A stretch of 64,000 bases of DNA from an uncultured Bacteroidales bacterium (GTDB lineage Bacteria > Bacteroidota > Bacteroidia > Bacteroidales > UBA932): positions 1 through 64,000 of the forward strand of contig CAMVKH010000008.1 in the NCBI GenBank assembly GCA_947168065.1, given 5' to 3'. The notes below the pieces were generated by a model. It saw only the letters and a program-made list of their open reading frames with translations, did not search any database and was not told where the DNA came from. Shown here piece by piece: positions 1-64,000 of the stretch. A program made the translations under genes and the position numbers. Position 1 is the stretch's first letter. Each line of letters begins with the position of its first letter.

Positions 1-75
1 TCGCATAAATCATAATTTGGCGGCATAGGAGAAAAGGCGGGGCTACTATAAAATTGATTAACAAGACTTTACTAT

Positions 76-3000
76 ATGAGTGTCTTTACGGAATCAAATT
101 ACGAGAATGCGCTTCTTGAGCTACTCGACAACTTGGGCTACGACCACGTTTACGGTCCGGAGATAGAGCGTGACTACCGTGTCCCGTTCTATGAAGTGCA
201 GCTCGCCCACAGTTTGATGCTGGTGAACCCTACCAAACCTGCGGCAGCCATCGATGAGGCCATACGTAAGGTGAGAGACATCGACTCCGGCACCCTGGTG
301 CAGAAGAACCAGCAGTTCATGGATTACCTCCAAAACGGCGTCGAGGTGAGTTATATGCACGAGGGAGAGGCGGTCAACGACATTGTGTACCTCATCGACT
401 TCGCTCATCCGGACCGGAACACTTTCCAAGCCATTAACCAGTGGACCTATGTGGAGAAGTCCGAGAAGCGGGCAGACATCATTATCTTCGTGAATGGCCT
501 GCCGCTAGTTCTCGTGGAGTTGAAGTCGCCGTCGCGAGAGGAAACCGACGCGTCCGCAGCATATCGTCAGATTCGTAACTACATACGTGAGATCCCTTCC
601 TTGTTCATCTACAATGTCTTCTGTGTAATGAGCGATATGGCGCTTTCCAAGGCGGGTACCATTACCAGCAAGGAAGACCGCTTCATGGAATGGAAGACCA
701 AAGACGGCATGGAGGAGACCAAGGACTTCATCGACTACGACACCTTCTTCGTCGGGATGTTCAAGCGTGACAGGTTCCTGGATCTCATCAAGAACTTCAC
801 CTGCTTTAGCGTGGACGAAGCCGGCTCCGCCAAAATACTCGCTGGTTACCACCAGTATTTCGCTGTTAAAAAGGCAGTTGATAGAACTATAAAGGCTACT
901 AACGGAGACGGTAAGATTGGCGTCTTCTGGCACACTCAAGGAAGCGGAAAGTCGCTTTCTATGGTATTCTATGCTCATCTGATTCAGACTGTCCTGAATA
1001 AGCCCACTATCGTGGTCATCACCGACCGCAATGACCTTGATGACCAGCTTTACACCCAGTTCTCCAAGTGCCAGCAATTCCTTCGTCAAAAACCCGTCCA
1101 GGCCTCCAGCCGGGGGCACCTCCGCGAGATGCTGGTGGGACGTGAGGCCAACGGCATCATCTTCACCACGATGCAGAAGTTTGAGGAATCCAACGAACCG
1201 CTCTCCGAGCGCAGAAACATTGTGGTTATGGCAGATGAAGCCCACCGTGGTCACTACGGCTTTGAAGAGAAGGTTGACGCCCAGGGCCACATCAGCGTTG
1301 GAACTGCCCGTATCATTCATGATTCGCTTCCCAATGCCTCTTTCATTGGTTTTACGGGCACTCCAATCTCCTTAAAAGACCGTGACACACAGGAAGTCTT
1401 CGGCGATTACATAGATATCTACGATATGACGCAATCCGTCAAGGACGGCGCCACTTGCCCTGTTTTCTACGAATCTAGAGTGGTCAATCTCAAGCTAGAT
1501 GAAGAGACCATCAGAAAGATTGATGCTGAGTACGAGAAGCTTTCTGACGAAGGCGCTACGCCTCAACAGATTGAGGAGAGTATGCACGAAATGTCCCATC
1601 TGGAAGAGATTCTCGGCGCTCCGGAAACCATCGATTCTCTGGTGCAGGATATCATCAAGCATTACGAGGAGAACCGCCAGTACGAGCTCACCGGCAAGGC
1701 GATGATCGTGGCCTTCTCCCGTCCAATTGCTATTCGCATCTACAAGCGCATCCTGGAACTCCGTCCCGACTGGACTGAAAAGGTGAAGGTTGTGATGACC
1801 GGTTCCAATAACGATCCTGAGGATTGGCATGATATCGTTGGCAACAAGCAATACAAGAAGGAACTGGCTAAGAAGTTTAAGGATGATAGCGACCCGATGA
1901 AGATTGCCATCGTGGTTGATATGTGGCTCACCGGCTTCGATGTTCCTTCTCTTGCCACTATGTACGTTTACAAGCCCATGTCGGGCCACAATCTGATGCA
2001 GGCCATCGCCCGCGTGAACCGCGTGTTCTCCGGCAAGGCAGGCGGTCTGGTAGTGGACTACATCGGTATCGCCAAGGCCCTGAAAGAGGCCATGCGCGAC
2101 TACACCAAGCAGGATCAGGAGAACTACGGCAATCCGGACATCAAGGAAACCGCCCTGGTCAAGTTCAAGGAGAAACTGGAAGTCTGCCGCGACTTCTTCC
2201 ACGGCTTCAACTACGCCAAGTTCCATGATGGCACCGACGCCGACCGTGCCGAAATCATCAAGGGCGCCGTCAACTTCATGCTGGCTCCCTCGATGGAAGA
2301 GCAGTGCACCAAGTTCCTGAAGGAAGCCCTGCTGCTGAAGAATGCCGTCAGTCTGTGCCGGAGCCTCCTGAACGAAGAGCAGCGCTACGAAGCCGCCTTC
2401 TTTGAGACCGTCCGCACAGCCATAAACCGTATCAAGAACATCAAGACGAAGGTTTCCAAGCGGGAAATCAATGAGCGTATCGGTGAGTTGCTCAAGCAGA
2501 GCATCAAGAGCGAGGGTGTCATCAATCTGTTCTCAGATGTCAAGGCAGAATTCTCACTCTTTGACCCGGCCTTCCTGGAGGAAATATCCAAGATGAAAGA
2601 GAAGCATATTGCTATCGAGCTCTTGAAAAAACTGCTTAAGGAACGCATCCACCTTTACCAGCGCACCAACCTGGTTCAGGCTCAGAAGTTTTCCGACCTC
2701 ATCAATATGTCTCTCTCCAACTACCTCAAAGGCCTCCTCACCAACGAAGAAGTTATCAAGGAACTGCTGGACCTGGCTAAGGAGATTGCCCGAAGCGAGG
2801 AAGTCGCCGACAGCCTGGGCCTTAGCGCCGAGGAAAAGGCCTTCTACGATGCCATCACGCGCCCGCAGGCCGTCAAGGACTTCTATACCAACGAAGAGCT
2901 GGTCAATCTCACCAAGGAACTGACCGAGGAACTCCGGAAAAACCGCACCATCGACTGGCAGAAGAAGGAATCTGCCCGTGCCGGTATGCGTTCAAAGGTT

Positions 3001-3249
3001 AAGCGCCTCCTGAAGAAATACCACTACCCGCCGGAGGAAGAGCAGTCTGCTTTGGAAACAGTTATTCGCCAATGCGAACAGTGGGCAGATGTTGGGTCCA
3101 GTGAGTATGACGGATACGGATCCTCTATATATGTAGATGGGTATAAGTCTAAAACTATTTTGTTTGATCCCAGGTATTCTAGAATGGTCGCTGAGCCAGA
3201 TAGACCGAAATATGGTAGAAAGAATAACAAAGAAGCTGATACTGAATAG
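76..3249 (+). CDS. hsdR: Type I restriction enzyme, R (helicase-nuclease) subunit
   Basis: HsdR is the ATP-driven translocase and nuclease of a type I restriction-modification complex and acts on foreign DNA together with HsdM and HsdS. The 1057-residue protein is full length for the family. Visible parts are an N-terminal PD-(D/E)xK-like nuclease block ending in VELKSP near residue 150, a Walker A motif (TQGSGKS) near residue 290, a DEAH box (ADEAHRG) near 385, the helicase motif GFTGTP near 425, and late helicase motifs (QAIARVNRVF) near 645. The start is the first ATG, with no clear ribosome binding site, as is usual in this phylum. The methylase and specificity subunits are not in the window; they may lie to the left. 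Family assignment is firm; whether the system is complete is unknown. Confidence 0.96.
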   Translation: MSVFTESNYENALLELLDNLGYDHVYGPEIERDYRVPFYEVQLAHSLMLVNPTKPAAAIDEAIRKVRDIDSGTLVQKNQQFMDYLQNGVEVSYMHEGEAVNDIVYLIDFAHPDRNTFQAINQWTYVEKSEKRADIIIFVNGLPLVLVELKSPSREETDASAAYRQIRNYIREIPSLFIYNVFCVMSDMALSKAGTITSKEDRFMEWKTKDGMEETKDFIDYDTFFVGMFKRDRFLDLIKNFTCFSVDEAGSAKILAGYHQYFAVKKAVDRTIKATNGDGKIGVFWHTQGSGKSLSMVFYAHLIQTVLNKPTIVVITDRNDLDDQLYTQFSKCQQFLRQKPVQASSRGHLREMLVGREANGIIFTTMQKFEESNEPLSERRNIVVMADEAHRGHYGFEEKVDAQGHISVGTARIIHDSLPNASFIGFTGTPISLKDRDTQEVFGDYIDIYDMTQSVKDGATCPVFYESRVVNLKLDEETIRKIDAEYEKLSDEGATPQQIEESMHEMSHLEEILGAPETIDSLVQDIIKHYEENRQYELTGKAMIVAFSRPIAIRIYKRILELRPDWTEKVKVVMTGSNNDPEDWHDIVGNKQYKKELAKKFKDDSDPMKIAIVVDMWLTGFDVPSLATMYVYKPMSGHNLMQAIARVNRVFSGKAGGLVVDYIGIAKALKEAMRDYTKQDQENYGNPDIKETALVKFKEKLEVCRDFFHGFNYAKFHDGTDADRAEIIKGAVNFMLAPSMEEQCTKFLKEALLLKNAVSLCRSLLNEEQRYEAAFFETVRTAINRIKNIKTKVSKREINERIGELLKQSIKSEGVINLFSDVKAEFSLFDPAFLEEISKMKEKHIAIELLKKLLKERIHLYQRTNLVQAQKFSDLINMSLSNYLKGLLTNEEVIKELLDLAKEIARSEEVADSLGLSAEEKAFYDAITRPQAVKDFYTNEELVNLTKELTEELRKNRTIDWQKKESARAGMRSKVKRLLKKYHYPPEEEQSALETVIRQCEQWADVGSSEYDGYGSSIYVDGYKSKTILFDPRYSRMVAEPDRPKYGRKNNKEADTE

Positions 3250-3342
3250 AAATATAGGAAAAGATATCTGGAAATATGCGGGTCCTGAAATTGAGAGAAA
3301 GACAAATCGTTTATTATAATAAACCCTGCGCAACCAGCACCT

Positions 3343-3540
3343 ATGGATAAAAAGAAAAAATCTTTATTCGGCTCTATATGGGCGGTGATTGTCGCCGGGG
3401 TTGTGCTGCTGGTGCTGGTGCAGTTTCTGCCGGACAAGGAGAACGCTCAGAATCTGGCGCATTACTTCATCGCCATTGCGCTGATCGTGGCGTTGGCGGT
3501 GGGTTTCACGGACTTCAGGAAGAACAAGGGGAAGGAGTAG
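3343..3540 (+). CDS. Small hypothetical membrane protein, two helices
   Basis: A 65-residue protein with a lysine-rich start (MDKKKKS), a hydrophobic helix at about residues 9-27, a short charged loop (PDKENAQ), and a second helix at about 34-51, ending in a basic tail. This suggests a two-helix inner-membrane protein with both ends in the cytoplasm. It lies 93 bases after hsdR on the same strand and ahead of another small gene. I recognise no family, and no function can be inferred. Codon use fits its neighbours, which supports it being real. Confidence 0.6.
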   Translation: MDKKKKSLFGSIWAVIVAGVVLLVLVQFLPDKENAQNLAHYFIAIALIVALAVGFTDFRKNKGKE

Positions 3541-3592
3541 GGGCCGGAGAAAAGAAAAAAGTTTTATATTTGGAGTCAAATAATTGAATGTT

Positions 3593-3781
3593 ATGGCACA
3601 ATATCCCTGCGAAACTTGCAAATTAAGAGCACATTACGAGAAGAATCCCAAATCGTTCCGCGGAAAGTTCTGGCGCTGGCACATCAACTTCTGCCCGGGC
3701 TTCAAGGCTTATTTCACGCATCAGGACGAGGCGACGAAAGAGGCGCTCCGGGAGAAGTATCATTTCACGAAGTACCGGTAA
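3593..3781 (+). CDS. Small cysteine-containing hypothetical protein
   Basis: The reading frame is open from a TTG at 3584, but the ATG at 3593 (MAQYPCETCKL) is the better start, 20 bases after a -7 box (TATATTTG, 3565-3572). The product is 62 residues, basic, with a CxxC near the N-terminus (C6, C9) and a third cysteine in NFCPGF, so a small metal site is possible. No transmembrane segment is visible. It ends 11 bases before the next gene and may share its transcript. The family is not recognised. Confidence 0.6.
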   Translation: MAQYPCETCKLRAHYEKNPKSFRGKFWRWHINFCPGFKAYFTHQDEATKEALREKYHFTKYR

Positions 3782-3792
3782 TCCCGGAGAGG

Positions 3793-4209
3793 ATGAGAAC
3801 ATACCAGGACATTCCCCGGCCGGCGTTTACGCCGGATTTCATTACGGAACTCAAGCCGGATGAGGTTTTCGTTTTCGGCAGCAACCTGGCGGGCAGCCAT
3901 GGCGGCGGAGCGGCGTATGTGGCCTGGCGGAAGTTCGGTGCTGTGATGGGGCAGGGTGTCGGCCTGCAGGGGCAGAGCTATGCCATTCCGACGATGCAGG
4001 GCGGGGTAGAGACCATCGCACCCTATGTGGACGAATTCATCGCCTTCGCGCAAGCGCATCCGGAGCTGTTTTTCTATGTCACCCGCATCGGTTGCGGCAT
4101 CGCCGGCTTCCGGGACGAGGAAATCGCCCCGCTCTTCCTGGCCGCCCGGACGCTGGAAAATGTCTGCCTGCCGGAATCGTTCGTCAAGATTGTTTTGCTA
4201 ACTTTGTAG
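3793..4209 (+). CDS. A1S_2505-like phage-associated family protein
   Basis: The product is 138 residues from ATG 3793, which follows a GGAGAGG ribosome binding site; the frame is open further upstream but overlaps the preceding gene. The core VFVFGSNLAGSHGGGAA followed by a GIGCGIAGF-type segment resembles the small A1S_2505-like family often seen in phages and accessory regions, possibly related to macro-type nucleotide-binding folds. That relationship is from memory of the motif and not proven here. Its place just after hsdR and two small orphans fits an accessory segment. The biochemical role is unknown. The last codons overlap a -7 box that probably serves the next gene. Confidence 0.6.
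   Translation: MRTYQDIPRPAFTPDFITELKPDEVFVFGSNLAGSHGGGAAYVAWRKFGAVMGQGVGLQGQSYAIPTMQGGVETIAPYVDEFIAFAQAHPELFFYVTRIGCGIAGFRDEEIAPLFLAARTLENVCLPESFVKIVLLTL
4199..4206 (+). promoter_or_regulatory. Putative -7 box for the GH43 gene
   Basis: TAACTTTG matches the Bacteroidetes -7 consensus TAnnTTTG and lies 28 bases before the ATG of the GH43 gene, inside the end of the previous gene. No good -33 TTTG is seen at the expected spacing, so the call is moderate. Confidence 0.45.
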
Positions 4210-4233
4210 AGTTAGCATTAATCCGTCCCTACA

Positions 4234-5778
4234 ATGAGAAAACTGTTTTTGGCGGGTATGCTGGTCTCGATCGGTATGCTCCTGACTGCCTGCAGATGGC
4301 AAGAAAGCCCCGTCGGCAAGGTAGAAGTTGAATTGCAGAATCCCATTATCCCTGGATTCAGCCCGGATCCGTCCGTCGTGGCGGTGGGTGAGGATTACTA
4401 TCTGGTCAACTCCACTTTCCACTATTTCCCCGGTGTCCCGATCTATCATAGCCGCGACCTGCAAAATTGGGAGCAGATTGGCAATGTGCTGGACCGGCCC
4501 TCACAGCTCCCGCTGGAACAGGCCAACGCCTCGCTGGGCATCTATGCGCCGACGATCCGTTACCACGACGGCACGTTCTATATGATCACCACCAATGTGA
4601 GCGGCGGCGGCAATTTCTTGGTGACGGCCACCGACCCGGCCGGCCCCTGGAGCGAGCCCGTCTGGCTGGAACAGCAGGGCATCGATCCTTCGCTCTTTTT
4701 TGAGGACGGAGTCTGCTACATGTTGTCGAATCCCGACAACACCATCACGCTGTGCGAGATCGATCCCGTCACGGGCGCCACGCTCAGCCCGGGCAGGCCC
4801 TTGTGGAGCGGCACGGGCGACCGTTTCCCGGAAGGACCGCACATCTACAAGAAGGATGGCTGGTACTACCTGCTGATCTCGGAGGGCGGCACCGAACTGG
4901 CCCACAAGCTGAACATCGCGCGCAGCCGTTCCATCTACGGCCCGTATGAGCCCCACCCGGATAACCCGATCCTGACCCATTGCTCCCTCCTTGCGCAGAA
5001 CAGCAATATCCAGGGTACGGGCCACGGTGACTTCTTCGTGGCTGCCGACGGCACCTGGTGGGCCGTTTTCCTGGCCTATCGCCGTTTTGACGGTGACTTC
5101 CACCACCTGGGCCGCGAGACTTTCCTGGCGCCTGTGACCTGGAAGGGCGGATGGCCTGTGATCAACGATGGTGCGCCTGTTGCCGAGCGGATGACGGTGC
5201 GCATGGAAAAGATACCGGAGAAGCCGCAGCCCGACTCGCTGCACTACGACTTCTCGACCATCGGGCCGGAGTGGATGCACATCCAGCATCCCGTTGCCGA
5301 AAACTACCGTGTCAAGGAGGGAGTCCTGACGCTCACGGGCAATGGCGACGGTTTCGACTGGGGTGGCTGGCATCCTACGGCGCTGCTGCGCCGCCAGCAG
5401 ACGCCTGAATGCCGCTTCGGCACAAAGGTCCGCCTGCAGGGCGACGGAGAGGCTGGTCTGGCCATCTACCAGACGCACAACGGTCACATTGAATTCCTGG
5501 TCCAGCGCGAGAAGGGGCGTTCGTCCGCCATGGTGCGTATCCGCCTGCACGACATTCTGCATGAGCAGGCCGTTGTCTCGCTCTCACAGCCGGAGGCGCG
5601 GCTGGACGTGCGCGCCTATGGCGACCGCTACGAGTTCGAACTGAACGGCAAACCCTTCGCCAGCCTGGGAACCAAGCTGCTGAGTACCGAGATGGCGGGC
5701 GGTTTCACGGGCGTTACCGTGGGCCCGTACTGCCGCAGCGGAAAGGCCGATTTCTCCGGATTTGACTGGGTAGAGTAG
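4234..5778 (+). CDS. Glycoside hydrolase family 43 lipoprotein (beta-xylosidase / arabinofuranosidase type)
   Basis: This secreted lipoprotein probably removes xylose or arabinose from plant glycans at the cell surface or in the periplasm. The 514-residue protein begins with a lipoprotein signal (lipobox LLTAC, Cys20). The GH43 five-blade propeller follows, with SPDPS (likely base Asp45), VNSTFHYFPGVPIYHSRD, and FPEGPH (likely acid Glu200). A C-terminal beta-sandwich from about residue 330 (DWGGWHPTALLRR, then VTVGPYCRSG) is the accessory domain common in GH43 xylosidases. No SusC/SusD pair lies nearby, so it is not part of a visible polysaccharide utilisation locus. It converges with the next gene with only four bases between stops. 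Family is certain; substrate is inferred. Confidence 0.93.
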   Translation: MRKLFLAGMLVSIGMLLTACRWQESPVGKVEVELQNPIIPGFSPDPSVVAVGEDYYLVNSTFHYFPGVPIYHSRDLQNWEQIGNVLDRPSQLPLEQANASLGIYAPTIRYHDGTFYMITTNVSGGGNFLVTATDPAGPWSEPVWLEQQGIDPSLFFEDGVCYMLSNPDNTITLCEIDPVTGATLSPGRPLWSGTGDRFPEGPHIYKKDGWYYLLISEGGTELAHKLNIARSRSIYGPYEPHPDNPILTHCSLLAQNSNIQGTGHGDFFVAADGTWWAVFLAYRRFDGDFHHLGRETFLAPVTWKGGWPVINDGAPVAERMTVRMEKIPEKPQPDSLHYDFSTIGPEWMHIQHPVAENYRVKEGVLTLTGNGDGFDWGGWHPTALLRRQQTPECRFGTKVRLQGDGEAGLAIYQTHNGHIEFLVQREKGRSSAMVRIRLHDILHEQAVVSLSQPEARLDVRAYGDRYEFELNGKPFASLGTKLLSTEMAGGFTGVTVGPYCRSGKADFSGFDWVE

Positions 5779-5782
5779 TCGC

Positions 5783-6646
5783 TTATTCTGCGGAGCCGAA
5801 CTGGCTCATCATCTGCTCCATCCGCAGGAATGCTTCATCCGGCAGGGCGCAGTGGTATGCCATATCGTACACATAGGGAACCTTGGCCGCATAATACGGG
5901 ACCAGGCGCTTGGTGAACGCTCCAAGGACCTGGGGGTCCGTTGTGCCCAGATAGGCGGGAAGGAAGAAGTTCCAGTGTGCTTTCATTTGTTCCGGCGTAA
6001 TGTGAAACAGGGAATCGGCCCGCTCCTGGCTCATTCTCTGTCCCATGATCCACATAATACTGAGATCCCATTCCGGGGTTCCGTGGCTGAACTCTCCCAC
6101 GTCGATCCACAGCGTGCGTTTCCCGTCGGTGATGATGTTGCCGATCTGGAGGTCTCCGTGCAGGCAGGTAGGGGTATCCGGAACCGTTTCCAGAAATGCC
6201 AGTGCTTTCTGCTTGTGCGCTTCCGGGACAAGATCCTTTTCCTGGTAGAACCGGATGAGAACTTCCTTATAGGAACGAAGCTGACCGGGCGCAACCTTCG
6301 TGGCGTGAAGTTTCCGGGCCCATTCGGCAAAAGTGAGGGAGATTTCTTGCAGGCGCTCAGGCTCCTCTGAGATGATGCGCGTGAAAGAGCGTTTGCCCTT
6401 TACCAGTTGGTACTCAGCTCCGTATCGCTCTCCGTCCGTCACGAGCCGGTAGGGTTCGGGCGTCGGGATGCCCATTTCAAAAACCGTACGCGCCGTGTGG
6501 AATTCGGCTTTGGCCCTTTCGGCTTCAAAGCCGGGATTATAGAGTTTGGCCAAAGTGTCGCTCGTTTTGTTGATGTAGGAAACGGCGGTTCCGCCTTCTC
6601 CGGAGCGAACATAATCGCTCAAGTCTATTTTCTGATAAGAGTCCAT
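5783..6646 (-). CDS. TIGR02172-type phosphotransferase (aminoglycoside phosphotransferase fold)
   Basis: A 287-residue cytosolic kinase-like protein. The catalytic loop CLHGDLQIGNI and the metal-binding stretch WIDVGEFSHGTPEWDLS mark the APH/choline-kinase fold. The overall pattern fits the TIGR02172 paralogous family of small-molecule phosphotransferases. The substrate is unknown; aminoglycoside resistance should not be assumed. It is transcribed leftward, 28 bases downstream of the phosphatase-like gene on the same strand, so the two may be co-transcribed. The start is an ATG at 6646. Confidence 0.85.
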   Translation of the reverse strand: MDSYQKIDLSDYVRSGEGGTAVSYINKTSDTLAKLYNPGFEAERAKAEFHTARTVFEMGIPTPEPYRLVTDGERYGAEYQLVKGKRSFTRIISEEPERLQEISLTFAEWARKLHATKVAPGQLRSYKEVLIRFYQEKDLVPEAHKQKALAFLETVPDTPTCLHGDLQIGNIITDGKRTLWIDVGEFSHGTPEWDLSIMWIMGQRMSQERADSLFHITPEQMKAHWNFFLPAYLGTTDPQVLGAFTKRLVPYYAAKVPYVYDMAYHCALPDEAFLRMEQMMSQFGSAE

Positions 6647-6674
6647 ACGGCAGTATATGTTAAGTTTTGTTTCT

Positions 6675-7553
6675 TTATCGGGTCAGATATTTCTGTTTCA
6701 TACGTTCTTGCTCTGCAACCGTGAAACCCAGGGCCTGCTCCAGATAGTTCTGCAGGGAACCATACTGTGCGTCAATCAGATCCAGCGTGCTTTCGAAGTT
6801 TTCCACGCTCACGCCCACCATGGCACGGATGAAGGAGAGTTCGGCATCACCGCCGCCCTGTTCAACGATCTTTGCCGATATGACGTCTATGGTCTGCGCG
6901 TAGGAAACATTAGACAGCGCAAAGTCTTCCACGATGGTTTCACGACTGGCTCCCAGTGCCGCCAGCACAAAGGCCGAGCCCCATCCGCAGCGGTCCTTCC
7001 CCTGGGAACAGTGCCAAAGTGCGCCTCCCTTCGCGTTCAGAACCCCGCGGAGGAACGCGCCGTAGCGCTGCTGCGAAGTGGTGTCCGACACAATGGCGGG
7101 ATACAGCCTGGTGGCCATCTCCTGCGCTTTCGGATGGAAGGAATACTGGGCCAGGGCTTCCAGAAGATTGGTCGACTGCGTCGTGGCCGTATCGGCGCGG
7201 CCGGCCGCAAAGCTGGCAAGAAAAGCCTGGGGAAGCGTGGAAAGCCAGGTATTGGTAACGCCTTCCATCTCGCGGTCAGGCTTGCTGCTGCGCTCAGCCT
7301 CATAGCGGAAATCAAAGACATCGCTCAAGGCAAAACGGTCTTTCAAGAGGGCTACATCTGCGTCAGAGGCTTTGGAAAGTTCTCCGGAGCGGACCAGCGC
7401 ACCGCGACGGATACTGCGGCCGTCCTGCATGACAAGGCCACCCAATTCACGGGCGTTTTCAATACCTTCAAAGGAAATCGTCCTGTCCTGGGGGGCAGGA
7501 GAACAGGCGGATATGACAAACAGGGGAAGCAAGATGCGAATGATAAGTTTCAT
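6675..7553 (-). CDS. Tyrosine-phosphatase-like lipoprotein
   Basis: A 292-residue protein of the bacterial Tyr/Ser phosphatase (Y_phosphatase3) family. It has a lipoprotein signal (lipobox VISAC, Cys17), so it is exported. NARELGG near residue 33 is typical of the family, and the P-loop HCSQGKDRCG carries the CX5R signature (Cys182 to Arg188). A cysteine follows the Arg where threonine is usual in the family. Probable substrates are phosphotyrosine, phosphoinositide or polyphosphorylated small molecules; the sequence does not decide. A good -7 box for it lies on the minus strand at 7581-7588. Confidence 0.88.
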   Translation of the reverse strand: MKLIIRILLPLFVISACSPAPQDRTISFEGIENARELGGLVMQDGRSIRRGALVRSGELSKASDADVALLKDRFALSDVFDFRYEAERSSKPDREMEGVTNTWLSTLPQAFLASFAAGRADTATTQSTNLLEALAQYSFHPKAQEMATRLYPAIVSDTTSQQRYGAFLRGVLNAKGGALWHCSQGKDRCGWGSAFVLAALGASRETIVEDFALSNVSYAQTIDVISAKIVEQGGGDAELSFIRAMVGVSVENFESTLDLIDAQYGSLQNYLEQALGFTVAEQERMKQKYLTR

Positions 7554-7567
7554 GGATTCCTCTTAAA

Positions 7568-7588
7568 TATCTTTGATGCACAAAGATA
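7568..7588 (-). promoter_or_regulatory. Inverted pair of -7 boxes upstream of the phosphatase gene
   Basis: TATCTTTG (7568-7575, plus strand) and its exact reverse complement CAAAGATA (7581-7588) are separated by five bases. The minus-strand box is 28 bases upstream of the phosphatase start and is the likely promoter. The plus-strand copy may be a second promoter or simply the other half of a palindromic control site. Confidence 0.45.
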
Positions 7589-7679
7589 TAAAAAAACTGT
7601 CATGTCATCGGGAGAATATGGAGCAGAAAAGCCTACCATAAGCGGAAGATTGCTATCTTTGTGATAACAAGGGAGTAAC

Positions 7680-7702
7680 AAAAAAGCCGCCTGAACGGCG
7701 GC
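7680..7702 (-). terminator. Rho-independent terminator of tRNA-Val
   Basis: On the minus strand a GCCGCC stem (7697-7702) pairs with GGCGGC (7686-7691) across a five-base loop and is followed by six Ts. It lies directly after the 3' end of the tRNA. Confidence 0.8.
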
Positions 7703-7703
7703 C

Positions 7704-7781
7704 TGGTGGAAACAACTGGATTCGAACCAGTGACCCCCTGCTTGTAAGGCAGGTGCTCTAAACCAGCTGAGCTATGCTTCC
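7704..7781 (-). tRNA. tRNA-Val (anticodon TAC)
   Basis: The cloverleaf reads on the minus strand. The acceptor is GGAAGCA with TGTTTCC, the anticodon arm is CCTGC-CTTACAA-GCAGG giving TAC, and the T loop contains TTCGAAT. The discriminator base is A and the 3' CCA is encoded (7704-7706). It has its own promoter upstream and a terminator downstream, so it is a single-gene unit. Confidence 0.95.
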
Positions 7782-7793
7782 GGGTTGGGAGTG

Positions 7794-7824
7794 CAAAAAT
7801 AGGAACTTTTTGATAAATTGCAAA
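7794..7824 (-). promoter_or_regulatory. -33/-7 promoter of tRNA-Val
   Basis: On the minus strand TTTG (7821-7824), a 19-base spacer and TATTTTTG (7794-7801) match the Bacteroidetes housekeeping promoter exactly. The tRNA begins 12 bases downstream. The -33 end touches the start of the divergent serine hydrolase gene. Confidence 0.8.
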
Positions 7825-7826
7825 AT

Positions 7827-8921
7827 ATGATGAAAAGGCTTGTCTCTGTTTTGGCTGTCATGCTCTTGCTGACGGGCTGCCAGAAATCCGGGTCGCCGGT
7901 GTCGCCGCGGGTGGTGAACGCCCTGGCAGACCTTCCGGCTTTCGTGGACTCGTGCGGCATTCCGGTGATGCAGTATTGCTATTTTTCGCCGCAGGGCGAT
8001 ATCCACGAGGTGCTCCGGCATCGGGATGCGGCCTTCGATATCGCAGAACCCATCGATGGACAGAGCATTTTTCAGGCGGCTTCCCTGAGCAAGCCGGTGT
8101 TCGCCTACATCGTGATGCGGATGGTGGACAGGGGAGAGATCGATCTGGATACCCCGATCGCCACATATACGGATATCGAACGCTTCGACGATCCGGAGAT
8201 GGCCCGGCGGCTGACGCCGCGCATGGTGCTCTCGCACCAGACAGGCCTCCCGAACTGGGCTGTAAGCCCCTCGTCGGACGAGTGGCCGGCGAGCCGCATC
8301 GCGTTCAAATACCCGGCAGACTCATGCTTCGCCTATTCAGGCGAAGGCTATGCCTTCCTGCAGCGCGCTGTGGAGGCCATCCGGGAAGCTCCGCTCGATG
8401 CAATTGCCAGGGAGGAAGTCTTTGACCGCTTCAACATGCCGACCACGTCGTATGACTGGCTGCCCGCGTATGACACGCTGGCGCTGGCAGGATTCAACCG
8501 CGACGGCGAAAACCGCGGCCAGGGCCGTCATCCCCGCGCCAATTGTGCGTATACGCTGCGCACCAATGCCACCGAATACGCTCGTTTCCTTCAGAACGCC
8601 TTGCTGAAAGGAGAGGGTCTCTCAAAAGAAGCTCACCAAGCGATGTTTACGCAGCAGGTTAACGCGCAGCGCTATGCCGACAGACCCCGCGACTGTGATT
8701 CCTCGGTGTTCTGGTGCCTGGGTTTCGGAGCCGTGAACGAGGACTACTACTGGCACTGGGGCGATAACGGTAACTTCAAGGCCCTCTGGCTTTTACATCC
8801 TGCCACTAAAGAAGGCTTCGTGTATTTCTCGAACCGTGCAACCGGCCACGACCTGCTTTATCCTTTCTTGAAAGAACTGACCGGAAAAGACCTTCCCCTG
8901 AGCGATTGGATTCTCAACTGA
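7827..8921 (+). CDS. Serine hydrolase lipoprotein, class C beta-lactamase / DD-peptidase family
   Basis: A 364-residue exported lipoprotein (lipobox LLTGC, Cys18) with the penicillin-binding-protein-like serine hydrolase fold. The nucleophile motif SLSK is at 86-89, the second motif YSG at 170-172, and HWGDNG near the C-terminus replaces the usual KTG. Likely roles are peptide or ester hydrolysis in the envelope; true beta-lactamase activity is uncertain because the third motif is variant. ATG 7827 was chosen over an upstream TTG because it fits the signal peptide. It is followed one base later by the acyltransferase gene, so the two are translationally coupled. Confidence 0.85.
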   Translation: MMKRLVSVLAVMLLLTGCQKSGSPVSPRVVNALADLPAFVDSCGIPVMQYCYFSPQGDIHEVLRHRDAAFDIAEPIDGQSIFQAASLSKPVFAYIVMRMVDRGEIDLDTPIATYTDIERFDDPEMARRLTPRMVLSHQTGLPNWAVSPSSDEWPASRIAFKYPADSCFAYSGEGYAFLQRAVEAIREAPLDAIAREEVFDRFNMPTTSYDWLPAYDTLALAGFNRDGENRGQGRHPRANCAYTLRTNATEYARFLQNALLKGEGLSKEAHQAMFTQQVNAQRYADRPRDCDSSVFWCLGFGAVNEDYYWHWGDNGNFKALWLLHPATKEGFVYFSNRATGHDLLYPFLKELTGKDLPLSDWILN

Positions 8922-8922
8922 C

Positions 8923-10095
8923 ATGGTAACCAAAGACGAAAAACGGGCCATCTGGCTCGACTGGTTGCGGGTGACCGCTTGCTTCCTGGTGATGGCTACA
9001 CACAGTTGTGAACCATTTTATCTGGGTGGGGAAGGCTCCCTGATCCTGACGAAAGCCGATGCCGTCTGGGTATCCATCCTGAATGTGATACCTCGTGCGG
9101 CCATCGCGCTTTTTATATTCACTTCCAGCTACTTGCAGTTCCCGCTTCATTATTCTGCCAGTGAATTTTTCAAACGGCGCGCGAAACGGATTCTGGTCCC
9201 GTTCATCTTCTGGAGTATCGTCTATGCGCTGGTATGGGGCGAGCCCGTGCAGAACTTCAAGGACCTGCTGCTGAACTTCAACTACGCGGCCGGACACCTC
9301 TGGTTCGTTTACATGCTTGTCGGTGTCTACCTGATTATGCCTTTGCTCTCTCCCTGGGCAGAGAAAGTAGGGAAGCGCGAGTTGCAGATTTATCTGACTA
9401 TCTGGCTCTTCACAACCCTGATTCCATTGATCCGCCAGTGGGTGGGCGGCCCTGCGCCCGTCATCTACGGTCCTTCTGGCATCCCCAATGCGGCCAAGTA
9501 TCCGCTCTGGGGTGAGGCCAGTTGGAATACATACGGGACGTTTTATTACTTGAGCGGCTTCATCGGCTACCTGCTGTTAGGGCTGTATTTCAGAAAGTTC
9601 GTGGGAAAACTGCCTTGGGCAACGACCTTGGGCGTCGCCATTCCGTCATTCTTCATCGGCTTTATGATCTGCCATTGCGGTTTCCTCAATCAAGTCCTTG
9701 CCGATTCCGGCGGAGTCTTTCCGGTGGAAGGTCCCGTCGGCCTGGCAGCATTGTGGGAAGGACCTTGGCTCAACGATACCTTCGGTGTCGCGCTGATGAC
9801 GCTTGGCTGGATTCTGGTCTTTCGGAAAATCGAATCGGGCGGCCGTTGCTACGAAAAGATTCTGCTGCCCATCTCGAAGGCAAGTTACGGTATGTATCTG
9901 TGCCACTTACTCTTACTGGTATATGTTTCGAGTACGATACGCAGCTGGCTCGGCGTGGGTGAGGCCGGTGTCCTGGGCATCTGGACTACGCCCATCGAGA
10001 TTCTCGCCATAGCCACGCTTTCCTTCATCGGCGTAGCCCTCTTCAGCATCCTGGTTCAAAAGATTCCTAAAATAGGCAAGTGGCTGATGGGTTAG
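8923..10095 (+). CDS. Acyltransferase family 3 membrane protein
   Basis: A 390-residue integral membrane O-acyltransferase of the OafA/acyltransferase-3 type. It begins with the family's cytoplasmic-edge motif (IWLDWLRVTACFLVMATH), including the conserved Arg and His, and has about ten hydrophobic helices. These enzymes transfer acyl groups to sugars or other envelope molecules. Its ATG lies one base after the stop of the serine hydrolase, which suggests the two act on related envelope substrates. The acceptor is unknown. Confidence 0.88.
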   Translation: MVTKDEKRAIWLDWLRVTACFLVMATHSCEPFYLGGEGSLILTKADAVWVSILNVIPRAAIALFIFTSSYLQFPLHYSASEFFKRRAKRILVPFIFWSIVYALVWGEPVQNFKDLLLNFNYAAGHLWFVYMLVGVYLIMPLLSPWAEKVGKRELQIYLTIWLFTTLIPLIRQWVGGPAPVIYGPSGIPNAAKYPLWGEASWNTYGTFYYLSGFIGYLLLGLYFRKFVGKLPWATTLGVAIPSFFIGFMICHCGFLNQVLADSGGVFPVEGPVGLAALWEGPWLNDTFGVALMTLGWILVFRKIESGGRCYEKILLPISKASYGMYLCHLLLLVYVSSTIRSWLGVGEAGVLGIWTTPIEILAIATLSFIGVALFSILVQKIPKIGKWLMG

Positions 10096-10135
10096 AGTCT
10101 TTTTTTCAGTCGCTCTGGCTAAAAGAAATGAATGA

Positions 10136-11302
10136 TCAGAAGCCGAAGATTTCTTCGATCTGCTGCATGACTTCGTAGCGGTCCCAGTCGGCGCGGTTGG
10201 CAAAGATCAGGACGAGTGCCTTGTCTTCTGGGTAGCGGGCGGCGAGGATCTTGAAACCACCGTTATCGCCTGTGTGATAGATTACTTCCTTGGTCGCATC
10301 GGTCTTCGGCTCGATGAACCAGCCGTAGCCGTACCAAGTGTTGGGGCGGTTCTGATAGTCGCTCCAGGGACTGTCGCTGACATAGGTGTGCGGCGACTGC
10401 GCATCGATGCGCGAAGCCTCACTGAACACCTTGTTGGCCCGTAACGCCTTCTCCCACTGCACGAATTCGTGCGTCGACGAGTAGGCGCCGCCATCCGGAC
10501 GCGTGGCAAAGAAAGTCTCCTCGCCATAGTCGTATTCGCGCCAGTCTTTCGGCTCGTCCGACGGCTGCGTATTGGCCGTACGCTCTTCCGGCATGTCCGT
10601 CACGTCCGCATACTCGTAGCCATGCGCCATGTTCGGAATCAGATCCTGGTGATTCGGATCGAAATAGCAGGTATTCGCCATGCCGGCAGGCCGGAAAATG
10701 TGCTCTGCCACATATTCGTCGAACGCTTGCCCCGATACTTTCTCCACGATAGCGCCGCACATCACGAAGGTCGGGTTGATGTATTCGTATGCCGTACCCG
10801 GCTCAAAATGAACGAAATCCAGCTCCGGCAGGTAGGACATGGCCAGCGCCTCGTCGCCCGTGAGCTTCAGCTCGCGCGGAATACCACCACGGGCATCCGG
10901 CACACCCGAAGAGTGGGCGAGCAGGTGCTTGATGCGGATGTCCTTCCAGAAGGGCGCCTTGAACTCCGGAAAGTACATGGACACAGGGTCTTCCAGCGAC
11001 AACTTTCCTTCTTCGGCCAACTGCAGGATGGCCACGGCTGTGAACTGCTTCGAGACCGAGGCGATGTTGAAGAACGTGTTGCCGTCGATGGGCACTTTCG
11101 TGTCGAGGTCAGCAATGCCGTAGCCCTTGTCAAAGACGATGTCGTCGCCCTTCAGAACCAGGACGGCAGCGCCCGGCTCGTCAGCGGGAAACAGGGTGGA
11201 GCATAGTTGATCGAGCTTTGCAACTTGCTCTTTTTCAGGATTATTCTTGCAGGATACCATAAGTGTGAGCAAAACGACGAGGAGGAAATAGAATTGTTTC
11301 AT
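10136..11302 (-). CDS. Serine hydrolase lipoprotein, class C beta-lactamase family
   Basis: A 388-residue exported lipoprotein (lipobox MVSC, Cys18). SVSK at 82-85 is the nucleophile motif, YIN in YEYINPT is the second motif, and HTGDNGG is the third. This set is more canonical than that of the paralogue at 7.8-8.9 kb. It probably works on peptidoglycan-derived peptides or esters in the periplasm. It lies convergent to the acyltransferase and 13 bases downstream of cinA on the same strand, so it may be co-transcribed with cinA. Confidence 0.88.
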   Translation of the reverse strand: MKQFYFLLVVLLTLMVSCKNNPEKEQVAKLDQLCSTLFPADEPGAAVLVLKGDDIVFDKGYGIADLDTKVPIDGNTFFNIASVSKQFTAVAILQLAEEGKLSLEDPVSMYFPEFKAPFWKDIRIKHLLAHSSGVPDARGGIPRELKLTGDEALAMSYLPELDFVHFEPGTAYEYINPTFVMCGAIVEKVSGQAFDEYVAEHIFRPAGMANTCYFDPNHQDLIPNMAHGYEYADVTDMPEERTANTQPSDEPKDWREYDYGEETFFATRPDGGAYSSTHEFVQWEKALRANKVFSEASRIDAQSPHTYVSDSPWSDYQNRPNTWYGYGWFIEPKTDATKEVIYHTGDNGGFKILAARYPEDKALVLIFANRADWDRYEVMQQIEEIFGF

Positions 11303-11315
11303 AGTGCGTGCGGAG

Positions 11316-12566
11316 TTACAGATTTCTGCGGAGCAAATCCAGGGCGTAGGAGGCGAAACGCTCGATGTTGACGGAGCGCGAGGAAGCGAAATGGACGCAC
11401 TGGGTGGCTACTTCGACGCGGCCGTCCGGCAACTTTTTAGCCGCTGCCAACCAGGCAGTTCCCACGGGTTTCCGGGGTGAGCCGCCGCCCGGACCGGCAA
11501 TGCCCGATGTCGCTACGGCGTAGTCTGTGTCGAGGGCTCGCAGGACACCGGAAGCCATCTCGCGGACGCAGGCTTCGCTTACGGCACCATGCTGCGCCAG
11601 GGTCTCTTCGCGAACGCCCAAAACCTTCATTTTCACTTCGTTGGAGTAGGAAGTTACCGAGCCTTTGTAATAGTCGCTGCAGCCCGGGACGGAGGTGATG
11701 AGTTCGGATAAGTGACCGCCCGTGCAGGACTCGGCCAGGGCAAGCGTCTTGCCGGCGGCGCGCAGTTTGTCTCCGATGACACTTTGCAGGGTGTCGTCGC
11801 CTTCACCGTAGATGGCTTCGCCAAGAAGGGATTGTAATTCAGTTAGATAGGGCGTAAAGTCGGCCTGACCGCCGAATTGCGTGAGCCGCAGGCGTACGCC
11901 GATGGTCGGGTTGGGCAGGTAAGCCAGGTGGATGTTGGCGGGCAGGGCGTCTTCCCAGGCTTCAATCTGCTTGGCCAGGGTCGATTCGGGGATGCCGAAA
12001 GTGACGACGGTGTGGTGCGTAATCTCCTCCAGGTCAAAGTGATGGCGAATGTCTGCCATCACATCGGGCAGCAGGCCGATCGCCTCGAAAGGCACGCCGG
12101 GCAGGGAGTAGAGGGCGGAGCTGCGGTGCTTGCCGAGCCCGTAGAAAGCCATGCCGGGAGCCGTGCCCAACTTGTTGGGAATCACCGTGCAACTGTCCGG
12201 TACGAGTGCCTGGGCACGGTTGGTGTCGATCAAGGGGATGCCGCGGGCGCCGAGGATGCGCTCGATGTGCGCCATCTGTTCGGGGGACTGCTTATAGCCA
12301 CGGGCTCCCGAGAGTTCACGGAGGGCGTCTTTGGTGATGTCGTCTTTCGTGGGGCCGAGGCCGCCTGTAACGATGACGATATCGGTGTTGTCCAGGCAGT
12401 TACCGAGTTCGCTGAGGATGCGGGCGCGGTCGTCGCCAATGGAGGTCATGTATTTCACTTGGATGCCCAGCAGGTTGAGCTGGCGGGCGATGTGAGAGGA
12501 GTTCGTGTCGACGATCTGGCCGATGAGAATCTCATCGCCGATGGTGCAGATCGAAGCTGTTTTCAT
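11316..12566 (-). CDS. cinA: CinA family protein (nicotinamide-nucleotide amidase / ADP-ribose pyrophosphatase)
   Basis: The 416-residue protein has the two-domain CinA layout: an N-terminal MoCF/COG1058 domain (GGLGPTKDD near residue 70) and a C-terminal amidohydrolase domain (ALAESCTGGHLSELITSVPG near 275, then ATSGIAGPGGG near 355). The C-terminal domain deamidates nicotinamide mononucleotide in pyridine-nucleotide recycling. The ATG overlaps the stop of the upstream DHODH-like gene by four bases, so translation is coupled. Confidence 0.95.
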   Translation of the reverse strand: MKTASICTIGDEILIGQIVDTNSSHIARQLNLLGIQVKYMTSIGDDRARILSELGNCLDNTDIVIVTGGLGPTKDDITKDALRELSGARGYKQSPEQMAHIERILGARGIPLIDTNRAQALVPDSCTVIPNKLGTAPGMAFYGLGKHRSSALYSLPGVPFEAIGLLPDVMADIRHHFDLEEITHHTVVTFGIPESTLAKQIEAWEDALPANIHLAYLPNPTIGVRLRLTQFGGQADFTPYLTELQSLLGEAIYGEGDDTLQSVIGDKLRAAGKTLALAESCTGGHLSELITSVPGCSDYYKGSVTSYSNEVKMKVLGVREETLAQHGAVSEACVREMASGVLRALDTDYAVATSGIAGPGGGSPRKPVGTAWLAAAKKLPDGRVEVATQCVHFASSRSVNIERFASYALDLLRRNL

Positions 12567-13294
12567 CTCTTTTCCAGATATTTATTGATTCTTTTGATCA
12601 ATGCGGGACCGTAGCGGAGCGGAGAATTGGTGACGGCGATCAGGTCGGCGCCCGTGTCGAGCAGTTGGGCGGCTAGTTCCGGGTCGGATATCTCCGCCAT
12701 GGCGATGACCGGCATCAGCTCTTGCGTCTTTTCGCGAATGACGGACACCTCTTCAGCATGGACCATGACGGCATCGATGCCGCTGCGGAGCATATAGTCG
12801 GCCAGATGGTCGAGCACCTGCGGCGTCAAGTCGCGGTTGAGCTTGAAAATGATGGGTTTATACTCGTCGTTGTAGCGGCGCAGGTCGAGCAGATGCTCGA
12901 TGACCTGGGAAACCGTCGTGTTGAGCGAAATGTTGAGCACGATGGCGTCGACAAAGTCGTAGATCAAGGAGAATGAACGTTGTATGTCCTTGATATTGCT
13001 CAAGTTGCCAAAAATTCGGATGTCTTCGCTGCGGTTCTGAAGATGCGGGATGGCATGCATCACGTTGCGCAACGGGCCGATCTCGATGAAACTGGGGGAG
13101 TAGCAGGCAATGACGTCGGTATACTCGCCGCGTTTGTCGATGCCTGCGGCTACGCCGATGGGGCACGAGAATTCCATGCCCATGAGTTCCTTTTTCAGGG
13201 TCGGCGTATTCCTTTTATAAAAGGCTTGCACCACGGGCCGCAAAAAAGGAGCGATCTTCAGGATTCGAAGCGAAGAGATCGGTCGTGCAGTCAT
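12563..13294 (-). CDS. Short dihydroorotate-dehydrogenase-like protein, probably not a true PyrD
   Basis: The 243-residue protein follows the class 2 DHODH pattern at both ends: SCPIGVAAGIDKRGEYTD with FIEIGPL at the front, and DPELAAQLLDTGADLIAVTNSPLRYGP at the back. It is about 80-100 residues short of the family. The catalytic-loop region is altered (LNISLNTTVS in place of the usual N-x-S-x-P-N pattern), and the glycine-rich FMN phosphate loops before the C-terminus appear deleted. I infer a degenerate or repurposed paralogue. It is coupled to cinA by a four-base overlap, which may link it to nucleotide metabolism. An inactive relic is the alternative. Confidence 0.65.
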   Translation of the reverse strand: MTARPISSLRILKIAPFLRPVVQAFYKRNTPTLKKELMGMEFSCPIGVAAGIDKRGEYTDVIACYSPSFIEIGPLRNVMHAIPHLQNRSEDIRIFGNLSNIKDIQRSFSLIYDFVDAIVLNISLNTTVSQVIEHLLDLRRYNDEYKPIIFKLNRDLTPQVLDHLADYMLRSGIDAVMVHAEEVSVIREKTQELMPVIAMAEISDPELAAQLLDTGADLIAVTNSPLRYGPALIKRINKYLEKR

Positions 13295-13314
13295 AGCGAC
13301 TACAAATTTAACGA

Positions 13315-13767
13315 TTATTTCTCTTCAAAGGTACCGTCGGTAAAAAAGACGATGATGCGGGCGATTTTTTTGCCACTTTCAGACGGGGTGACGGCAGTCG
13401 GTGCGGGTTTTACGCGATTCTCAGCGACTTGAGCGGGCGGAATTTCCGAGTCAAACTCCTGATAATCACTGAATAAATCCTCATTCTCGAAGGTATCGGA
13501 TTCTTCTGGTTCTGTAAAAAAATCGGGTTTGGGCAGGGGATCGGGCTGCGGATGGTCATTTTTATAAGGCCGGCCCTTGCCCAGGACGAGCCATTCATAG
13601 TTGACGTCGGGGAAGGTCGTCATCATCCGCTGGAGAAATTCGAAGCTCGGTTTGTTACGCCCGGACAGGAGATGAGAGACCCCGGATCGCTGGATGCCCA
13701 TCTTTTCTGCAAAACGGGCAGGGGAGAGATTCTCCATGGTCAAAAATTGCTGCAATCTGTCATGCAT
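13315..13767 (-). CDS. XRE-family helix-turn-helix regulator
   Basis: The product is 150 residues. Residues 5-60 form a Cro/C1-type helix-turn-helix (SPARFAEKMGIQRSGVSHLL, then SGRNKPSFEFL). The rest is an acidic, proline-rich, poorly structured tail with no peptidase or sensor domain. Its -7 box at 13790-13797 is embedded in a TGTAC...TGTAACA sequence, so autoregulation is likely. It sits 20 bases ahead of the DHODH-like gene on the same strand and may head that operon. Confidence 0.85.
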   Translation of the reverse strand: MHDRLQQFLTMENLSPARFAEKMGIQRSGVSHLLSGRNKPSFEFLQRMMTTFPDVNYEWLVLGKGRPYKNDHPQPDPLPKPDFFTEPEESDTFENEDLFSDYQEFDSEIPPAQVAENRVKPAPTAVTPSESGKKIARIIVFFTDGTFEEK

Positions 13768-14275
13768 AACGGCTCATTTTTACGATGTACAAATGTAACA
13801 ATTAATTCAAAAAGGCGAAAAGAAAATTCAGACAAATTTCACGATTTTCAACATTTACAATTGTACACAAATAGGAAGCTACAAGAATAAGCAGTCAATA
13901 GAAATGAAAACTAGTAAAGAATAACTTTAGTTTTCAGCGATAATATACTAGTGTTCAATGCAATAGTAATAAGAAACTCCTGGAAATGATGTCAAACCCC
14001 TCCCCGGTTTATGGGTTTTAACAAAGTAATACTTGATATCTATCTGATAAATTGCTGGGAATCAGATATAATTGAGATATATTCCGATAGGAGTATCATA
14101 ACAGTTGTAAAGCAAATCAAAATAGCATCAGTTTGTTGAATTGGAGTAAACCTCGTGCTGTGAATAATTGTAAACACTTATTCAGTGGAAACAATTGTAA
14201 ACAAGTGGCGGGCGACAGATAAACTTGTATTTGACTGTCTAAAATTGTAATTTTGCAATCGCGAAAAATGATGCA
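13768..14275. promoter_or_regulatory. AT-rich intergenic region with repeated TTGTAA-type sites
   Basis: This 508-base gap between the divergent XRE and queA genes has no credible coding frame. It holds a -7 box for the XRE gene (minus strand, 13790-13797), a palindromic TACAATTGTAC core around 13856-13866, two exact direct copies of AATTGTAAACA at 14166-14176 and 14193-14203 (27 bases apart), a related GTTGTAAAG at 14104, and a queA promoter (TTGT 14225-14228, TAATTTTG 14248-14255). The repeats look like operator half-sites; the regulator that binds them is not shown. Confidence 0.5.
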
Positions 14276-15517
14276 ATGGTACAGGAAATCCGCATAGCAG
14301 ACTACGATTATCCCCTTCCAGAGGCCCGTATAGCCCGTTATCCGCTTGCGCAGCGCGATGATTCCAAGCTACTTGTGTATACAAATGCGAGCGGAAGAGT
14401 GCCTGAGAATCGAAAATTTCGCGACCTGGCGGCCTATCTCCCGGAAAAATCGCTGATGGTGTTCAATAATACCAAGGTGGTACCGGCCCGCATCCTCTTT
14501 CAGAAGGATACCGGTGCCCTGATTGAAATCTTCTGCCTGGAACCCGCTGATCCTGAGGACTATGAGTTGTGTTTTGCCACGACTTCCAGCTGTTCCTGGA
14601 AGGCCATTGTCGGCAATGCCAAGCGCTGGAAAGAAGGTGCGCTTCATCTGTATATCGCTGAAGATCACGCAGATGCCCCTCTTTTACATGATATTGACCT
14701 GACTGCAGAGCTGATCCGGCGGGAAGGGCGTGCTTCCTGGGTCCGTTTTGCCTGGAAAGGCGGCCTTTCTTTTTCGCAAGTGATGGATCATGCCGGCAGA
14801 ATCCCCATTCCGCCCTATTTGCGGCGCGATACGGAGCCGATCGACCTGGAACGCTACCAGACCTGGTATGCGCGCAGAGAGGGTTCCGTGGCTGCCCCTA
14901 CAGCCGGTTTGCACTTCACACAGAGGGAGTTAGACGATGTTGACGCCAAAGGAATCCGTCGCTTTAACCTCTGTCTCCACGTCGGAGCCGGTACTTTCCT
15001 GCCGGTCAAGAGCGAGACGATCGGGGATCACGCCATGCACAGTGAACCCTTTTCGGTATCCCGTGAACTGCTGCAGGCCCTGGCGGACAAGGGAGAAACC
15101 CCGCTGACCGCTGTCGGAACGACCTCCACTCGCTGCCTGGAATCGCTCTATTTCCTTGGTGTTCAATGCATTGAGAAAGGAAAGCCAGGTGTTGTCGAGC
15201 AGTGGGAACCTTATCGTGCGGCGGGTTATACCTATTCTCTCCGCGAATCCATGCAGGCTTTACTGGCTTATATGGAGGCGGAAAAACTCTCCGAAATGGT
15301 CTCCCGGACGCAGATTATCATTGTCCCCGGTTACCAGTTCCGGGTTATAGATTACCTTGTGACCAATTTCCATCAACCCAAGAGTACGCTGCTGCTTCTG
15401 ATCGGCGCTTTCGTAGGGGAAGAATGGCACGCTATTTACGATTTTGCCCTGGCGAATGATTTTCGTTTTCTGAGCTATGGCGATTCCTCGCTTTTACAGC
15501 GAAAAATGAACAAATAG
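14276..15517 (+). CDS. queA: S-adenosylmethionine:tRNA ribosyltransferase-isomerase
   Basis: QueA transfers the ribose of S-adenosylmethionine to 7-aminomethyl-7-deazaguanine in tRNA, giving epoxyqueuosine. The 413-residue protein matches the family throughout: DYDYPLPEARIARYPLAQRD at the start, a VFNNTKVVPARI segment, PTAGLHFTQREL near 205, and TNFHQPKSTLLLLIGAFVG near the end. The ATG at 14276 follows a promoter at 14225-14255. It heads a possible three-gene run with a membrane protein and an acyltransferase. Confidence 0.96.
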   Translation: MVQEIRIADYDYPLPEARIARYPLAQRDDSKLLVYTNASGRVPENRKFRDLAAYLPEKSLMVFNNTKVVPARILFQKDTGALIEIFCLEPADPEDYELCFATTSSCSWKAIVGNAKRWKEGALHLYIAEDHADAPLLHDIDLTAELIRREGRASWVRFAWKGGLSFSQVMDHAGRIPIPPYLRRDTEPIDLERYQTWYARREGSVAAPTAGLHFTQRELDDVDAKGIRRFNLCLHVGAGTFLPVKSETIGDHAMHSEPFSVSRELLQALADKGETPLTAVGTTSTRCLESLYFLGVQCIEKGKPGVVEQWEPYRAAGYTYSLRESMQALLAYMEAEKLSEMVSRTQIIIVPGYQFRVIDYLVTNFHQPKSTLLLLIGAFVGEEWHAIYDFALANDFRFLSYGDSSLLQRKMNK

Positions 15518-15535
15518 AAAAACTTTTGAACAAAT

Positions 15536-16249
15536 ATGAAAACGATTTTTGATATCAACGGATTCATAGTCAATGCATTAGGCTTTTCGGGCGGAATTTG
15601 GCTCCTGACTGCCTCGATTCTGTTTGCATTGCTCTGTTTCTGCTTTGTTCTGACGGTTCGGAACGGTCGGATGAAGCCTCGCGCCTTCTGGATCGAGACG
15701 CTATGGCTGGCTCTTGCCTATGCCGCCTTGATGTTGCTCGGGCGTGTGGCCTGGGCGCCTGAAGGAGGCCGGGTATTCTGGCGTCCGACGCAGCCGATGC
15801 TGGTATGGCTGGGCGCTGCTGTCGTTATTATTGCTCTGTGTATCTGGTACTTCCGTCGTCGTAAAAAGCGTTTTGCCGATCAGGTTTCTTCTACAGCCAT
15901 CCGACGCAGTGCCGCGGGCAGCGGGGCGGCCAAGTACTGTTTTGCGTTGCTTTTCGCCAGCATGCTGGTTTCCAGCGTGATTTGCGGCCTGCGTATCGCT
16001 TGTGGCGACAGTATTGTCCATCTGGTCGTTCCCATGGCTCTCGTCGTTCTTGTTATGTTGCTTAATGCGCTGACGGGATGGCGTTTCTGGTATTTAATTG
16101 GAGCAGTACTTCTGCTTGTTTACGATCTTCTCTGGATGCAGAATGTCCTGGCGCGGACAGACTTTGGCTATATGCCGCTGCTGGCCATGCTGCCGCTGTG
16201 CCTGGCGACGATCCTTCCGCTCTTTACGCTCGGCACGCAAAAAAAATGA
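15536..16249 (+). CDS. Hypothetical integral membrane protein
   Basis: A 237-residue protein with about six to seven hydrophobic helices, at roughly 18-40, 50-68, 85-105, 133-150, 160-180 and 184-230. There is a basic cytoplasmic loop (RRRKKR) near residue 110. It starts 18 bases after queA and ends three bases before the next gene, so it is almost certainly co-transcribed. I do not recognise a family, and the context does not define a function. Confidence 0.7.
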   Translation: MKTIFDINGFIVNALGFSGGIWLLTASILFALLCFCFVLTVRNGRMKPRAFWIETLWLALAYAALMLLGRVAWAPEGGRVFWRPTQPMLVWLGAAVVIIALCIWYFRRRKKRFADQVSSTAIRRSAAGSGAAKYCFALLFASMLVSSVICGLRIACGDSIVHLVVPMALVVLVMLLNALTGWRFWYLIGAVLLLVYDLLWMQNVLARTDFGYMPLLAMLPLCLATILPLFTLGTQKK

Positions 16250-16252
16250 GTC

Positions 16253-17371
16253 ATGTCACAGTACGACGATATCCGGCCTTACAACGACGTTGAAACCGCC
16301 GCTGCCCTCAAGCGGGCCTCGAACAACCGCTTGATGGAGCAGATATCCGCCTTTTTATTTCCTGGAAAAGACCCTGATATCCTGCGCAATACGCTCAATA
16401 CCATTCACAGCGTGGATGATTTCCAGGCGCGTGTCATGTTCCCGGCGGTGCGCACCATCCTGGGGAGAACGACCAAGGGTTTGACTTACAGTGGATTGGA
16501 GTGGTTCGAAAACCGGTCGACCTATACGTTGTTGTCTTCTCACCGTGACATCGTGCTCGATTCGGCCTTCATCCAGTATATTTTCCACGACAACGACCTG
16601 CCTTTCTCGGAGATCGCCGTCGGCGACAATCTGATCTACAACAGTTTCGTGGAAGACCTGATGCGCTCCAACCGCATGATCAAGGTCGTGCGCGGCGGCC
16701 AGCCGCGGGAGTTGTATGCATTCTCGAAGCATCTGTCGTCCTATATCCGCATGCGCCTGTACGACGAGCATCCGGCCTCCGTCTGGATCTCGCACCGTAA
16801 CGGACGCACGAAAAACGGATGGGACGAGACGGAGCAGGGGCTGCTGAAGATGCTGTCGATGAGCGGACCCGCGGATTTTGCGGACAATATCAAGGAGCTG
16901 CGCATCATGCCGGTCGCCATTTCTTACGAGTACGAATCCTGCGGATTGAAAAAGGCCTACGAGAATTATATCACGCAGATGATGGGGCGCTATATCAAGC
17001 GTCCGGGCGAGGATCTGGAGAGCATTGTGCTGGGCATCATGCAGCAGAAGGGGCACGTGCACGTGGCGTTCTGCCAGCCGTTGACAGATGCTGAGATCGA
17101 CGCCTGTGCGGCGATGGACAAGAATGAGCGTTTCCGGGCGCTGGCGCGCATCATAGACGAGCGTATCCACAAGGCGTGGCGTATCTGGCCGACGAATCTC
17201 GCTGCGGCGGAGCTGCTGCGGGGGGATAAGCCCAGCGATCCGTATGTTACCCAGCAGTTTGAGCAGTTTATCAAGGAGGATATTGATTCGTTGCCGCGCG
17301 ATCCCGACCTGCGCCGCGTGATTCGTGAGAATCTCTTGAAAATCTACGCGGCTCCTGTGCTGAACAGATAA
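16253..17371 (+). CDS. Acyltransferase of the glycerolipid (1-acylglycerol-3-phosphate) family
   Basis: The 372-residue protein probably acylates a lysophospholipid or related lipid at the inner membrane face. The core SSHRDIVLDSAFI near residue 100 aligns with the acyltransferase His-Asp motif but has one extra residue between His and the second Asp compared with classic HX4D. A GDNLI segment and an arginine-rich VVRGGQPRE segment follow. No transmembrane helix is evident. It begins three bases after the membrane protein and ends before a strong terminator. Confidence 0.78.
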   Translation: MSQYDDIRPYNDVETAAALKRASNNRLMEQISAFLFPGKDPDILRNTLNTIHSVDDFQARVMFPAVRTILGRTTKGLTYSGLEWFENRSTYTLLSSHRDIVLDSAFIQYIFHDNDLPFSEIAVGDNLIYNSFVEDLMRSNRMIKVVRGGQPRELYAFSKHLSSYIRMRLYDEHPASVWISHRNGRTKNGWDETEQGLLKMLSMSGPADFADNIKELRIMPVAISYEYESCGLKKAYENYITQMMGRYIKRPGEDLESIVLGIMQQKGHVHVAFCQPLTDAEIDACAAMDKNERFRALARIIDERIHKAWRIWPTNLAAAELLRGDKPSDPYVTQQFEQFIKEDIDSLPRDPDLRRVIRENLLKIYAAPVLNR

Positions 17372-17401
17372 CGGCTTTCCTGCCGTTTATTACTTGTTTA
17401 T

Positions 17402-17432
17402 AAATCGCGCCAGAGGGCGCGATTTCTCTTTG
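17402..17432 (+). terminator. Rho-independent terminator after the acyltransferase
   Basis: AAATCGCGCC (17402-17411) pairs perfectly with GGCGCGATTT (17416-17425) across a four-base loop, followed by a short T-rich tail (CTCTTTG). It insulates the lysine operon, whose promoter begins at 17429. Confidence 0.8.
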
Positions 17433-17459
17433 TATTGATGGCGAAAATGATTAAATTTG
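17429..17459 (+). promoter_or_regulatory. -33/-7 promoter of the lysine fermentation operon
   Basis: TTTG (17429-17432), exactly 19 bases, then TAAATTTG (17452-17459) match the Bacteroidetes promoter consensus. The first gene starts at 17505, leaving a leader of about 40 bases. No obvious riboswitch fits in that length. Confidence 0.8.
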
Positions 17460-17504
17460 CAGATTAAGCGAAAGCAAACGATCATCAAAATCAATACAAT
17501 CCAT

Positions 17505-18155
17505 ATGAAAAAGAACATCACGTTGAAAGAAGCCGTCGGCATGATCAAGGACGGCTCTTCGATTATGATTGGCGGCTTCCTGGGAACAGGTGCACCGAAA
17601 CAGATTGTCGACGCGCTTGTGGAAAGCGGCGTCAAGGATCTGACCATCATCTGCAACGACACCGTCTTTGACGGCAAGGGCTGGAGCAAGCTCATCGAGA
17701 ACCACCAGGTGAAGGAAATCTATGCGTCCTACATCGGCGGCAGCAAGGCGTCCATCGAACAGATGAACACCGGCCAGCTCAAGATGAATCTCGTGCCGCA
17801 GGGCACCCTGGCGGAGCGCATCCGTGCCAAGGGCGCCGGCCTGGGCGGCATCCTCACCCCGACGGGCCTCGGCACCGTGGTTCAGGAAGGCAAGCAGGTC
17901 ATTTCCGTGGACGGCAAGGATTATCTGCTCGAGAAGCCCCTCGGCGCTGATTTCGCGCTGCTGGGCGGCAGCATCGTCGACGAATCGGGCAACGTGTTCT
18001 ACCGCGGCACCACCAAGAACTTCAACCCGATGATGGCCCAGGCCGCGAATACCGTGATCGTCGAGGCCGAAAAGCTGGTGAAGGTAGGGGAGATCGAACC
18101 GGAGTCCGTCCATACCCCGGCCCTGTTCGTGGACTATATCTATGTCGAACAGTAA
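17505..18155 (+). CDS. atoD: Acetate/butyrate-acetoacetate CoA-transferase, subunit A
   Basis: Subunit A of a class I 3-oxoacid CoA-transferase. With subunit B it moves CoA from butyryl-CoA to acetoacetate, closing the lysine fermentation cycle. The 216-residue product has the family's GSSIMIGGFLGTGAP near residue 17 and GTLAERIRAKGAGLGG near 100. ATG 17505 was preferred over an upstream in-frame TTG because it fits the family start. The partner subunit is encoded 8.3 kb downstream, after the kam genes, which is unusual because the two are normally adjacent. Confidence 0.93.
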   Translation: MKKNITLKEAVGMIKDGSSIMIGGFLGTGAPKQIVDALVESGVKDLTIICNDTVFDGKGWSKLIENHQVKEIYASYIGGSKASIEQMNTGQLKMNLVPQGTLAERIRAKGAGLGGILTPTGLGTVVQEGKQVISVDGKDYLLEKPLGADFALLGGSIVDESGNVFYRGTTKNFNPMMAQAANTVIVEAEKLVKVGEIEPESVHTPALFVDYIYVEQ

Positions 18156-18167
18156 ATCAGCACGACG

Positions 18168-18557
18168 ATGGCTCAGTACAAATCCATGATCCGTGTCCGC
18201 ATGAGCGCCAAGGATGCGCACTACGGCGGAAATCTGGTGGACGGTGCCCACATGCTGCATCTTTTCGGCGACGTCGCCACGGAACTGCTGATCCTCCGCG
18301 ACGGCGACGAGGGTCTCTTCAAGGCCTATGACATGGTGGAATTCATCGCGCCGGTCTATGCCGGTGACTTCATCGAAGCCACGGGCGAGATCGTTTCCGA
18401 GGGCAATACGTCCCGGAAGATGGTGTTCGAGGCCCGCAAGGTCATCGCTCCGCGCCCCGATATTTCCGACTCCGCCGCCGACCTGCTTGACGAGCCCGTG
18501 GTCGTGTGCCGCGCCAGCGGAACCTGTGTAACCCCCAAGAAATGCCAGCGTAAGTAA
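18168..18557 (+). CDS. kal: 3-Aminobutyryl-CoA ammonia-lyase
   Basis: Kal eliminates ammonia from L-3-aminobutyryl-CoA to give crotonyl-CoA. The 129-residue hot-dog-fold protein has the typical length and features of the lysine-fermentation enzyme: [19 protein letters not shown] near residue 16, [18 protein letters not shown] near 57, and a PKKCQRK tail. Its last base overlaps the first base of kce. Position between the CoA-transferase and kce supports the assignment. Confidence 0.93.
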
Positions 18558-19387
18558 TGGACAAGCTCATCATCACCGCCGCCATCTGCGGCGCAGAAGT
18601 CACCAAGGAGCAGAACCCTGCCGTCCCGTATACGGTGGAAGAGATCGTCCGCGAAGCGAAGAGCGCCGTCGATGCCGGTGCCGCCATCGTGCACCTGCAC
18701 GTGCGCGAAGACGACGGCACGCCGACGCAGAGCCGCGCCCGCTTCCAGGAATGTGAGGACGCCATCTACAAGGTCTGCCCGAACGTCATCCTGATTCCCT
18801 CGACCGGCGGCGCCGTGGGCATGACCCCCGAGGAACGCCTGCAGAGCACCGACACCACGCCGATCCCCGAAATGGCTACGCTGGACTGCGGTACCTGCAA
18901 CTTCGGCGACGAGATCTTCGACAATACGATGCCGACCATGCGCGCCTTCGGCAAACGCATGCTCGAACGCGGCATCAAGCCTGAATACGAATGCTTCGAG
19001 ATGGGTCACCTCGACACCATCCTGACCATGGCCCGCAAAGGGGAGGTCCCCGGCGCGCCCATGCAGTTCAATTTCGTGCTCGGCGTCCCCGGCTGCACCC
19101 CCGCGACGGTCGATAACCTCGCCTGGCTGGTGAAGAACATTCCTGCCGGCAGCACCTGGACCGCCACCGGCATCGGCCGCCACGCCTTCACCCTGGGCGC
19201 CGCGGCCATCGTGATGGGCGGCAACGTCCGCGTCGGCTTCGAGGACAACCTGAACCTCGCCAAAGGCGTTCCCGCCAAGAGCAACGGCGAACTGGTCGCC
19301 AAAGTCGTCCGCCTCGCGAACGAACTCGGCCGCCCCGTCGCCACCTCCGACGAAGCCCGCGAGATATTGGGCCTCAGAAAACGATAG
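18557..19387 (+). CDS. kce: 3-Keto-5-aminohexanoate cleavage enzyme
   Basis: Kce is a zinc enzyme of the BKACE (DUF849) family. It reacts 3-keto-5-aminohexanoate with acetyl-CoA to form 3-aminobutyryl-CoA and acetoacetate. The 276-residue protein has the zinc-binding HLHVRED near residue 46, STGGAVGMTPEER near 82, and VRVGFEDNLNL with the conserved Glu near 230. It overlaps kal by one base. A 136-base gap with an inverted repeat separates it from kdd. Confidence 0.95.
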   Translation: MDKLIITAAICGAEVTKEQNPAVPYTVEEIVREAKSAVDAGAAIVHLHVREDDGTPTQSRARFQECEDAIYKVCPNVILIPSTGGAVGMTPEERLQSTDTTPIPEMATLDCGTCNFGDEIFDNTMPTMRAFGKRMLERGIKPEYECFEMGHLDTILTMARKGEVPGAPMQFNFVLGVPGCTPATVDNLAWLVKNIPAGSTWTATGIGRHAFTLGAAAIVMGGNVRVGFEDNLNLAKGVPAKSNGELVAKVVRLANELGRPVATSDEAREILGLRKR

Positions 19388-19523
19388 TTGATGATAAAGG
19401 GCGTAGCGGAGCGGGTGGTTTTTGGAGCCGCGAGCATTTTTTAGCGAGCGGGACAAAAACCAGAGCTCAGCGGAGCCCGAAGAATGATGACTGAAGAACA
19501 ACAAAAACAACAATAACCTGAAT
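19388..19523. repeat. Structured spacer between kce and kdd
   Basis: A perfect 9-base inverted repeat (TGGTTTTTG at 19415-19423 and CAAAAACCA at 19453-19461) encloses a 29-base GC-rich and T-rich loop. No -7 box of good quality was seen. It may be an mRNA processing or attenuation element, or a dispersed intergenic repeat. Confidence 0.45.
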
Positions 19524-20600
19524 ATGGCACAAAAACACGGAAACAAGTACGGAACACACCGCGTCATCGAACCCAAAGGCGTGCTTCCGCAGCCCGCAAA
19601 CAAACTCGACAACAACATGGATGAGATCTGGGACAACGAGATCCTGATCGACGTCCAGACCCTCAACATCGACTCCGCCTCCTTCACCGACATCCACAAC
19701 TACGCCAAACAACAGGCCGGCGAAGGCGCCAGCGAAGCGAAGATCATGGAAGAGGTCAAGAAAGAGATGCTCCTGAACGTGGAACTCCAGGGCAAGCACC
19801 GCAACCGCCGCACCGGCTCGGGCGGCATGCTCCTGGGCAAGGTCGAGAAGATCGGCGACGCCCTCAAAGGCAAGATCGACCTCAAGGAAGGCGACCGCAT
19901 CGCCACGCTCGTAAGCTTGAGCCTCACCCCGCTGCGCATCGACGAGATCCTTGAAATCCGTCCCGACGTGGACCAGGTCGACATCAAAGGCAAGGCCATC
20001 CTCTTCGAGAGCGGCATCTACGCCAAGATCCCGACCGACATGCCCGAGAAACTCGCCCTCAGCGCCCTCGACGTGGCCGGCGCACCCGCGCAGACCGCCA
20101 AACTCTGCCAGTACGGCCAGACCGTCGTGATCCTCGGCGCCGGTGGCAAGAGCGGCATGCTCTGCGCCTACGAGGCCAAGAAACGCGTCGGTGTCACCGG
20201 CAAGGTGATCGGCATCGCCAACAGTCCGCGCAGCACCCAGCGCATCAAGGACCTCGGCTTCTGCGACGTCGTCGAGAGTGCCGCCGGCATGACGCCCGTG
20301 CAGGTCTACGAGATGGTGGAGCGCCTGACCGGCGGAAAGATGGCCGACGTGACCATCAACTGCGTCAACGTGCCCGACCAGGAAATGACCGCCGTGCTCT
20401 GCACGAAGGATGACGGTGTGGTGTACTTCTTCTCGATGGCCACCAGCTTCACCAAAGCTTCGCTCGGTGCGGAAGGCATCGGTGCCGACGTCAACATGAT
20501 CATGGGCAACGGCTACACCAAGGGCCACGCCGAATTCACCCTGCAGGAACTCCGCGAAAGCCCCGAGCTCCGCAAGATTTTCGAAGAACTCTACGCCTAA
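19524..20600 (+). CDS. kdd: L-erythro-3,5-diaminohexanoate dehydrogenase
   Basis: Kdd oxidatively deaminates 3,5-diaminohexanoate to 3-keto-5-aminohexanoate with NAD(P)+. The 358-residue protein begins with the family's GTHRVIEPKGVLPQPA. It has GSGGMLLGKVEKIG near 95 and a Rossmann motif VVILGAGGKSGMLCAYEAKK near 195-214. It is followed six bases later by kamA. Assignment rests on motifs and on complete pathway context. Confidence 0.95.
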   Translation: MAQKHGNKYGTHRVIEPKGVLPQPANKLDNNMDEIWDNEILIDVQTLNIDSASFTDIHNYAKQQAGEGASEAKIMEEVKKEMLLNVELQGKHRNRRTGSGGMLLGKVEKIGDALKGKIDLKEGDRIATLVSLSLTPLRIDEILEIRPDVDQVDIKGKAILFESGIYAKIPTDMPEKLALSALDVAGAPAQTAKLCQYGQTVVILGAGGKSGMLCAYEAKKRVGVTGKVIGIANSPRSTQRIKDLGFCDVVESAAGMTPVQVYEMVERLTGGKMADVTINCVNVPDQEMTAVLCTKDDGVVYFFSMATSFTKASLGAEGIGADVNMIMGNGYTKGHAEFTLQELRESPELRKIFEELYA

Positions 20601-20606
20601 GACGCC

Positions 20607-21857
20607 ATGAACGTTTCCAGAAGAAAAGAACTCTTTCCGGAAGTGACCGACGCCCAGTGGAACGACTGGAAATGGCAGGTCAAGAACCGGATCGAGACCC
20701 TCGATGAACTGAAAAAGTATGTGAAACTGACCCCGGAAGAGGAGGAGGGCGTGAAAAAATGCCTCTCCACGCTCCGCATGGCCATCACCCCGTACTATAT
20801 CTCGCTCATCGACCCGGACGACCCGCACGATCCCGTGCGCAAACAGTGCATCCCCACGGCCGCCGAGACGCACCAGGCCGCAGCCGACCTGCTCGACCCG
20901 CTGCATGAGGACGAGGACAGCCCGACGCCGGGCCTGACCCACCGCTATCCCGACCGCGTGCTGCTGCTGATCACCGACATGTGTTCGATGTACTGCCGCC
21001 ACTGCACCCGCCGCCGCTTCGCCGGCCAGAAGGACGACGAAAGCCCGCGCGAGCGCATCGACAAGGCCATCGAATACATCCGCAACACCCCCGAGGTGCG
21101 CGACGTGCTCCTGTCGGGCGGTGACGCCCTGATGGTGAGCGACGCCTGGCTGGAAGATATCATCCGCCGCCTGCGTGAGATCCCCCACGTGGAGATCGTC
21201 CGCATCGGCACCCGCACCCCGGTCGTCTGCCCGCAGCGCATCACCCCCGAGCTCTGCAACATGCTCAAGAAATATCATCCGATCTGGCTCAACACGCACT
21301 TCAACCATCCGAACGAGGTGACGGCCGAATCGTCGGCCGCCTGCGCGCGCCTGGCCGACGCCGGCATTCCGCTCGGCAACCAGAGCGTGCTGCTGCGCGG
21401 CGTGAACGACTGCGTGCACGTGATGAAGCACCTGGTCCATGAACTCGTCAAGATGCGTGTACGCCCGTACTACATCTACCAGTGCGACCTCTCGATGGGC
21501 CTGGAGCACTTCCGTACGCCCGTCAGCAAAGGTATCGAGATCATCGAGGGCCTGCGCGGCCACACCTCCGGCTATGCCGTGCCGACCTTTGTGGTGGACG
21601 CTCCGGGCGGCGGCGGCAAGACCCCGGTCATGCCGCAGTATGTGATCTCCCAGGCGCCCGGCAAGGTGGTCCTGCGCAACTTTGAAGGCGTGATTACGAC
21701 CTACACCGAGCCTACTGAGTATCATGCGGAATGCCACTGCCCCGAGTGCCGCAAGAAACTCGAAGGCGTGGCCGGCCTGCTGGAAGGCCAGCGCATGTCG
21801 ATCGAGCCTGCGTACCTGGAACGCAAGGAGCGCAGCAAGAACCGCAACAAGAAGTAA
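20607..21857 (+). CDS. kamA: L-lysine 2,3-aminomutase
   Basis: KamA is the radical-SAM, PLP-dependent enzyme that turns L-lysine into L-beta-lysine, the first step of the pathway. In the 416-residue protein the iron-sulfur motif CSMYCRHC has Cys126, Cys130 and Cys133. The PLP lysine sits in PGGGGK (Lys338). The C-terminal CHCPEC supplies the family's zinc cysteines. The presence of kamBCDE directly downstream argues for catabolism, not osmolyte or EpmB function. Its stop overlaps the first base of kamB. Confidence 0.97.
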   Translation: MNVSRRKELFPEVTDAQWNDWKWQVKNRIETLDELKKYVKLTPEEEEGVKKCLSTLRMAITPYYISLIDPDDPHDPVRKQCIPTAAETHQAAADLLDPLHEDEDSPTPGLTHRYPDRVLLLITDMCSMYCRHCTRRRFAGQKDDESPRERIDKAIEYIRNTPEVRDVLLSGGDALMVSDAWLEDIIRRLREIPHVEIVRIGTRTPVVCPQRITPELCNMLKKYHPIWLNTHFNHPNEVTAESSAACARLADAGIPLGNQSVLLRGVNDCVHVMKHLVHELVKMRVRPYYIYQCDLSMGLEHFRTPVSKGIEIIEGLRGHTSGYAVPTFVVDAPGGGGKTPVMPQYVISQAPGKVVLRNFEGVITTYTEPTEYHAECHCPECRKKLEGVAGLLEGQRMSIEPAYLERKERSKNRNKK

Positions 21858-22810
21858 TGCCTTTCGTAGGGGAGATACTCAAGCACCGCAGCGTGTCGAT
21901 TGTCGGCCTGTCGAAAAACGCCGGCAAGACGGAGTGTCTCAACTATATTCTCAAGCGTCTGCCGCTCGACTATTTCAACGTAGCGGTGACGTCGATCGGG
22001 ATCGACGGGGAAACCACCGATCAGGTGACAGGTACCGCCAAGCCCGAGATTACGGTACGGGAGGGGATGTTCTTTGCCACGAGCGAGAAGCATTTCCGGC
22101 AGAAACGTCCCCTTTCCGAACTGTATGCGGTGAGCGATGAGGACACGGCCCTCGGGCGCGTGGTCACGGCCAAGGCCCTCCAGGAGGGGAAGGTGCTGCT
22201 GAGCGGGCCCTCGGGCTCCTCGGCCCTGAAGCGCTGGATGCATTCGCTGGACGGGTTCGGGATCGACCTGATTCTGATTGACGGCGCGCTGTCCCGCCTG
22301 AGCACGGCGTCGCCCGCCGTAAGCGAGGCGATGGTGCTCTCCACGGGGGCTGCCTTTTCCGCGAACATCCGGGACCTGGTCAACAAGACGGCCTATGTGG
22401 TCGAACTGATTGGTCTTCCGCTGTATGTGGGCCCGGAACCGAAGCTGTGCGTCTCTTCGTTTTCCCCGCTGGACGCAGGCATGCTCAAGGGACAACGGGT
22501 CATGGAAGTGGAAGGCGCCCTGACCGACCGGCTGCTGACTGCAGCCAAGAATGCGATGGTGGAAGAGCCGCTGGAACTGGTGGTGGGCGATTTCACCAAG
22601 GTTTTCTGCTCGCAGGACCTGTACAGGGCTTTCCTGCGGCGGGACGGACGGATTTCCGTCCGGATGAAGAGCCAGCTGCTGGCCGTATGCGTCAACCCGA
22701 AAGCGCCCAACGGCATCGTCCTCGACTCGGACGCCCTCTGCCGGGAGCTTTCCGCGAAGATCGGCCTGCCGGTGTATGACATTGTTAAGAACGAATATGA
22801 AGTTTCGTGA
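21857..22810 (+). CDS. kamB: KamB, proposed lysine 5,6-aminomutase reactivation subunit
   Basis: A 317-residue protein in the position of kamB in known lysine fermentation clusters. It has a P-loop-like GLSKNAGKTE near residue 18-27 and a GPSGSSAL segment near 115. Together with KamC it is thought to reactivate the B12-dependent 5,6-aminomutase after cofactor damage; this is a proposal from the literature on the cluster, not proven here. ATG 21857 overlaps the kamA stop by one base and is preferred over upstream in-frame starts inside kamA. Confidence 0.88.
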   Translation: MPFVGEILKHRSVSIVGLSKNAGKTECLNYILKRLPLDYFNVAVTSIGIDGETTDQVTGTAKPEITVREGMFFATSEKHFRQKRPLSELYAVSDEDTALGRVVTAKALQEGKVLLSGPSGSSALKRWMHSLDGFGIDLILIDGALSRLSTASPAVSEAMVLSTGAAFSANIRDLVNKTAYVVELIGLPLYVGPEPKLCVSSFSPLDAGMLKGQRVMEVEGALTDRLLTAAKNAMVEEPLELVVGDFTKVFCSQDLYRAFLRRDGRISVRMKSQLLAVCVNPKAPNGIVLDSDALCRELSAKIGLPVYDIVKNEYEVS

Positions 22811-24110
22811 GATCGTAGATAGTCCCTGCGGCATCCGCTACCTGTTCGATGAACTCGAACTGCAGAGCGGATTTGCCCGGAAAGTCCTGCTGGACAGGGA
22901 AATGATGGTAGATGCCGGGCAGATTGACCAGGCTTACGCTTCGCTGCGCGGCTATTACGAGCTGGTGCTGACCGACCGCCGACGGGTGGAGGACATGCGT
23001 TTCCGCCTTCAGGATCTCCGCGACATCACCGCCACGCTGGCCGCCCTCGCGGACGGCGCGGCGCTCGATGAGATCGAGTTCTTTGAAATCAAGCACCTGG
23101 CCATGCTGGCCGAATCGCTCGCGATGGGGACGGATATGGACAAGGTGATCGATATCCTCGATCCGGACGGGCTGAAGATCGGCACGTTCTATCTTTATGA
23201 TTCTTATTCCGGGGAACTGCGCCGCCTGCGCGCGGAGGTGGAGCTCGATCCCGAGGACGCCCAGCTGCAGGAGGAACTGGCCAACGAGGAAGACCGCTTG
23301 AAGAAGCTGCTCAGCGACAAGCTCCGGCCTTATGCCGTGACCCTGCAGCAGACGCTGCGTGCGCTGGCTGAGCTGGATATCTCGCTGGCGATGGCCGTGC
23401 AGATGCATGTGGAAGACCTGGTCATCCCTGCGTCGGGAGACAGCACGCAAGTATGCGGCATGTTCCATCCCGGCGTCCGGGCTGCCCTCAAGGCCTCCGG
23501 CCGGGAATTCCAGCGGGTGGATTTCTCCTTCGAGCGCGGGGTTCCGGCCACGGTGATCGGTGCCAACATGGGTGGTAAGACCGTGGCGCTCAAGACCTTG
23601 TGCATGCTACAGTATCTCTATCAGTTCGGCTTCGCGCTGCCGGTATCTTCGGCGGTGATGACGCCGTTCGACGACATCCGCTTCTGCATCGGCGACGAGC
23701 AGGACGAAAAGACGGGCCTGTCTTCCTTTGCCGCCGAGATGCAGCGCATCGACCGCGCCATCGCGGCGGCCGAGACCGGAAAACGAGTGCTGCTGCTGGT
23801 CGACGAGCCGGCCCGGACCACCAACCCGGTGGAAGGGACCGCCCTCGTATCGGCGCTGTTGGAACGCCTCTCCGACAAGGCCGGCCAGGCGCTGGTCATG
23901 ACGACCCATTATACGGTGGAACACGCCGGACAGTGCTGGCGTGTCCAGGGCCTGCTCCCGGGCACGAAAGGGAGGAAAATGGATTACCGACTCGTCCGAA
24001 CGGCGAGCCACGAAGTGCCCCACGAGGCACTCAACATCGCGCGCGAACTGGGTATCGATGCACGGTGGATTGAATTGGCTGACACTATAATGAAGAAACT
24101 ATATGAATAA
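22797..24110 (+). CDS. kamC: KamC, MutS-related ATPase of the lysine 5,6-aminomutase system
   Basis: A 437-residue protein with the MutS-type ATPase core: Walker A GANMGGKTVALKTL near residue 258, a Walker B-like LLLVDEPARTTNP near 340, and VMTTHYTVE near 380. It lacks MutS mismatch-recognition domains. With KamB it is the proposed reactivase of KamDE. ATG 22797 (14-base overlap with kamB) was chosen; an ATG at 22776 in the same frame is possible. Its stop overlaps kamD by eight bases. Confidence 0.9.
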   Translation: MKFREIVDSPCGIRYLFDELELQSGFARKVLLDREMMVDAGQIDQAYASLRGYYELVLTDRRRVEDMRFRLQDLRDITATLAALADGAALDEIEFFEIKHLAMLAESLAMGTDMDKVIDILDPDGLKIGTFYLYDSYSGELRRLRAEVELDPEDAQLQEELANEEDRLKKLLSDKLRPYAVTLQQTLRALAELDISLAMAVQMHVEDLVIPASGDSTQVCGMFHPGVRAALKASGREFQRVDFSFERGVPATVIGANMGGKTVALKTLCMLQYLYQFGFALPVSSAVMTPFDDIRFCIGDEQDEKTGLSSFAAEMQRIDRAIAAAETGKRVLLLVDEPARTTNPVEGTALVSALLERLSDKAGQALVMTTHYTVEHAGQCWRVQGLLPGTKGRKMDYRLVRTASHEVPHEALNIARELGIDARWIELADTIMKKLYE

Positions 24111-25659
24111 AAGCAAACTTGGATTGGACCAGCAGAAGGTCGACCGGGCGCGCCAGCTCGCGCGGATGATTGCCGAAGACGTGCAGTCGTTCGCCGACGG
24201 CTACACGACCGTGGCCGTGGAGCGCACCATCTGCCGCCTGCTGGGCATTGACGGCGTCGACGAAAACGAGGTGCCGCTGCCCAACGTGGTCGTGGAAGCC
24301 CTCAAGGGCGCCGGCGTGCTGGGGCAGGGCGTGATGTTCTACATCGGCAACGCGATGGTGGCCACCGGCAAGACGCCCCAGCAGATTGCCGAGGCGGTGG
24401 CCGACGGCTCGCTGGACCTGACGAAAGTGCCGGTCGCCGCCCAAAAGAGCGCGGACGCCGTCCTGCAGCCCGTCATCATGGGCTCGATCGAGCGTATCCG
24501 CCAGCGGAGGAACCGGCGCGAGCAGTACCTGAAGACCCTGGGAGAAGGGCCGAAGCCATACCTATATATCATCGTGGCTACGGGCAACATCTATGAGGAC
24601 GTCGTCCAGGCAGAGGCCGGCGCCCGACAGGGAGCCGACGTGATCGCGGTGATCCGCACCACGGGCCAGTCGCTGCTCGACTACGTGCCCTACGGTGCCA
24701 CGACCGAAGGTTTCGGCGGCACCTTCGCCACGCAGGAGAACTTCCGCATCATGCGCGCCGCCCTCGACAAAGTGGGCGAGGAGGTAGGGCGCTACATCCG
24801 CCTGTGCAACTACTGCTCGGGACTCTGCATGCCGGAAATCGCCATCATGGGCGCCTTCGAGGGCCTGGACGTGATGCTCAATGACGCGCTCTACGGCATC
24901 CTCTTCCGTGACATCAACATGCAGCGCACACTGGTCGACCAGTTCTTCTCCCGCGTGATCAACGGCTTCGCCGGCGTAATCATCAACACGGGCGAGGACA
25001 ACTACCTGACGACCGCCGATGCGGTGGAAGCGGCCCATACGGTGCTGGCTTCCGACATCATCAACGAGCAGCTGGCCCTGCTGGCCGGCCTGCCCGAGGA
25101 GCAGATGGGCCTGGGCCACGCCTTTGAAATGGACCCGATGCTCACCAACGGCTTCCTCTATGAGCTCGCGCAGGCACAGATGACCCGCGAGATCTTCCCG
25201 AAAGCCACGCTGAAGTACATGCCGCCGACCAAGTTCATGACCGGCAACATCTTCCGCGGCCATATCCAGGATGCGCTCTTCAACATCATCGGCATCTGGA
25301 CCCACCAGGGTATCCAGCTGCTGGGCATGCCCACCGAGGCCATCCACACGCCGTTCATGAGCGACCGCTACCTCTCCATCGAGAACGCCCGTTACATCTT
25401 CAACAACCTGCGGGACATCGGCGAGGAAGTGGAGTTCAAGGAGGGCGGCATCATCCGCCAGCGGGCCGCACTGGTGCTCGACAATGCCGTGGCGCTGCTC
25501 GAGGAGCTGGTGAAGGAAGGCCTGTTCAACGCGCTCGAAAAAGGCAAGTTCGGCGACGTGAAGCGCCCGAAGAACGGCGGCAAGGGCCTCGACGGCGTGG
25601 TCGCCAAGGGCGAACACTATTCCAATCCATTTATTGACCTGATGAAAGGGAGGAGATAA
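24103..25659 (+). CDS. kamD: Lysine 5,6-aminomutase, alpha subunit
   Basis: KamD and KamE form the adenosylcobalamin- and PLP-dependent mutase that converts beta-lysine to 3,5-diaminohexanoate. The 518-residue alpha subunit has the typical length. It contains LYIIVATGNIYEDVVQAEAGARQGADVIAV-type TIM-barrel elements (in parts near residues 150-180), LCNYCSGLCMPEIAIMGAFEG near 230, and FLYELAQAQMTREIFPKATL near 350. It is followed two bases later by kamE. Confidence 0.96.
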   Translation: MNKSKLGLDQQKVDRARQLARMIAEDVQSFADGYTTVAVERTICRLLGIDGVDENEVPLPNVVVEALKGAGVLGQGVMFYIGNAMVATGKTPQQIAEAVADGSLDLTKVPVAAQKSADAVLQPVIMGSIERIRQRRNRREQYLKTLGEGPKPYLYIIVATGNIYEDVVQAEAGARQGADVIAVIRTTGQSLLDYVPYGATTEGFGGTFATQENFRIMRAALDKVGEEVGRYIRLCNYCSGLCMPEIAIMGAFEGLDVMLNDALYGILFRDINMQRTLVDQFFSRVINGFAGVIINTGEDNYLTTADAVEAAHTVLASDIINEQLALLAGLPEEQMGLGHAFEMDPMLTNGFLYELAQAQMTREIFPKATLKYMPPTKFMTGNIFRGHIQDALFNIIGIWTHQGIQLLGMPTEAIHTPFMSDRYLSIENARYIFNNLRDIGEEVEFKEGGIIRQRAALVLDNAVALLEELVKEGLFNALEKGKFGDVKRPKNGGKGLDGVVAKGEHYSNPFIDLMKGRR

Positions 25660-25661
25660 GC

Positions 25662-26456
25662 ATGAGTGGCGGACTTTATTCGATGGATGCCAAGGATTTC
25701 GACAAGACCTTGGACCTCACGCAAGTAAAACCGTACGGCGACACGATGAACGACGGAAAGGTGCAGCTGAGTTTCACGCTGCCGGTTCTATGCGGTCCCG
25801 AAGCGGTGGAAGCGGCCAAGCAGCTGCTCAAGGAGATGGGCTTCAACAACCCGCTGGTCGTCTTCTATCAGGAACTGACGCCGGGCTACACCTTCTTCAA
25901 CTGCTACGGCAGCACCGTCCATACGGTGGACTTCACTTCGATCTATGTGCCGAAGGTGGAATCGACCGTGATGGAGATGAAGGAGACCGACGAGTACATC
26001 CGGCAGAACATCGGCCGGAAGCTGGTGGTCGTCGGCGCGTCGACCGGTACGGACGCCCATACGGTGGGCATCGACGCCATCATGAACATGAAGGGCTACG
26101 CCGGCCACTACGGCATCGAGCGCTACGACATGTTCGACGCCTACAACCTGGGCAGCCAGGTGCCGAACGAGGAGTTCATCGCCAAGGGGCTGGAACTCCA
26201 TGCCGACGCCCTGCTGGTGTCGCAGACCGTGACGCAGAAAGACGTGCACATCAAGAACCTCACGGAGCTCATCGAGCTGCTGGAGGCGGAGGGGCTGCGC
26301 GACAAGCTGATCGTGGTGTGCGGCGGCCCGCGCATCTCGCACGAACTGGCGAAGGAGCTGGGTTACGACGCCGGCTTCGGTGCCGGCACTTATGCCGACG
26401 ATGTCGCTTCGTTCGTGGCGCAGGAATTTGTCAAGCGAATGAATACCAAGAAATAA
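25662..26456 (+). CDS. kamE: Lysine 5,6-aminomutase, beta (B12-binding) subunit
   Basis: A 264-residue subunit with a Rossmann-like B12 domain. TDAHTVGIDAIMNMKGYAG places His133 (lower cobalt ligand) and Lys144 (PLP Schiff base) at the numbers known for the Clostridium sticklandii enzyme. CGGPRISHELAKELG and GFGAGTYADDVASF near the end complete the B12 domain. These residues support an active enzyme that needs B12; no cobalamin riboswitch is visible near the operon. Confidence 0.97.
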   Translation: MSGGLYSMDAKDFDKTLDLTQVKPYGDTMNDGKVQLSFTLPVLCGPEAVEAAKQLLKEMGFNNPLVVFYQELTPGYTFFNCYGSTVHTVDFTSIYVPKVESTVMEMKETDEYIRQNIGRKLVVVGASTGTDAHTVGIDAIMNMKGYAGHYGIERYDMFDAYNLGSQVPNEEFIAKGLELHADALLVSQTVTQKDVHIKNLTELIELLEAEGLRDKLIVVCGGPRISHELAKELGYDAGFGAGTYADDVASFVAQEFVKRMNTKK

Positions 26457-26477
26457 CAATATCAAACACTTATTACT

Positions 26478-27137
26478 ATGGACAAAGCTCAAATCAGAGA
26501 AACGATCGCACGCCGTGCCGCCCTGGAACTCAAGGACGGCGACGTGGTGAACCTCGGCATCGGTCTTCCGACCGCCATTCCGAACTATCTTCCCGAAGGT
26601 GTGAACGTGACGCTCCAGTCCGAGAACGGCCTGGTGGGCATGGGTCCCGCTCCGGAACCGGGCAAAGAGGACAAGGACTACGTGAATGCAGGCGGCGCCT
26701 ACATCACGGCTTATCCGGGTGCCTACGCCTGCTCTTCGGCAGACTCGTTCCTGATCATCCGCGGCGGCCACGTGGACTGCACCTTCCTGGGCGCCATGCA
26801 GGTCGATGAAAAAGGCAATCTCGCCAACTGGATGATCCCGGGCAAGCTGACGCCGGGCATGGGTGGCGCCATGGACCTCGTGGTCGGTGCCAAACGCGTG
26901 ATCGTGGCCATGGAACATACCCAGAAGGGCAACCACAAGATCATGAAAGAGTGCAACCTGCCGCTGACGGCCGCTCATCAGGTGAACATGATCATCACCG
27001 AGATGGGTGTGATGGACGTGACCCCCGAAGGCCTCGTGCTCAAGGAGATCAACCCGGAATTCACTGTGGAACAGGTGCAGGAAGCCACCGAGGCGAAACT
27101 CATCATCGCCAAGGACCTCAAGCCGATGGCCCAGTAA
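26478..27137 (+). CDS. atoA: Acetate/butyrate-acetoacetate CoA-transferase, subunit B
   Basis: The catalytic partner of AtoD. The 219-residue protein carries the active-site glutamate in SENGLVG (Glu49), the loop [11 protein letters not shown] before it, and the oxyanion-hole-type [15 protein letters not shown] near 97. It lies 21 bases after kamE and 12 bases before crt. Separation from atoD by the whole kam block is the notable feature. Confidence 0.94.
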
Positions 27138-27149
27138 AGCGTACAGGTG

Positions 27150-27929
27150 ATGGATTATCAGTTTCTGAAAGTGTCGGAGGCCCCGCAGGGCGTCGTACGG
27201 CTGACCATCAATTCCCCGTCTACGCTCAACGCGCTCAACACGACGCTGCTGTGCGAGTTGGAAGCGTTTGTGGACGCCATCGATGTGGACCACACCCGCG
27301 TGCTCGTGATCACGGGCGAGGGGAAGGCTTTCGTGGCCGGCGCCGACATCTCCGAGATGGCGCATCTCTCCGATGCGGAAGGCCTGGCCTTCGGACAGCG
27401 CGGTTCGCGCGTGTTCAAGAAGATTGAGGACCTCCCGTTCCCTGTGATCGCCGCCGTCAACGGCTTCGCCCTGGGCGGCGGTTGCGAGCTGGCCATGGCC
27501 TGCGACATCCGCATCGCCTCAATGAAGGCCCGCTTCGGCCAGCCCGAAGTGAAGCTGGGTATCATCCCCGGCTTCAACGGCACCTACCGGCTTCCCAAGC
27601 TGGTTGGGCAGGGAGTAGCCAAGGAACTCATCTACACGGCCCGGATGATCGACGCCGAAGAGGCGTTGCGCATCGGCCTGGTCAACCGTGTCGTGGCCCC
27701 CGAGGAACTCGCCGGTGCCGTCGACGCCACGGTGGCGCTCATCCTGCAGAATGCGCCCATCGCGGTGAGTTTCGCGAAGGCCTGCATCAACGAGAACTAC
27801 GACCTGGACATCGACGAGTCGATCGCGCTGGAGAACCAGTACTTCTCCAAGTGTTTCGCGACGGCCGACCAGAAAGAAGGGATGGACGCTTTCCTGAACA
27901 AGCGGCCCGCCCAGTTCAAGCATGAATAG
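27150..27929 (+). CDS. crt: Enoyl-CoA hydratase / crotonase
   Basis: A 259-residue crotonase-fold enzyme that interconverts crotonyl-CoA and 3-hydroxybutyryl-CoA. The oxyanion-hole segment [11 protein letters not shown] is near 60. The two catalytic glutamates are in [11 protein letters not shown] near 112 and [12 protein letters not shown] near 132. ATG 27150 was preferred to the GTG one codon earlier. With hbd it allows acetoacetyl-CoA to be reduced towards butyryl-CoA. Confidence 0.92.
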
Positions 27930-27961
27930 AATTGAATGAGAATACGTTAAACTTTTTTGAT

Positions 27962-28798
27962 ATGAAAATTTGCGTTATTGGAACCGGTACGATGGCCAAG
28001 GGAATCGTGAAGGCTTTTGCCACCAAGATGCCCGTCGTCATGAAAAGCCGCACACAGGCCAGCCTTGACAAGGCCATGGCTTCCATTTCGAAGGGCTACA
28101 GCAAGCTCGTCGAGAAGGAAAAGATTACCCAGGAGAAGATGAACGCCATTATGGCGAACATCACGACCACCACGGACTATGCCACTTTCTCCGACGCTGA
28201 CCTCGTCATCGAGGCCGCTGTCGAGGACATGCAGCTCAAAAAAGATGTCTTCACCGAACTGGACGGCATCTGCAAGCCCGAGACGGTCTTCGCCACCAAC
28301 AGCAGCTCGCTGAGCATCACCGAGATCGCCGCCTGCACGAAGCGTCCGGCCCAGTTCATCGGCATGCACTTCTTCAATCCGGCCGACCGCATGGCCCTTG
28401 TCGAGGTGATCCGCGGCCAGCTGACCAGCGATGAAGTCACCAAGTGCGTCATCGACCTGGCCACCTCCATCGGCAAGCAGCCCGTCGAGGTGAAGGAAGC
28501 TCCGGGCTTCGTGGTCAACCGCATCCTCATCCCGATGATCAACGAGGCAGTCGGCATCCTGGCCGACGGCATCGCCACCGCTGAAGACATCGACAAGTGC
28601 ATGATGCTCGGCGCCAACCATCCGATGGGCCCGCTGGCGCTCGCCGACCTGATCGGCAACGATGTCAACCTGGCCATCATGGAAGTCCTCTACAAGGAAT
28701 TCGGTGATCCGAAGTATCGTCCGCACCCGCTGCTCCGCAAGATGGTGCGTGCCGGCCTGCTCGGCCGCAAGACCGGAGAAGGTTTCTACAAGTATTAA
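27962..28798 (+). CDS. hbd: 3-Hydroxybutyryl-CoA dehydrogenase
   Basis: The 278-residue enzyme reduces acetoacetyl-CoA with NAD(P)H. The Rossmann motif GTGTMAKGI starts at residue 7. The catalytic His is in [11 protein letters not shown] near 140, and [17 protein letters not shown] is near 182. ATG 27962 fits the family start; an in-frame ATG ten codons earlier would add an atypical leader. It leads into bcd after a 21-base gap. Confidence 0.94.
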
Positions 28799-28819
28799 CA
28801 GAAGAACCCCGAACGAACT

Positions 28820-29983
28820 ATGAATTTCAATCTCAACAAAACGCAGGAGCTGTTCCGCCAGATGATCCGCGAGTTCGCCGAAAAGGAGGTCAAGCCGCTG
28901 GCCGCCGAGATCGACGAGCAGGAACGCTTCCCCCAGGAGACGGTCGACAAGATGGCCAAGCTCGGCATCTTCGGCATTCCCGTCCCCAAGCAGTACGGTG
29001 GTGCCGGTGGCGACAACATCATGTATTCGATTGCAGTCGAGGAGCTTTCGCGCTGCTGCGCCACGACGGGTGTCGTGGTATCGGCCCACACGTCCCTCTG
29101 CATGTCCCCGATCCTCCAGTTCGGTACGGAGGAGCAGAAGATGAAATATGTTCCCAAGCTTGCTTCCGGCGAGTGGATCGGCGCTTTCGGCCTGACCGAG
29201 CCCAACGCCGGTACCGATGCCGCCGGCCAGCAGACCACGGCTGTGCCGGACGGTGAGGAATGGGTGATCAACGGCAACAAGATCTTCATCACCAACGCCG
29301 GTCACGCCGACGTGTACATCGTCATCGCCATGACCGACAAGAGCCTCGGCACGAAAGGCATCTCCGCCTTCATCGTGGAAGCCACGACCCCGGGCTTCTC
29401 CATCGGCAAGAAAGAGCTGAAGATGGGTATCCGCGGCAGTGCCACGGCCGAGCTCATTTTCAACAACGTGCGTGTCCCGAAGGCCAATCTGCTCGGCAAG
29501 GTGGGCGAGGGCTTCAAGATCGCGATGATGACCCTCGACGGCGGCCGTATCGGCATCGCCTCGCAGGCACTCGGCATCGCCCAGGGCTCCCTCGACGAGA
29601 CTGTCAAGTACACCAAGGAGCGCAAGCAGTTCGGCAAGAAGATCGCCCAGTTCCAGAACACGCAGTTCCAGATGGCCGACCTCAAGACCAAGATCGAGGC
29701 CGCGCGCCTGCTGGTGCGCAGCGCTGCCTTCCGCGAGGACGAGCACACGGCCAATCCGCGCGTGAACTTCTCGGCCGACGCCGCGATGGCGAAACTCTAC
29801 GCTGCCGAAGTGGCCATGGAAGTGACCACCAAGTGCGTCCAGTTCCACGGCGGTTACGGATACACCCGTGAGTATCCGGTGGAGCGCATGATGCGCGACG
29901 CCAAGATCACGGAGATCTATGAAGGTACCTCCGAGGTCCAGCGCATGGTCATCGCAGGTAAATTGTTCGGTAAAATCAAGTAG
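28820..29983 (+). CDS. bcd: Butyryl-CoA dehydrogenase (short-chain acyl-CoA dehydrogenase)
   Basis: A 387-residue flavoprotein that reduces crotonyl-CoA to butyryl-CoA. It has the family's AFGLTEPNAGTDAAGQ near 122, FITNAGHADVYIV near 152, and the catalytic glutamate in IYEGTSEVQRM near 367. With the etfBA genes immediately downstream it probably forms a Bcd-Etf complex, which in anaerobes can bifurcate electrons to ferredoxin; bifurcation is inferred from context. Confidence 0.95.
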   Translation: MNFNLNKTQELFRQMIREFAEKEVKPLAAEIDEQERFPQETVDKMAKLGIFGIPVPKQYGGAGGDNIMYSIAVEELSRCCATTGVVVSAHTSLCMSPILQFGTEEQKMKYVPKLASGEWIGAFGLTEPNAGTDAAGQQTTAVPDGEEWVINGNKIFITNAGHADVYIVIAMTDKSLGTKGISAFIVEATTPGFSIGKKELKMGIRGSATAELIFNNVRVPKANLLGKVGEGFKIAMMTLDGGRIGIASQALGIAQGSLDETVKYTKERKQFGKKIAQFQNTQFQMADLKTKIEAARLLVRSAAFREDEHTANPRVNFSADAAMAKLYAAEVAMEVTTKCVQFHGGYGYTREYPVERMMRDAKITEIYEGTSEVQRMVIAGKLFGKIK

Positions 29984-29995
29984 GAGGGCCCCGAG

Positions 29996-30781
29996 ATGAA
30001 AATTTTAGTCTGTATCAAGCAAGTTCCCGATACGACCGAGATCAAGATCGATCCGGTTACCAAGACCCTGGTCCGCGAGGGCGTTCCCGCCATCATGAAC
30101 CCGGACGACAAGGGCGGTCTTGAATTCGCCCTGCAGCTCAAGGACAAGTTCGGTGCTGAAGTGACCGTCGTGACCATGGGTATCCCCGCCGCGGAAATCA
30201 TTCTGCGCGAGGCATTTGCCATGGGTGCCGACCGCGCCATCCTGCTGACCGACCGCAAGCTCGGCGGCGCCGACACGCTGGCAACTTCCAAGGCGCTGGC
30301 CGGTGTGGCCCGTCAGCTCGATTGGGACCTGATCATCGCCGGCCGCCAGGCCATCGACGGTGACACCGCACAGGTGGGCCCGGAGATTTCCGAGCACCTG
30401 GGCATTCCGCAGATTTCGTATGTAGCCGGTTTGGAATACGACGCGGCTTCGAAGAAATTCACGGTAACCAAGGAAACCGAAGACGGCTGCCAGATCCTCG
30501 AATTCCAGGGCAAGGCCCTACTGACCTGCCTGGCCTCCGCCGTGAAGCCGCGCTACATGAGCGTGGGCGGCATCGTGGATGCCTACGGCAAGGAAGTCGA
30601 GGTGTGGGGCGCCGACCGCATTGACGTGCCGGAGACCGAACTCGGCCTGAAAGGCTCGCCGACCAAGGTGGTCAAGTCGTTCACCAAGGAACTCAAGGAA
30701 CCCGGCCAGGTCCACGAAGTGGACGCTGAAGAGGCCGTGGAACTGATTGTTGCCAAACTTAAGGAGAAACACATCATCTAA
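29996..30781 (+). CDS. etfB: Electron transfer flavoprotein, beta subunit
   Basis: A 261-residue protein starting KILVCIKQVPDTTEIKID, which is diagnostic for EtfB, with GRQAIDGDTAQVGP near 120 for nucleotide binding. It partners EtfA and Bcd. It starts 12 bases after bcd and ends 20 bases before etfA. Confidence 0.95.
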   Translation: MKILVCIKQVPDTTEIKIDPVTKTLVREGVPAIMNPDDKGGLEFALQLKDKFGAEVTVVTMGIPAAEIILREAFAMGADRAILLTDRKLGGADTLATSKALAGVARQLDWDLIIAGRQAIDGDTAQVGPEISEHLGIPQISYVAGLEYDAASKKFTVTKETEDGCQILEFQGKALLTCLASAVKPRYMSVGGIVDAYGKEVEVWGADRIDVPETELGLKGSPTKVVKSFTKELKEPGQVHEVDAEEAVELIVAKLKEKHII

Positions 30782-30801
30782 CCGTCTAAAACTGTATCGC
30801 T

Positions 30802-31809
30802 ATGGATTTTTCTGACTATAAAGACATCTATGTATTTGCAGAGCAGCGTGACGGTGAGATCCAGCCGGTAGCCCTGGAGCTGATCGGCAAGGCCCGTGAC
30901 CTCTCTCAGGTGACGAATGAGAAAGTGGTGGCCATCCTGGCCGGCAGCGGCATCGCCGACAAGGCGCAGACGCTGGTGGCCTATGGTGCCGACAAGGTGA
31001 TCGTCATCGACGAACCCGAACTCAAGGACTATGTCACCGAGCAGTATACGCAGGCTGTGTTCCAGGCTGTCAACGCTTTCAAGCCGTCGATCCTGATGTA
31101 TGGCGCCACGACCATCGGCCGTGACCTCGCGCCGCGCATCGCCGCCCGTCTGGGCACCGGTCTGACGGCGGACTGCACCAAACTGACCATCAACGAAGAG
31201 ACCCGCGAGTTCGAGATGACGCGTCCGGCCTTCGGCGGCAACCTGATGGCGACCATCAAGTGCCCCGAGCACCGTCCGCAGATGTCGACCGTGCGCCCCG
31301 GCGTGATGCCGAAAGCCACGCCCGACTTCAACCGCAAGGGTGAGATCGTCAGCTTCAAGCCCAAATTCGACGCCAGCAAGTTCGTCGTGAAGCTTGTCAA
31401 GACCGTGAAGGCCCAGAAGGCCGCGGTCGACATTGCCGACGCGAAGATCCTGGTGTCCGGCGGCCGCGGTGTCGGCTGCAAGGAAGGCTTCGACATGCTG
31501 CAGGGCCTGGCAACGGTCCTGGGTGGGGAAGTGTCTTCGTCCCGCGCCATGGTCGACGCCGGCGTGATGCCGCACGACCGTCAGGTGGGCCAGACCGGCA
31601 AGACGGTCCGTCCCGCCGTCTATTTCGCCCTCGGTATCTCCGGTGCCATCCAGCATCTGGCCGGCATGGAGGAATCCGAGACCATCATCGCGGTCAACAA
31701 AGACAAGTTCGCGCCGATTTTCAGCGTGGCTGACCTGGGCATCGTGTGCGACCTCAACAAGGTCGTTCCGCTGCTCACCGAACGCCTCAAAAAGGAGCAG
31801 GCCCGATAA
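30802..31809 (+). CDS. etfA: Electron transfer flavoprotein, alpha subunit
   Basis: A 335-residue protein with the C-terminal FAD domain: [20 protein letters not shown] near 250, [19 protein letters not shown] near 272, then the AVNKD and DLGIVCD motifs. It completes the Bcd-Etf module. The next gene's ATG follows its TAA with no base between. Confidence 0.95.
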
Positions 31810-33192
31810 ATGGTCTTTGCCGACCTTTTCTTCCTCTTTGCCTTCCTCCCGGCATTTGCGCTGTGCTATCTGCTGGCGTCCCGGGCGGAAGGCAACAGGG
31901 TGAAGAATGCGGTACTGGTTGTCTTCTCGCTCATCTTCTATGCGTGGGGCGAACCGGTGTACGTTTTCCTGCTGGTCCTCTGCGCCCTGCTCAACTGGCT
32001 CGTCGGCCTGGGGGTGGGGCGTGCGGGACGCGGGAAGACATTCTGGCTTATTGTCGGCCTGGCCGTCAACCTGGCCATCCTCGGCGTTTTCAAGTACCTG
32101 GGCTTTTTCGGCGAACTGCTGGGCGTCTCCGTGCCGGACCTCGCGCTGCCCATCGGCATCAGCTTCTATACCTTCCAGTCCATCTCGTACCTGGTGGATG
32201 TGTACCGCGGCGAAAGTCCTGCACAGAAGCGCTTCGGCGGGCTGTTGCTCTATATCGCCATGTTCCCGCAGCTGATTGCGGGCCCGATTGTGCGCTACGG
32301 CACCATCGCCCGGGAAATCCAGCACCGCAAGGTCACGGTCGACGATCTGGCCGACGGCAGTTTCCGCTTTCTGGTGGGCCTGGGCAAGAAGGTGATCCTG
32401 GCCAACCAGCTGTCGGAAGTTTCCGACCAGTTCCTGGCCGGCGACCTGGGCGGCCTCACCACGGCTGGCGCCTGGGTGGGTCTGATCGCCTTCAGCCTGC
32501 AGATCTATTTCGATTTCTCCGGTTACTCCGACATGGCCATCGGCATCGGACGCTGCCTGGGCTTCCATTTCAAGGAAAACTTCGACCATCCGTACTGCTG
32601 CAACTCCATCACGGATTTCTGGCGGCGCTGGCACATCTCCCTTGGCAGCTTCTTCCGGGACTACCTCTATATTCCCCTGGGCGGCAACCGGCGGCACCAG
32701 GCCCTGAACATCCTGGTGGTCTGGTTCCTGACTGGCATGTGGCACGGCGCCAGCTGGAACTTCATCGTCTGGGGCCTGTATTTCGGTCTGATCGTGGCGC
32801 TCGAGAAGTATACCCTCCTGCGCTGGAAAGTACCGGCCTGGCTGCTGCACGTCTACAGCCTGCTGCTGGTGGTGCTGGGCTGGGGCATATTCTATTTTGT
32901 GGATTTCAGCCGGATGACGGCTTTCTTCCCGCTGCTCTTCGGCCAGGCGGAAGCCTTTACCGATTTTACGGTGCAAAGCGCCCTGCTGTCCCGTTTCTGG
33001 CTCTGGCTGGCGGCCCTCGTGTGCTGCCTGCCGCTGGGGCGCTGGATCGAAAGAATGATCGGCACCCGCCGGGCCTTCGGCCGGAGCGTGCTCATGCTCT
33101 CGAAGCTGGTGCTGGCGCTGGCCCTGCTCGCCGTCAGCACGGCCCTGCTGGTGGGGGCTACCAACAATCCTTTCATTTACACGCGCTTCTGA
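31810..33192 (+). CDS. MBOAT-family O-acyltransferase (AlgI-like)
   Basis: A 460-residue polytopic membrane protein that passes acyl groups across the inner membrane to a glycan, as AlgI does for alginate. It has [12 protein letters not shown] near 97, [20 protein letters not shown] near 115, [20 protein letters not shown] near 273, and the catalytic His in [14 protein letters not shown] near 315. It abuts etfA and is followed one base later by a DHHW-domain protein, the usual AlgJ/AlgX-type partner. Polymer and acyl group are unknown. Confidence 0.93.
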
Positions 33193-33193
33193 G

Positions 33194-35131
33194 ATGAAAG
33201 GAAACTACTTTTACGTCGCTGTCATCGCACTGGCCTGGCTGATCCTCACGGCCGGCTTCAACCTTTTGCCGCGCAGCCGTGTCTCGACCCTCGAGAAGCG
33301 CGACCTGCAGCGCTTTCCCTCCTTCTCCCTCGACTCGCTGGCCGACGGTTCGCTGACCGCCGCCATCTCGTCGTGGTACAGCGATACGGAACCGTACCGC
33401 GACACCCTGATGGAACTCAGCATGCAGTTCCGGCACTGGGAAGGCTTGCGCCTGGGCGAAGAACACATTGAATTCCTGGGGGGCGACAAGGTGGTCGAGA
33501 CCCAGCCCGAGGTGGAGGAAGAACCCGCCGAAATCCCTGAAGAACAGGAGGAAAAGCAGGACAGCGTCAAGGCGGTCAAAGCGTTTGACTATGCCGACGT
33601 GGAAGGGGAGGCCGAAGACATTGCCAAGGTGTCTTCGTCGGGCATCATCCTGGTGGGCAGCGGCGAGAACGTGCGGGCCCTGATGGGTTTCTTCGGCACG
33701 GAAAACGGCGGCCGGAAATATGCCGCGGCGGTCAACCCGTACGGCGAAGCCCTGGGGAGCGGCGTGAACGTCTGGTGCATGCCCATCCCGACCTCGGCTG
33801 AATTCTACTGGCCGGAAGCGGCCGCCAAATACACGAAGCGCCAGTGGCCTGTGTTCAACAGCATCTTCTCGAACCTGAGCGACGGGGTCCGGCCCGTTGA
33901 CGTCTATTCCGTGCTGGCCGAACATGTCGATGAGCCCATCTACCTTCGTACGGACCATCACTGGTCTCCGTTGGGCGCCTATTATGCCGCCCGGGAGTTC
34001 GCGCGCGTGGCGGATGTTCCGTTCCGGGATCTTTCTGCCTACCAGGCGGATACGGTCCATCGTTTCGTGGGCAGCATGTACGGCTACACGCAGAACGCCG
34101 CCGTCAAGCGGGCGCCGGAGGATTTCGTGTACTACATGCCGACGGAGGTGGAGTACACCACGACCCACGTCAATTACGAGCTGGACGAGGATTTCCATGT
34201 GGTCAGCGAATCCCATCCGTACCAGGGCAAGTATTTCTTCTCGTTCAAGGACGGCAGCGGGGCGGCCTACACGACCTTCATGGGCGGCGACATCAAACAA
34301 GTGAAGGTGGAAACTTCCACGCACAACGGACGCCGGCTGCTGGTCATCAAGGACAGCTTCGGCAATGCGCTGCCGGGCTATCTGTTCTATTCGTTCGAGG
34401 AAATCCATGTGGCTGATTTCCGGTATTTTACGAAGAATGTCGCAGATTTCGTGGACGAGCACCGCATCACCGACGTGCTCTTCGCCAACAACATCACGAA
34501 CACCTGCGTACCCTATACTTACTCCCGCTTCCGCAAGCTTCTCAAGCCTGTGGACCCGGCTGATTCGGGCTTCAGCGCCGACACCATCCCCACGGCGGTG
34601 AAGGAGCGCATGCTGGGACGTTCCTATCCCGAGGAAGGCGCCCGCATCGATTGGTCCGACCTGCGCTACCTCAGGCTCCGCTATTACGATTTCAACGGAC
34701 AGGTCCGGAAGGGGGAGATGGTCTGCAACAAGGCCATCGCGGCTGACCTGCTCCATATCTTCCAGGAACTGTTCAAGGCCCGGTACGAACTGGCCAGCGT
34801 CCGCCTGATCGATGATTTCGACGGCGATGACGCCCGCTCGATGGCGGCCAACAACACGTCCTGCTTCAACTACCGGACAAAGACCTCGGGCGCATCGCTC
34901 TCGGCCCATGCGCTGGGCATGGCGGTGGACATCAACCCCCTGCAGAACCCGTACGTGAAAGGGGAGGTGGTGGAACCGCCCGAAGCGGTGGAATTTGTCG
35001 ACCGGAGTGCGGATTTTCCGCACAAGATCACCGCAGACGACCTGTGCTGCAAACTGTTCCGTGCGCGTGGCTTCCAGTGGGGCGGCGCCTGGAACTCCAT
35101 GAAAGATTATCAACATTTTGAAAAGAAATAA
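33194..35131 (+). CDS. Fusion of an AlgJ/AlgX-like DHHW domain and an M15 peptidase domain
   Basis: The 645-residue protein has an N-terminal anchor helix (residues 5-25), an acidic linker near 100-130, and a DHHW-type SGNH acetyltransferase domain (TDHHWSPLGAYYA, DHHW at 254-257; VIKDSFGNALPGY near 385). From about residue 450 it continues into an M15 metallopeptidase domain of the D-Ala-D-Ala / L-Ala-D-Glu type. That domain shows VCNKAIAADLL near 515, SLSAHALGMAVD with zinc ligands His572 and Asp579, and a final QHFE with His641. The frame is continuous with no stop or shift. The first half matches the adjacent MBOAT protein; the second half would cut peptidoglycan peptides. Both halves retain key residues. 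Confidence 0.88.
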   Translation: MKGNYFYVAVIALAWLILTAGFNLLPRSRVSTLEKRDLQRFPSFSLDSLADGSLTAAISSWYSDTEPYRDTLMELSMQFRHWEGLRLGEEHIEFLGGDKVVETQPEVEEEPAEIPEEQEEKQDSVKAVKAFDYADVEGEAEDIAKVSSSGIILVGSGENVRALMGFFGTENGGRKYAAAVNPYGEALGSGVNVWCMPIPTSAEFYWPEAAAKYTKRQWPVFNSIFSNLSDGVRPVDVYSVLAEHVDEPIYLRTDHHWSPLGAYYAAREFARVADVPFRDLSAYQADTVHRFVGSMYGYTQNAAVKRAPEDFVYYMPTEVEYTTTHVNYELDEDFHVVSESHPYQGKYFFSFKDGSGAAYTTFMGGDIKQVKVETSTHNGRRLLVIKDSFGNALPGYLFYSFEEIHVADFRYFTKNVADFVDEHRITDVLFANNITNTCVPYTYSRFRKLLKPVDPADSGFSADTIPTAVKERMLGRSYPEEGARIDWSDLRYLRLRYYDFNGQVRKGEMVCNKAIAADLLHIFQELFKARYELASVRLIDDFDGDDARSMAANNTSCFNYRTKTSGASLSAHALGMAVDINPLQNPYVKGEVVEPPEAVEFVDRSADFPHKITADDLCCKLFRARGFQWGGAWNSMKDYQHFEKK

Positions 35132-36337
35132 ATGGAAGAACCCAAAGAAATCCCGGTACTCCTGCTGACCGGCTACCTGGGCAGCGGAAAAACCACCCTG
35201 GTCAATCAGATCCTGAACAATCGCAAAGGAATACGCTTTGCGGTGATTGTCAATGACTTGGGAGAAGTTAACATTGATGCCGACCTCATCCAGAAAGGCG
35301 GTGTGGTGGGCAAGAAGGACGACAGTCTGGTGGCTCTCCAGAACGGCTGCATCTGCTGCACGCTGAAGACCGACCTGATCGAGCAACTCTGCGACATCAC
35401 TTCGCGCCAGACCTTCGACTACATCGTGATCGAGGCCAGCGGCATCTGCGAGCCGGAGCCCATCGCCCAGACCATCTGCTCGATTCCCGCCCTGGGCTAT
35501 GCCTATGTGAAGAACGGCATCCCCGTGCTCGACTGCATCGTGACCGTGGTCGACGCCCTGCGCATGCGCGACGAGTTCGCCGTGGGCGAGGCCCTGAAGA
35601 AGCCGCACATCGAGGAAGACGACATCGAGAACCTGGTGATCCAGCAGATCGAGTTCTGCAACATCGTGCTGCTCAACAAGGCGTCCGAAGTGACGCCGGA
35701 GGAACTGGGCCGCATCCGTGCCATCGTGCGCACGCTGCAGCCCAAGGCCCGGATCATCGAATGTGACTACGGCCGGATCGAACTCGAGGAAATCCTCGAC
35801 ACGGGCCTGTTCCAGTTCGACGAAGTGGCTTCTTCAGCTGCCTGGATCCAGGAGGTGGAGCATCACGACGACGATGATGACGACGAAGACGAGGAACACG
35901 ACCACGATCATGACGAGCACGGCCACCATCACCATCATCACCACGATCATGACGAAGGAGAGGCCGAGGAATACGGCATCGGCACGTTCGTCTATCAGGC
36001 GCGCAGGCCCTTCGACCTCAACGCGTTCGACAACTTCGTGGCGAAGAAATGGCCCAAAAACGTGATCCGCGCCAAGGGCATCTGCTACTTCAGCGAAGAG
36101 TTCGACACCTGCTACCTTTTCGAGCAGGCAGGGCGCCAGTTCGTGCTCCGCAATGTGGGACAGTGGTTTGCCACCATGCCAGAGGATGAACTCATCGAGA
36201 AGCTGCGCGAACAGCCCGAACTGCTGCACGACTGGGACCGCACCTATGGCGACCGCATGCAGAAACTGGTCTTCATCGGCCAGCACCTCGATGCGGACTT
36301 CATCCGCGCGGAATTGGACAAATGTCTGTTTGAATGA
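35132..36337 (+). CDS. CobW/COG0523 family GTPase with Asp/His-rich insert
   Basis: A 401-residue G3E GTPase, probably a metal chaperone or zinc-transferase type. It has a P-loop GYLGSGKTT (14-22), the metal-binding GCICCTL with Cys73, Cys75 and Cys76, and an NKASEV guanine-specificity motif near 180. A run of about 35 Asp, Glu and His residues (about 243-277) is suited to binding zinc or nickel. The C-terminal CobW_C domain follows (GIGTFVYQARRPFD). The ATG directly follows the previous stop. No zinc-responsive operator was identified. Confidence 0.92.
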   Translation: MEEPKEIPVLLLTGYLGSGKTTLVNQILNNRKGIRFAVIVNDLGEVNIDADLIQKGGVVGKKDDSLVALQNGCICCTLKTDLIEQLCDITSRQTFDYIVIEASGICEPEPIAQTICSIPALGYAYVKNGIPVLDCIVTVVDALRMRDEFAVGEALKKPHIEEDDIENLVIQQIEFCNIVLLNKASEVTPEELGRIRAIVRTLQPKARIIECDYGRIELEEILDTGLFQFDEVASSAAWIQEVEHHDDDDDDEDEEHDHDHDEHGHHHHHHHDHDEGEAEEYGIGTFVYQARRPFDLNAFDNFVAKKWPKNVIRAKGICYFSEEFDTCYLFEQAGRQFVLRNVGQWFATMPEDELIEKLREQPELLHDWDRTYGDRMQKLVFIGQHLDADFIRAELDKCLFE

Positions 36338-36359
36338 TGCTTTTTTCTTCGTATCTTTG
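36329..36359 (+). promoter_or_regulatory. -33/-7 promoter of the rubredoxin gene
   Basis: TTTG (36329-36332), 19 bases, TATCTTTG (36352-36359). It overlaps the end of the CobW gene and lies 27 bases before the rubredoxin ATG. Confidence 0.8.
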
Positions 36360-36385
36360 TTCTGAGAACCTCAATATCAAAAGAC

Positions 36386-36547
36386 ATGGCAAAGTATGTA
36401 TGCGACATCTGCGGGTACGAATACGACCCGGCAGTCGGTGATCCGGACAACGGCGTTGCTCCCGGCACTGCTTTCGAGAATCTTCCCGCCGACTGGGTGT
36501 GCCCGCTCTGCGGCGTAGGAAAAGAAGATTTCAGCCCGGCCAAATAG
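36386..36547 (+). CDS. Rubredoxin
   Basis: A complete 53-residue rubredoxin: a one-iron electron carrier in the cytoplasm. The two CxxCG knuckles are CDICGY (Cys6, Cys9) and CPLCGV (Cys39, Cys42), with [11 protein letters not shown] and FENLPADWV between them as in the family. In anaerobes it usually donates electrons to peroxide or superoxide reductases; no such partner lies next to it. It has its own promoter, and the next gene starts directly after its stop. Confidence 0.97.
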
Positions 36548-37228
36548 ATGAAACATCTGTTGAGAATAACCCTGCCGGTGCTGTTGCTGCTGGCAGGGTT
36601 TTCCTGCAAGAAGGCCCAGGAGACGCCGGTTGCCGCGCCGCGGATCGAGACGGGCGACCTGCTCTTTGTGGGTATCCCCATGAACTATGGTGATGAAGGT
36701 ATGGCACAGGCGATTGCGGATGCCACCTCAAATGGTGATACGATCAATTACATCCATGCCGCCATCCTGGAAGTCGATGAAAACGACGCCATCTGGGTAA
36801 TCGATGCGACTCTGGCGCACGGGGTCGACCGTCATCCGCTCGACACGCTGTTCTCGGACTTTACGCTGCACCGGGGCGGCACCGCGACCTTCGAAGTCAT
36901 GCGCCTGAAAGACAAGCGCAACGCGACCGTCTATGTGGAGCAGGCGAAGGTTTTCCTGGGCGAACCGTACGACAGCTATTTCCGCACCTTCAACGGCCGG
37001 CATTATTGCACGGAGCTGATTGAGGACGCTTATGTCGACGCCGACGGCCACCGCTGGTTCGAATCTGCACCGATGAACTTCAAAAACCGGGAAGGGGAGT
37101 TTCCGTCCTATTGGGTGCGGCTCTTCGAAAGCATCGGCGAACCCATCCCGCAGGGCGAACCGGGCACCAATCCGCAGGACATGCACGCCTCTCCGTCGCT
37201 GGTGCATGTGATGTATTTAAATGATTAA
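36548..37228 (+). CDS. YiiX/YebB-like permuted NlpC/P60 hydrolase, lipoprotein
   Basis: A 226-residue exported lipoprotein (lipobox GFSC, Cys19). GDLLFVG near 39, IHAAILEV with the probable catalytic His near 68, and YCTELIEDAY with the probable catalytic Cys near 155 match the circularly permuted papain-like YiiX family. These enzymes may cleave peptidoglycan peptides or lipid amides. It follows rubredoxin without a gap, so they share a transcript, probably by organisation alone. Confidence 0.85.
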   Translation: MKHLLRITLPVLLLLAGFSCKKAQETPVAAPRIETGDLLFVGIPMNYGDEGMAQAIADATSNGDTINYIHAAILEVDENDAIWVIDATLAHGVDRHPLDTLFSDFTLHRGGTATFEVMRLKDKRNATVYVEQAKVFLGEPYDSYFRTFNGRHYCTELIEDAYVDADGHRWFESAPMNFKNREGEFPSYWVRLFESIGEPIPQGEPGTNPQDMHASPSLVHVMYLND

Positions 37229-37238
37229 ATGGAATATA

Positions 37239-37308
37239 TCGCGCGGAACGCGCGAGGGGGTTTGGGGGGCTTTGCCCCCCGTATGGAAGCGCGCTGCCTG
37301 CTGCGCGC
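37239..37308. repeat. Cluster of three GC-rich hairpins
   Basis: Three perfect stems in 70 bases: TCGCGCG/CGCGCGA (37239-37255, 3-base loop), GGGGGGC/GCCCCCC (37264-37280, 3-base loop) and GCGCGC/GCGCGC (37289-37308, 8-base loop). It resembles REP-type intergenic repeats and precedes the shared terminator. Confidence 0.6.
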
Positions 37309-37315
37309 ATACTCC

Positions 37316-37349
37316 AAAAAAAAAAAGCAGGCTTGGCCTGCTATTTTTT
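37316..37349. terminator. Bidirectional rho-independent terminator
   Basis: AGCAGGC (37326-37332) and GCCTGCT (37336-37342) form a 7-base stem with a 3-base loop. There is a run of 11 As on the left and a T-run on the right, so it can stop both the rightward lipoprotein transcript and the leftward tRNA-Ala transcript. Confidence 0.85.
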
Positions 37350-37350
37350 G

Positions 37351-37423
37351 TGGAGTATAGGAGAATCGGACTCCTGACCTTTTGAATGCCATTCAAACGC
37401 TCTACCAACTGAGCTAATACCCC
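37351..37423 (-). tRNA. tRNA-Ala (anticodon GGC)
   Basis: On the minus strand the acceptor GGGGTAT pairs with ATACTCC and contains the G3:U70 identity pair of alanine tRNAs. The anticodon arm TTTGA-ATGGCAT-TCAAA gives GGC, and the T loop has TCCGATTC. The CCA end is not encoded, unlike the tRNA-Val of this window. Confidence 0.95.
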
Positions 37424-37435
37424 ATGTCTTCGATG

Positions 37436-37466
37436 CAAAGGTAAGGCTTTTTTTTCTTCTTGCAAA
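37436..37466 (-). promoter_or_regulatory. -33/-7 promoter of tRNA-Ala
   Basis: On the minus strand TTTG (37463-37466), 19 bases, TACCTTTG (37436-37443), with the tRNA 5' end 12 bases downstream. Spacing and distance are identical to those of the tRNA-Val promoter. Confidence 0.82.
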
Positions 37467-37486
37467 TTTTTTCTCAAATTTGCGTT

Positions 37487-39052
37487 ATGGCAGCAGCGGA
37501 CACATCCTATACCAGAACTAGGAACAGCCTTAAAAACAGTTCTGTGGCCTTTGTGCTGCAGCTGGCCGCCATCTTCATCGGCTTTTTCGCCCGCCGCATT
37601 TTCATCCAGCGCCTGGGCGTTGAGATCATGGGTCTCAACTCAACAGCCGCCAGTATCCTCAATATGCTCAACCTGGCGGAGTTGGGTATTGGCACGGCTA
37701 TTTCTGTGACGCTCTATAAACCGTTACATGCCGGTGATCAGCAGTCCATCCGTGAAATCATCGCCATGCAGGGGTGGATGTACCGGCTCATCGGTTTCTT
37801 TGTGCTGGCAGGAAGTGCCGTGGTCCTGTGCTTTTTCCCGCGGATTTTCGGTAATGCGGGCCTCCCGCTGTCCTACAGCTATGCGACCTATATCGTACTC
37901 CTTTACTCGTCGCTGCTGTGGTATTTCTTCAATTACAAGAAGAACCTGCTGTACGCCGACCAGAAGAACTACAAGGTGCTGCTGAGCACGAACCTGGTAG
38001 GCCTGGTGAAGCAGTTGCTGCAGATCTGGGCCGTCCTCAACCTGGACCATCCGTATTTCTGGTGGCTGGCACTCGAGGCGCTCTCTTCCACGGTCAGTAC
38101 GCTGATTGTGCGTTGGGTGGTCGACCGTTCCTATCCCTTCCTGCGCGAAAAGGTCCATGTTGACGCGTCCCTTCGGAAACGCTATCCCGAAATCTTGTCG
38201 CGCAGCAAGTTTATTGCCTTTCATCGGCTGGGCGGCTACGCCGTGTCACAACTGAGCCCGATTTTCATCTATGCCTTTGCTTCGCTGACCGTTGTGGGCA
38301 TGTACGGAAACTACCAGCTGTTGACCGTCAACCTGGGTTTGCTGCTCACAGCCCTGTATGCAGGCGTGACGGCCAGTATTGGCGATATGGTGGCCGAAGG
38401 AGATAAGCCATTGATGATGAAGGTGTTCCGGGAACTGCTGTCTTCTCGAATCCTGATTGCCGGCGTTTGCAGCATTTGTCTCTGGTTCCTGACGGAACCG
38501 TTCGTGAGCCTGTGGCTGGGGCCGGAATACCTATTGGGCGGAACGACACTTGCCCTGATAATCGCGCAGTTCTTCATCTGGAATACCCGCTCGGTAGTCG
38601 ATGATTATCTGGTGGCCCATGGCGCTTTCCAGGATATCTGGTCACCGATTGCAGAAGCCGTGATCAATGTTGCGCTGTCGTGGCTGCTGGGACGCAGCTA
38701 TGGCATGAACGGCGTGCTGGCCGGTGTGCTGATCGCGCAGCTGCTGATTGTTTTCACCTGGAAACCGATCTTTCTTTTCCACTGGTCGCTGCATACGCCG
38801 GTCCGCTGGTATGTCTGGCTCTATCTCCGCTGTCTGTTGCCCGTGGCGTTGGGCTGGGGCGCCTGCTACCTGCTGGTGCAGGTACTGCCAATCGAGCCGC
38901 TGCGATCCTTCTGGTCGCTGCTGCTCTATGCCCTCTGCATCGGCAGCGTGGCGCTGGGCGTCTCGTTCGGCGTGATGGTATTCACGGAAAGCGGCATCCG
39001 TGGCTTCTGGCAACGCTTGTCGATTATATATCGGTTCTACAGGAAGTCTTGA
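37487..39052 (+). CDS. Polysaccharide flippase (Wzx / MATE-like membrane exporter)
   Basis: A 521-residue membrane protein with about 12-14 helices. It starts with a basic segment and a first helix (TRNSLKNSSVAFVLQLAAIF), followed by RRIFIQRLGVEIMGLNSTA, typical of oligosaccharide-repeat flippases. It would move lipid-linked glycans across the inner membrane. ATG 37487 was preferred over an upstream TTG. It opens a surface-glycan locus. Its 3' end overlaps the convergent glycosyltransferase by 29 bases. Confidence 0.92.
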   Translation: MAAADTSYTRTRNSLKNSSVAFVLQLAAIFIGFFARRIFIQRLGVEIMGLNSTAASILNMLNLAELGIGTAISVTLYKPLHAGDQQSIREIIAMQGWMYRLIGFFVLAGSAVVLCFFPRIFGNAGLPLSYSYATYIVLLYSSLLWYFFNYKKNLLYADQKNYKVLLSTNLVGLVKQLLQIWAVLNLDHPYFWWLALEALSSTVSTLIVRWVVDRSYPFLREKVHVDASLRKRYPEILSRSKFIAFHRLGGYAVSQLSPIFIYAFASLTVVGMYGNYQLLTVNLGLLLTALYAGVTASIGDMVAEGDKPLMMKVFRELLSSRILIAGVCSICLWFLTEPFVSLWLGPEYLLGGTTLALIIAQFFIWNTRSVVDDYLVAHGAFQDIWSPIAEAVINVALSWLLGRSYGMNGVLAGVLIAQLLIVFTWKPIFLFHWSLHTPVRWYVWLYLRCLLPVALGWGACYLLVQVLPIEPLRSFWSLLLYALCIGSVALGVSFGVMVFTESGIRGFWQRLSIIYRFYRKS

Positions 39053-39974
39053 CGACCCGGTTGTGCTTGTTCCTGAGCTTTTTGGGGAATAGGCCCGCGA
39101 TGGCCCGAACGATACGGGAATGATTCACTGCGCGCCGGCCGAAAAGAATGATGTAATCCTTGATATCTCTGACAATCCGCCTTTTGTGCTTCAAACGGTA
39201 TACTTCCCGGTAGTAGATGCCGTCTCCCTTGGGATTGATCGTATAACGGGTGCCAAAGTGGATCAGGAAGGCTTTCGTGTTCGGCTTGCCGGATCCGTCT
39301 GTCCAGATGTATTTCAAGGTTCCCCTGCGGATGTTCACGGCGTAGCATTTGGCTTCCGGATAGTAGGCAAACACGTCAAACCAATTGTCGACCGGACGCA
39401 TGTGGTGCACCGCAAGGGCCAGGCAAAGGATAGTCTCGTCTTCGAGGAGATTCTCGAAAATGGAGAAATGATAGTCCAGGTAATGTTCGGCTATAAACCT
39501 GCAGGTTTCCTTGATGGCGGGGAGGTCTTTGCCATTGTTGCGGATGTAATACACACCGCCCTGGCAGGTAATCTTGTAATCCACCTTGTCTCTCAAAGCG
39601 CCCAGGTTTTCCTCTTTCCACCACCCGTAGTCGGAATCCTTTGGCGCGGTGCGTCCGAGCAAACCAATGTCGGGGCTGTCTTTAAAAACAGCCCATAATC
39701 CGTTCAGGTCCTTGTAAGCCAGTGAATCCGCATCGATAAAGATGGTTTGGTCAAAGGGGGAAAGGTCCAGGATGCGCAGTTTGTCGATATAGGAGTACGC
39801 GGGATTCTCGATGATGACCACTTTATCGAAATCTGCCGTCCATTCGTTTTGCCGGTCACAGAGGATGGCGAAGGGCATCGGTTCTCGGGAATGGTAACGG
39901 TAGGAAAGCAACAGGTTGTGAGCGATGATATAATAAATATCCTTACCTGTTGCCACCGTAATGAAACCTTTCAT
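39024..39974 (-). CDS. Glycosyltransferase (nucleotide-diphospho-sugar transferase, GT-A fold)
   Basis: The product is 316 residues from ATG 39974; the frame stays open upstream, but that part would run into the divergent kinase gene and lacks family features. FITVATGKDIYYIIAHNLL at the start, PFDQTIFIDADSLAY with a DAD metal motif at 81-83, and a GGVYYIRNN segment near 160 indicate a GT8-like retaining transferase. A -7 box (TACCTTTG, minus strand, 39998-40005) lies 24 bases upstream. Donor and acceptor are unknown. Confidence 0.83.
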   Translation of the reverse strand: MKGFITVATGKDIYYIIAHNLLLSYRYHSREPMPFAILCDRQNEWTADFDKVVIIENPAYSYIDKLRILDLSPFDQTIFIDADSLAYKDLNGLWAVFKDSPDIGLLGRTAPKDSDYGWWKEENLGALRDKVDYKITCQGGVYYIRNNGKDLPAIKETCRFIAEHYLDYHFSIFENLLEDETILCLALAVHHMRPVDNWFDVFAYYPEAKCYAVNIRRGTLKYIWTDGSGKPNTKAFLIHFGTRYTINPKGDGIYYREVYRLKHKRRIVRDIKDYIILFGRRAVNHSRIVRAIAGLFPKKLRNKHNRVVKTSCRTDI

Positions 39975-39997
39975 ACTCCGTTGTTTATTGGATGTAG

Positions 39998-40042
39998 CAA
40001 AGGTAGAAAAAACTGAATATTCGTGAAAATATTTTATCTTTG
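39998..40042. promoter_or_regulatory. Divergent -7 boxes between the glycosyltransferase and the HprK-like kinase
   Basis: A minus-strand TACCTTTG (39998-40005) with TTTC at -33 (40025-40028) serves the glycosyltransferase. A plus-strand TATCTTTG (40035-40042) ends one base before the kinase ATG at 40044, which implies a leaderless or near-leaderless kinase mRNA. Confidence 0.6.
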
Positions 40043-40043
40043 C

Positions 40044-41111
40044 ATGATGATTATCAAGTTGACATTGGGCCAGACAGAACGCTGTCTGCAGCGCCTGCAT
40101 CAGTACCTGGACGCACATGGTCCGTGGGAAGATGCGGGTTTTCTGGATCTGGCCGGTATCAAGAAAATCAACGTCTGTTGCAACAGGCCTGGCATCGGGC
40201 CGATTCTGCGTCGTCAGCTTGACTGGTCGATGTGTCCCGCGTGTGCCGCACCGGACAGTACTTTGTTCCTCTGGGAGGATGAAGACCTGTCGCATTTCCA
40301 TCAGAACATACTGGGCCTTGACTTGCCGCTGGAAGACGATTACCTGATGCTGGTCACCTGGGATGGCCAACGGATGAGTTCTTTTGGCGGTTTCAGCACC
40401 CAGGACGGTTTCTTCTCCATCTGGGAAGGGGATCGGCAATACTATTGCGTGCAGAGCCTGAAGCCGGAAGAACTGCTCAAGATCCACCTTTTCGCCATGA
40501 ATTTTTCCCGCCTGGCCGACACGCCCGCCAGTACCTTGATACACGGCGCCTGCGTGGGAGTGGACGGGAAGGGCGTGCTGCTATGCGCCCGGGGTGGAAA
40601 AGGCAAGTCTACGCTGACCGTGAGCTCCCTGTTCCAGGGCTTCGAGTATGTGTCCGACGACTATCTCATCATCCGCAAAGAGGTGGATAAGCTGCTGGCT
40701 TCTCCGATCTATTCCATGACGGCGCTGTCGCCGCAGATCTACAGCCAACTTTACGACGACCTGGGCCCGTCCCGCTTTATCGGGCTTAACGGCCGGATGA
40801 ACAAGTATATACTGGATATTTCCGGTTGGCGGGAGCAGGTACGGAGGAACTATCCCGTGAAGGCCTGCCTGTTCCCGGAAATAGCCGATGTGCGGGAACC
40901 CCGAATCGTGCGCTGCACGCCGCAGGAAAAGGGAAGAGCCCTGACCCATATCATCCATTCCACCATCGAGCAAATGCAGGAACAGGGGAATACCTATGCC
41001 GTGCGCAAACTGCTCGGCATGCTGTCCGGATTGGATTTCTACCGCATCATCCTATCGCCCGACCTTCTCCGAAACGTGGAATGCCTGCGGTCTTTTATCA
41101 AAGCATTATAG
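40044..41111 (+). CDS. HprK-related kinase (serine kinase-like P-loop protein)
   Basis: A 355-residue protein with an N-terminal domain of unknown role and a C-terminal HPr-kinase-like P-loop domain: TLIHGACVGVDGKGVLLCAR, then GGKGKSTLTV (Walker A, about 184-193) and YVSDDYLII near 207. In other genomes this family occurs with PqqD-like proteins and PF14907-type nucleotidyltransferases in peptide-modification and glycan loci; exactly this neighbourhood is present here. It probably phosphorylates a peptide, protein or sugar substrate, not HPr. The start was set at ATG 40044 (40047 also possible), next to the -7 box. Confidence 0.82.
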   Translation: MMIIKLTLGQTERCLQRLHQYLDAHGPWEDAGFLDLAGIKKINVCCNRPGIGPILRRQLDWSMCPACAAPDSTLFLWEDEDLSHFHQNILGLDLPLEDDYLMLVTWDGQRMSSFGGFSTQDGFFSIWEGDRQYYCVQSLKPEELLKIHLFAMNFSRLADTPASTLIHGACVGVDGKGVLLCARGGKGKSTLTVSSLFQGFEYVSDDYLIIRKEVDKLLASPIYSMTALSPQIYSQLYDDLGPSRFIGLNGRMNKYILDISGWREQVRRNYPVKACLFPEIADVREPRIVRCTPQEKGRALTHIIHSTIEQMQEQGNTYAVRKLLGMLSGLDFYRIILSPDLLRNVECLRSFIKAL

Positions 41112-41121
41112 CATCAACCTT

Positions 41122-41538
41122 ATGAATTATCAACTGAACGAAGCCAAGATGTTCGCCGACGTTACCGACGGAATTGCCATCATCATCAACTCCATGACCG
41201 GTGTTTACTACGGCATGAACGGCCTCGGCACGGGCATGTTCGACGCCCTTCTGAAGGGATCGTCCGTCGCTGACGTACTGGCTGCATTCGCCGCCCTTCC
41301 CGGTGCTCCTGCCGATTGTGAGGCGCGTTTGCAGGCCTTTGTCGAGACGCTCAAAGGCTTTGAGATCATCGTCCCGGCCGAAAGCGAAAGCTCGGCACCT
41401 GTTTCTCTCGTTTTGAAAGATGCCGTATACGACGAATTCACGCCTACGTGCAACGAATACAACGACGTACAGGAACTCCTGTTCGCCGACCCCATCCACG
41501 AAGTGAAGGAAGACGAGGGCTGGAAGCCCGAGAAGTAA
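41122..41538 (+). CDS. PqqD-family (RiPP recognition element) protein with long acidic tail
   Basis: The 138-residue product begins at ATG 41122. Residues 1-85 fit the winged-helix PqqD fold (MFADVTDGIAIIINSMTGVYYGMNG-type start, with a long helix-rich middle). PqqD-like domains bind leader peptides of modified peptides. The last 50 residues form a separate tail (YDEFTPTCNEYNDVQELLF, then ADPIHEVKEDEGWKPEK) that is not part of a minimal PqqD. The tail could be a substrate or a docking segment; no other precursor-like gene was found nearby. It lies 10 bases after the kinase gene and one base before a GT2 gene. Confidence 0.8.
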   Translation: MNYQLNEAKMFADVTDGIAIIINSMTGVYYGMNGLGTGMFDALLKGSSVADVLAAFAALPGAPADCEARLQAFVETLKGFEIIVPAESESSAPVSLVLKDAVYDEFTPTCNEYNDVQELLFADPIHEVKEDEGWKPEK

Positions 41539-41539
41539 G

Positions 41540-42520
41540 ATGCCCAAGGTTACCGTCGTCATACCCGTCTATAACACAGGGGCTTTGCTGAACCGTACGC
41601 TGGAAAGCGTGACGCGGCAGACGTTGACGGATATCGAGATTGTCTGCGTGGACGACTGTTCAACGGATGACTCGCTGGCCATCCTGAACGGCTGGGCGCG
41701 GCGCGATGCACGCGTACGGGTCATTGCACTGCCTGAAAACGGCGGCGTTTCGCGTGCCCGCAATACGGGCATCGACGAGAGTCGGGGAGACTTCATCTAT
41801 TTCCTGGATTCCGACGACTGGATTGACGACGACTATCTCGAGGCTATGTATGCCAAGGCCCTTGAGACAGGGCAGGATGTCGTGGTGAATGCCAACTATG
41901 TCAAGGAATATGAGGATGCCGGCAAAAAGCCACAAAAAGAAGGCTGGGGCTTCACGGAACCCGGTTTTTATGCGCCGGCCATCGTGCAGAGCCATATGCT
42001 CTGCGTGATATGGACGCGCCTCTACAAGCGGGATTACCTGCTGCGCAACGACATCCGTTTTCCCATCGTTGCCGGTGGCGCGGAGGATATTTATTTCACC
42101 GCCTTGGCGGAAGTGCTGCAGCCGCGCAGCTATGTCTTCTTTGGCCCGTATCACCACTACTGGCAGCGTACCGGATCGCTTTTCCACCAGAAGAGCAACG
42201 GCTATTATTACGTGCAGAGCTATCGGATGCTGTACGACGAACTGGTGGCCCGCGGCATTTCTCTGGAGGGCCTGAAACTTTTCCATTGCGGCATGATCGA
42301 GGTGGATTCGGAGGAAAAGTTCGAGTTGCTCCGACGCCTCGCGCTGGACGTGAATCCGTATGTGCATCAGCATATAGAATACTACACGGGGCACGACTTG
42401 CTGCTGCTGGCCGCCGTGACGGAAAGCCCTGACTATGCATCCTACCTGGCGCAGCATCACCGTAATCTGGTGGTCGATTACCTGCGTTCCCAACTCATCA
42501 ACAAGCGACGCCATGCCTGA
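41540..42520 (+). CDS. Family 2 glycosyltransferase, tandem copy 1
   Basis: A 326-residue inverting GT2 enzyme with VTVVIPVYNTGALLNRTLES at the start, VCVDDCSTDDS near 36 and the metal motif FLDSDDWIDDD (DSDD at 90-93). There are no transmembrane segments. It is closely similar over its whole length to the next gene, so the pair arose by tandem duplication. It overlaps the next gene by eight bases. The sugar specificity is unknown. Confidence 0.92.
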   Translation: MPKVTVVIPVYNTGALLNRTLESVTRQTLTDIEIVCVDDCSTDDSLAILNGWARRDARVRVIALPENGGVSRARNTGIDESRGDFIYFLDSDDWIDDDYLEAMYAKALETGQDVVVNANYVKEYEDAGKKPQKEGWGFTEPGFYAPAIVQSHMLCVIWTRLYKRDYLLRNDIRFPIVAGGAEDIYFTALAEVLQPRSYVFFGPYHHYWQRTGSLFHQKSNGYYYVQSYRMLYDELVARGISLEGLKLFHCGMIEVDSEEKFELLRRLALDVNPYVHQHIEYYTGHDLLLLAAVTESPDYASYLAQHHRNLVVDYLRSQLINKRRHA

Positions 42521-43496
42521 GGTCTCCGTCATCATCCCCGTGCACAATACGGAAGCCCTGCTGGACAGGACTTTGGGCAGTCTCGTGCGCCAGACGCTGC
42601 GGGACATCGAGATCCTCTGCGTGGACGACGGTTCCACCGACGGCTCGCTGGGCGTGCTGCAGGCCTGGGCGCAAAAGGACCCGCGCATCCGCGTCATCGC
42701 GTTCCCGCAGAACCGGGGCGTGGCGGCGGCGCGCAACGCGGGCTTTGCCGAAAGCCGCGGAGACTATGTCTATTACCTGGATTCCGACGACTGGATCGAC
42801 GACGACCACCTGGCCGCCATGCACGCCAAAGCGCTGGAAACAGGGCAGGACGTGGTGGTCAATGCCAACTATGTACAGGCTTTCGAAGACCCGGCCAAGG
42901 ACGCCACCAGCGGAAATTTCGGCTTTATCGAAGGGGACGGCTTCTATCCGGCGCCGCAGGTGCAGACCTTTTTCCCGCCCGTGATCTGGGCGCGCCTGTA
43001 CAAGCGCGCGTACCTGCAGCGCATCGGGATCGCCTTCCCGGACGTGAAGGGTGGGGCGGAGGATATCTACTATGCCGGCCTGGCCGAGTTGCTGCAGCCG
43101 CTCAGTTATGTGTTCCGCGGCCCTTTCCACCACTACTGGCAGCGGGAAGGCTCGCTTTTCCACCAGAAAACCAACGGTTTCCATTATATCCAGAGTTTCA
43201 AGCTGCTCCATGACGAGCTTTTGCGGCGCGGCGTCCCCACGGAGGAAATCCGCCTGTTCTACGCCGGCCCCATGATCCTGGACACGCAGGAAAAGTTCGA
43301 CTTCGTGCGCGCGTTCCTGCTGGACATCGAGGCCCAGGTGCGCCGGCATACTGAACTCTATGTGGCGCACGACCTCTTTTTGCTCGACGCCGTCTGCGGG
43401 AGTTCGGACTATGCGGATTTCCTGTCCCGGCACAACCCCAACATCGCCCTGGCTTTCATACGAAGCCGGATGAAAAGCATGCAACGCAATGGATAA
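42513..43496 (+). CDS. Family 2 glycosyltransferase, tandem copy 2
   Basis: A 327-residue paralogue of the preceding gene. The N-terminal VSVIIPVHNTEALLDRTLGS and the YLDSDDWIDDD metal motif match copy 1, as does the shared stretch ALETGQDVVVNANYV. Differences are mainly in the C-terminal acceptor half, so the two may add different sugars or work in sequence. ATG 42513 lies within the last codons of copy 1. Confidence 0.92.
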   Translation: MPEVSVIIPVHNTEALLDRTLGSLVRQTLRDIEILCVDDGSTDGSLGVLQAWAQKDPRIRVIAFPQNRGVAAARNAGFAESRGDYVYYLDSDDWIDDDHLAAMHAKALETGQDVVVNANYVQAFEDPAKDATSGNFGFIEGDGFYPAPQVQTFFPPVIWARLYKRAYLQRIGIAFPDVKGGAEDIYYAGLAELLQPLSYVFRGPFHHYWQREGSLFHQKTNGFHYIQSFKLLHDELLRRGVPTEEIRLFYAGPMILDTQEKFDFVRAFLLDIEAQVRRHTELYVAHDLFLLDAVCGSSDYADFLSRHNPNIALAFIRSRMKSMQRNG

Positions 43497-44169
43497 TTCC
43501 CTGATTTCCGTCATTATACCCGTGAAGAACGGGACCAACTATCTTGGCGAAGCCATCGCCTCGCTACGCCGCCAGAACATGAATCTGGAGATTATCGTCG
43601 TGGACGACGGTTCTGCCGATGAAACGGCCGAGCTGGCCCGCAAGGCCGGCTGCGTGGTGCTGCAGCACCCGGTTTCCCGAGGGCAGGTGGCCGGCAAGAA
43701 CACCGGCATCGCTGCGGCGAAAGGCGACTACATCCTTTTTCTGGACCACGACGACCGGGTGCGGGACGGCGCGCTTCGCACGATGTACGAGGCGCTGGCG
43801 GCCGATCCCTCGGTCGTGGCCGTGCAGGCCATGGTGCAGGATTTCCGCTCGCCCGAGATTCCCGAACTGCCCGGCATCGTAGTGCGCCCCGAGCCGTTTT
43901 ACGGCCTCTTTACGGGCGCCGTGCTGATCCGCCGGGAGGTCTTCGACCGCATCGGCCCTTTCAGCGAGAACGTGCACACCGGGGAAATCATCGAATGGTT
44001 CTCGCGCCTCGAGGCGCAGGGGATGCAGGTCTGCAAGCTTGACCTCGTGTCGACCGACCGCCGTATCCACCAGACCAATTTCGGCCGCACCGACCGGGCG
44101 GAAGAGATGAAAAACTACGCCGCCGTCCTGCGGGAGCGGCTGAAAGCCCTTAGAAATCAACAACAATGA
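43489..44169 (+). CDS. Short family 2 glycosyltransferase
   Basis: A 226-residue GT2 protein with [20 protein letters not shown] at the start, [10 protein letters not shown] near 37, and [12 protein letters not shown] near 83. The C-terminal [14 protein letters not shown] segment near 165 supplies the probable catalytic region. It is shorter than and diverged from the tandem pair. It overlaps the previous gene by eight bases and the next by four, so translation of the block is coupled. Confidence 0.9.
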
Positions 44170-45101
44170 GCAAGATACTCGTTACCGGCGGTGCCGGATT
44201 CATCGGATCGCATCTGTGCGAACGCCTGCTGGCGGATGGCCATTCCGTGATCTGCCTCGACAACTTTTTCAGCGGCGACCGCGACAACGTCGCGCACTTG
44301 CTGGGGAAACCCGACTTCACGCTGGTGGAGCACGACGTCACGGATTCTTTCCACTTTGTCGTGGACGAGATCTATAACCTGGCGTGCCCGGCTTCGCCGG
44401 TGTTCTACCAGTCCGATCCGGTCAAGACCACGCGCACCTCGGTCCTGGGCGCCATCAACGCGCTGGAGCTGGCTCGTGAGACGGGCGCGAAGATCCTGCA
44501 GGCTTCCACTTCGGAAGTGTACGGCGACCCGGCCGTGCACCCGCAGAACGAGCAGTATTGGGGCCATGTCAATCCCATCGGCCTGCGCTCCTGCTACGAC
44601 GAGGGCAAACGCTGCGCCGAATCGCTTTTCTTCGACTACCGCCGCCGTTACGGCGTGCGCATCAAGGTGGTGCGCATCTTCAACACCTACGGCCCCCGGA
44701 TGGCGGTCAACGACGGCCGCGTCATCTCCAATTTCGTGGTGCAGGCGCTGCGCGGCGAGGACATCACCATCTACGGCAACGGACAGCAGACGCGCTCGTT
44801 CCAGTACGTATCGGACTTGGTGGAGGGCATGGTGCGAATGATGGGCTCTGGCGATGCCTTTTCGGGACCGGTGAACCTGGGCAACCCGGGCGAATTCACC
44901 ATGCTGGAGCTGGCTGAGAAGGTGCTGTCCAAGACCAATAGCCACAGCCGGCTGATCTTCAAGCCGCTGCCCGAGGACGACCCGAAGATGCGCCGCCCCG
45001 ACATCTCGCTGGCGGCCCGGCGGCTAAAATGGCAACCGCAGGTCCCGCTCGATGAAGGGCTGGATGCGGTGATCGCGTATTTTCGGGAGAAGCTGGCTTA
45101 G
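44166..45101 (+). CDS. UDP-glucuronate decarboxylase (UDP-xylose synthase)
   Basis: A 311-residue extended short-chain dehydrogenase that converts UDP-glucuronate to UDP-xylose. It has [16 protein letters not shown] (residues 7-22), [19 protein letters not shown] near 70, the STSEVYGDP loop near 114, and the Tyr144/Lys148 pair in [12 protein letters not shown]. The ACPASP and SCYDEGKR stretches are characteristic of UXS enzymes. It suggests that the linked GT2 enzymes use xylose or a derivative. It converges on the nucleotidyltransferase with a four-base overlap. Confidence 0.9.
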
Positions 45102-46180
45102 CCTAGCTTGCGGCGGCAGAAGGCCGTACAGTGCTGCATCCGCTTGATGGCGGCGTAGTGGAGCCGGCCGGTGATGTAGGGGATGGGACGTGTCCTCGCC
45201 TGGATAGCCTTGCGGATGTTGAATTCGCCGAGTCTTTCGCGCTCCGGATGCAGGACTTCCCGCCAGTAGCGGATCCAGACCCACCATTTTTCCAATTCTT
45301 CATCGGGGACCGGGGGCAGTTCGCTTTCTGGAATGAGCCCGGGGATGACGGCGTTCAGGAACTGTCCGGCGATGGCCAGCAGGGGCGCGGAGCCGGTGAG
45401 CGCGGCGTTGTCGCGGACAATCTGCCAGTCAAACGTCTGTCCTTCAGGAATATCCAGCAGGAACTGCGTGTCGAAGAATCCGTAGATTACGCTGTTTTTG
45501 GTAGCCCGGTCCGCCAGGTTGCGGGTCAGGTTGACGAGCGTCATGAACAGCAGGTCTTCGCGGCAGGGCATCATGGCTTCGACGCTGAAAACCCGCATGG
45601 CCGTGGCGCGGGCGAAAAAGCCCGGGTTGGCGGCCTTTTCCCGGCCGGTATGCATCATGACGAACTGGTGAAGGTCCAGCACGCTGCGCCCGTCTTTCTT
45701 CAGGTCGATGCTGTGGATCGAATGGAAGAGGGTGAAACCCTGCTGTTTAGCGATATCGGCGGCCAGCCGGAAGTCTTCTTCATGCACGAGGATGTCGATG
45801 TCGCCCATCCAGCGCGGAAAGTCGGGGCGCAGGGCTTTCATGGCGCCGCCTTTCATTACGAGGAAGCGGATGCCCCGGGCTTCAAGGGCATGGCAGTAGG
45901 TGCCGAACTGGCCGACCAGCTGGAGATACTGGAAACGGCAGTAGTTCAGCAGACCGTTGAGCCGGGGCAGGAGGGTGGCCGGCCCGTGCAGTTCCGGGTG
46001 CATTTTCAGCAGGTACGACAGCAGCACGGCTTCCGTCATGGGCGCGGCGTCGAGGTCCCAGCCGTCGAGAAAGGCGTCGAGTTTTTCCTGGGAGGGATGG
46101 CTGGCCAGCGACAGTTGCAGGAAGAGTATGTCGCTGTCGGTCAGGGTATCGGAAAGGATACGATCGAGATGTCCGGCCAT
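45098..46180 (-). CDS. Nucleotidyltransferase family protein (PF14907 type)
   Basis: The 360-residue protein has the nucleotidyltransferase-fold signature KGGAMK (110-115) followed by [14 protein letters not shown] with metal Asp127 and Asp129. Helix-rich regions lie on both sides. This family is repeatedly found with HprK-like kinases and PqqD proteins in glycan and RiPP loci; here it is on the opposite strand but adjoins the block. It may nucleotidylate a peptide, protein or sugar. A -7 box (TACCTTTG, minus, 46203-46210) lies 23 bases upstream. Confidence 0.85.
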
Positions 46181-46202
46181 ATGTGCTTGAAAAACAGTTC
46201 GG

Positions 46203-46240
46203 CAAAGGTAGCAAAAAATAGATACTTTTTAGTACATTTG
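46203..46240. promoter_or_regulatory. Divergent -7 boxes between the nucleotidyltransferase and AI-2E genes
   Basis: A minus-strand TACCTTTG (46203-46210) and a plus-strand TACATTTG (46233-46240). The plus-strand box ends four bases before the ATG of the transporter gene, again giving a very short leader. Confidence 0.55.
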
Positions 46241-46244
46241 TCTT

Positions 46245-47396
46245 ATGGAAAATGAAAGGACTGTCGACCGGCTGGCCGGTCTGATTATCAAAATTGGCGC
46301 TTTCGCCATCGCGTGCTTTTTCTGCTGGTATTTCCGCAGCGTACTGGTCTATGTGCTCATCGCGTTTGTGGTGTCGCTCATCGGGCAACCGCTGAAGCGC
46401 CTGCTCAAGCGGATCAGATTTCGTGGCAAGTCCATGCCTGACGGCCTGCTGGCGGTCTTGAGCATCTTCCTGATATTCATTCTTTCGCTGCTCTTCATTA
46501 CCCAACTGGTCCCGATCGTGATGAGCATCCTGCGCGACGCCCAGATCATGAATGTGGCGAATCTCCCGTATGACAGCCTGCTCAAAAGGATCAACGAATG
46601 GGCGGTCGGCCTGTTCCCTTCGCTGGGCCGCGATTTCAACCTGCTCTCCCTGCTGCTGTCGAAGATCAAGGAAGTGATGAGCTTCTCCAATATCTCGTCT
46701 GTACTCGGTTCAGTGGCCTCGGTGGCATCCACGATCGGCGTAGGCGGCTTTGCCGTGATGTTCATCTCCTTCTTTTTCATCAAGGATGAGAGGCTCTTCA
46801 GCAAGATCATCTGCTCCTTTGTCCCCGACCGGATCGAAGCCTCGATCCAGTCGACCATCAGCGACATCACGCACCTGCTGTCCCGCTATTTCGTCGGCCT
46901 GATCATCGAGGTTTTCGGCGTGATTGTGCTGGACTTCCTGGGCCTCTGGCTGGTAGCGCAGGTCAATGTGAGCTATGCGCTCGGCATCGCGTTCATTGCA
47001 GGCCTGCTCAATGTCATTCCGTATGTGGGTCCGCTGCTGGGCTATGTCATCGGCGTGTCGCTCTGCGTCGTGCTGAAATACGGCATGGGCGCCGGCCTGA
47101 GCGTGCCGATCTGGGCGTTCGCCCTGATCGTGCTGGCGGTGATGCTCTTCGCGCAGCTGATCGACAACTTCGTCTACCAGCCGCTGATCTATTCGACGAG
47201 CATCAAGGCCCGGCCGCTGGAGATTTTCCTGGTCCTGCTGATGGCCGGCCGCATCGGCGGCACGGTGGGCCTGCTGGTCGGCATTCCGGCTTATACGGTT
47301 GTGCGCGTCATTGCGGCGCGCTTCTATTCGAACAAGAAGCTCGTCAGGCGCTTGATGCCGGATATAGAGAAAGAAAAAACGGAAGCGATTCTATAA
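46245..47396 (+). CDS. AI-2E family transporter (PerM-like)
   Basis: A 383-residue membrane protein with about eight helices. The family's C-terminal core is present: IAFIAGLLNVIPYVGPLLGY near 246 and LFAQLIDNFVYQPLIYS near 303. These proteins export small molecules or ions; the AI-2 role is not general. Its 3' end overlaps mutY by six bases in a convergent arrangement. Confidence 0.93.
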   Translation: MENERTVDRLAGLIIKIGAFAIACFFCWYFRSVLVYVLIAFVVSLIGQPLKRLLKRIRFRGKSMPDGLLAVLSIFLIFILSLLFITQLVPIVMSILRDAQIMNVANLPYDSLLKRINEWAVGLFPSLGRDFNLLSLLLSKIKEVMSFSNISSVLGSVASVASTIGVGGFAVMFISFFFIKDERLFSKIICSFVPDRIEASIQSTISDITHLLSRYFVGLIIEVFGVIVLDFLGLWLVAQVNVSYALGIAFIAGLLNVIPYVGPLLGYVIGVSLCVVLKYGMGAGLSVPIWAFALIVLAVMLFAQLIDNFVYQPLIYSTSIKARPLEIFLVLLMAGRIGGTVGLLVGIPAYTVVRVIAARFYSNKKLVRRLMPDIEKEKTEAIL

Positions 47397-48386
47397 GCTT
47401 TCCAGGAGGACTTCGACGAGGCGGGGCTTGGCATAGTTGTCAAGCCCTACTTCAGGTATCCAGATATAATCTTCTGTAAGCAAGGGCTTTTCTTCGCACT
47501 CAAGTAAATAGAAGTCTGCGATGAGGATGCGGTGCGTGAGCTGGTGCCTGACGCCGCTGCGCAGGCACTTCATGCCCGGAAAGCCCCGGACTTCTTCACC
47601 TTCTTCCAGATAGGGTTCCCAGAGTCCCTGCCAGATATCGCCCGGGCCGCGGCGTCGGAAAGCGACAAAGCCCCGGCAACGGATGTAGACATAATGGAAG
47701 CGGCGGGTCTGCACCGTCCCGGCAGGTTTGCGGACGGGAAGCAGGGCTGTGCGGCCGCTGCGGAGGGCTTCACAGCGGGCGGCGAGGGGACAGGTGAGGC
47801 ACTGCGGGTTCTGCGGCGTGCATTGCAGCGCGCCGAAGTCCATCAGGGCCTGGTTGAAGTCGCCCGGCCGGTCGGGCGGCAGCAGGGCCTGGGCGAGTTC
47901 CGTAAACGTTTTCTTCGCCGCCGTTGACCCCACGGGCGTGGCGATGCCGTAGAAACGTGCCAGCACCCGGTAGACATTGCCGTCGAGCACCGCGGCGGGA
48001 AGGCCGAAGGCGATGGAGCCGATGGCTGCCGCCGTGTAGTCGCCCACGCCCTTGAGGGCACGGATCTCCGCCAGCGTATCGGGAAAACCGCCACGCGCCA
48101 CAATCTGGCGGGCAGCCGCCAGCAGGTTGCGGCCCCGGCTGTAATAGCCGAGTCCCTGCCAGAGCCGCAGCACCTCGTCTTCACTGGCGGCCGCCAGTGT
48201 CTCCACGTTCGGGAAACGGGCCATGAAACGCTCCCAATACGCCTGGCCCTGTGCGATGCGCGTCTGCTGCAGGATGATCTCGCTCAGCCAGATGGCATAG
48301 GGATCCCGCGTGCGGCGCCAGGGCAGGTCGCGCCCGTATTCGGCGTACCAGTCGAGCAGTGTCTGGGTGAAGAAGGGATCCTTCAT
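47391..48386 (-). CDS. mutY: A/G-specific adenine DNA glycosylase
   Basis: MutY removes adenine paired with 8-oxoguanine. The 331-residue protein has the catalytic Glu in SEIILQQTRI near 34, the HhH-GPD region LKGVGDYTAAAIGSIAFG near 112 with a following VLDGNVYRVL (catalytic Asp), a [4Fe-4S] cluster CTPQNPQCLTCPLAARC (C-X6-C-X2-C-X5-C), and a C-terminal NUDIX-like domain. A minus-strand -7 box (TAACTTTG, 48394-48401) lies eight bases upstream. Confidence 0.97.
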   Translation of the reverse strand: MKDPFFTQTLLDWYAEYGRDLPWRRTRDPYAIWLSEIILQQTRIAQGQAYWERFMARFPNVETLAAASEDEVLRLWQGLGYYSRGRNLLAAARQIVARGGFPDTLAEIRALKGVGDYTAAAIGSIAFGLPAAVLDGNVYRVLARFYGIATPVGSTAAKKTFTELAQALLPPDRPGDFNQALMDFGALQCTPQNPQCLTCPLAARCEALRSGRTALLPVRKPAGTVQTRRFHYVYIRCRGFVAFRRRGPGDIWQGLWEPYLEEGEEVRGFPGMKCLRSGVRHQLTHRILIADFYLLECEEKPLLTEDYIWIPEVGLDNYAKPRLVEVLLESL

Positions 48387-48393
48387 ATTTCCA

Positions 48394-48431
48394 CAAAGTT
48401 AGGTTTTTTCCCCAAGTATTTGCTATTTTTG
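48394..48431. promoter_or_regulatory. Divergent -7 boxes between mutY and the DUF5686 gene
   Basis: A minus-strand TAACTTTG (48394-48401) for mutY and a plus-strand TATTTTTG (48424-48431) for the DUF5686 gene, whose ATG is five bases after the box. Neither has a perfect -33 element. Confidence 0.5.
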
Positions 48432-48436
48432 CAAAG

Positions 48437-50917
48437 ATGTTCCGTTCCGCCCGCATCGTTCTGTGCACGGTTCTGCTGCTGCTGGCTACCGTGCTCCCGG
48501 CGCAGACCACCAAGGTCCGCGGCCAGGTGACCGACGCGTCGGACGGCAGCCCCATTCCTTATGTCTCCGTGTTTTTCGACGGCACCAGCATCGGCGTGTC
48601 AACCGACGAAGACGGCCGCTATTACATCGAGACCCGCGACAGCACCGCCCTGGTGCTGACGGCCCAGCTGCTGGGCTATACCTCCAGTTCTGCCAGCGTT
48701 ACCTTCGGGGCTTTTTCCGAGGTCAACTTCGTGCTCGAACTCGACGCGGACCTGCTGTCCGCCGCCCGCATCCGGCCCGACGACAGCTATCTTCGCTCCA
48801 TTCTCCGGAAGATCGACGAAAGCCGCGCCCGCCACGACCCCGAGCGGGGACCGGACTGGTCGGTGCGCATCTATTCGAAGATCGAACTCGATGCTACCCA
48901 TGCGGAGTGGCTGGCCACCAAGTCGTTCCTGCGCGGCTTGCTGCGCGATGTGGTGAAATGGCGCGACACCTCCGCCGTCACCGGCGTGTCGTACCTTCCC
49001 ATCCTGATTTCCGAAACCTTTTCCCAGAAATACCATTCCCAGGATCCGGCCCTTGAAAAGGAAGTGATCCTGGCCAACCGCATCTCCGGCATCGATCCGG
49101 ACAACTTTATGCGCCAGTACGCGGGCTCATACCTGCTCAAGACGAATTTCTACGAGAGCACCATGACCCTGTTCAACCTGGACGTGCCATCACCGGCCGC
49201 GGCCTACGGACATGCGTTCTACAATTATTTCCTGGTGGACAGTCTCGAGCTGGACGGGCGCAAGAGCTACTGCCTGCGCTTCCATCCCAAGCGCGGCGTC
49301 ACCTCGCCGACCTTCGACGGGGAGCTCTACATCGACGCGGAAGACTACGGCATCCGCAGCGCGCACGTGGCCCTCTCGAAAGGTTCGAACGTCAACTGGA
49401 TCCGGCACATCAACATCGATACGGAGAGCCGCCGGACTGAATCCGGAAGCTGGTTCCCGAAAGAGGAGAAGCTGTTCATCGACTTTTCCATCGCCGTGCG
49501 CGACAGTTCCCGGATCCTGTCGTTCCTGGGCAACCGCGAGCTGCATTATGGCGTGCCTGACGACCGGAAAATGCCGCCCGAGGTGTATGACACGCCCGAT
49601 GCCGTGGTGCTCTCGCAGGTCGTCGATCTGGAGGAAGATGTCTGGGAGAACCAGCGCCCGGTGCCGCTGGCGGCGCGCGAACAGGGCATCTATGACATGG
49701 TGGATGCCATCAAGCAGAAGCCGTCTTTCAAAGCCTGGTATACCGTCTTCCGCTCGCTGATCGTGGGCTACGTGGAAGGCGAGCATAACAAAGTCGCCTA
49801 CGGCCCCTGGGCACAGACGGTCAAGTACAACAAGACGGAGGGCTGGCACGTGGGTGCGGGTTTCCGGACCACGAAGTTCTTCCATCCGGACCTGCGCTTC
49901 AGCGGCAACATCGGCTACGGTTTCCGCGACCACCGGGTGAAGGGCGGGGCGGGGATGGACTGGGTGATCCGGCGCGACGTGACGCGCAAGTTCAGTTTCG
50001 CCTTCGACTACGACTACCACCAGCTGGGGCAGGGCAGCGCCCTCATCGCCCAGCCCAACATAATCAACTCGCTCTTTGCGGGGCGCACGGGCGACAAGCA
50101 GACCCTGCTGCGCACCCTGAGCATGACCTACGAGCACGAATTCACGCCGCATTTCACCAGCTACCTGGCGCTGGAGTCACGCCGGCTGCACGGCAACGAG
50201 ACCGTGCCGCTCTATAACCGGGACAGCCTCTGGATCCCCTCCGTATCGGCCAACCAGATCCGCTATTCGGCGCGTTTTTCCTGGGAGGAGCGCATCAACC
50301 GCGGACACTACGACAAGGCGCGCATCTTCACGCGCTATCCGGTGGTGGGAGTCGACCTGACGGCGGGCATTCCGGGAATCACGGACGATGACTGCCGCTT
50401 CTTCCGCGGTGAGCTTCTCTTCGACTGGAAAGTGCCCGCGGGCGCTTTCGGTTTCTCGAACATTCATTTCGAGGCGGGTGCGATCCTGGGAGAAGTGCCG
50501 TATCCCTTCCTGAAACTGCACGAGGGCAACCGCTCCTTCTTCCTCGACAAGACGGCGTTCAGCTGCATGGACTACTATGAATTCGCTTCGGACCGCTGGC
50601 TGAGCGCGCGCTACGAGCACAACCTCAACGGCCTGATCCTGGGACGGATTCCGGGGATCCGGCGGCTGGACTTGCGCGAGATCCTGACGGTGAAGGCGGC
50701 CTGGGGTACGCTGTCCGACGCGAACCGGGCGGGCGGTGCCGGCATTCTGCCGATCGAGGGACTGAAGACGCTGGAAACGCCCTACGTCGAGGCGGGTGTC
50801 GGCCTGTCCAACATCCTGCGCGTCCTGCGCGTGGACTTCACCTGGCGCCTGACGCACCGCAATGATAACCCGGGCAAGAATTTCCGGGTCACCTTCGGTT
50901 TCGACATTCAGTTCTAG
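48437..50917 (+). CDS. DUF5686 outer-membrane protein with carboxypeptidase-like regulatory domain
   Basis: An 826-residue exported protein. A Sec signal peptide (residues 1-22, ending LPAQ) is followed by a carboxypeptidase regulatory-like beta-sandwich (VRGQVTDASDGSPIPYVSV, then GVSTDEDGRYYI; residues 25-110). A long DUF5686 region ends in alternating beta-strand character and a terminal aromatic FDIQF. The end and strand pattern suggest an outer-membrane beta-barrel. The function is unknown; these proteins are common in Bacteroidetes and often annotated as TonB-linked, but no plug domain is present. Confidence 0.88.
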   Translation: MFRSARIVLCTVLLLLATVLPAQTTKVRGQVTDASDGSPIPYVSVFFDGTSIGVSTDEDGRYYIETRDSTALVLTAQLLGYTSSSASVTFGAFSEVNFVLELDADLLSAARIRPDDSYLRSILRKIDESRARHDPERGPDWSVRIYSKIELDATHAEWLATKSFLRGLLRDVVKWRDTSAVTGVSYLPILISETFSQKYHSQDPALEKEVILANRISGIDPDNFMRQYAGSYLLKTNFYESTMTLFNLDVPSPAAAYGHAFYNYFLVDSLELDGRKSYCLRFHPKRGVTSPTFDGELYIDAEDYGIRSAHVALSKGSNVNWIRHINIDTESRRTESGSWFPKEEKLFIDFSIAVRDSSRILSFLGNRELHYGVPDDRKMPPEVYDTPDAVVLSQVVDLEEDVWENQRPVPLAAREQGIYDMVDAIKQKPSFKAWYTVFRSLIVGYVEGEHNKVAYGPWAQTVKYNKTEGWHVGAGFRTTKFFHPDLRFSGNIGYGFRDHRVKGGAGMDWVIRRDVTRKFSFAFDYDYHQLGQGSALIAQPNIINSLFAGRTGDKQTLLRTLSMTYEHEFTPHFTSYLALESRRLHGNETVPLYNRDSLWIPSVSANQIRYSARFSWEERINRGHYDKARIFTRYPVVGVDLTAGIPGITDDDCRFFRGELLFDWKVPAGAFGFSNIHFEAGAILGEVPYPFLKLHEGNRSFFLDKTAFSCMDYYEFASDRWLSARYEHNLNGLILGRIPGIRRLDLREILTVKAAWGTLSDANRAGGAGILPIEGLKTLETPYVEAGVGLSNILRVLRVDFTWRLTHRNDNPGKNFRVTFGFDIQF

Positions 50918-50926
50918 TCGTTTTTC

Positions 50927-52900
50927 TCAGGTTCTCGCGTGGATGGAGCCGTTGCGGTAGGCCTCGAGGAGCTGGTAGAGGTCGTCGATCTGTTCGCTCA
51001 GTTCGGTGCCCTTGTCGGTGTCACGGACATAGCGGCGGTTCTCTTCGAATTCCAGTACCTTGGTCTCCGACAGGATGTCGAGACCTTCCTTGACGGCCCG
51101 TTCGCGGGAAGTGAAAGGCTCATGCTGCACGAGCTTCAGGCTCTGGGAATTGTAGATCAGCGTGTAACCCGCGATGCCTGTTTCTGGCTGATAGGCCTTC
51201 GAATAGCCGCCGTCGATCATCAGCAGGCGGCCCTCTGCCCGGATGGGGCTCTCGCCCTTGAGGGTCTTCACCGGGATGTGGCCGTTGATGATATGGGCGT
51301 GATGCATATCCTTGACACCGAACTCCCTGAGGATCTTCTCGCAGATGTCCGCGCGGTTCTTGAGCTCCTTGTAGGCGCCGCTGTTCTCTTTCCAGGTCTC
51401 CTTGTCGGCGATGAAATAGCGCTCGAACGTGGCCATCTTGTCTTTGTCATAGGTCGGTGCCACGGGACCGCACCAGAGGTACCACAGGAAATCCTGTCCC
51501 GCCTGCCGGCGCGGGGTTTCTTCGCGCGTGTAGTAGGCATTGCGCACCATCTGGTCGATCTTGTCGAAGAGTTTCTTGCCGGCGTAAGGCTTGCCCTGGA
51601 TCAGCATGGACCGGAAACTGCCGTCCGGATTCATCGGCATCGAGCCGTGGAACATCAGGTTGGAGTTGCGCACCAGGTACGAGGATCCGTGGGTCAGGAA
51701 GCAGCCGATGTGCCGCCGGAGTTTCTCGCTGGTCTCGAAGCTGCGCGTCAGGCCTTCCAGCACGGTCAGCTCGGCCGGCGTGAAAGCGTAGGGGTCTTTC
51801 GGGTCTATGGTCGGGAAATGCTTGTCCTGGAGTTCGTATTCCCGGCCGTTCAACTGGATGGTCCCTTTCTGGAAATCAATCAGGTGCAGGAGGTTGCGGT
51901 CTTCCATGCCGAAATCGGGGTTTCGGTCGATGACGAGCTTCTCCTGCTTGAACTGGATGATGGCGATGGCCTTGTGCAGCTTGGCCAGCAGGGCGAGCTG
52001 TGACTCGGACAGCCGCTCGTAGCCGTTCTCGCGGGGGCGGAAGAGCGTGCAGGGGTCATCGGCATAGGTCTCCATCGCAAAGGTCGTGAGCGGCAGCAGG
52101 TTGATGCCGTAGCCGTCTTCCAGGGTGGCGAGGTTGGCGTAGCGGAAGCACATGCGCAGGACGTTGGCCACGCAGGCCCGGCTGCCGGCCGCGGCCCCCA
52201 TCCACACCACGTCGTGGTTGCCCCATACCATGTCATAGTTGTGGTAATGGCAGAGCGTCTCCATGATGAGGTGGGCGCCCGGACCACGGTCGTAGATGTC
52301 GCCCAGGATGTGGAGCGAGTCGATGACCAGCCGGTGGATGACATTGCAGATGGTGGCGATGAAATGGTCGGCGCGGCCCGTGGCGATGATCGTGTCGACG
52401 ATCGACATCATGTAGCGCCGCTTGTTCTGGTTGTCCTCGATCCATTCGTGGAGCAGTTCTTCCACGATGTAGGAGTATTCTTTGGGCAGGGCTTTGCGCA
52501 CTTTCGAGCGGGTGTATTTCGAAGAGCAGACCGCCATGACCTGAATGATGCGCATCAGCATGATCCGGTACCATTCCTGTTTCTTCGCGCGGGTGCGGAA
52601 GGTGTTGCGCATGATCCGGAGCTTGTCTTCAGGGTAGTAGATCAGCGTGCACAGCTCCCGGATCTCCGACTCGGAGAGGGTGGCGCCGAACACCATTTCG
52701 ACTTTCTTCCGGATTACACCCGAAGCGTTGCGCAGCACGTGTTCGAAGGCTTCGTTTTCGCCGTGCAGGTCGGTGATGAAGTGCTCGGTGCCTTTGGGCA
52801 GATTGAGGATGGCTTCGAGGTTGATGATCTCGGTGCAGGCTTCCTGTTCGGACGGGAAGCTTTTGGAGAGAAGGCGAAGATATTTCAGGTCTCGTTTCAT
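50927..52900 (-). CDS. fbp: Fructose-1,6-bisphosphatase, class III
   Basis: The 657-residue gluconeogenic phosphatase has the size of the class III (YydE/Fbp) enzymes of Firmicutes and Bacteroidetes. It contains calcineurin-like metal motifs: HFITDLHGENEAFEHVL near 40, ILGDIYDRGPGAHLIME near 197, and MVWGNHDVVWMGAAAGS near 222, with INGHIPVKTLKGESP near 540. It converges with the DUF5686 gene. An amino-acid-fermenting organism needs it to make sugars from fermentation intermediates. Confidence 0.95.
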   Translation of the reverse strand: MKRDLKYLRLLSKSFPSEQEACTEIINLEAILNLPKGTEHFITDLHGENEAFEHVLRNASGVIRKKVEMVFGATLSESEIRELCTLIYYPEDKLRIMRNTFRTRAKKQEWYRIMLMRIIQVMAVCSSKYTRSKVRKALPKEYSYIVEELLHEWIEDNQNKRRYMMSIVDTIIATGRADHFIATICNVIHRLVIDSLHILGDIYDRGPGAHLIMETLCHYHNYDMVWGNHDVVWMGAAAGSRACVANVLRMCFRYANLATLEDGYGINLLPLTTFAMETYADDPCTLFRPRENGYERLSESQLALLAKLHKAIAIIQFKQEKLVIDRNPDFGMEDRNLLHLIDFQKGTIQLNGREYELQDKHFPTIDPKDPYAFTPAELTVLEGLTRSFETSEKLRRHIGCFLTHGSSYLVRNSNLMFHGSMPMNPDGSFRSMLIQGKPYAGKKLFDKIDQMVRNAYYTREETPRRQAGQDFLWYLWCGPVAPTYDKDKMATFERYFIADKETWKENSGAYKELKNRADICEKILREFGVKDMHHAHIINGHIPVKTLKGESPIRAEGRLLMIDGGYSKAYQPETGIAGYTLIYNSQSLKLVQHEPFTSRERAVKEGLDILSETKVLEFEENRRYVRDTDKGTELSEQIDDLYQLLEAYRNGSIHART

Positions 52901-53007
52901 GAGTTTCTCTATGATGTGGATGGTTATCCAAAAATGCGAATAATCTTTGAAATTTCAAACAATTGCCGTGGAAAATGATTATATTTGTAAGAAATACCCC
53001 CTGAACC

Positions 53008-54495
53008 ATGTTTACCGAGAAAGATTTGCAGCAAATAGCAGCGCGGGGCACGGATCTCCGCCGCATCGAAGAACAGATCGCCCATTTCAAGAACGGCTTT
53101 CCCTGGATGAAGATCGTGGCGGCGGCGACGCCGGGCCGCGGCATCCGCGTGCTGGACGACGCGGCGGCACAGGCGGCGGCTTCGTATTACCAGTCTGCCC
53201 AGGTCCATGGCAAGTGCAAGTTCGTGCCGGCGTCCGGTGCGGCCTCCCGCATGTTCAAGGACCAGTTTGCCGCGCTCGAGCGCCTGGAAGCAGGGGCGGA
53301 CCTGCCCGCCGATGCACCGGGCCGAAAGCTGGCCGCCCGCATCAAGGATTTCGCCTTCTATACACCCGATCTCTTCGGTGAGCCGGAAGACAGTGCCGAA
53401 TACCGCCGTCAGACCCTGCGCAAACTGCTCAAGGAAGACGGCCTCGCGTACGGCGAGAAGCCCAAGGGCGTGCTCAAGTTCCATCGCTATCCTGAGGAGG
53501 TGCGCACGGCCATCGCGGAGCATCTGGTGGAAGCCCAGGCCTACATGCGCGACGGGGATACCTGCTCGCTGGTGGTGACCATCTCTCCGGAGCACCGTGA
53601 ACTCTTCGAGGCGGCGGTCGCCGAGATTGTACCCGCCTACGAACACCGCTACGGCGTCTTCTACCGTATCCATTTCACCTATCAGGACAAGGCTACCGAC
53701 ACCATCGCCGTGGATGCGGCCGACGAGCCTTTCCGCACCGCCGACGGTTCGTTGCTTTTCCGTCCCGCCGGCCACGGCGCCCTGATCCACAACCTGAACC
53801 AGGTGGAAGCCGAGCTGGTGTCGATCAAGAACATCGACAATGTGGCCCACGAGAAGCTGCTTCCGGCCACGTCGCTGTACAAACAGGTGCTGATGGGCGA
53901 GGCCCTGCAGCTGCGCGACCGTATCTTCGACTACCTGCACCGTCTCGACAAGCAGCCCGATGAGGCGCTGTGCGACGAGATCGAGCGTTTCCTCGACCGT
54001 GAACTCTGCGTGAAACTGCCCGCAGAGACACAGCTGGAGCGCCGTGTCGCGCGCCTGCACGCCAAGCTCGACCGGCCCATCCGCGTCTGCGGCATGGTGC
54101 GCAACGAAGGAGAGCCGGGTGGCGGCCCCTATGTCATCGAGGGAAAAGACGGCAGCACTTCGCTCCAGATTCTGGAGAGCGTGCAGATCGACAAGAACAA
54201 CCCGCAGGCCCTGGCTGCCATGCAGGGTGCCACGCACTTCAATCCCGTGGACCTGGTCTGCATCCTGCGCAACTACAAGGGCGAGCGTTTCGACCTGGAG
54301 AAACATGTCGACCCGCAGGCCGGCTTCATCAGTTCCAAGAGCTATCAGGGACGTGAGCTCAAGGCGCTGGAGGCGCCGGGCTTGTGGAACGGTGCGATGA
54401 GCGACTGGAACACGCTTTTCGTCGAGGTACCCCTGGAGACTTTCAATCCAGTCAAAACCGTCCTCGACCTGCTGCGCCCCGCACATCAGGCATAA
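53008..54495 (+). CDS. DUF4301 family protein
   Basis: A 495-residue cytosolic protein with the DUF4301 features: FVPASGAASRMFKDQFAAL near 70 and YEHRYGVFYRIHFTYQDKAT near 215. The PASGAASRMFK segment resembles the nucleotide-binding loop of sugar-1-phosphate nucleotidyltransferases (GxGTRxxP-like), so a sugar-nucleotide role is possible but unproven. A -7 box (TATATTTG, 52980-52987) lies 20 bases upstream. It faces away from fbp and ends in a hairpin terminator. Confidence 0.87.
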   Translation: MFTEKDLQQIAARGTDLRRIEEQIAHFKNGFPWMKIVAAATPGRGIRVLDDAAAQAAASYYQSAQVHGKCKFVPASGAASRMFKDQFAALERLEAGADLPADAPGRKLAARIKDFAFYTPDLFGEPEDSAEYRRQTLRKLLKEDGLAYGEKPKGVLKFHRYPEEVRTAIAEHLVEAQAYMRDGDTCSLVVTISPEHRELFEAAVAEIVPAYEHRYGVFYRIHFTYQDKATDTIAVDAADEPFRTADGSLLFRPAGHGALIHNLNQVEAELVSIKNIDNVAHEKLLPATSLYKQVLMGEALQLRDRIFDYLHRLDKQPDEALCDEIERFLDRELCVKLPAETQLERRVARLHAKLDRPIRVCGMVRNEGEPGGGPYVIEGKDGSTSLQILESVQIDKNNPQALAAMQGATHFNPVDLVCILRNYKGERFDLEKHVDPQAGFISSKSYQGRELKALEAPGLWNGAMSDWNTLFVEVPLETFNPVKTVLDLLRPAHQA

Positions 54496-54498
54496 TAA

Positions 54499-54525
54499 CG
54501 TCATGCCGGGCTTGACCCGGCACCT
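54499..54525 (+). repeat. Palindromic repeat copy 1, acting as terminator
   Basis: TGCCGGG (54504-54510) and CCCGGCA (54516-54522) form a stem with a five-base loop, followed by ACCTTTTTC. It can terminate the DUF4301 transcript. A 27-base block around it is identical at 22 positions to the block at 59309-59335. Confidence 0.7.
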
Positions 54526-54529
54526 TTTT

Positions 54530-55696
54530 CTAGCGTTCTACTTTCTTGCCGGCGGTGTAGATGGCCTTGACGTTGATGTCGTCGTCAAAGAGGACGAAAT
54601 CCGCATCCTTGCCGAGGCGGATCGATCCCTTGCGGTGGGCCCGAACCATCTTGGCGGGCGAGAGCGTCATCATCTCTACGGCGTCCGGGAGCGGAACCGC
54701 CGCTTCCTTGTACATGACGCGAACCAGGCGCTCTGCTGTGCAGACGCTGCCGGCGAGGGCTGAGTGGTCGATGAGCTTGCCCACGCCGTCATGGATGACA
54801 CCCTTGGCGCCGTGCGGCGGACGACCGTTGTAGAAGATCGTGCCTTCAGGCTCGCCGGCGGGTGTGAGCGCGTCGGTGCAGAGGGCCACGCGGTCAGCAC
54901 CTTTGAATTTCCAGACCATGCGCAGGATCTCCTTCGGCAGATGCTTGCCGTCGGCGATCATCTCGACCGACAGGCCGTCGAGCAGGTAGCCGGCTTCCAC
55001 GGCACCGGGCACGCGGTAGCAGCCCACCTTGTAGCAGGCCGACATGGCTGAATAGAAATGTGTCATCATGGAGTAGCCGGCGAACATGGCAGCTTCCACC
55101 TGGTCGAACGAGGCGACCGTGTGGGCCACGGATGCGACGATGCCGCGATGAGCCAGCATCTTGCCCAGTTCCAACGCACCGTCGAGTTCAGGGGCAACAC
55201 TCCAGCGGATCACGTCGTCGGTGTGGCGCAGGATCTCCTGGGCGCGCTTCACGTCGGGGAGTGCCAGGAAGGCGGGATCCTGGCCGCCGCACTTGGCCGG
55301 ATTGAGGAACGGCCCTTCCAGATGCAGGCCCAGCAGGTCGAATGCGGGGTGGCTTTCCTTCACCTGGCGGAATGCATCGAACACCTGGTAGAGGTCTTCG
55401 TCGGGGCAGGTGAGGGTGGTGGGCACGATGGAGGTGGTGCCGTGCGAGAGGTGGAAACGGGCGGCGCCGGCGATGGATTCGGGCGTGCCGTCCATAAAGC
55501 CGTAACCGCCGCCGCCATGGACGTGGATGTCGACGAAGCCAGGCGAGAGGTACAGGCCGCCGGCGTCGACGGTCTCTACGTTTTCGCCGAGCTGTGCGGC
55601 GGGCAGGATGTCTTTGATGATTCCGTTTTCACAGACGATGGCCAGGCCATCACGAATTTCACCGGGGAAAATAACCCTCGCATTGACGATGATCAT
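54530..55696 (-). CDS. nagA: N-acetylglucosamine-6-phosphate deacetylase
   Basis: NagA removes acetate from GlcNAc-6-phosphate in amino-sugar recycling. The 388-residue protein has the amidohydrolase metal site PGFVDIHVHGGGGYGFMDGT near residue 50, the LHLEGPFLNPAKCGG segment near 125, VAHTVASFDQVEAAMF near 190, and a final Asp in CTDALTPAG near 275. ATG 55696, preceded by AAAGGAAT, was chosen; the frame extends further upstream but lacks homology there. nagB is not adjacent. Confidence 0.95.
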   Translation of the reverse strand: MIIVNARVIFPGEIRDGLAIVCENGIIKDILPAAQLGENVETVDAGGLYLSPGFVDIHVHGGGGYGFMDGTPESIAGAARFHLSHGTTSIVPTTLTCPDEDLYQVFDAFRQVKESHPAFDLLGLHLEGPFLNPAKCGGQDPAFLALPDVKRAQEILRHTDDVIRWSVAPELDGALELGKMLAHRGIVASVAHTVASFDQVEAAMFAGYSMMTHFYSAMSACYKVGCYRVPGAVEAGYLLDGLSVEMIADGKHLPKEILRMVWKFKGADRVALCTDALTPAGEPEGTIFYNGRPPHGAKGVIHDGVGKLIDHSALAGSVCTAERLVRVMYKEAAVPLPDAVEMMTLSPAKMVRAHRKGSIRLGKDADFVLFDDDINVKAIYTAGKKVER

Positions 55697-55788
55697 GGGC
55701 AATTCCTTTAAATCGGCCTCAAAAATACAACAAATATGGCCTCGGTGTTTTGAATAATGCGCATTTTTCATTAACTTGCAGAATTACA

Positions 55789-56463
55789 ATGGAAGAAATT
55801 AAAGTCATCGAAATCAAGAAGAGCGTCTTTGCCGACAACGACAAGGATGCGGACCTGCTCCGGCAGGAACTTAAGCAAAAAGGTACATACTTGCTGAACG
55901 TCATGTCGTCGCCCGGCAGCGGCAAGACCACGACGCTCATCCAGACCATCAACCGCCTTAAGGACAAGCTCCGTATCGCGGTGATGGAAGCCGATATCGA
56001 CGGCGACGTGGATGCGGTGAAGATCAAGGAAGCCACCGGCATACCCTCCATCCAGCTCCATACGGGCGGCATGTGCCACCTCGACGCCGAGATGACCCGT
56101 CAGGGCCTCGACAACCTGGCCGCGGGAGAAGCCGACCTGGTGATTCTGGAAAATGTGGGTAACCTCGTATGCCCGGCCGAGTTCGATACGGGCAGCTGCC
56201 GCAACGCCATGATCCTCTCTGTTCCGGAAGGCCACGACAAACCCCTGAAATACCCGCTCATGTTCTCTGTCTGCGACGTGGTGGTCATCAACAAGATGGA
56301 CGTCCTGCCGTACTTCGATTTCGACATGGACAAATGCAAGGAGTATATCCGCCTGCGCAATCCCCGGGCCCGTGTCATCCCCATCTGCGCCAAGAGCGGG
56401 GAAGGGGTCGACGTTTTTGCGGAGTGGCTCCTGCAGGAAGTCAAACAGTGGAAACAAGCTTAA
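55789..56463 (+). CDS. hypB: HypB, nickel-inserting GTPase
   Basis: HypB is the GTPase that helps deliver nickel to [NiFe]-hydrogenase, and in some organisms to urease. The 224-residue product has the P-loop VMSSPGSGKTTTLI near 40, EADIDGDVDA near 66, the G-domain metal site GGMCHLDA near 93, and VVINKMDVLPYFDFD near 165. It lacks the N-terminal CXXCGC or His-rich nickel storage stretch. It starts the hypB-oxidoreductase-hypA set, with 18 bases to the next gene. No hydrogenase subunit is visible. Confidence 0.94.
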   Translation: MEEIKVIEIKKSVFADNDKDADLLRQELKQKGTYLLNVMSSPGSGKTTTLIQTINRLKDKLRIAVMEADIDGDVDAVKIKEATGIPSIQLHTGGMCHLDAEMTRQGLDNLAAGEADLVILENVGNLVCPAEFDTGSCRNAMILSVPEGHDKPLKYPLMFSVCDVVVINKMDVLPYFDFDMDKCKEYIRLRNPRARVIPICAKSGEGVDVFAEWLLQEVKQWKQA

Positions 56464-56481
56464 ACTTAAATACCTGTCTAT

Positions 56482-59307
56482 ATGCCTGAGATGTCCAAAA
56501 AGTTTGTCCCCAAGCACCTGGGCGACAAGAACCCGAATCCCAAGCTCCTGAAATTCGTCCGCCACGTCACGGACCGTGTCCCCGGCAAGATCAAGATGAC
56601 CACCGAAGCCCCGGAATACTGGGGCCTGGCCTGCATCTTCGAAGACGAGATGGACGCAGTCACGCGCGAAGCCTCGCTCGACCTGCTGCTGGACATGCTG
56701 CCGAAGAACTTCCTGAAAGTGCGGCAGCACCATCCTTTCGCCGAGCTGAAGGCGTGGAACGATAAAAAGCACTATACGCCCGACGACGCCTCCTTCCAGG
56801 CACTGCTCGATAAGTTGTCCTACTTCGGCATGGTCGAATATGACTATGGCGACAAATACACGAAGGATGGTCCGATTCCGGGCACGACCTACGAGCCGAA
56901 GGACCGCATCTACTGGGTGCCGCTCTTTGTGCCGGGCAGTGCCGAATACACCAATATGAACACGGACCTGATGGACCGCCATCCGGAGCTGGCCATGTTC
57001 TTCGAGCGCATGACCTTCCTGCCGCTGGAGAAGATCACCCCCATGATCCCTATGGGCGGCGCTGGCATCGGCATGCACGTCATCCCCGTGGAGAAGGCCA
57101 TCTCCATGGAGAACCAGACCATGGACATCGAGCACCTGTCGTACTGGCTCAAGCGCTACGAAGGGCACCTGGGCGTGGGCATCTGCTCCTGCCGCTACGG
57201 CCGCAAGAAGATGGACGAGGGCTGCGCCGACGACTACCGCGACTGGTGCATCGGCGTGGGCGACATGGCCGACTATTGCGCCGAGACCGGCCGCGGCCAT
57301 TACATCACCTACGACGAGGCGATGGCCATCCTGAAGAAGGCCGAGGACCACGGCTTCGTGCATCAGGTCACGAACATCGACGGCGAAGGCAAGATCTTCG
57401 CCATCTGCAACTGCAACGTCAAGATATGCAACGCGCTGCGCACCTCGCAGCTCTTCAATACGCCGAACCTCTCCCGCAGTGCCTACGTGGCCCGCGTGGA
57501 GCCCGAGAAATGCGTCGCCTGCGGCCGCTGTGTGGAATACTGCCCGGCCGGTGCGGTGAAGCTCGGCCAGAAGCTCTGTACGAAGAGCGGACCGCAGACC
57601 TATCCCAAGCAGGAACTGCCCGACGCGGCGAAGTGGGGCCCGCACAAGTGGAACGAGGACTACCGCGACCGCAACCGCATCAACTGCTATCCCACGGGTA
57701 CGGCTCCCTGCAAGACGGCCTGCCCGGCGCACATCGCTGTCCAGGGCTACCTGAAAAAGGCGGCGGAAGGCAAGTATACCGAAGCGCTGGAGCTCATCAA
57801 ACGCGAGAATCCGTTCCCGGCGGTGTGCGGCCGTGTCTGCAACCGCCGTTGCGAGGATGCCTGTACCCGCGGCACTATCGACCAGCCCATCGCCATCGAC
57901 GCGGTGAAGAAATTCATCGCCGACCAGGACCTGAAGGCTGAGACACGCTTCGTACCGGAGGTCAACATCTGCTCGAACGTGCAGGATCGCTGGGAGGAGA
58001 AGATCGCCATCATCGGCGGCGGCCCTGCCGGCCTGAGCTGTGCCTATTACCTCGCTACCATGGGCTACAAGCCCACCGTCTTTGAGAAGAACGCCGAACC
58101 GGGCGGCATGCTCCGCTACGGCATCCCGTCCTATAAACTGGAGAAGGACGTGGTCGCAGCAGAGATCGACGTGATGCGCGAGATCGGCGTGGAGATCAAG
58201 ACGGGTGTTGAAGTAGGGAAGGACGTGACGATCGCCGGCCTGCGCGAACAGGGCTACAAGGGATTCTATGTGGCCATCGGCTGCCAGGGCGGCCGGCTCC
58301 CGGGCATTCCGGGCGAGACGCTCGCAGGCACTACCACGGCCATCGACTTCCTGCGTGAAGCCAATACCGGCAAGGTGCCCGTCAAGGGCAATGTAGTAGT
58401 GGTCGGCGGCGGCAACGTGGCCATCGACGCCGCCCGTGTCGCTAAGCGCAGCGGCGCCGCGTCCGTCACCATGCTTTCGCTCGAGACGGAAGACATCATG
58501 CCCGCGTCGAAGGAAGAACGCCGCGAGGCCCGCGAAGATGGCGTGGTGATCAACCCCGGCTGGGGCCCGAAGGAAGTGCTGGGCGAGGACAAGGTGTCCG
58601 GCATCGTGTTCAAGAAATGCACCTCCGTCTTCAACGCGGAGCATAAGTTTGCTCCGGAATACGATGAAAAAGAGCTGATTACGCTCGATGCGGACCTGGT
58701 GATCTTTGCCATCGGACAGACGGTCGTGCTGAAGGATCTTCTCAAAGACACGAAGGTGGAATTCTTCCGCGGCGTGTATCCTGTGGCCGACAAGCTGACC
58801 TACCAGACCGCCGAACCGGATATCTTCGTCGGCGGCGACGTCTTCACCGGCCCGAAGTTCGCCATCGACGCGATCGCGGCGGGCAAGGAGGCGGCAGAGA
58901 GTCTGCACCGCTTCGTGCAGCACGGTCACATGACCATCGGCCGCAACCGCCGGGATTTCATCGAACTCAACAAGGAGGATATCCGGGTGGAATCCTACGA
59001 CAACGGCTCCCGCCAGGTGGAAGGCCACGACGATGCGAAGGGTCCGTTCCGCGAGTACACACTGGCTCTGACCGAGGAGCAGGTGCGCAAGGAAACAGCC
59101 CGCTGCCTGAGCTGCGGCGCTTCCGTGGTGGACGAGAACCGCTGCATCGGCTGCGGCGTCTGTACCACCAAGTGCGGCTTCGACGCCATCCACCTGCATC
59201 GCGAGCACCCCGAGGCCAGCAACATGGTGGTCTCGGAAGACAAGTTCAGCGCGATCCTGCCGTACATGATGAAACGAACCGGAAAGATTCTGTTCAAGAA
59301 AAAATAA
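56482..59307 (+). CDS. Large FeS flavoprotein oxidoreductase with GltD-like core
   Basis: A 941-residue multi-cofactor enzyme. Residues 1-330 form an N-terminal domain of unknown family with many cysteines (CSCRYGRKKMDEGC near 235, CNCNVKIC near 312). A [4Fe-4S] motif CVACGRCVEYCP follows near 344. A GltD-type cysteine domain (CKTACPAHIAVQGYLKKA, then CGRVCNRRCEDAC) lies near 410-460. The FAD motif IAIIGGGPAGLSCAYYLA is near 508, the NAD(P) motif VVVVGGGNVAIDAARVAK near 638, and a final FeS pair CLSCG...CIGCGVCTTKCGF near 874-900. Electrons would pass between NAD(P)H and an unknown partner. The hypA and hypB genes on both sides suggest a link to nickel; that link is inference. Confidence 0.88.
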   Translation: MPEMSKKFVPKHLGDKNPNPKLLKFVRHVTDRVPGKIKMTTEAPEYWGLACIFEDEMDAVTREASLDLLLDMLPKNFLKVRQHHPFAELKAWNDKKHYTPDDASFQALLDKLSYFGMVEYDYGDKYTKDGPIPGTTYEPKDRIYWVPLFVPGSAEYTNMNTDLMDRHPELAMFFERMTFLPLEKITPMIPMGGAGIGMHVIPVEKAISMENQTMDIEHLSYWLKRYEGHLGVGICSCRYGRKKMDEGCADDYRDWCIGVGDMADYCAETGRGHYITYDEAMAILKKAEDHGFVHQVTNIDGEGKIFAICNCNVKICNALRTSQLFNTPNLSRSAYVARVEPEKCVACGRCVEYCPAGAVKLGQKLCTKSGPQTYPKQELPDAAKWGPHKWNEDYRDRNRINCYPTGTAPCKTACPAHIAVQGYLKKAAEGKYTEALELIKRENPFPAVCGRVCNRRCEDACTRGTIDQPIAIDAVKKFIADQDLKAETRFVPEVNICSNVQDRWEEKIAIIGGGPAGLSCAYYLATMGYKPTVFEKNAEPGGMLRYGIPSYKLEKDVVAAEIDVMREIGVEIKTGVEVGKDVTIAGLREQGYKGFYVAIGCQGGRLPGIPGETLAGTTTAIDFLREANTGKVPVKGNVVVVGGGNVAIDAARVAKRSGAASVTMLSLETEDIMPASKEERREAREDGVVINPGWGPKEVLGEDKVSGIVFKKCTSVFNAEHKFAPEYDEKELITLDADLVIFAIGQTVVLKDLLKDTKVEFFRGVYPVADKLTYQTAEPDIFVGGDVFTGPKFAIDAIAAGKEAAESLHRFVQHGHMTIGRNRRDFIELNKEDIRVESYDNGSRQVEGHDDAKGPFREYTLALTEEQVRKETARCLSCGASVVDENRCIGCGVCTTKCGFDAIHLHREHPEASNMVVSEDKFSAILPYMMKRTGKILFKKK

Positions 59308-59308
59308 A

Positions 59309-59335
59309 CGCCATTCCGGGCTGGACCCGGGATCT
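59309..59335 (+). repeat. Palindromic repeat copy 2
   Basis: CCGGG (59316-59320) and CCCGG (59326-59330) with a five-base loop, in a 27-base block matching the repeat at 54499-54525 at 22 positions. It fills the whole gap between the oxidoreductase and hypA, with no T-run after it, so it is not a terminator here. Confidence 0.65.
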
Positions 59336-59340
59336 CCGCC

Positions 59341-59685
59341 ATGCACGAACTGGGCATTGTCTTCTACATCATCCGCGACGTCAAGCAGGCGGCCGCGGAG
59401 AACAACGTGGAGCACGTCTCCGGCGTGGTGATGAATATCGGCGAAGTGTCCACCATCGTTCCGCAGTACCTCACGGACTGCTGGCGCTGGGCCGCCGACA
59501 AGGAAGACCTGCTGCGCGGAAGCGAACTGAAGATCCATATCCTTCCGGCTGTGACCCATTGCGGGGACTGTGGCCGGGACTATGCGACGGTCAAGCACGG
59601 CCGCAACTGTCCGCACTGCAACAGCCCGAATACCTGGCTTCTTCACGGCAACGAAGTGGAGATCAAAGAAATAGAAGTATCATAA
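59341..59685 (+). CDS. hypA: HypA, nickel metallochaperone
   Basis: A 114-residue nickel chaperone. The nickel-binding start MHELGI includes His2. The zinc site is formed by CGDCGRDY near 77 and CPHCNSP near 94. It delivers nickel with HypB to a hydrogenase or other enzyme. It lies between the large oxidoreductase and two membrane protein genes, all on one strand with short gaps. Confidence 0.94.
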   Translation: MHELGIVFYIIRDVKQAAAENNVEHVSGVVMNIGEVSTIVPQYLTDCWRWAADKEDLLRGSELKIHILPAVTHCGDCGRDYATVKHGRNCPHCNSPNTWLLHGNEVEIKEIEVS

Positions 59686-59706
59686 AAACAATAAAAAGTT
59701 CAGTAT

Positions 59707-60015
59707 ATGTCTTGTTTTCTCGTTCCTATGACCCAGGCTGTGGTCACCAGCGTCATTCGCAAGCATCAGGCGAAATCCATCGACAGCCCGGAGGCCTCGG
59801 CCTTCAAGCGCCATCTTCCCACGCTGGAGAAGATGCTCTGGGGCGGCACGGTGGTCCTCCTCGTCGATCATGCCATCCATGGTGAACTGTTTACCTTCAG
59901 CCTGCGCGAACTGCTGACCGTCGGCGTGCCGATGTCGGTTGTCCTGACTGCCATCTGGGCTGTGTATGCCTATGTGAAGGAGCACCGCCGCAAGGTGGCG
60001 CCGGCTGCGAAATAG
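59707..60015 (+). CDS. Small two-helix membrane protein
   Basis: A 102-residue protein with hydrophobic helices at about 44-62 (LWGGTVVLLVDHAIHGE) and 70-92 (VGVPMSVVLTAIWAVYAYV), and a basic C-terminus. A conserved-looking His pair lies in DHAIHG. I do not recognise the family. It sits 21 bases after hypA and 23 bases before the DUF5692 gene, so it is probably a membrane partner in the same system. Confidence 0.72.
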   Translation: MSCFLVPMTQAVVTSVIRKHQAKSIDSPEASAFKRHLPTLEKMLWGGTVVLLVDHAIHGELFTFSLRELLTVGVPMSVVLTAIWAVYAYVKEHRRKVAPAAK

Positions 60016-60038
60016 TCATTACCTAAAACACATATCGT

Positions 60039-61139
60039 ATGTTCTTCCAAGTTTACGGGGCGAATGCCCTGTCCCAGTGGATCATGCTGCTCGTGGTCCT
60101 GCTGGGCCTCATTCTCCTGAATGAGTTTGCACGCCGTACCAAGTTCGGCGGCGCCATCATGTTTTTCGTAATCCCGGTCCTGCTGACCGCCTATTTCCTC
60201 GCCATCTGGATCGGTGTCCGGAGCGGTGCGCAGTGGGCGCTGGAGAACCAGACACACGTCTACATGCAGGGCTGGTTCCATTATGCCAAGCTCTATGCGG
60301 CCACCGCCGGGTGCATCGGCTTCATGATGATCAAGTACAAGTGGGGCATCGGCGCCAAGCACTGGTTCAAGCCTTTCCCGTTCATCATCGTGGCCATCAA
60401 CATCCTGATTGCCTGCGTCTCCGACTTCGAGAGCGCCGTGATGGGATGGAACAAGTGGTGGCTCACCTCTGAAGGCGTCTGGCAGTATGGCGGCTGGCAC
60501 AATGTGATGAACGGCGTGGCTGGTCTGTTCAACATCTTCTGCATGACGGCCTGGTGGAGCGTCTACTCCTCCAAGAACAAGCAGGATATGATCTGGCCCG
60601 ATATGACCTGGGTCTACATCGTCATCTACGACATCTGGAACTTCGCCTACACCTACAACTGCCTGCCTACGCACTCCTGGTACTGCGGTGTCGCGCTGCT
60701 GCTCGCTCCGACCATCGCGGCTCTCCTCTGGAACCGCGGCGGCTGGATCCAGAACCGCGCCAATACGCTGGCCATCTGGTGTATGTTCGCACAGGTGTTC
60801 CCGCTCTTCCAGGAGACCTTCAAGAATGGCCAGCAGTGGTTCTCGTGGGCCACGCTGCCCGTCCTCTATCCGGAAGGGACGGCCACGATCGAAAAGCTGT
60901 ACGCTGCCGGCGGACAGGCTGCTGTCGATGGTATCGTGGGTACCACGGTGGATCCTTCCGTTGTGGCGGCCAATCCTTCGATGATGGTCTTTATCAGCGC
61001 CCTGGCCCTCGTGACCAATGTCGTCGCCCTCTGCTACATCATCGTCGTATCGAAGAAGCGGCACATCAACCCGTACAAGCAGGATGTGTTCGTCAACCAG
61101 AAGTACTACAAGGACGCCATGGCTCGCGCCGACGTGTAA
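60039..61139 (+). CDS. DUF5692 family integral membrane protein
   Basis: A 366-residue protein with about nine hydrophobic helices and many Trp and Tyr residues (WNKWWLTSEGVWQYGGWHN near 148, YIVIYDIWNFAYTYNCLP near 200). It matches my recollection of DUF5692, a membrane family without an assigned role. It ends the hypB-to-DUF5692 run before a strong terminator. Aromatic and His residues in the helices could bind quinone or metal; this is speculation. Confidence 0.78.
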   Translation: MFFQVYGANALSQWIMLLVVLLGLILLNEFARRTKFGGAIMFFVIPVLLTAYFLAIWIGVRSGAQWALENQTHVYMQGWFHYAKLYAATAGCIGFMMIKYKWGIGAKHWFKPFPFIIVAINILIACVSDFESAVMGWNKWWLTSEGVWQYGGWHNVMNGVAGLFNIFCMTAWWSVYSSKNKQDMIWPDMTWVYIVIYDIWNFAYTYNCLPTHSWYCGVALLLAPTIAALLWNRGGWIQNRANTLAIWCMFAQVFPLFQETFKNGQQWFSWATLPVLYPEGTATIEKLYAAGGQAAVDGIVGTTVDPSVVAANPSMMVFISALALVTNVVALCYIIVVSKKRHINPYKQDVFVNQKYYKDAMARADV

Positions 61140-61160
61140 TCCTGTGTCTACTTTTTGCAT

Positions 61161-61191
61161 CGAGGGGGCGGCCGTGTTGGCCGCCCCCTCG
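61161..61191. terminator. Bidirectional terminator with a 13-base stem
   Basis: CGAGGGGGCGGCC (61161-61173) and GGCCGCCCCCTCG (61179-61191) pair perfectly across a five-base loop. It lies between two converging genes (DUF5692 and the LolA-like gene). The T-tract is weak (TCGTTT) on the plus strand. Confidence 0.75.
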
Positions 61192-61195
61192 TCGT

Positions 61196-61822
61196 TTAGC
61201 GCTTGTCGATGATCTTGGCATCGGGATAGTCCTCGACGCGGAAGGTGACTTTCTCCGGATCCACGCCGACAGCCAGGTCGTGCAGGACGATCTTGATACC
61301 TTTCAGCTTGGCCGTCAGGCTGATGGGGAGATCAGTTTTCTTGGAGACCACCAGGTCCATCCGGGTCGGCGCATCTTTGTCAGGGTTGTCCTTGGTTTTC
61401 TTGCAGAGGAGATACCAGGCGTCGGCCGTCTCTTTTTGCAAGGATACATCGTAGCCATCCGTGATGCCTTCCAGCATCTCGGCTTCAGAGCCTTCGGCTT
61501 CCGCCGCCGGCCCCGCATTTTCGATGGTCAGTTCCTTCTTGATACTGTCATATTCCCAGTCGGTTACACCGTCGGAGAAGGTGATCAGTTCATGACCCAT
61601 GATCATTGTTTCGGAGCGTGTCTTCTTGCCCAGCATGTAGATCCGGGTGGTCGTCGTGCCGACAATGGGAATCTTGAAATCCATCACCATCGAAAGCCCC
61701 TTGCTGTCAGCTGGTTCCATGGCTTTGTCCATACGGGCGATGATCTCTTCGGGGGTCTGGCCCCATGACGCCGCCAGCATCAGCAGGCCGGCGGCCAAGC
61801 AACACATAATCTTTCTCATCAT
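61196..61822 (-). CDS. LolA-like periplasmic protein (DUF4412 / outer-membrane lipoprotein-sorting type)
   Basis: A 208-residue exported protein with a Sec signal peptide (residues 1-21, ending SWG). The mature part starts TPEEIIARMDKAM and continues with beta-rich segments (SMVMDFKIP, TRIYMLGKKTRSE) typical of the LolA/LolB fold. It may bind lipids or lipoproteins in the periplasm. A minus-strand -7 box (TATTTTTG, 61836-61843) lies 14 bases upstream, divergent from the patatin promoter. Confidence 0.78.
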   Translation of the reverse strand: MMRKIMCCLAAGLLMLAASWGQTPEEIIARMDKAMEPADSKGLSMVMDFKIPIVGTTTTRIYMLGKKTRSETMIMGHELITFSDGVTDWEYDSIKKELTIENAGPAAEAEGSEAEMLEGITDGYDVSLQKETADAWYLLCKKTKDNPDKDAPTRMDLVVSKKTDLPISLTAKLKGIKIVLHDLAVGVDPEKVTFRVEDYPDAKIIDKR

Positions 61823-61835
61823 GCCGCAAGATAAG

Positions 61836-61867
61836 CAAAAATAAAACCACTTTTATCGCTATCTTTG
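61836..61867. promoter_or_regulatory. Divergent -7 boxes of the LolA-like and patatin genes
   Basis: A minus-strand TATTTTTG (61836-61843) and a plus-strand TATCTTTG (61860-61867). The patatin ATG is 21 bases after the plus-strand box. Confidence 0.6.
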
Positions 61868-61888
61868 CATTCCATTTTGAAATGAGTC

Positions 61889-62809
61889 ATGGCAACTAAG
61901 AAATATGCTTTAGGTATCGCTTTCAGCGGCGGCGGAGCCAAGGGCGCAGCCCACTGCGGCGCTTTGCAGGCCCTCCATGAATACGGTCTTCGGCCCGACA
62001 TCGTCTCGGGAACCAGTGCGGGAGCCCTTGTGGCAACCCTGTATTCTTCAGGCTTCTCGCCGAAACAGATGGTGGAACTGTTCCAGGGACTGAACTTCTT
62101 CAAGGACGTTGTGATGCCGGCTGTTCCCAAGTCCGGCTTGTTCGCTTCGCGTCCGCTCATGGACCTGCTTCAGAAAAACCTGCCGTACACGCGCCTGGAG
62201 GAACTGCCCATCCCGACCATGGTGGTGGCTTCCGACCTGGATCACGGTGTCCCGAAGGTGTTTTCGAAAGGCGAGATCGCTCCGCGGGTGGTGGCATCGT
62301 GTTCCATCCCCGTCCTCTTTCGACCCGTCAACATCAACGGTGTCCATTATGTCGATGGGGGAGCGTTCAAAAACCTTCCGGTCTCTGCCCTCCGGGATAA
62401 GTGTGAGACTGTCATCGCGCTCAACCTGAATCATCTGGAGGATGGCAAATTCAAGGACAACCTCATCTCGGTGGCCTCGCGTTCGTTCATGATGATGATG
62501 GTTTCGAACATCGCGGCCGACGCGGATCAGGCGGATATCTTCATCGAACTGGACACCTCCGGCTGCACTGCCTACGACATGTCCAAGATTGAATCTTTGT
62601 TCTTCAGAGGCTATGACAGCACGGTCAAGGTACTGGAAGAGAACGGCTATCATCGTGTCTTCCCCAAAGAGAAGATTGTTTTCCCGAAGAAGAAGCTCCT
62701 GCCGGAAGAATGGAAAAGCCCGGAAGAACTGTTCCGAAGCACTGTTGAAAAAGGTGCAGCTGTCCTGAAGTCCATCAAAAACCCCATCAAGAAGAAATCG
62801 GACGCGTAA
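61889..62809 (+). CDS. Patatin-like phospholipase
   Basis: A 306-residue lipid acyl hydrolase. It has the oxyanion hole FSGGGAKGAAH near 12-22, the nucleophile elbow GTSAG near 44-48, and the dyad Asp in YVDGGAF near 155. No signal peptide is seen, so it acts inside the cell on lipids or acyl esters. It converges with the beta-barrel-like gene. Confidence 0.94.
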   Translation: MATKKYALGIAFSGGGAKGAAHCGALQALHEYGLRPDIVSGTSAGALVATLYSSGFSPKQMVELFQGLNFFKDVVMPAVPKSGLFASRPLMDLLQKNLPYTRLEELPIPTMVVASDLDHGVPKVFSKGEIAPRVVASCSIPVLFRPVNINGVHYVDGGAFKNLPVSALRDKCETVIALNLNHLEDGKFKDNLISVASRSFMMMMVSNIAADADQADIFIELDTSGCTAYDMSKIESLFFRGYDSTVKVLEENGYHRVFPKEKIVFPKKKLLPEEWKSPEELFRSTVEKGAAVLKSIKNPIKKKSDA

Positions 62810-62821
62810 TTAATATGCGTC

Positions 62822-63409
62822 CTAATGATAAAACAGGAAGCCGATATAGACACGAGGGCCGTGAGGGAGAAGTTTGGTATCACTGAGCGCACAGAGGTAA
62901 TCCACTTTGAGGGTTAGGTGCATTGGGCCCGCAACGATGAAATCGCAGCCTACAAAGGGGTCTATAGCCATGAAGCCCTGCTTGTGGTACCGGGTGTCGT
63001 CAATGGGGGCCCAGGCCGAAGCGGGTTCTTCGAACATCAGAAGCGTGGTCATGGCGCCGCCGCCCAGGGTAAGGCCCGCATAGGGCTGGAATCGCCCCAG
63101 CGTCCAATAGTAGTCGGCCAGAAGACCGCCCCAACCATATTTCAGATAGCTTCCGTTGCTTCGTTGGCGCAGCGTCGACATATAGCCTTCCGTGCCGATC
63201 CGGAAATGGTCTCCCATGTGCAGATGAATGACTCCGCCAATGCCCATGGGAGCTCCTTTCGCCTGATATCCAATCGCATCCAGCGTGCCGGACAGATAGC
63301 CGGTGTGGACCATCATGCCCCCGTCAAAACCGTTAAGGATTTTCTTCTCCTGTGCCGGCGCGCTCATGGCCAGCATCAGGCAGATGATTGTCAAGACGAT
63401 GCTTCTCAT
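62822..63409 (-). CDS. Exported beta-barrel-like hypothetical protein
   Basis: A 195-residue protein with a signal peptide (residues 1-19, ending SAPAQ). The mature part is rich in Gly and aromatic residues with alternating hydrophobic pattern (GYLSGTLDAIG, YAGLTLGGGAM), and it ends VYIGFLFYH with an aromatic near the terminus. This fits a small outer-membrane barrel. It overlaps the upstream DUF4491 gene by four bases, so the two are coupled. Confidence 0.72.
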   Translation of the reverse strand: MRSIVLTIICLMLAMSAPAQEKKILNGFDGGMMVHTGYLSGTLDAIGYQAKGAPMGIGGVIHLHMGDHFRIGTEGYMSTLRQRSNGSYLKYGWGGLLADYYWTLGRFQPYAGLTLGGGAMTTLLMFEEPASAWAPIDDTRYHKQGFMAIDPFVGCDFIVAGPMHLTLKVDYLCALSDTKLLPHGPRVYIGFLFYH

Positions 63410-63732
63410 AACTTTCCTTGCATTTCTTTTCGGCGGGCTTCATAGTATTCGTGCCGGGCGGGGTTCTCGGGGAACCAGCCGCGAAGCACACGCTTTTCCT
63501 GCAGGAACATTTCGCCGATGCCCCAGAGGCAGGAGAAGGCGAATCCGCCGATAATGGTTGACAGGGTATCATTTTTCACGAACAGGGACAAGACCGAGAA
63601 GCCCAGGCCCGCGACCAGCCAGCTCCACCAGCATTGTTTCCCCCAGCGATATTCCATCTTGATGACGGCCGGGTGGCAGATGCCGATGCTCAGGAACACG
63701 GCGGCCCCTACAATGATTCCGTTGAAGTTCAT
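63406..63732 (-). CDS. DUF4491 family membrane protein
   Basis: A 108-residue protein with three hydrophobic helices: MNFNGIIVGAAVFLSIGICH at the start, a WWSWLVAGLGFSVLSLFV segment, and IIGGFAFSCLWGIGEMF. It ends in a charged tail. The pattern matches DUF4491, of unknown function. ATG 63732 was chosen over one eight codons upstream because it fits the family start. Confidence 0.83.
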   Translation of the reverse strand: MNFNGIIVGAAVFLSIGICHPAVIKMEYRWGKQCWWSWLVAGLGFSVLSLFVKNDTLSTIIGGFAFSCLWGIGEMFLQEKRVLRGWFPENPARHEYYEARRKEMQGKL

Positions 63733-63808
63733 ATCCACAGCTTTTTTGCGACGCAAAGATCGCTATAAGCAGCGGGATATTTTAGGCTGATAATGGATTG
63801 AATTAGGA

Positions 63809-64000
63809 TTATCCTTGCATCTTTTTTCGGAAGGAGGATGGCGTCATGCCAGTCTCTTTCTTGAAAAGGCGCGAGAAGTAGGACTGATCTTCCACCCCGA
63901 CGGATGCCGCGATGTCGATGATGGAAAGGGACGTGGAAGAAAGCAGGCGCTTGGCGCGCTGGATGCGGACGATGTCTATCCAGGCGCCGACGCTGCGGCC
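63809..64000 (-). CDS. AraC-family transcriptional regulator, C-terminal fragment
   Basis: The last 63 residues of a gene that runs off the right edge of the window. The second helix-turn-helix of the AraC domain is clear: RIQRAKRLLSSTSLSIIDIA, then SVGVEDQSYFSRLFKKETGM and TPSSFRKK. The sensor part is missing, so the regulator's signal is unknown; it could be an AraC protein or a hybrid two-component regulator. Confidence 0.9.
   Translation of the reverse strand, partial: GRSVGAWIDIVRIQRAKRLLSSTSLSIIDIAASVGVEDQSYFSRLFKKETGMTPSSFRKKMQG

Follow-up and report, generated by a model that had tools for sequence, protein, structure and literature searches.

A conserved five-gene set of ruminant-gut Bacteroidales that resembles a proposed anaerobic C=C-hydrogenating system with its own HypA and HypB

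Introduction

The nickel chaperones HypA and HypB are known from the maturation of urease. They are likewise known from the maturation of [NiFe]-hydrogenases, and they also accompany IsrA, the putative isoprene reductase of Acetobacterium wieringae (Kronen et al. 2023, PMC10134865). In the isr operon, isrA lies together with two hypA genes, hypB and a gene for a 4Fe-4S ferredoxin; the operon is upregulated with isoprene, and the A. wieringae genome is described as having neither a [NiFe]-hydrogenase nor hypCDEF (PMC10134865). The activity was assigned to IsrA from proteomics and strain comparison, not with the purified enzyme (PMC10134865), and strain Y is reported to convert isoprene and 1,3-butadiene and not ethene, propene or fumarate (PMC9765523). 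The published account places a proposed nickel site of IsrA at a Cys6 cluster with CxC motifs at 180/182 and 254/256 and ferredoxin-type regions at 289-300 and 848-877, and it assigns the nickel sites of the chaperones to H2 in HypA and to the CHXnC motif in HypB (PMC10134865). The same work groups 988 IsrA homologs in "clade 9," with Bacteroidetes among their holders and with neighbourhood frequencies of 0.73 for HypA, 0.56 for HypB and 0.40 for DUF5692; oleate hydratase neighbours two of the Acetobacterium homologs (PMC10134865). The adjacency of HypA, HypB and DUF5692 and the nickel hypothesis are thus already in print for IsrA. In the open-licence PMC literature, DUF5692 is named only in that paper; PMC12613782 and PMC12583861, in the portions available, concern other hydrogenases or limonene.

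Here we analyze a five-gene set in the window, that is, the whole stretch of 64,000 nucleotides studied from an uncultured Bacteroidales bacterium. The initial annotation had read it as an orphan nickel maturation set without a hydrogenase, forming a functional unit and perhaps a new electron-transfer complex. The carrier appears to be a gut bacterium of the ruminant type, and the set resembles the proposed system for anaerobic C=C hydrogenation outlined above.

Results

The set consists of hypB (positions 55789-56463, 224 aa), an oxidoreductase gene that we call ox (56482-59307, 941 aa), hypA (59341-59685, 114 aa), a gene for a small membrane protein (59707-60015, 102 aa) and a gene for a polytopic membrane protein of the DUF5692 family (60039-61139, 366 aa). 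All five annotated open reading frames (ORFs) were present on the + strand, and the tight spacing ascribed to them was borne out, with gaps of 18, 33, 21 and 23 bp in order. The bordering genes, nagA-like upstream and LolA-like downstream, both lie on the strand opposite to the set. Long minus-strand ORFs that overlap it (for example, 55771-59646) were taken as spurious because the + strand genes are kept as proteins in relatives, and a promoter and terminator scan gave no excess over shuffled sequences. The source genome is a 2.02-Mb assembly that is 76.9% complete. Elsewhere in the window, positions 35132-36337 encode a second, unrelated GTPase of the CobW/HypB type with a CobW_C domain, possibly a chaperone for zinc or another metal. 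Positions 27962-30781 hold in a row a likely 3-hydroxybutyryl-CoA dehydrogenase, an acyl-CoA dehydrogenase (by Pfam) and ETF beta, likely a butyrate-type pathway, with the first and third genes judged from sequence.

By its Pfam and NCBIfam domains, Ox is an IsrA-like NAD(P)H/FAD/FeS oxidoreductase, with Pyr_redox_2, Fer4_20 and Fer4 as its Pfam content. The N-terminal ∼330 residues have no Pfam match even at an E value of 1 and include a cysteine-rich site at residues 235-316 (57184..57429) made up of C235xC237, C248, C256, C309xC311 and C316. This is followed by a [4Fe-4S] CxxCxxCxxxC motif at residues 344-354 (57511..57543; PF00037), by Fer4_20 and a GltD-like FAD/NAD(P)H-binding core at residues 402-801 (57685..58884; PF14691 at 402-486 and PF07992 at 507-801) and by a C-terminal [4Fe-4S] motif formed by C888, C891, C894 and C898 (59143..59175), all encoded on the + strand. 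Both the seven N-terminal cysteines and the four of the 344-354 motif are invariant in 90/90 distinct orthologs, and the C-terminal four are kept in 89/90. When the N-terminus was compared with the PDB by sequence, only ferredoxin-like matches around residues 322-385 were obtained, and its predicted model was poor (pLDDT of 51). PADLOC gave only a weak match of Ox, at residues 507-543, and no relative was found in the viral contigs searched. A separate frame of 337 codons, found elsewhere in the phylum in another lineage (genome G721, locus L054, positions 1027-2040), encodes an FeS protein that resembles the N-terminal portion of Ox down to CxCR and CNC motifs.

Like IsrA as published, Ox is a protein of about 900 residues in which an unassigned N-terminus precedes a [4Fe-4S] motif, Fer4_20, the FAD/NAD(P)H core and a C-terminal [4Fe-4S] motif (PMC10134865). 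Going by the published positions and not by an alignment, the CxC-to-CxC spacing is 74 residues in both proteins (235 to 309 in Ox, 180 to 254 in IsrA), and the [4Fe-4S] motif begins 109 residues past the first CxC in both (at 344 and 289, respectively). Judged by the published description, Ox therefore has the clade 9 architecture and the spacing of the two CxC motifs with further cysteines, and its residues 235-316 may be considered a candidate counterpart of the proposed cluster V, or nickel site, of IsrA. Ox differs from IsrA in its length (941 versus 901 residues), in its occurrence in Bacteroidales rather than in an acetogen and in being known from sequence alone. The set shares with the isr operon the presence of HypA and HypB beside the oxidoreductase and the absence of a [NiFe]-hydrogenase large subunit. 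Unlike that operon as described, it begins with hypB and includes two membrane proteins; with a single hypA and no separate ferredoxin gene, it is not an isr operon proper.

The two chaperones were readily assigned. HypB, a nickel-chaperone GTPase with a P-loop, scored 234.3 bits with TIGR00073 (cut-off of 121.2), and HypA, the nickel metallochaperone, scored 105.3 bits with PF01155 (gathering score of 28.9). HypA missed the TIGR00100 equivalog (70 versus 88.1 bits) and must therefore be regarded as divergent. Residues C96, H97 and C128 of HypB, whose positions were assigned by the CHxnC motif, are kept in 91/91 distinct orthologs and are probable Ni ligands. In HypA, the nickel residue H2 and the zinc site C74, C77, C90 and C93 are kept in 88/88 distinct orthologs.

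Gene order around ox is conserved. In our family sample of 299 genomes, ox is carried by 44, which belong to three genera. Among the 30 ox loci listed, the window's own counted, hypB adjoins ox in every case and hypA in 29, the exception ending at a contig edge. Scanning named species with aligned N-termini of Ox (400 residues) gave 343 matching stretches, of which the best 80 were examined; this set overlaps the unnamed one, several loci coming from the same genomes, and within it L137 and L154 represent one genome. Where the contig has room, these best 80 of 343 contain hypB in 77/77 cases, hypA in 68/68, the small protein in 58/66 and DUF5692 in 58/60 (L135 and L151 do not have it at its usual position), with median distances between match ends of 27, 17, 35 and 44 bp. 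This conserved order supports the functional unit that the initial annotation had proposed. The best 80 loci are for the most part from MAGs of ruminant-gut Bacteroidales. To judge by their titles, 31 of them come from a ruminant host or rumen, 36 more bear RUG names, which we take to stand for rumen uncultured genomes, and 13 name no source of this kind. The commonest flanking family recurs in 6 of these 80 loci, a count that underestimates recurring neighbours because the longest ORFs, many of them antisense, were used. The set is rearranged in L063, with strands altered and the genes still together. In a Subdoligranulum variabile record (L155), hypB, ox, hypA and DUF5692 follow in the same order, with identities of 72%, 62%, 56% and 55%, respectively, and the small protein is absent; the unit therefore crosses phyla.

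The presence of HypA tracks that of ox. HypA exceeded the cut-off in 41 of the 44 ox-bearing genomes of the family and in none of 10 congeners for which no ox is listed (Fisher P = 1e-8, kinship ignored); in the window's own genus alone, the counts were 15/17 and 0/10 (P = 8e-6, kinship ignored). In the three ox-bearing genomes that miss HypA (G388, G421 and G426), ox is cut at contig ends. Two further family genomes, G008 and G126, for which the listing gives no ox status, also have no HypA.

We looked for other clients of these chaperones. The [NiFe]-hydrogenase large subunit (PF00374) and HypD (PF01924), the latter being the one of HypC to HypF that the search covered, were found in 0/44 ox-bearing genomes, the window's (G000) included, and HypD was also absent from all 38 well-assembled genomes given. 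The window's genome, at 76.9% completeness, thus shows neither of the two genes that define a [NiFe]-hydrogenase maturation system, nor does it have a match for urease alpha. The only genome of 60 with either the large subunit or HypD was G051, from outside the family, which has both, as well as HypA and a hyp-like cluster. For urease alpha, 12 of the 60 genomes had partial matches, of which 3 exceeded the cut-off; the ORFs concerned are 518-601 aa long. These short matches fall within positions 54-109 of the 121-position profile and are therefore read as other amidohydrolases, which we consider probable. The initial annotation had named as the outcome that would count against it a complete hydrogenase with hypCDEF elsewhere in the genome and a gene order not conserved in relatives; what emerged is the opposite, in that large subunit and HypD are absent in 44/44 and the order is conserved, so that, as far as these two genes show, the reading as an orphan nickel set without hydrogenase stands.

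A different contig of the window's genome does encode an NADH-dependent [FeFe]-hydrogenase, of type A6. Such a hydrogenase exceeded the cut-off in 20/44 ox-bearing genomes compared with 8/10 congeners without ox. Being commoner without ox, it leaves H2 as no necessary donor, and obligatory H2 coupling was rejected. A direct search nevertheless found hydB/hydA in the fetched flanks of four of the best 80 named loci (L075, L086, L133 and L135), and hydA shares a contig with ox, at a distance of ∼12 kb or less, in 5/17 ox-bearing genomes of the window's genus (G247, G365, G448, G460 and G463), two of which are the named loci L086 and L133. In L135 (8274-13938), the end of hypA overlaps by 4 bp a run of hydB-hydA-hydC that encodes an NADH-dependent [FeFe]-hydrogenase, and hydF lies antisense; no small protein was found at this locus, where DUF5692 has a different position. 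Oleate hydratase was found in 0/44 ox-bearing genomes, which ruled out a fatty-acid link by way of this enzyme and leaves no indication of fatty acids in our data.

The two membrane proteins are less closely tied to the set. DUF5692 matched PF18948 with 430.5 bits (gathering score of 27); no sequence relative of it was found in the PDB, and its predicted model (pLDDT of 63) had no PDB fold match at an E value of ≤0.001. It matches 9 of 198 genomes of the order, 8 over the cut-off. In two genomes of another family, G001 (L003) and G120 (L004), DUF5692 is 77 and 82% identical to the window's, compared with 44 and 48% for QueA; HypA is absent from both, and no ox or hyp gene occurs in the DNA fetched around their DUF5692, which may reflect either independent transfer or loss of the remaining genes. 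A stand-alone DUF5692 gene lies beside a Crp/Fnr-like gene in G080 (L002) and G051 (L006), which belong to two different families (the domain was tested for G080 only), and a Latilactobacillus plasmid carries DUF5692 in a stretch where neither hyp nor ox is annotated. DUF5692 thus exists in other genomes independently of the remaining genes. The small protein, whose membrane location was judged from its sequence, had no Pfam or NCBIfam match at an E value of ≤0.001; its C3 and H55 are kept in 70/70 orthologs. Relatives with 34-35% identity are encoded on plasmids of Ruminococcus albus and Eubacterium eligens. On the R. albus 7 plasmid pRUMAL02 (NC_014825.1, L161, 3849-6683), the relative directly follows cooS, the gene for CO dehydrogenase; a second small protein comes next after the relative both there and on the E. 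eligens plasmid (L162), which has no cooS. CO dehydrogenase is a nickel enzyme, and a link of the small-protein family to another nickel/FeS redox enzyme is possible. The inclusion of the membrane proteins in the unit thus held for most loci (58/60 and 58/66) and was weakened by the occurrence of DUF5692 alone elsewhere and by the occasional lack of the small protein.

The identities of Ox suggest horizontal transfer. FBPase was discarded as a transfer marker, being present in 16/43 genomes only, all of the window's genus; QueA was therefore used instead. Within the genus (11 genomes), median identities to the window are 89% for Ox and 76% for QueA. Against the other genera of the family (19 genomes with both genes), the median for Ox is 87% (range, 78 to 89), whereas that for QueA is 58% (56 to 62). 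The almost flat identity of Ox beside the steep drop of QueA suggests that ox was transferred. The alternative is that ox merely evolves more slowly, but this would hardly explain why G483, of another genus, has 89% identity in Ox and 56% in QueA when G383, of the same genus, has 81% and 69%. Loci titled Paludibacteraceae (L138, L143 and L146) show 87% identity in the N-terminal region of Ox. Across the phylum, this N-terminus was matched at an E value of ≤1e-15 in 2/395 genomes, the window's own and one with a partial match that lies in a stand-alone protein.

Discussion

We conclude that the five-gene set is a real, conserved operon of a known and biochemically uncharacterized kind. The published IsrA proposal already deals with the puzzle of orphan hyp genes (PMC10134865), and the new electron-transfer complex offered in the initial annotation is not needed, because the architecture of Ox is that of the published IsrA family. 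What is apparently new is the fixed five-gene form in ruminant Bacteroidales and its apparent horizontal spread: neither such an order nor a small membrane protein was found in the sections of PMC10134865 consulted, and the word "rumen" has no occurrence in its main text. Our analysis adds the co-occurrence of HypA with ox, the invariant metal residues, the evidence of transfer and a testable class of substrates.

The explanation that we favor, and regard as fairly likely, is that the five genes form an alkene-reductase operon of the IsrA type (Kronen "clade 9") with dedicated HypA and HypB, from which we infer the use of nickel, the substrate, the direction of the reaction and the part played by the membrane. 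HypB and HypA would act as dedicated chaperones that insert nickel at the N-terminal cysteine-rich site of Ox, and we infer that Ox is nickel dependent. NAD(P)H would give hydride to FAD, and the [4Fe-4S] clusters would relay the electrons to the N-terminal site. There, a lipophilic compound would be hydrogenated, the likeliest case being the reduction of a conjugated diene to a monoene. The presence of two membrane proteins suggests that the substrate is lipophilic; DUF5692 and the small protein would probably handle or present this membrane-dissolved compound or else anchor Ox. In the rumen, the hydrogenation of dienes could serve as an electron sink. Conjugated linoleate and plant terpenoids are candidate substrates in the ruminant gut, and the conversion of conjugated linoleate to vaccenate is ascribed in part to uncultured rumen bacteria. 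A more specific version, in which Ox is a nickel-dependent hydrogenator of conjugated C=C bonds in plant lipids, carrying out the step from conjugated linoleate to vaccenate or one in terpenoid conversion with the substrate presented by the membrane proteins, is put forward only tentatively.

Alternatively, Ox might belong with the Nfn/DsrL/GltD enzymes, as an NAD(P)H:acceptor oxidoreductase that transfers or bifurcates electrons, is connected to the membrane by DUF5692 and the small protein and reduces no alkene. The C-terminal 540 residues of Ox do belong to that superfamily, its PDB relatives are Nfn, GltD, DPD and formate/molybdopterin oxidoreductase chains, and hydB/hydA occur near ox in some loci, as described above. 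Its best NCBIfam match is PRK12771 (NF009410), yet this match remained below the cut-off (439.5 versus 516 bits), as did that to TIGR01316 (272.3 versus 471.75 bits), so that tests for the GltD, NfnB and DsrL subfamilies failed, and the likeness to these flavoprotein subunits lies at residues ∼400-810. Such a role would leave unexplained both the tie to HypA and HypB and the cysteine-rich N-terminal ∼330 residues that agree with IsrA, and the hydrogenase is not positively associated with ox. We know of no GltD, NfnB or DsrL family with an N-terminal part of the Ox type or with HypAB, and we therefore consider this alternative rather unlikely.

A role of HypAB in delivering a metal other than nickel, such as zinc or iron, to Ox appears improbable: HypA does fall below the TIGR00100 equivalog cut-off, but H2 of HypA and C96, H97 and C128 of HypB, which are invariant, correspond to the published nickel sites (PMC10134865). 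Least plausible, and rejected on co-occurrence and linkage, is that HypA and HypB, given their known functions in hydrogenase and urease maturation, are remnants or general metallochaperones for an enzyme elsewhere that lie beside ox by chance; the hyp operons of [NiFe]-hydrogenases share HypA and HypB with the set, whereas HypD and the large subunit were not found here, the linkage is kept in the best 80 named loci, and the few urease alpha matches, none in the window's genome, are probably other amidohydrolases.

If the set is indeed an IsrA-type operon, rumen Bacteroidales would hold a dedicated, horizontally moving module for alkene reduction, which would use reducing power otherwise open to methanogens and alter the fats or terpenoids that reach the animal. 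Its occurrence across bacteria of the ruminant gut hints that it may take part in the hydrogenation of fats or terpenes. Two questions become testable: whether IsrA and its relatives form a new nickel-enzyme class, and which of the uncultured bacteria in the rumen carry out the hydrogenation of conjugated dienes. Being small and conserved, the operon lends itself to expression in a laboratory host. Were the tentative reading of Ox as a hydrogenator of plant lipids to hold, alkene reduction would join the short list of nickel reactions, and genes would be named for the conjugated-linoleate or terpenoid step in the rumen.
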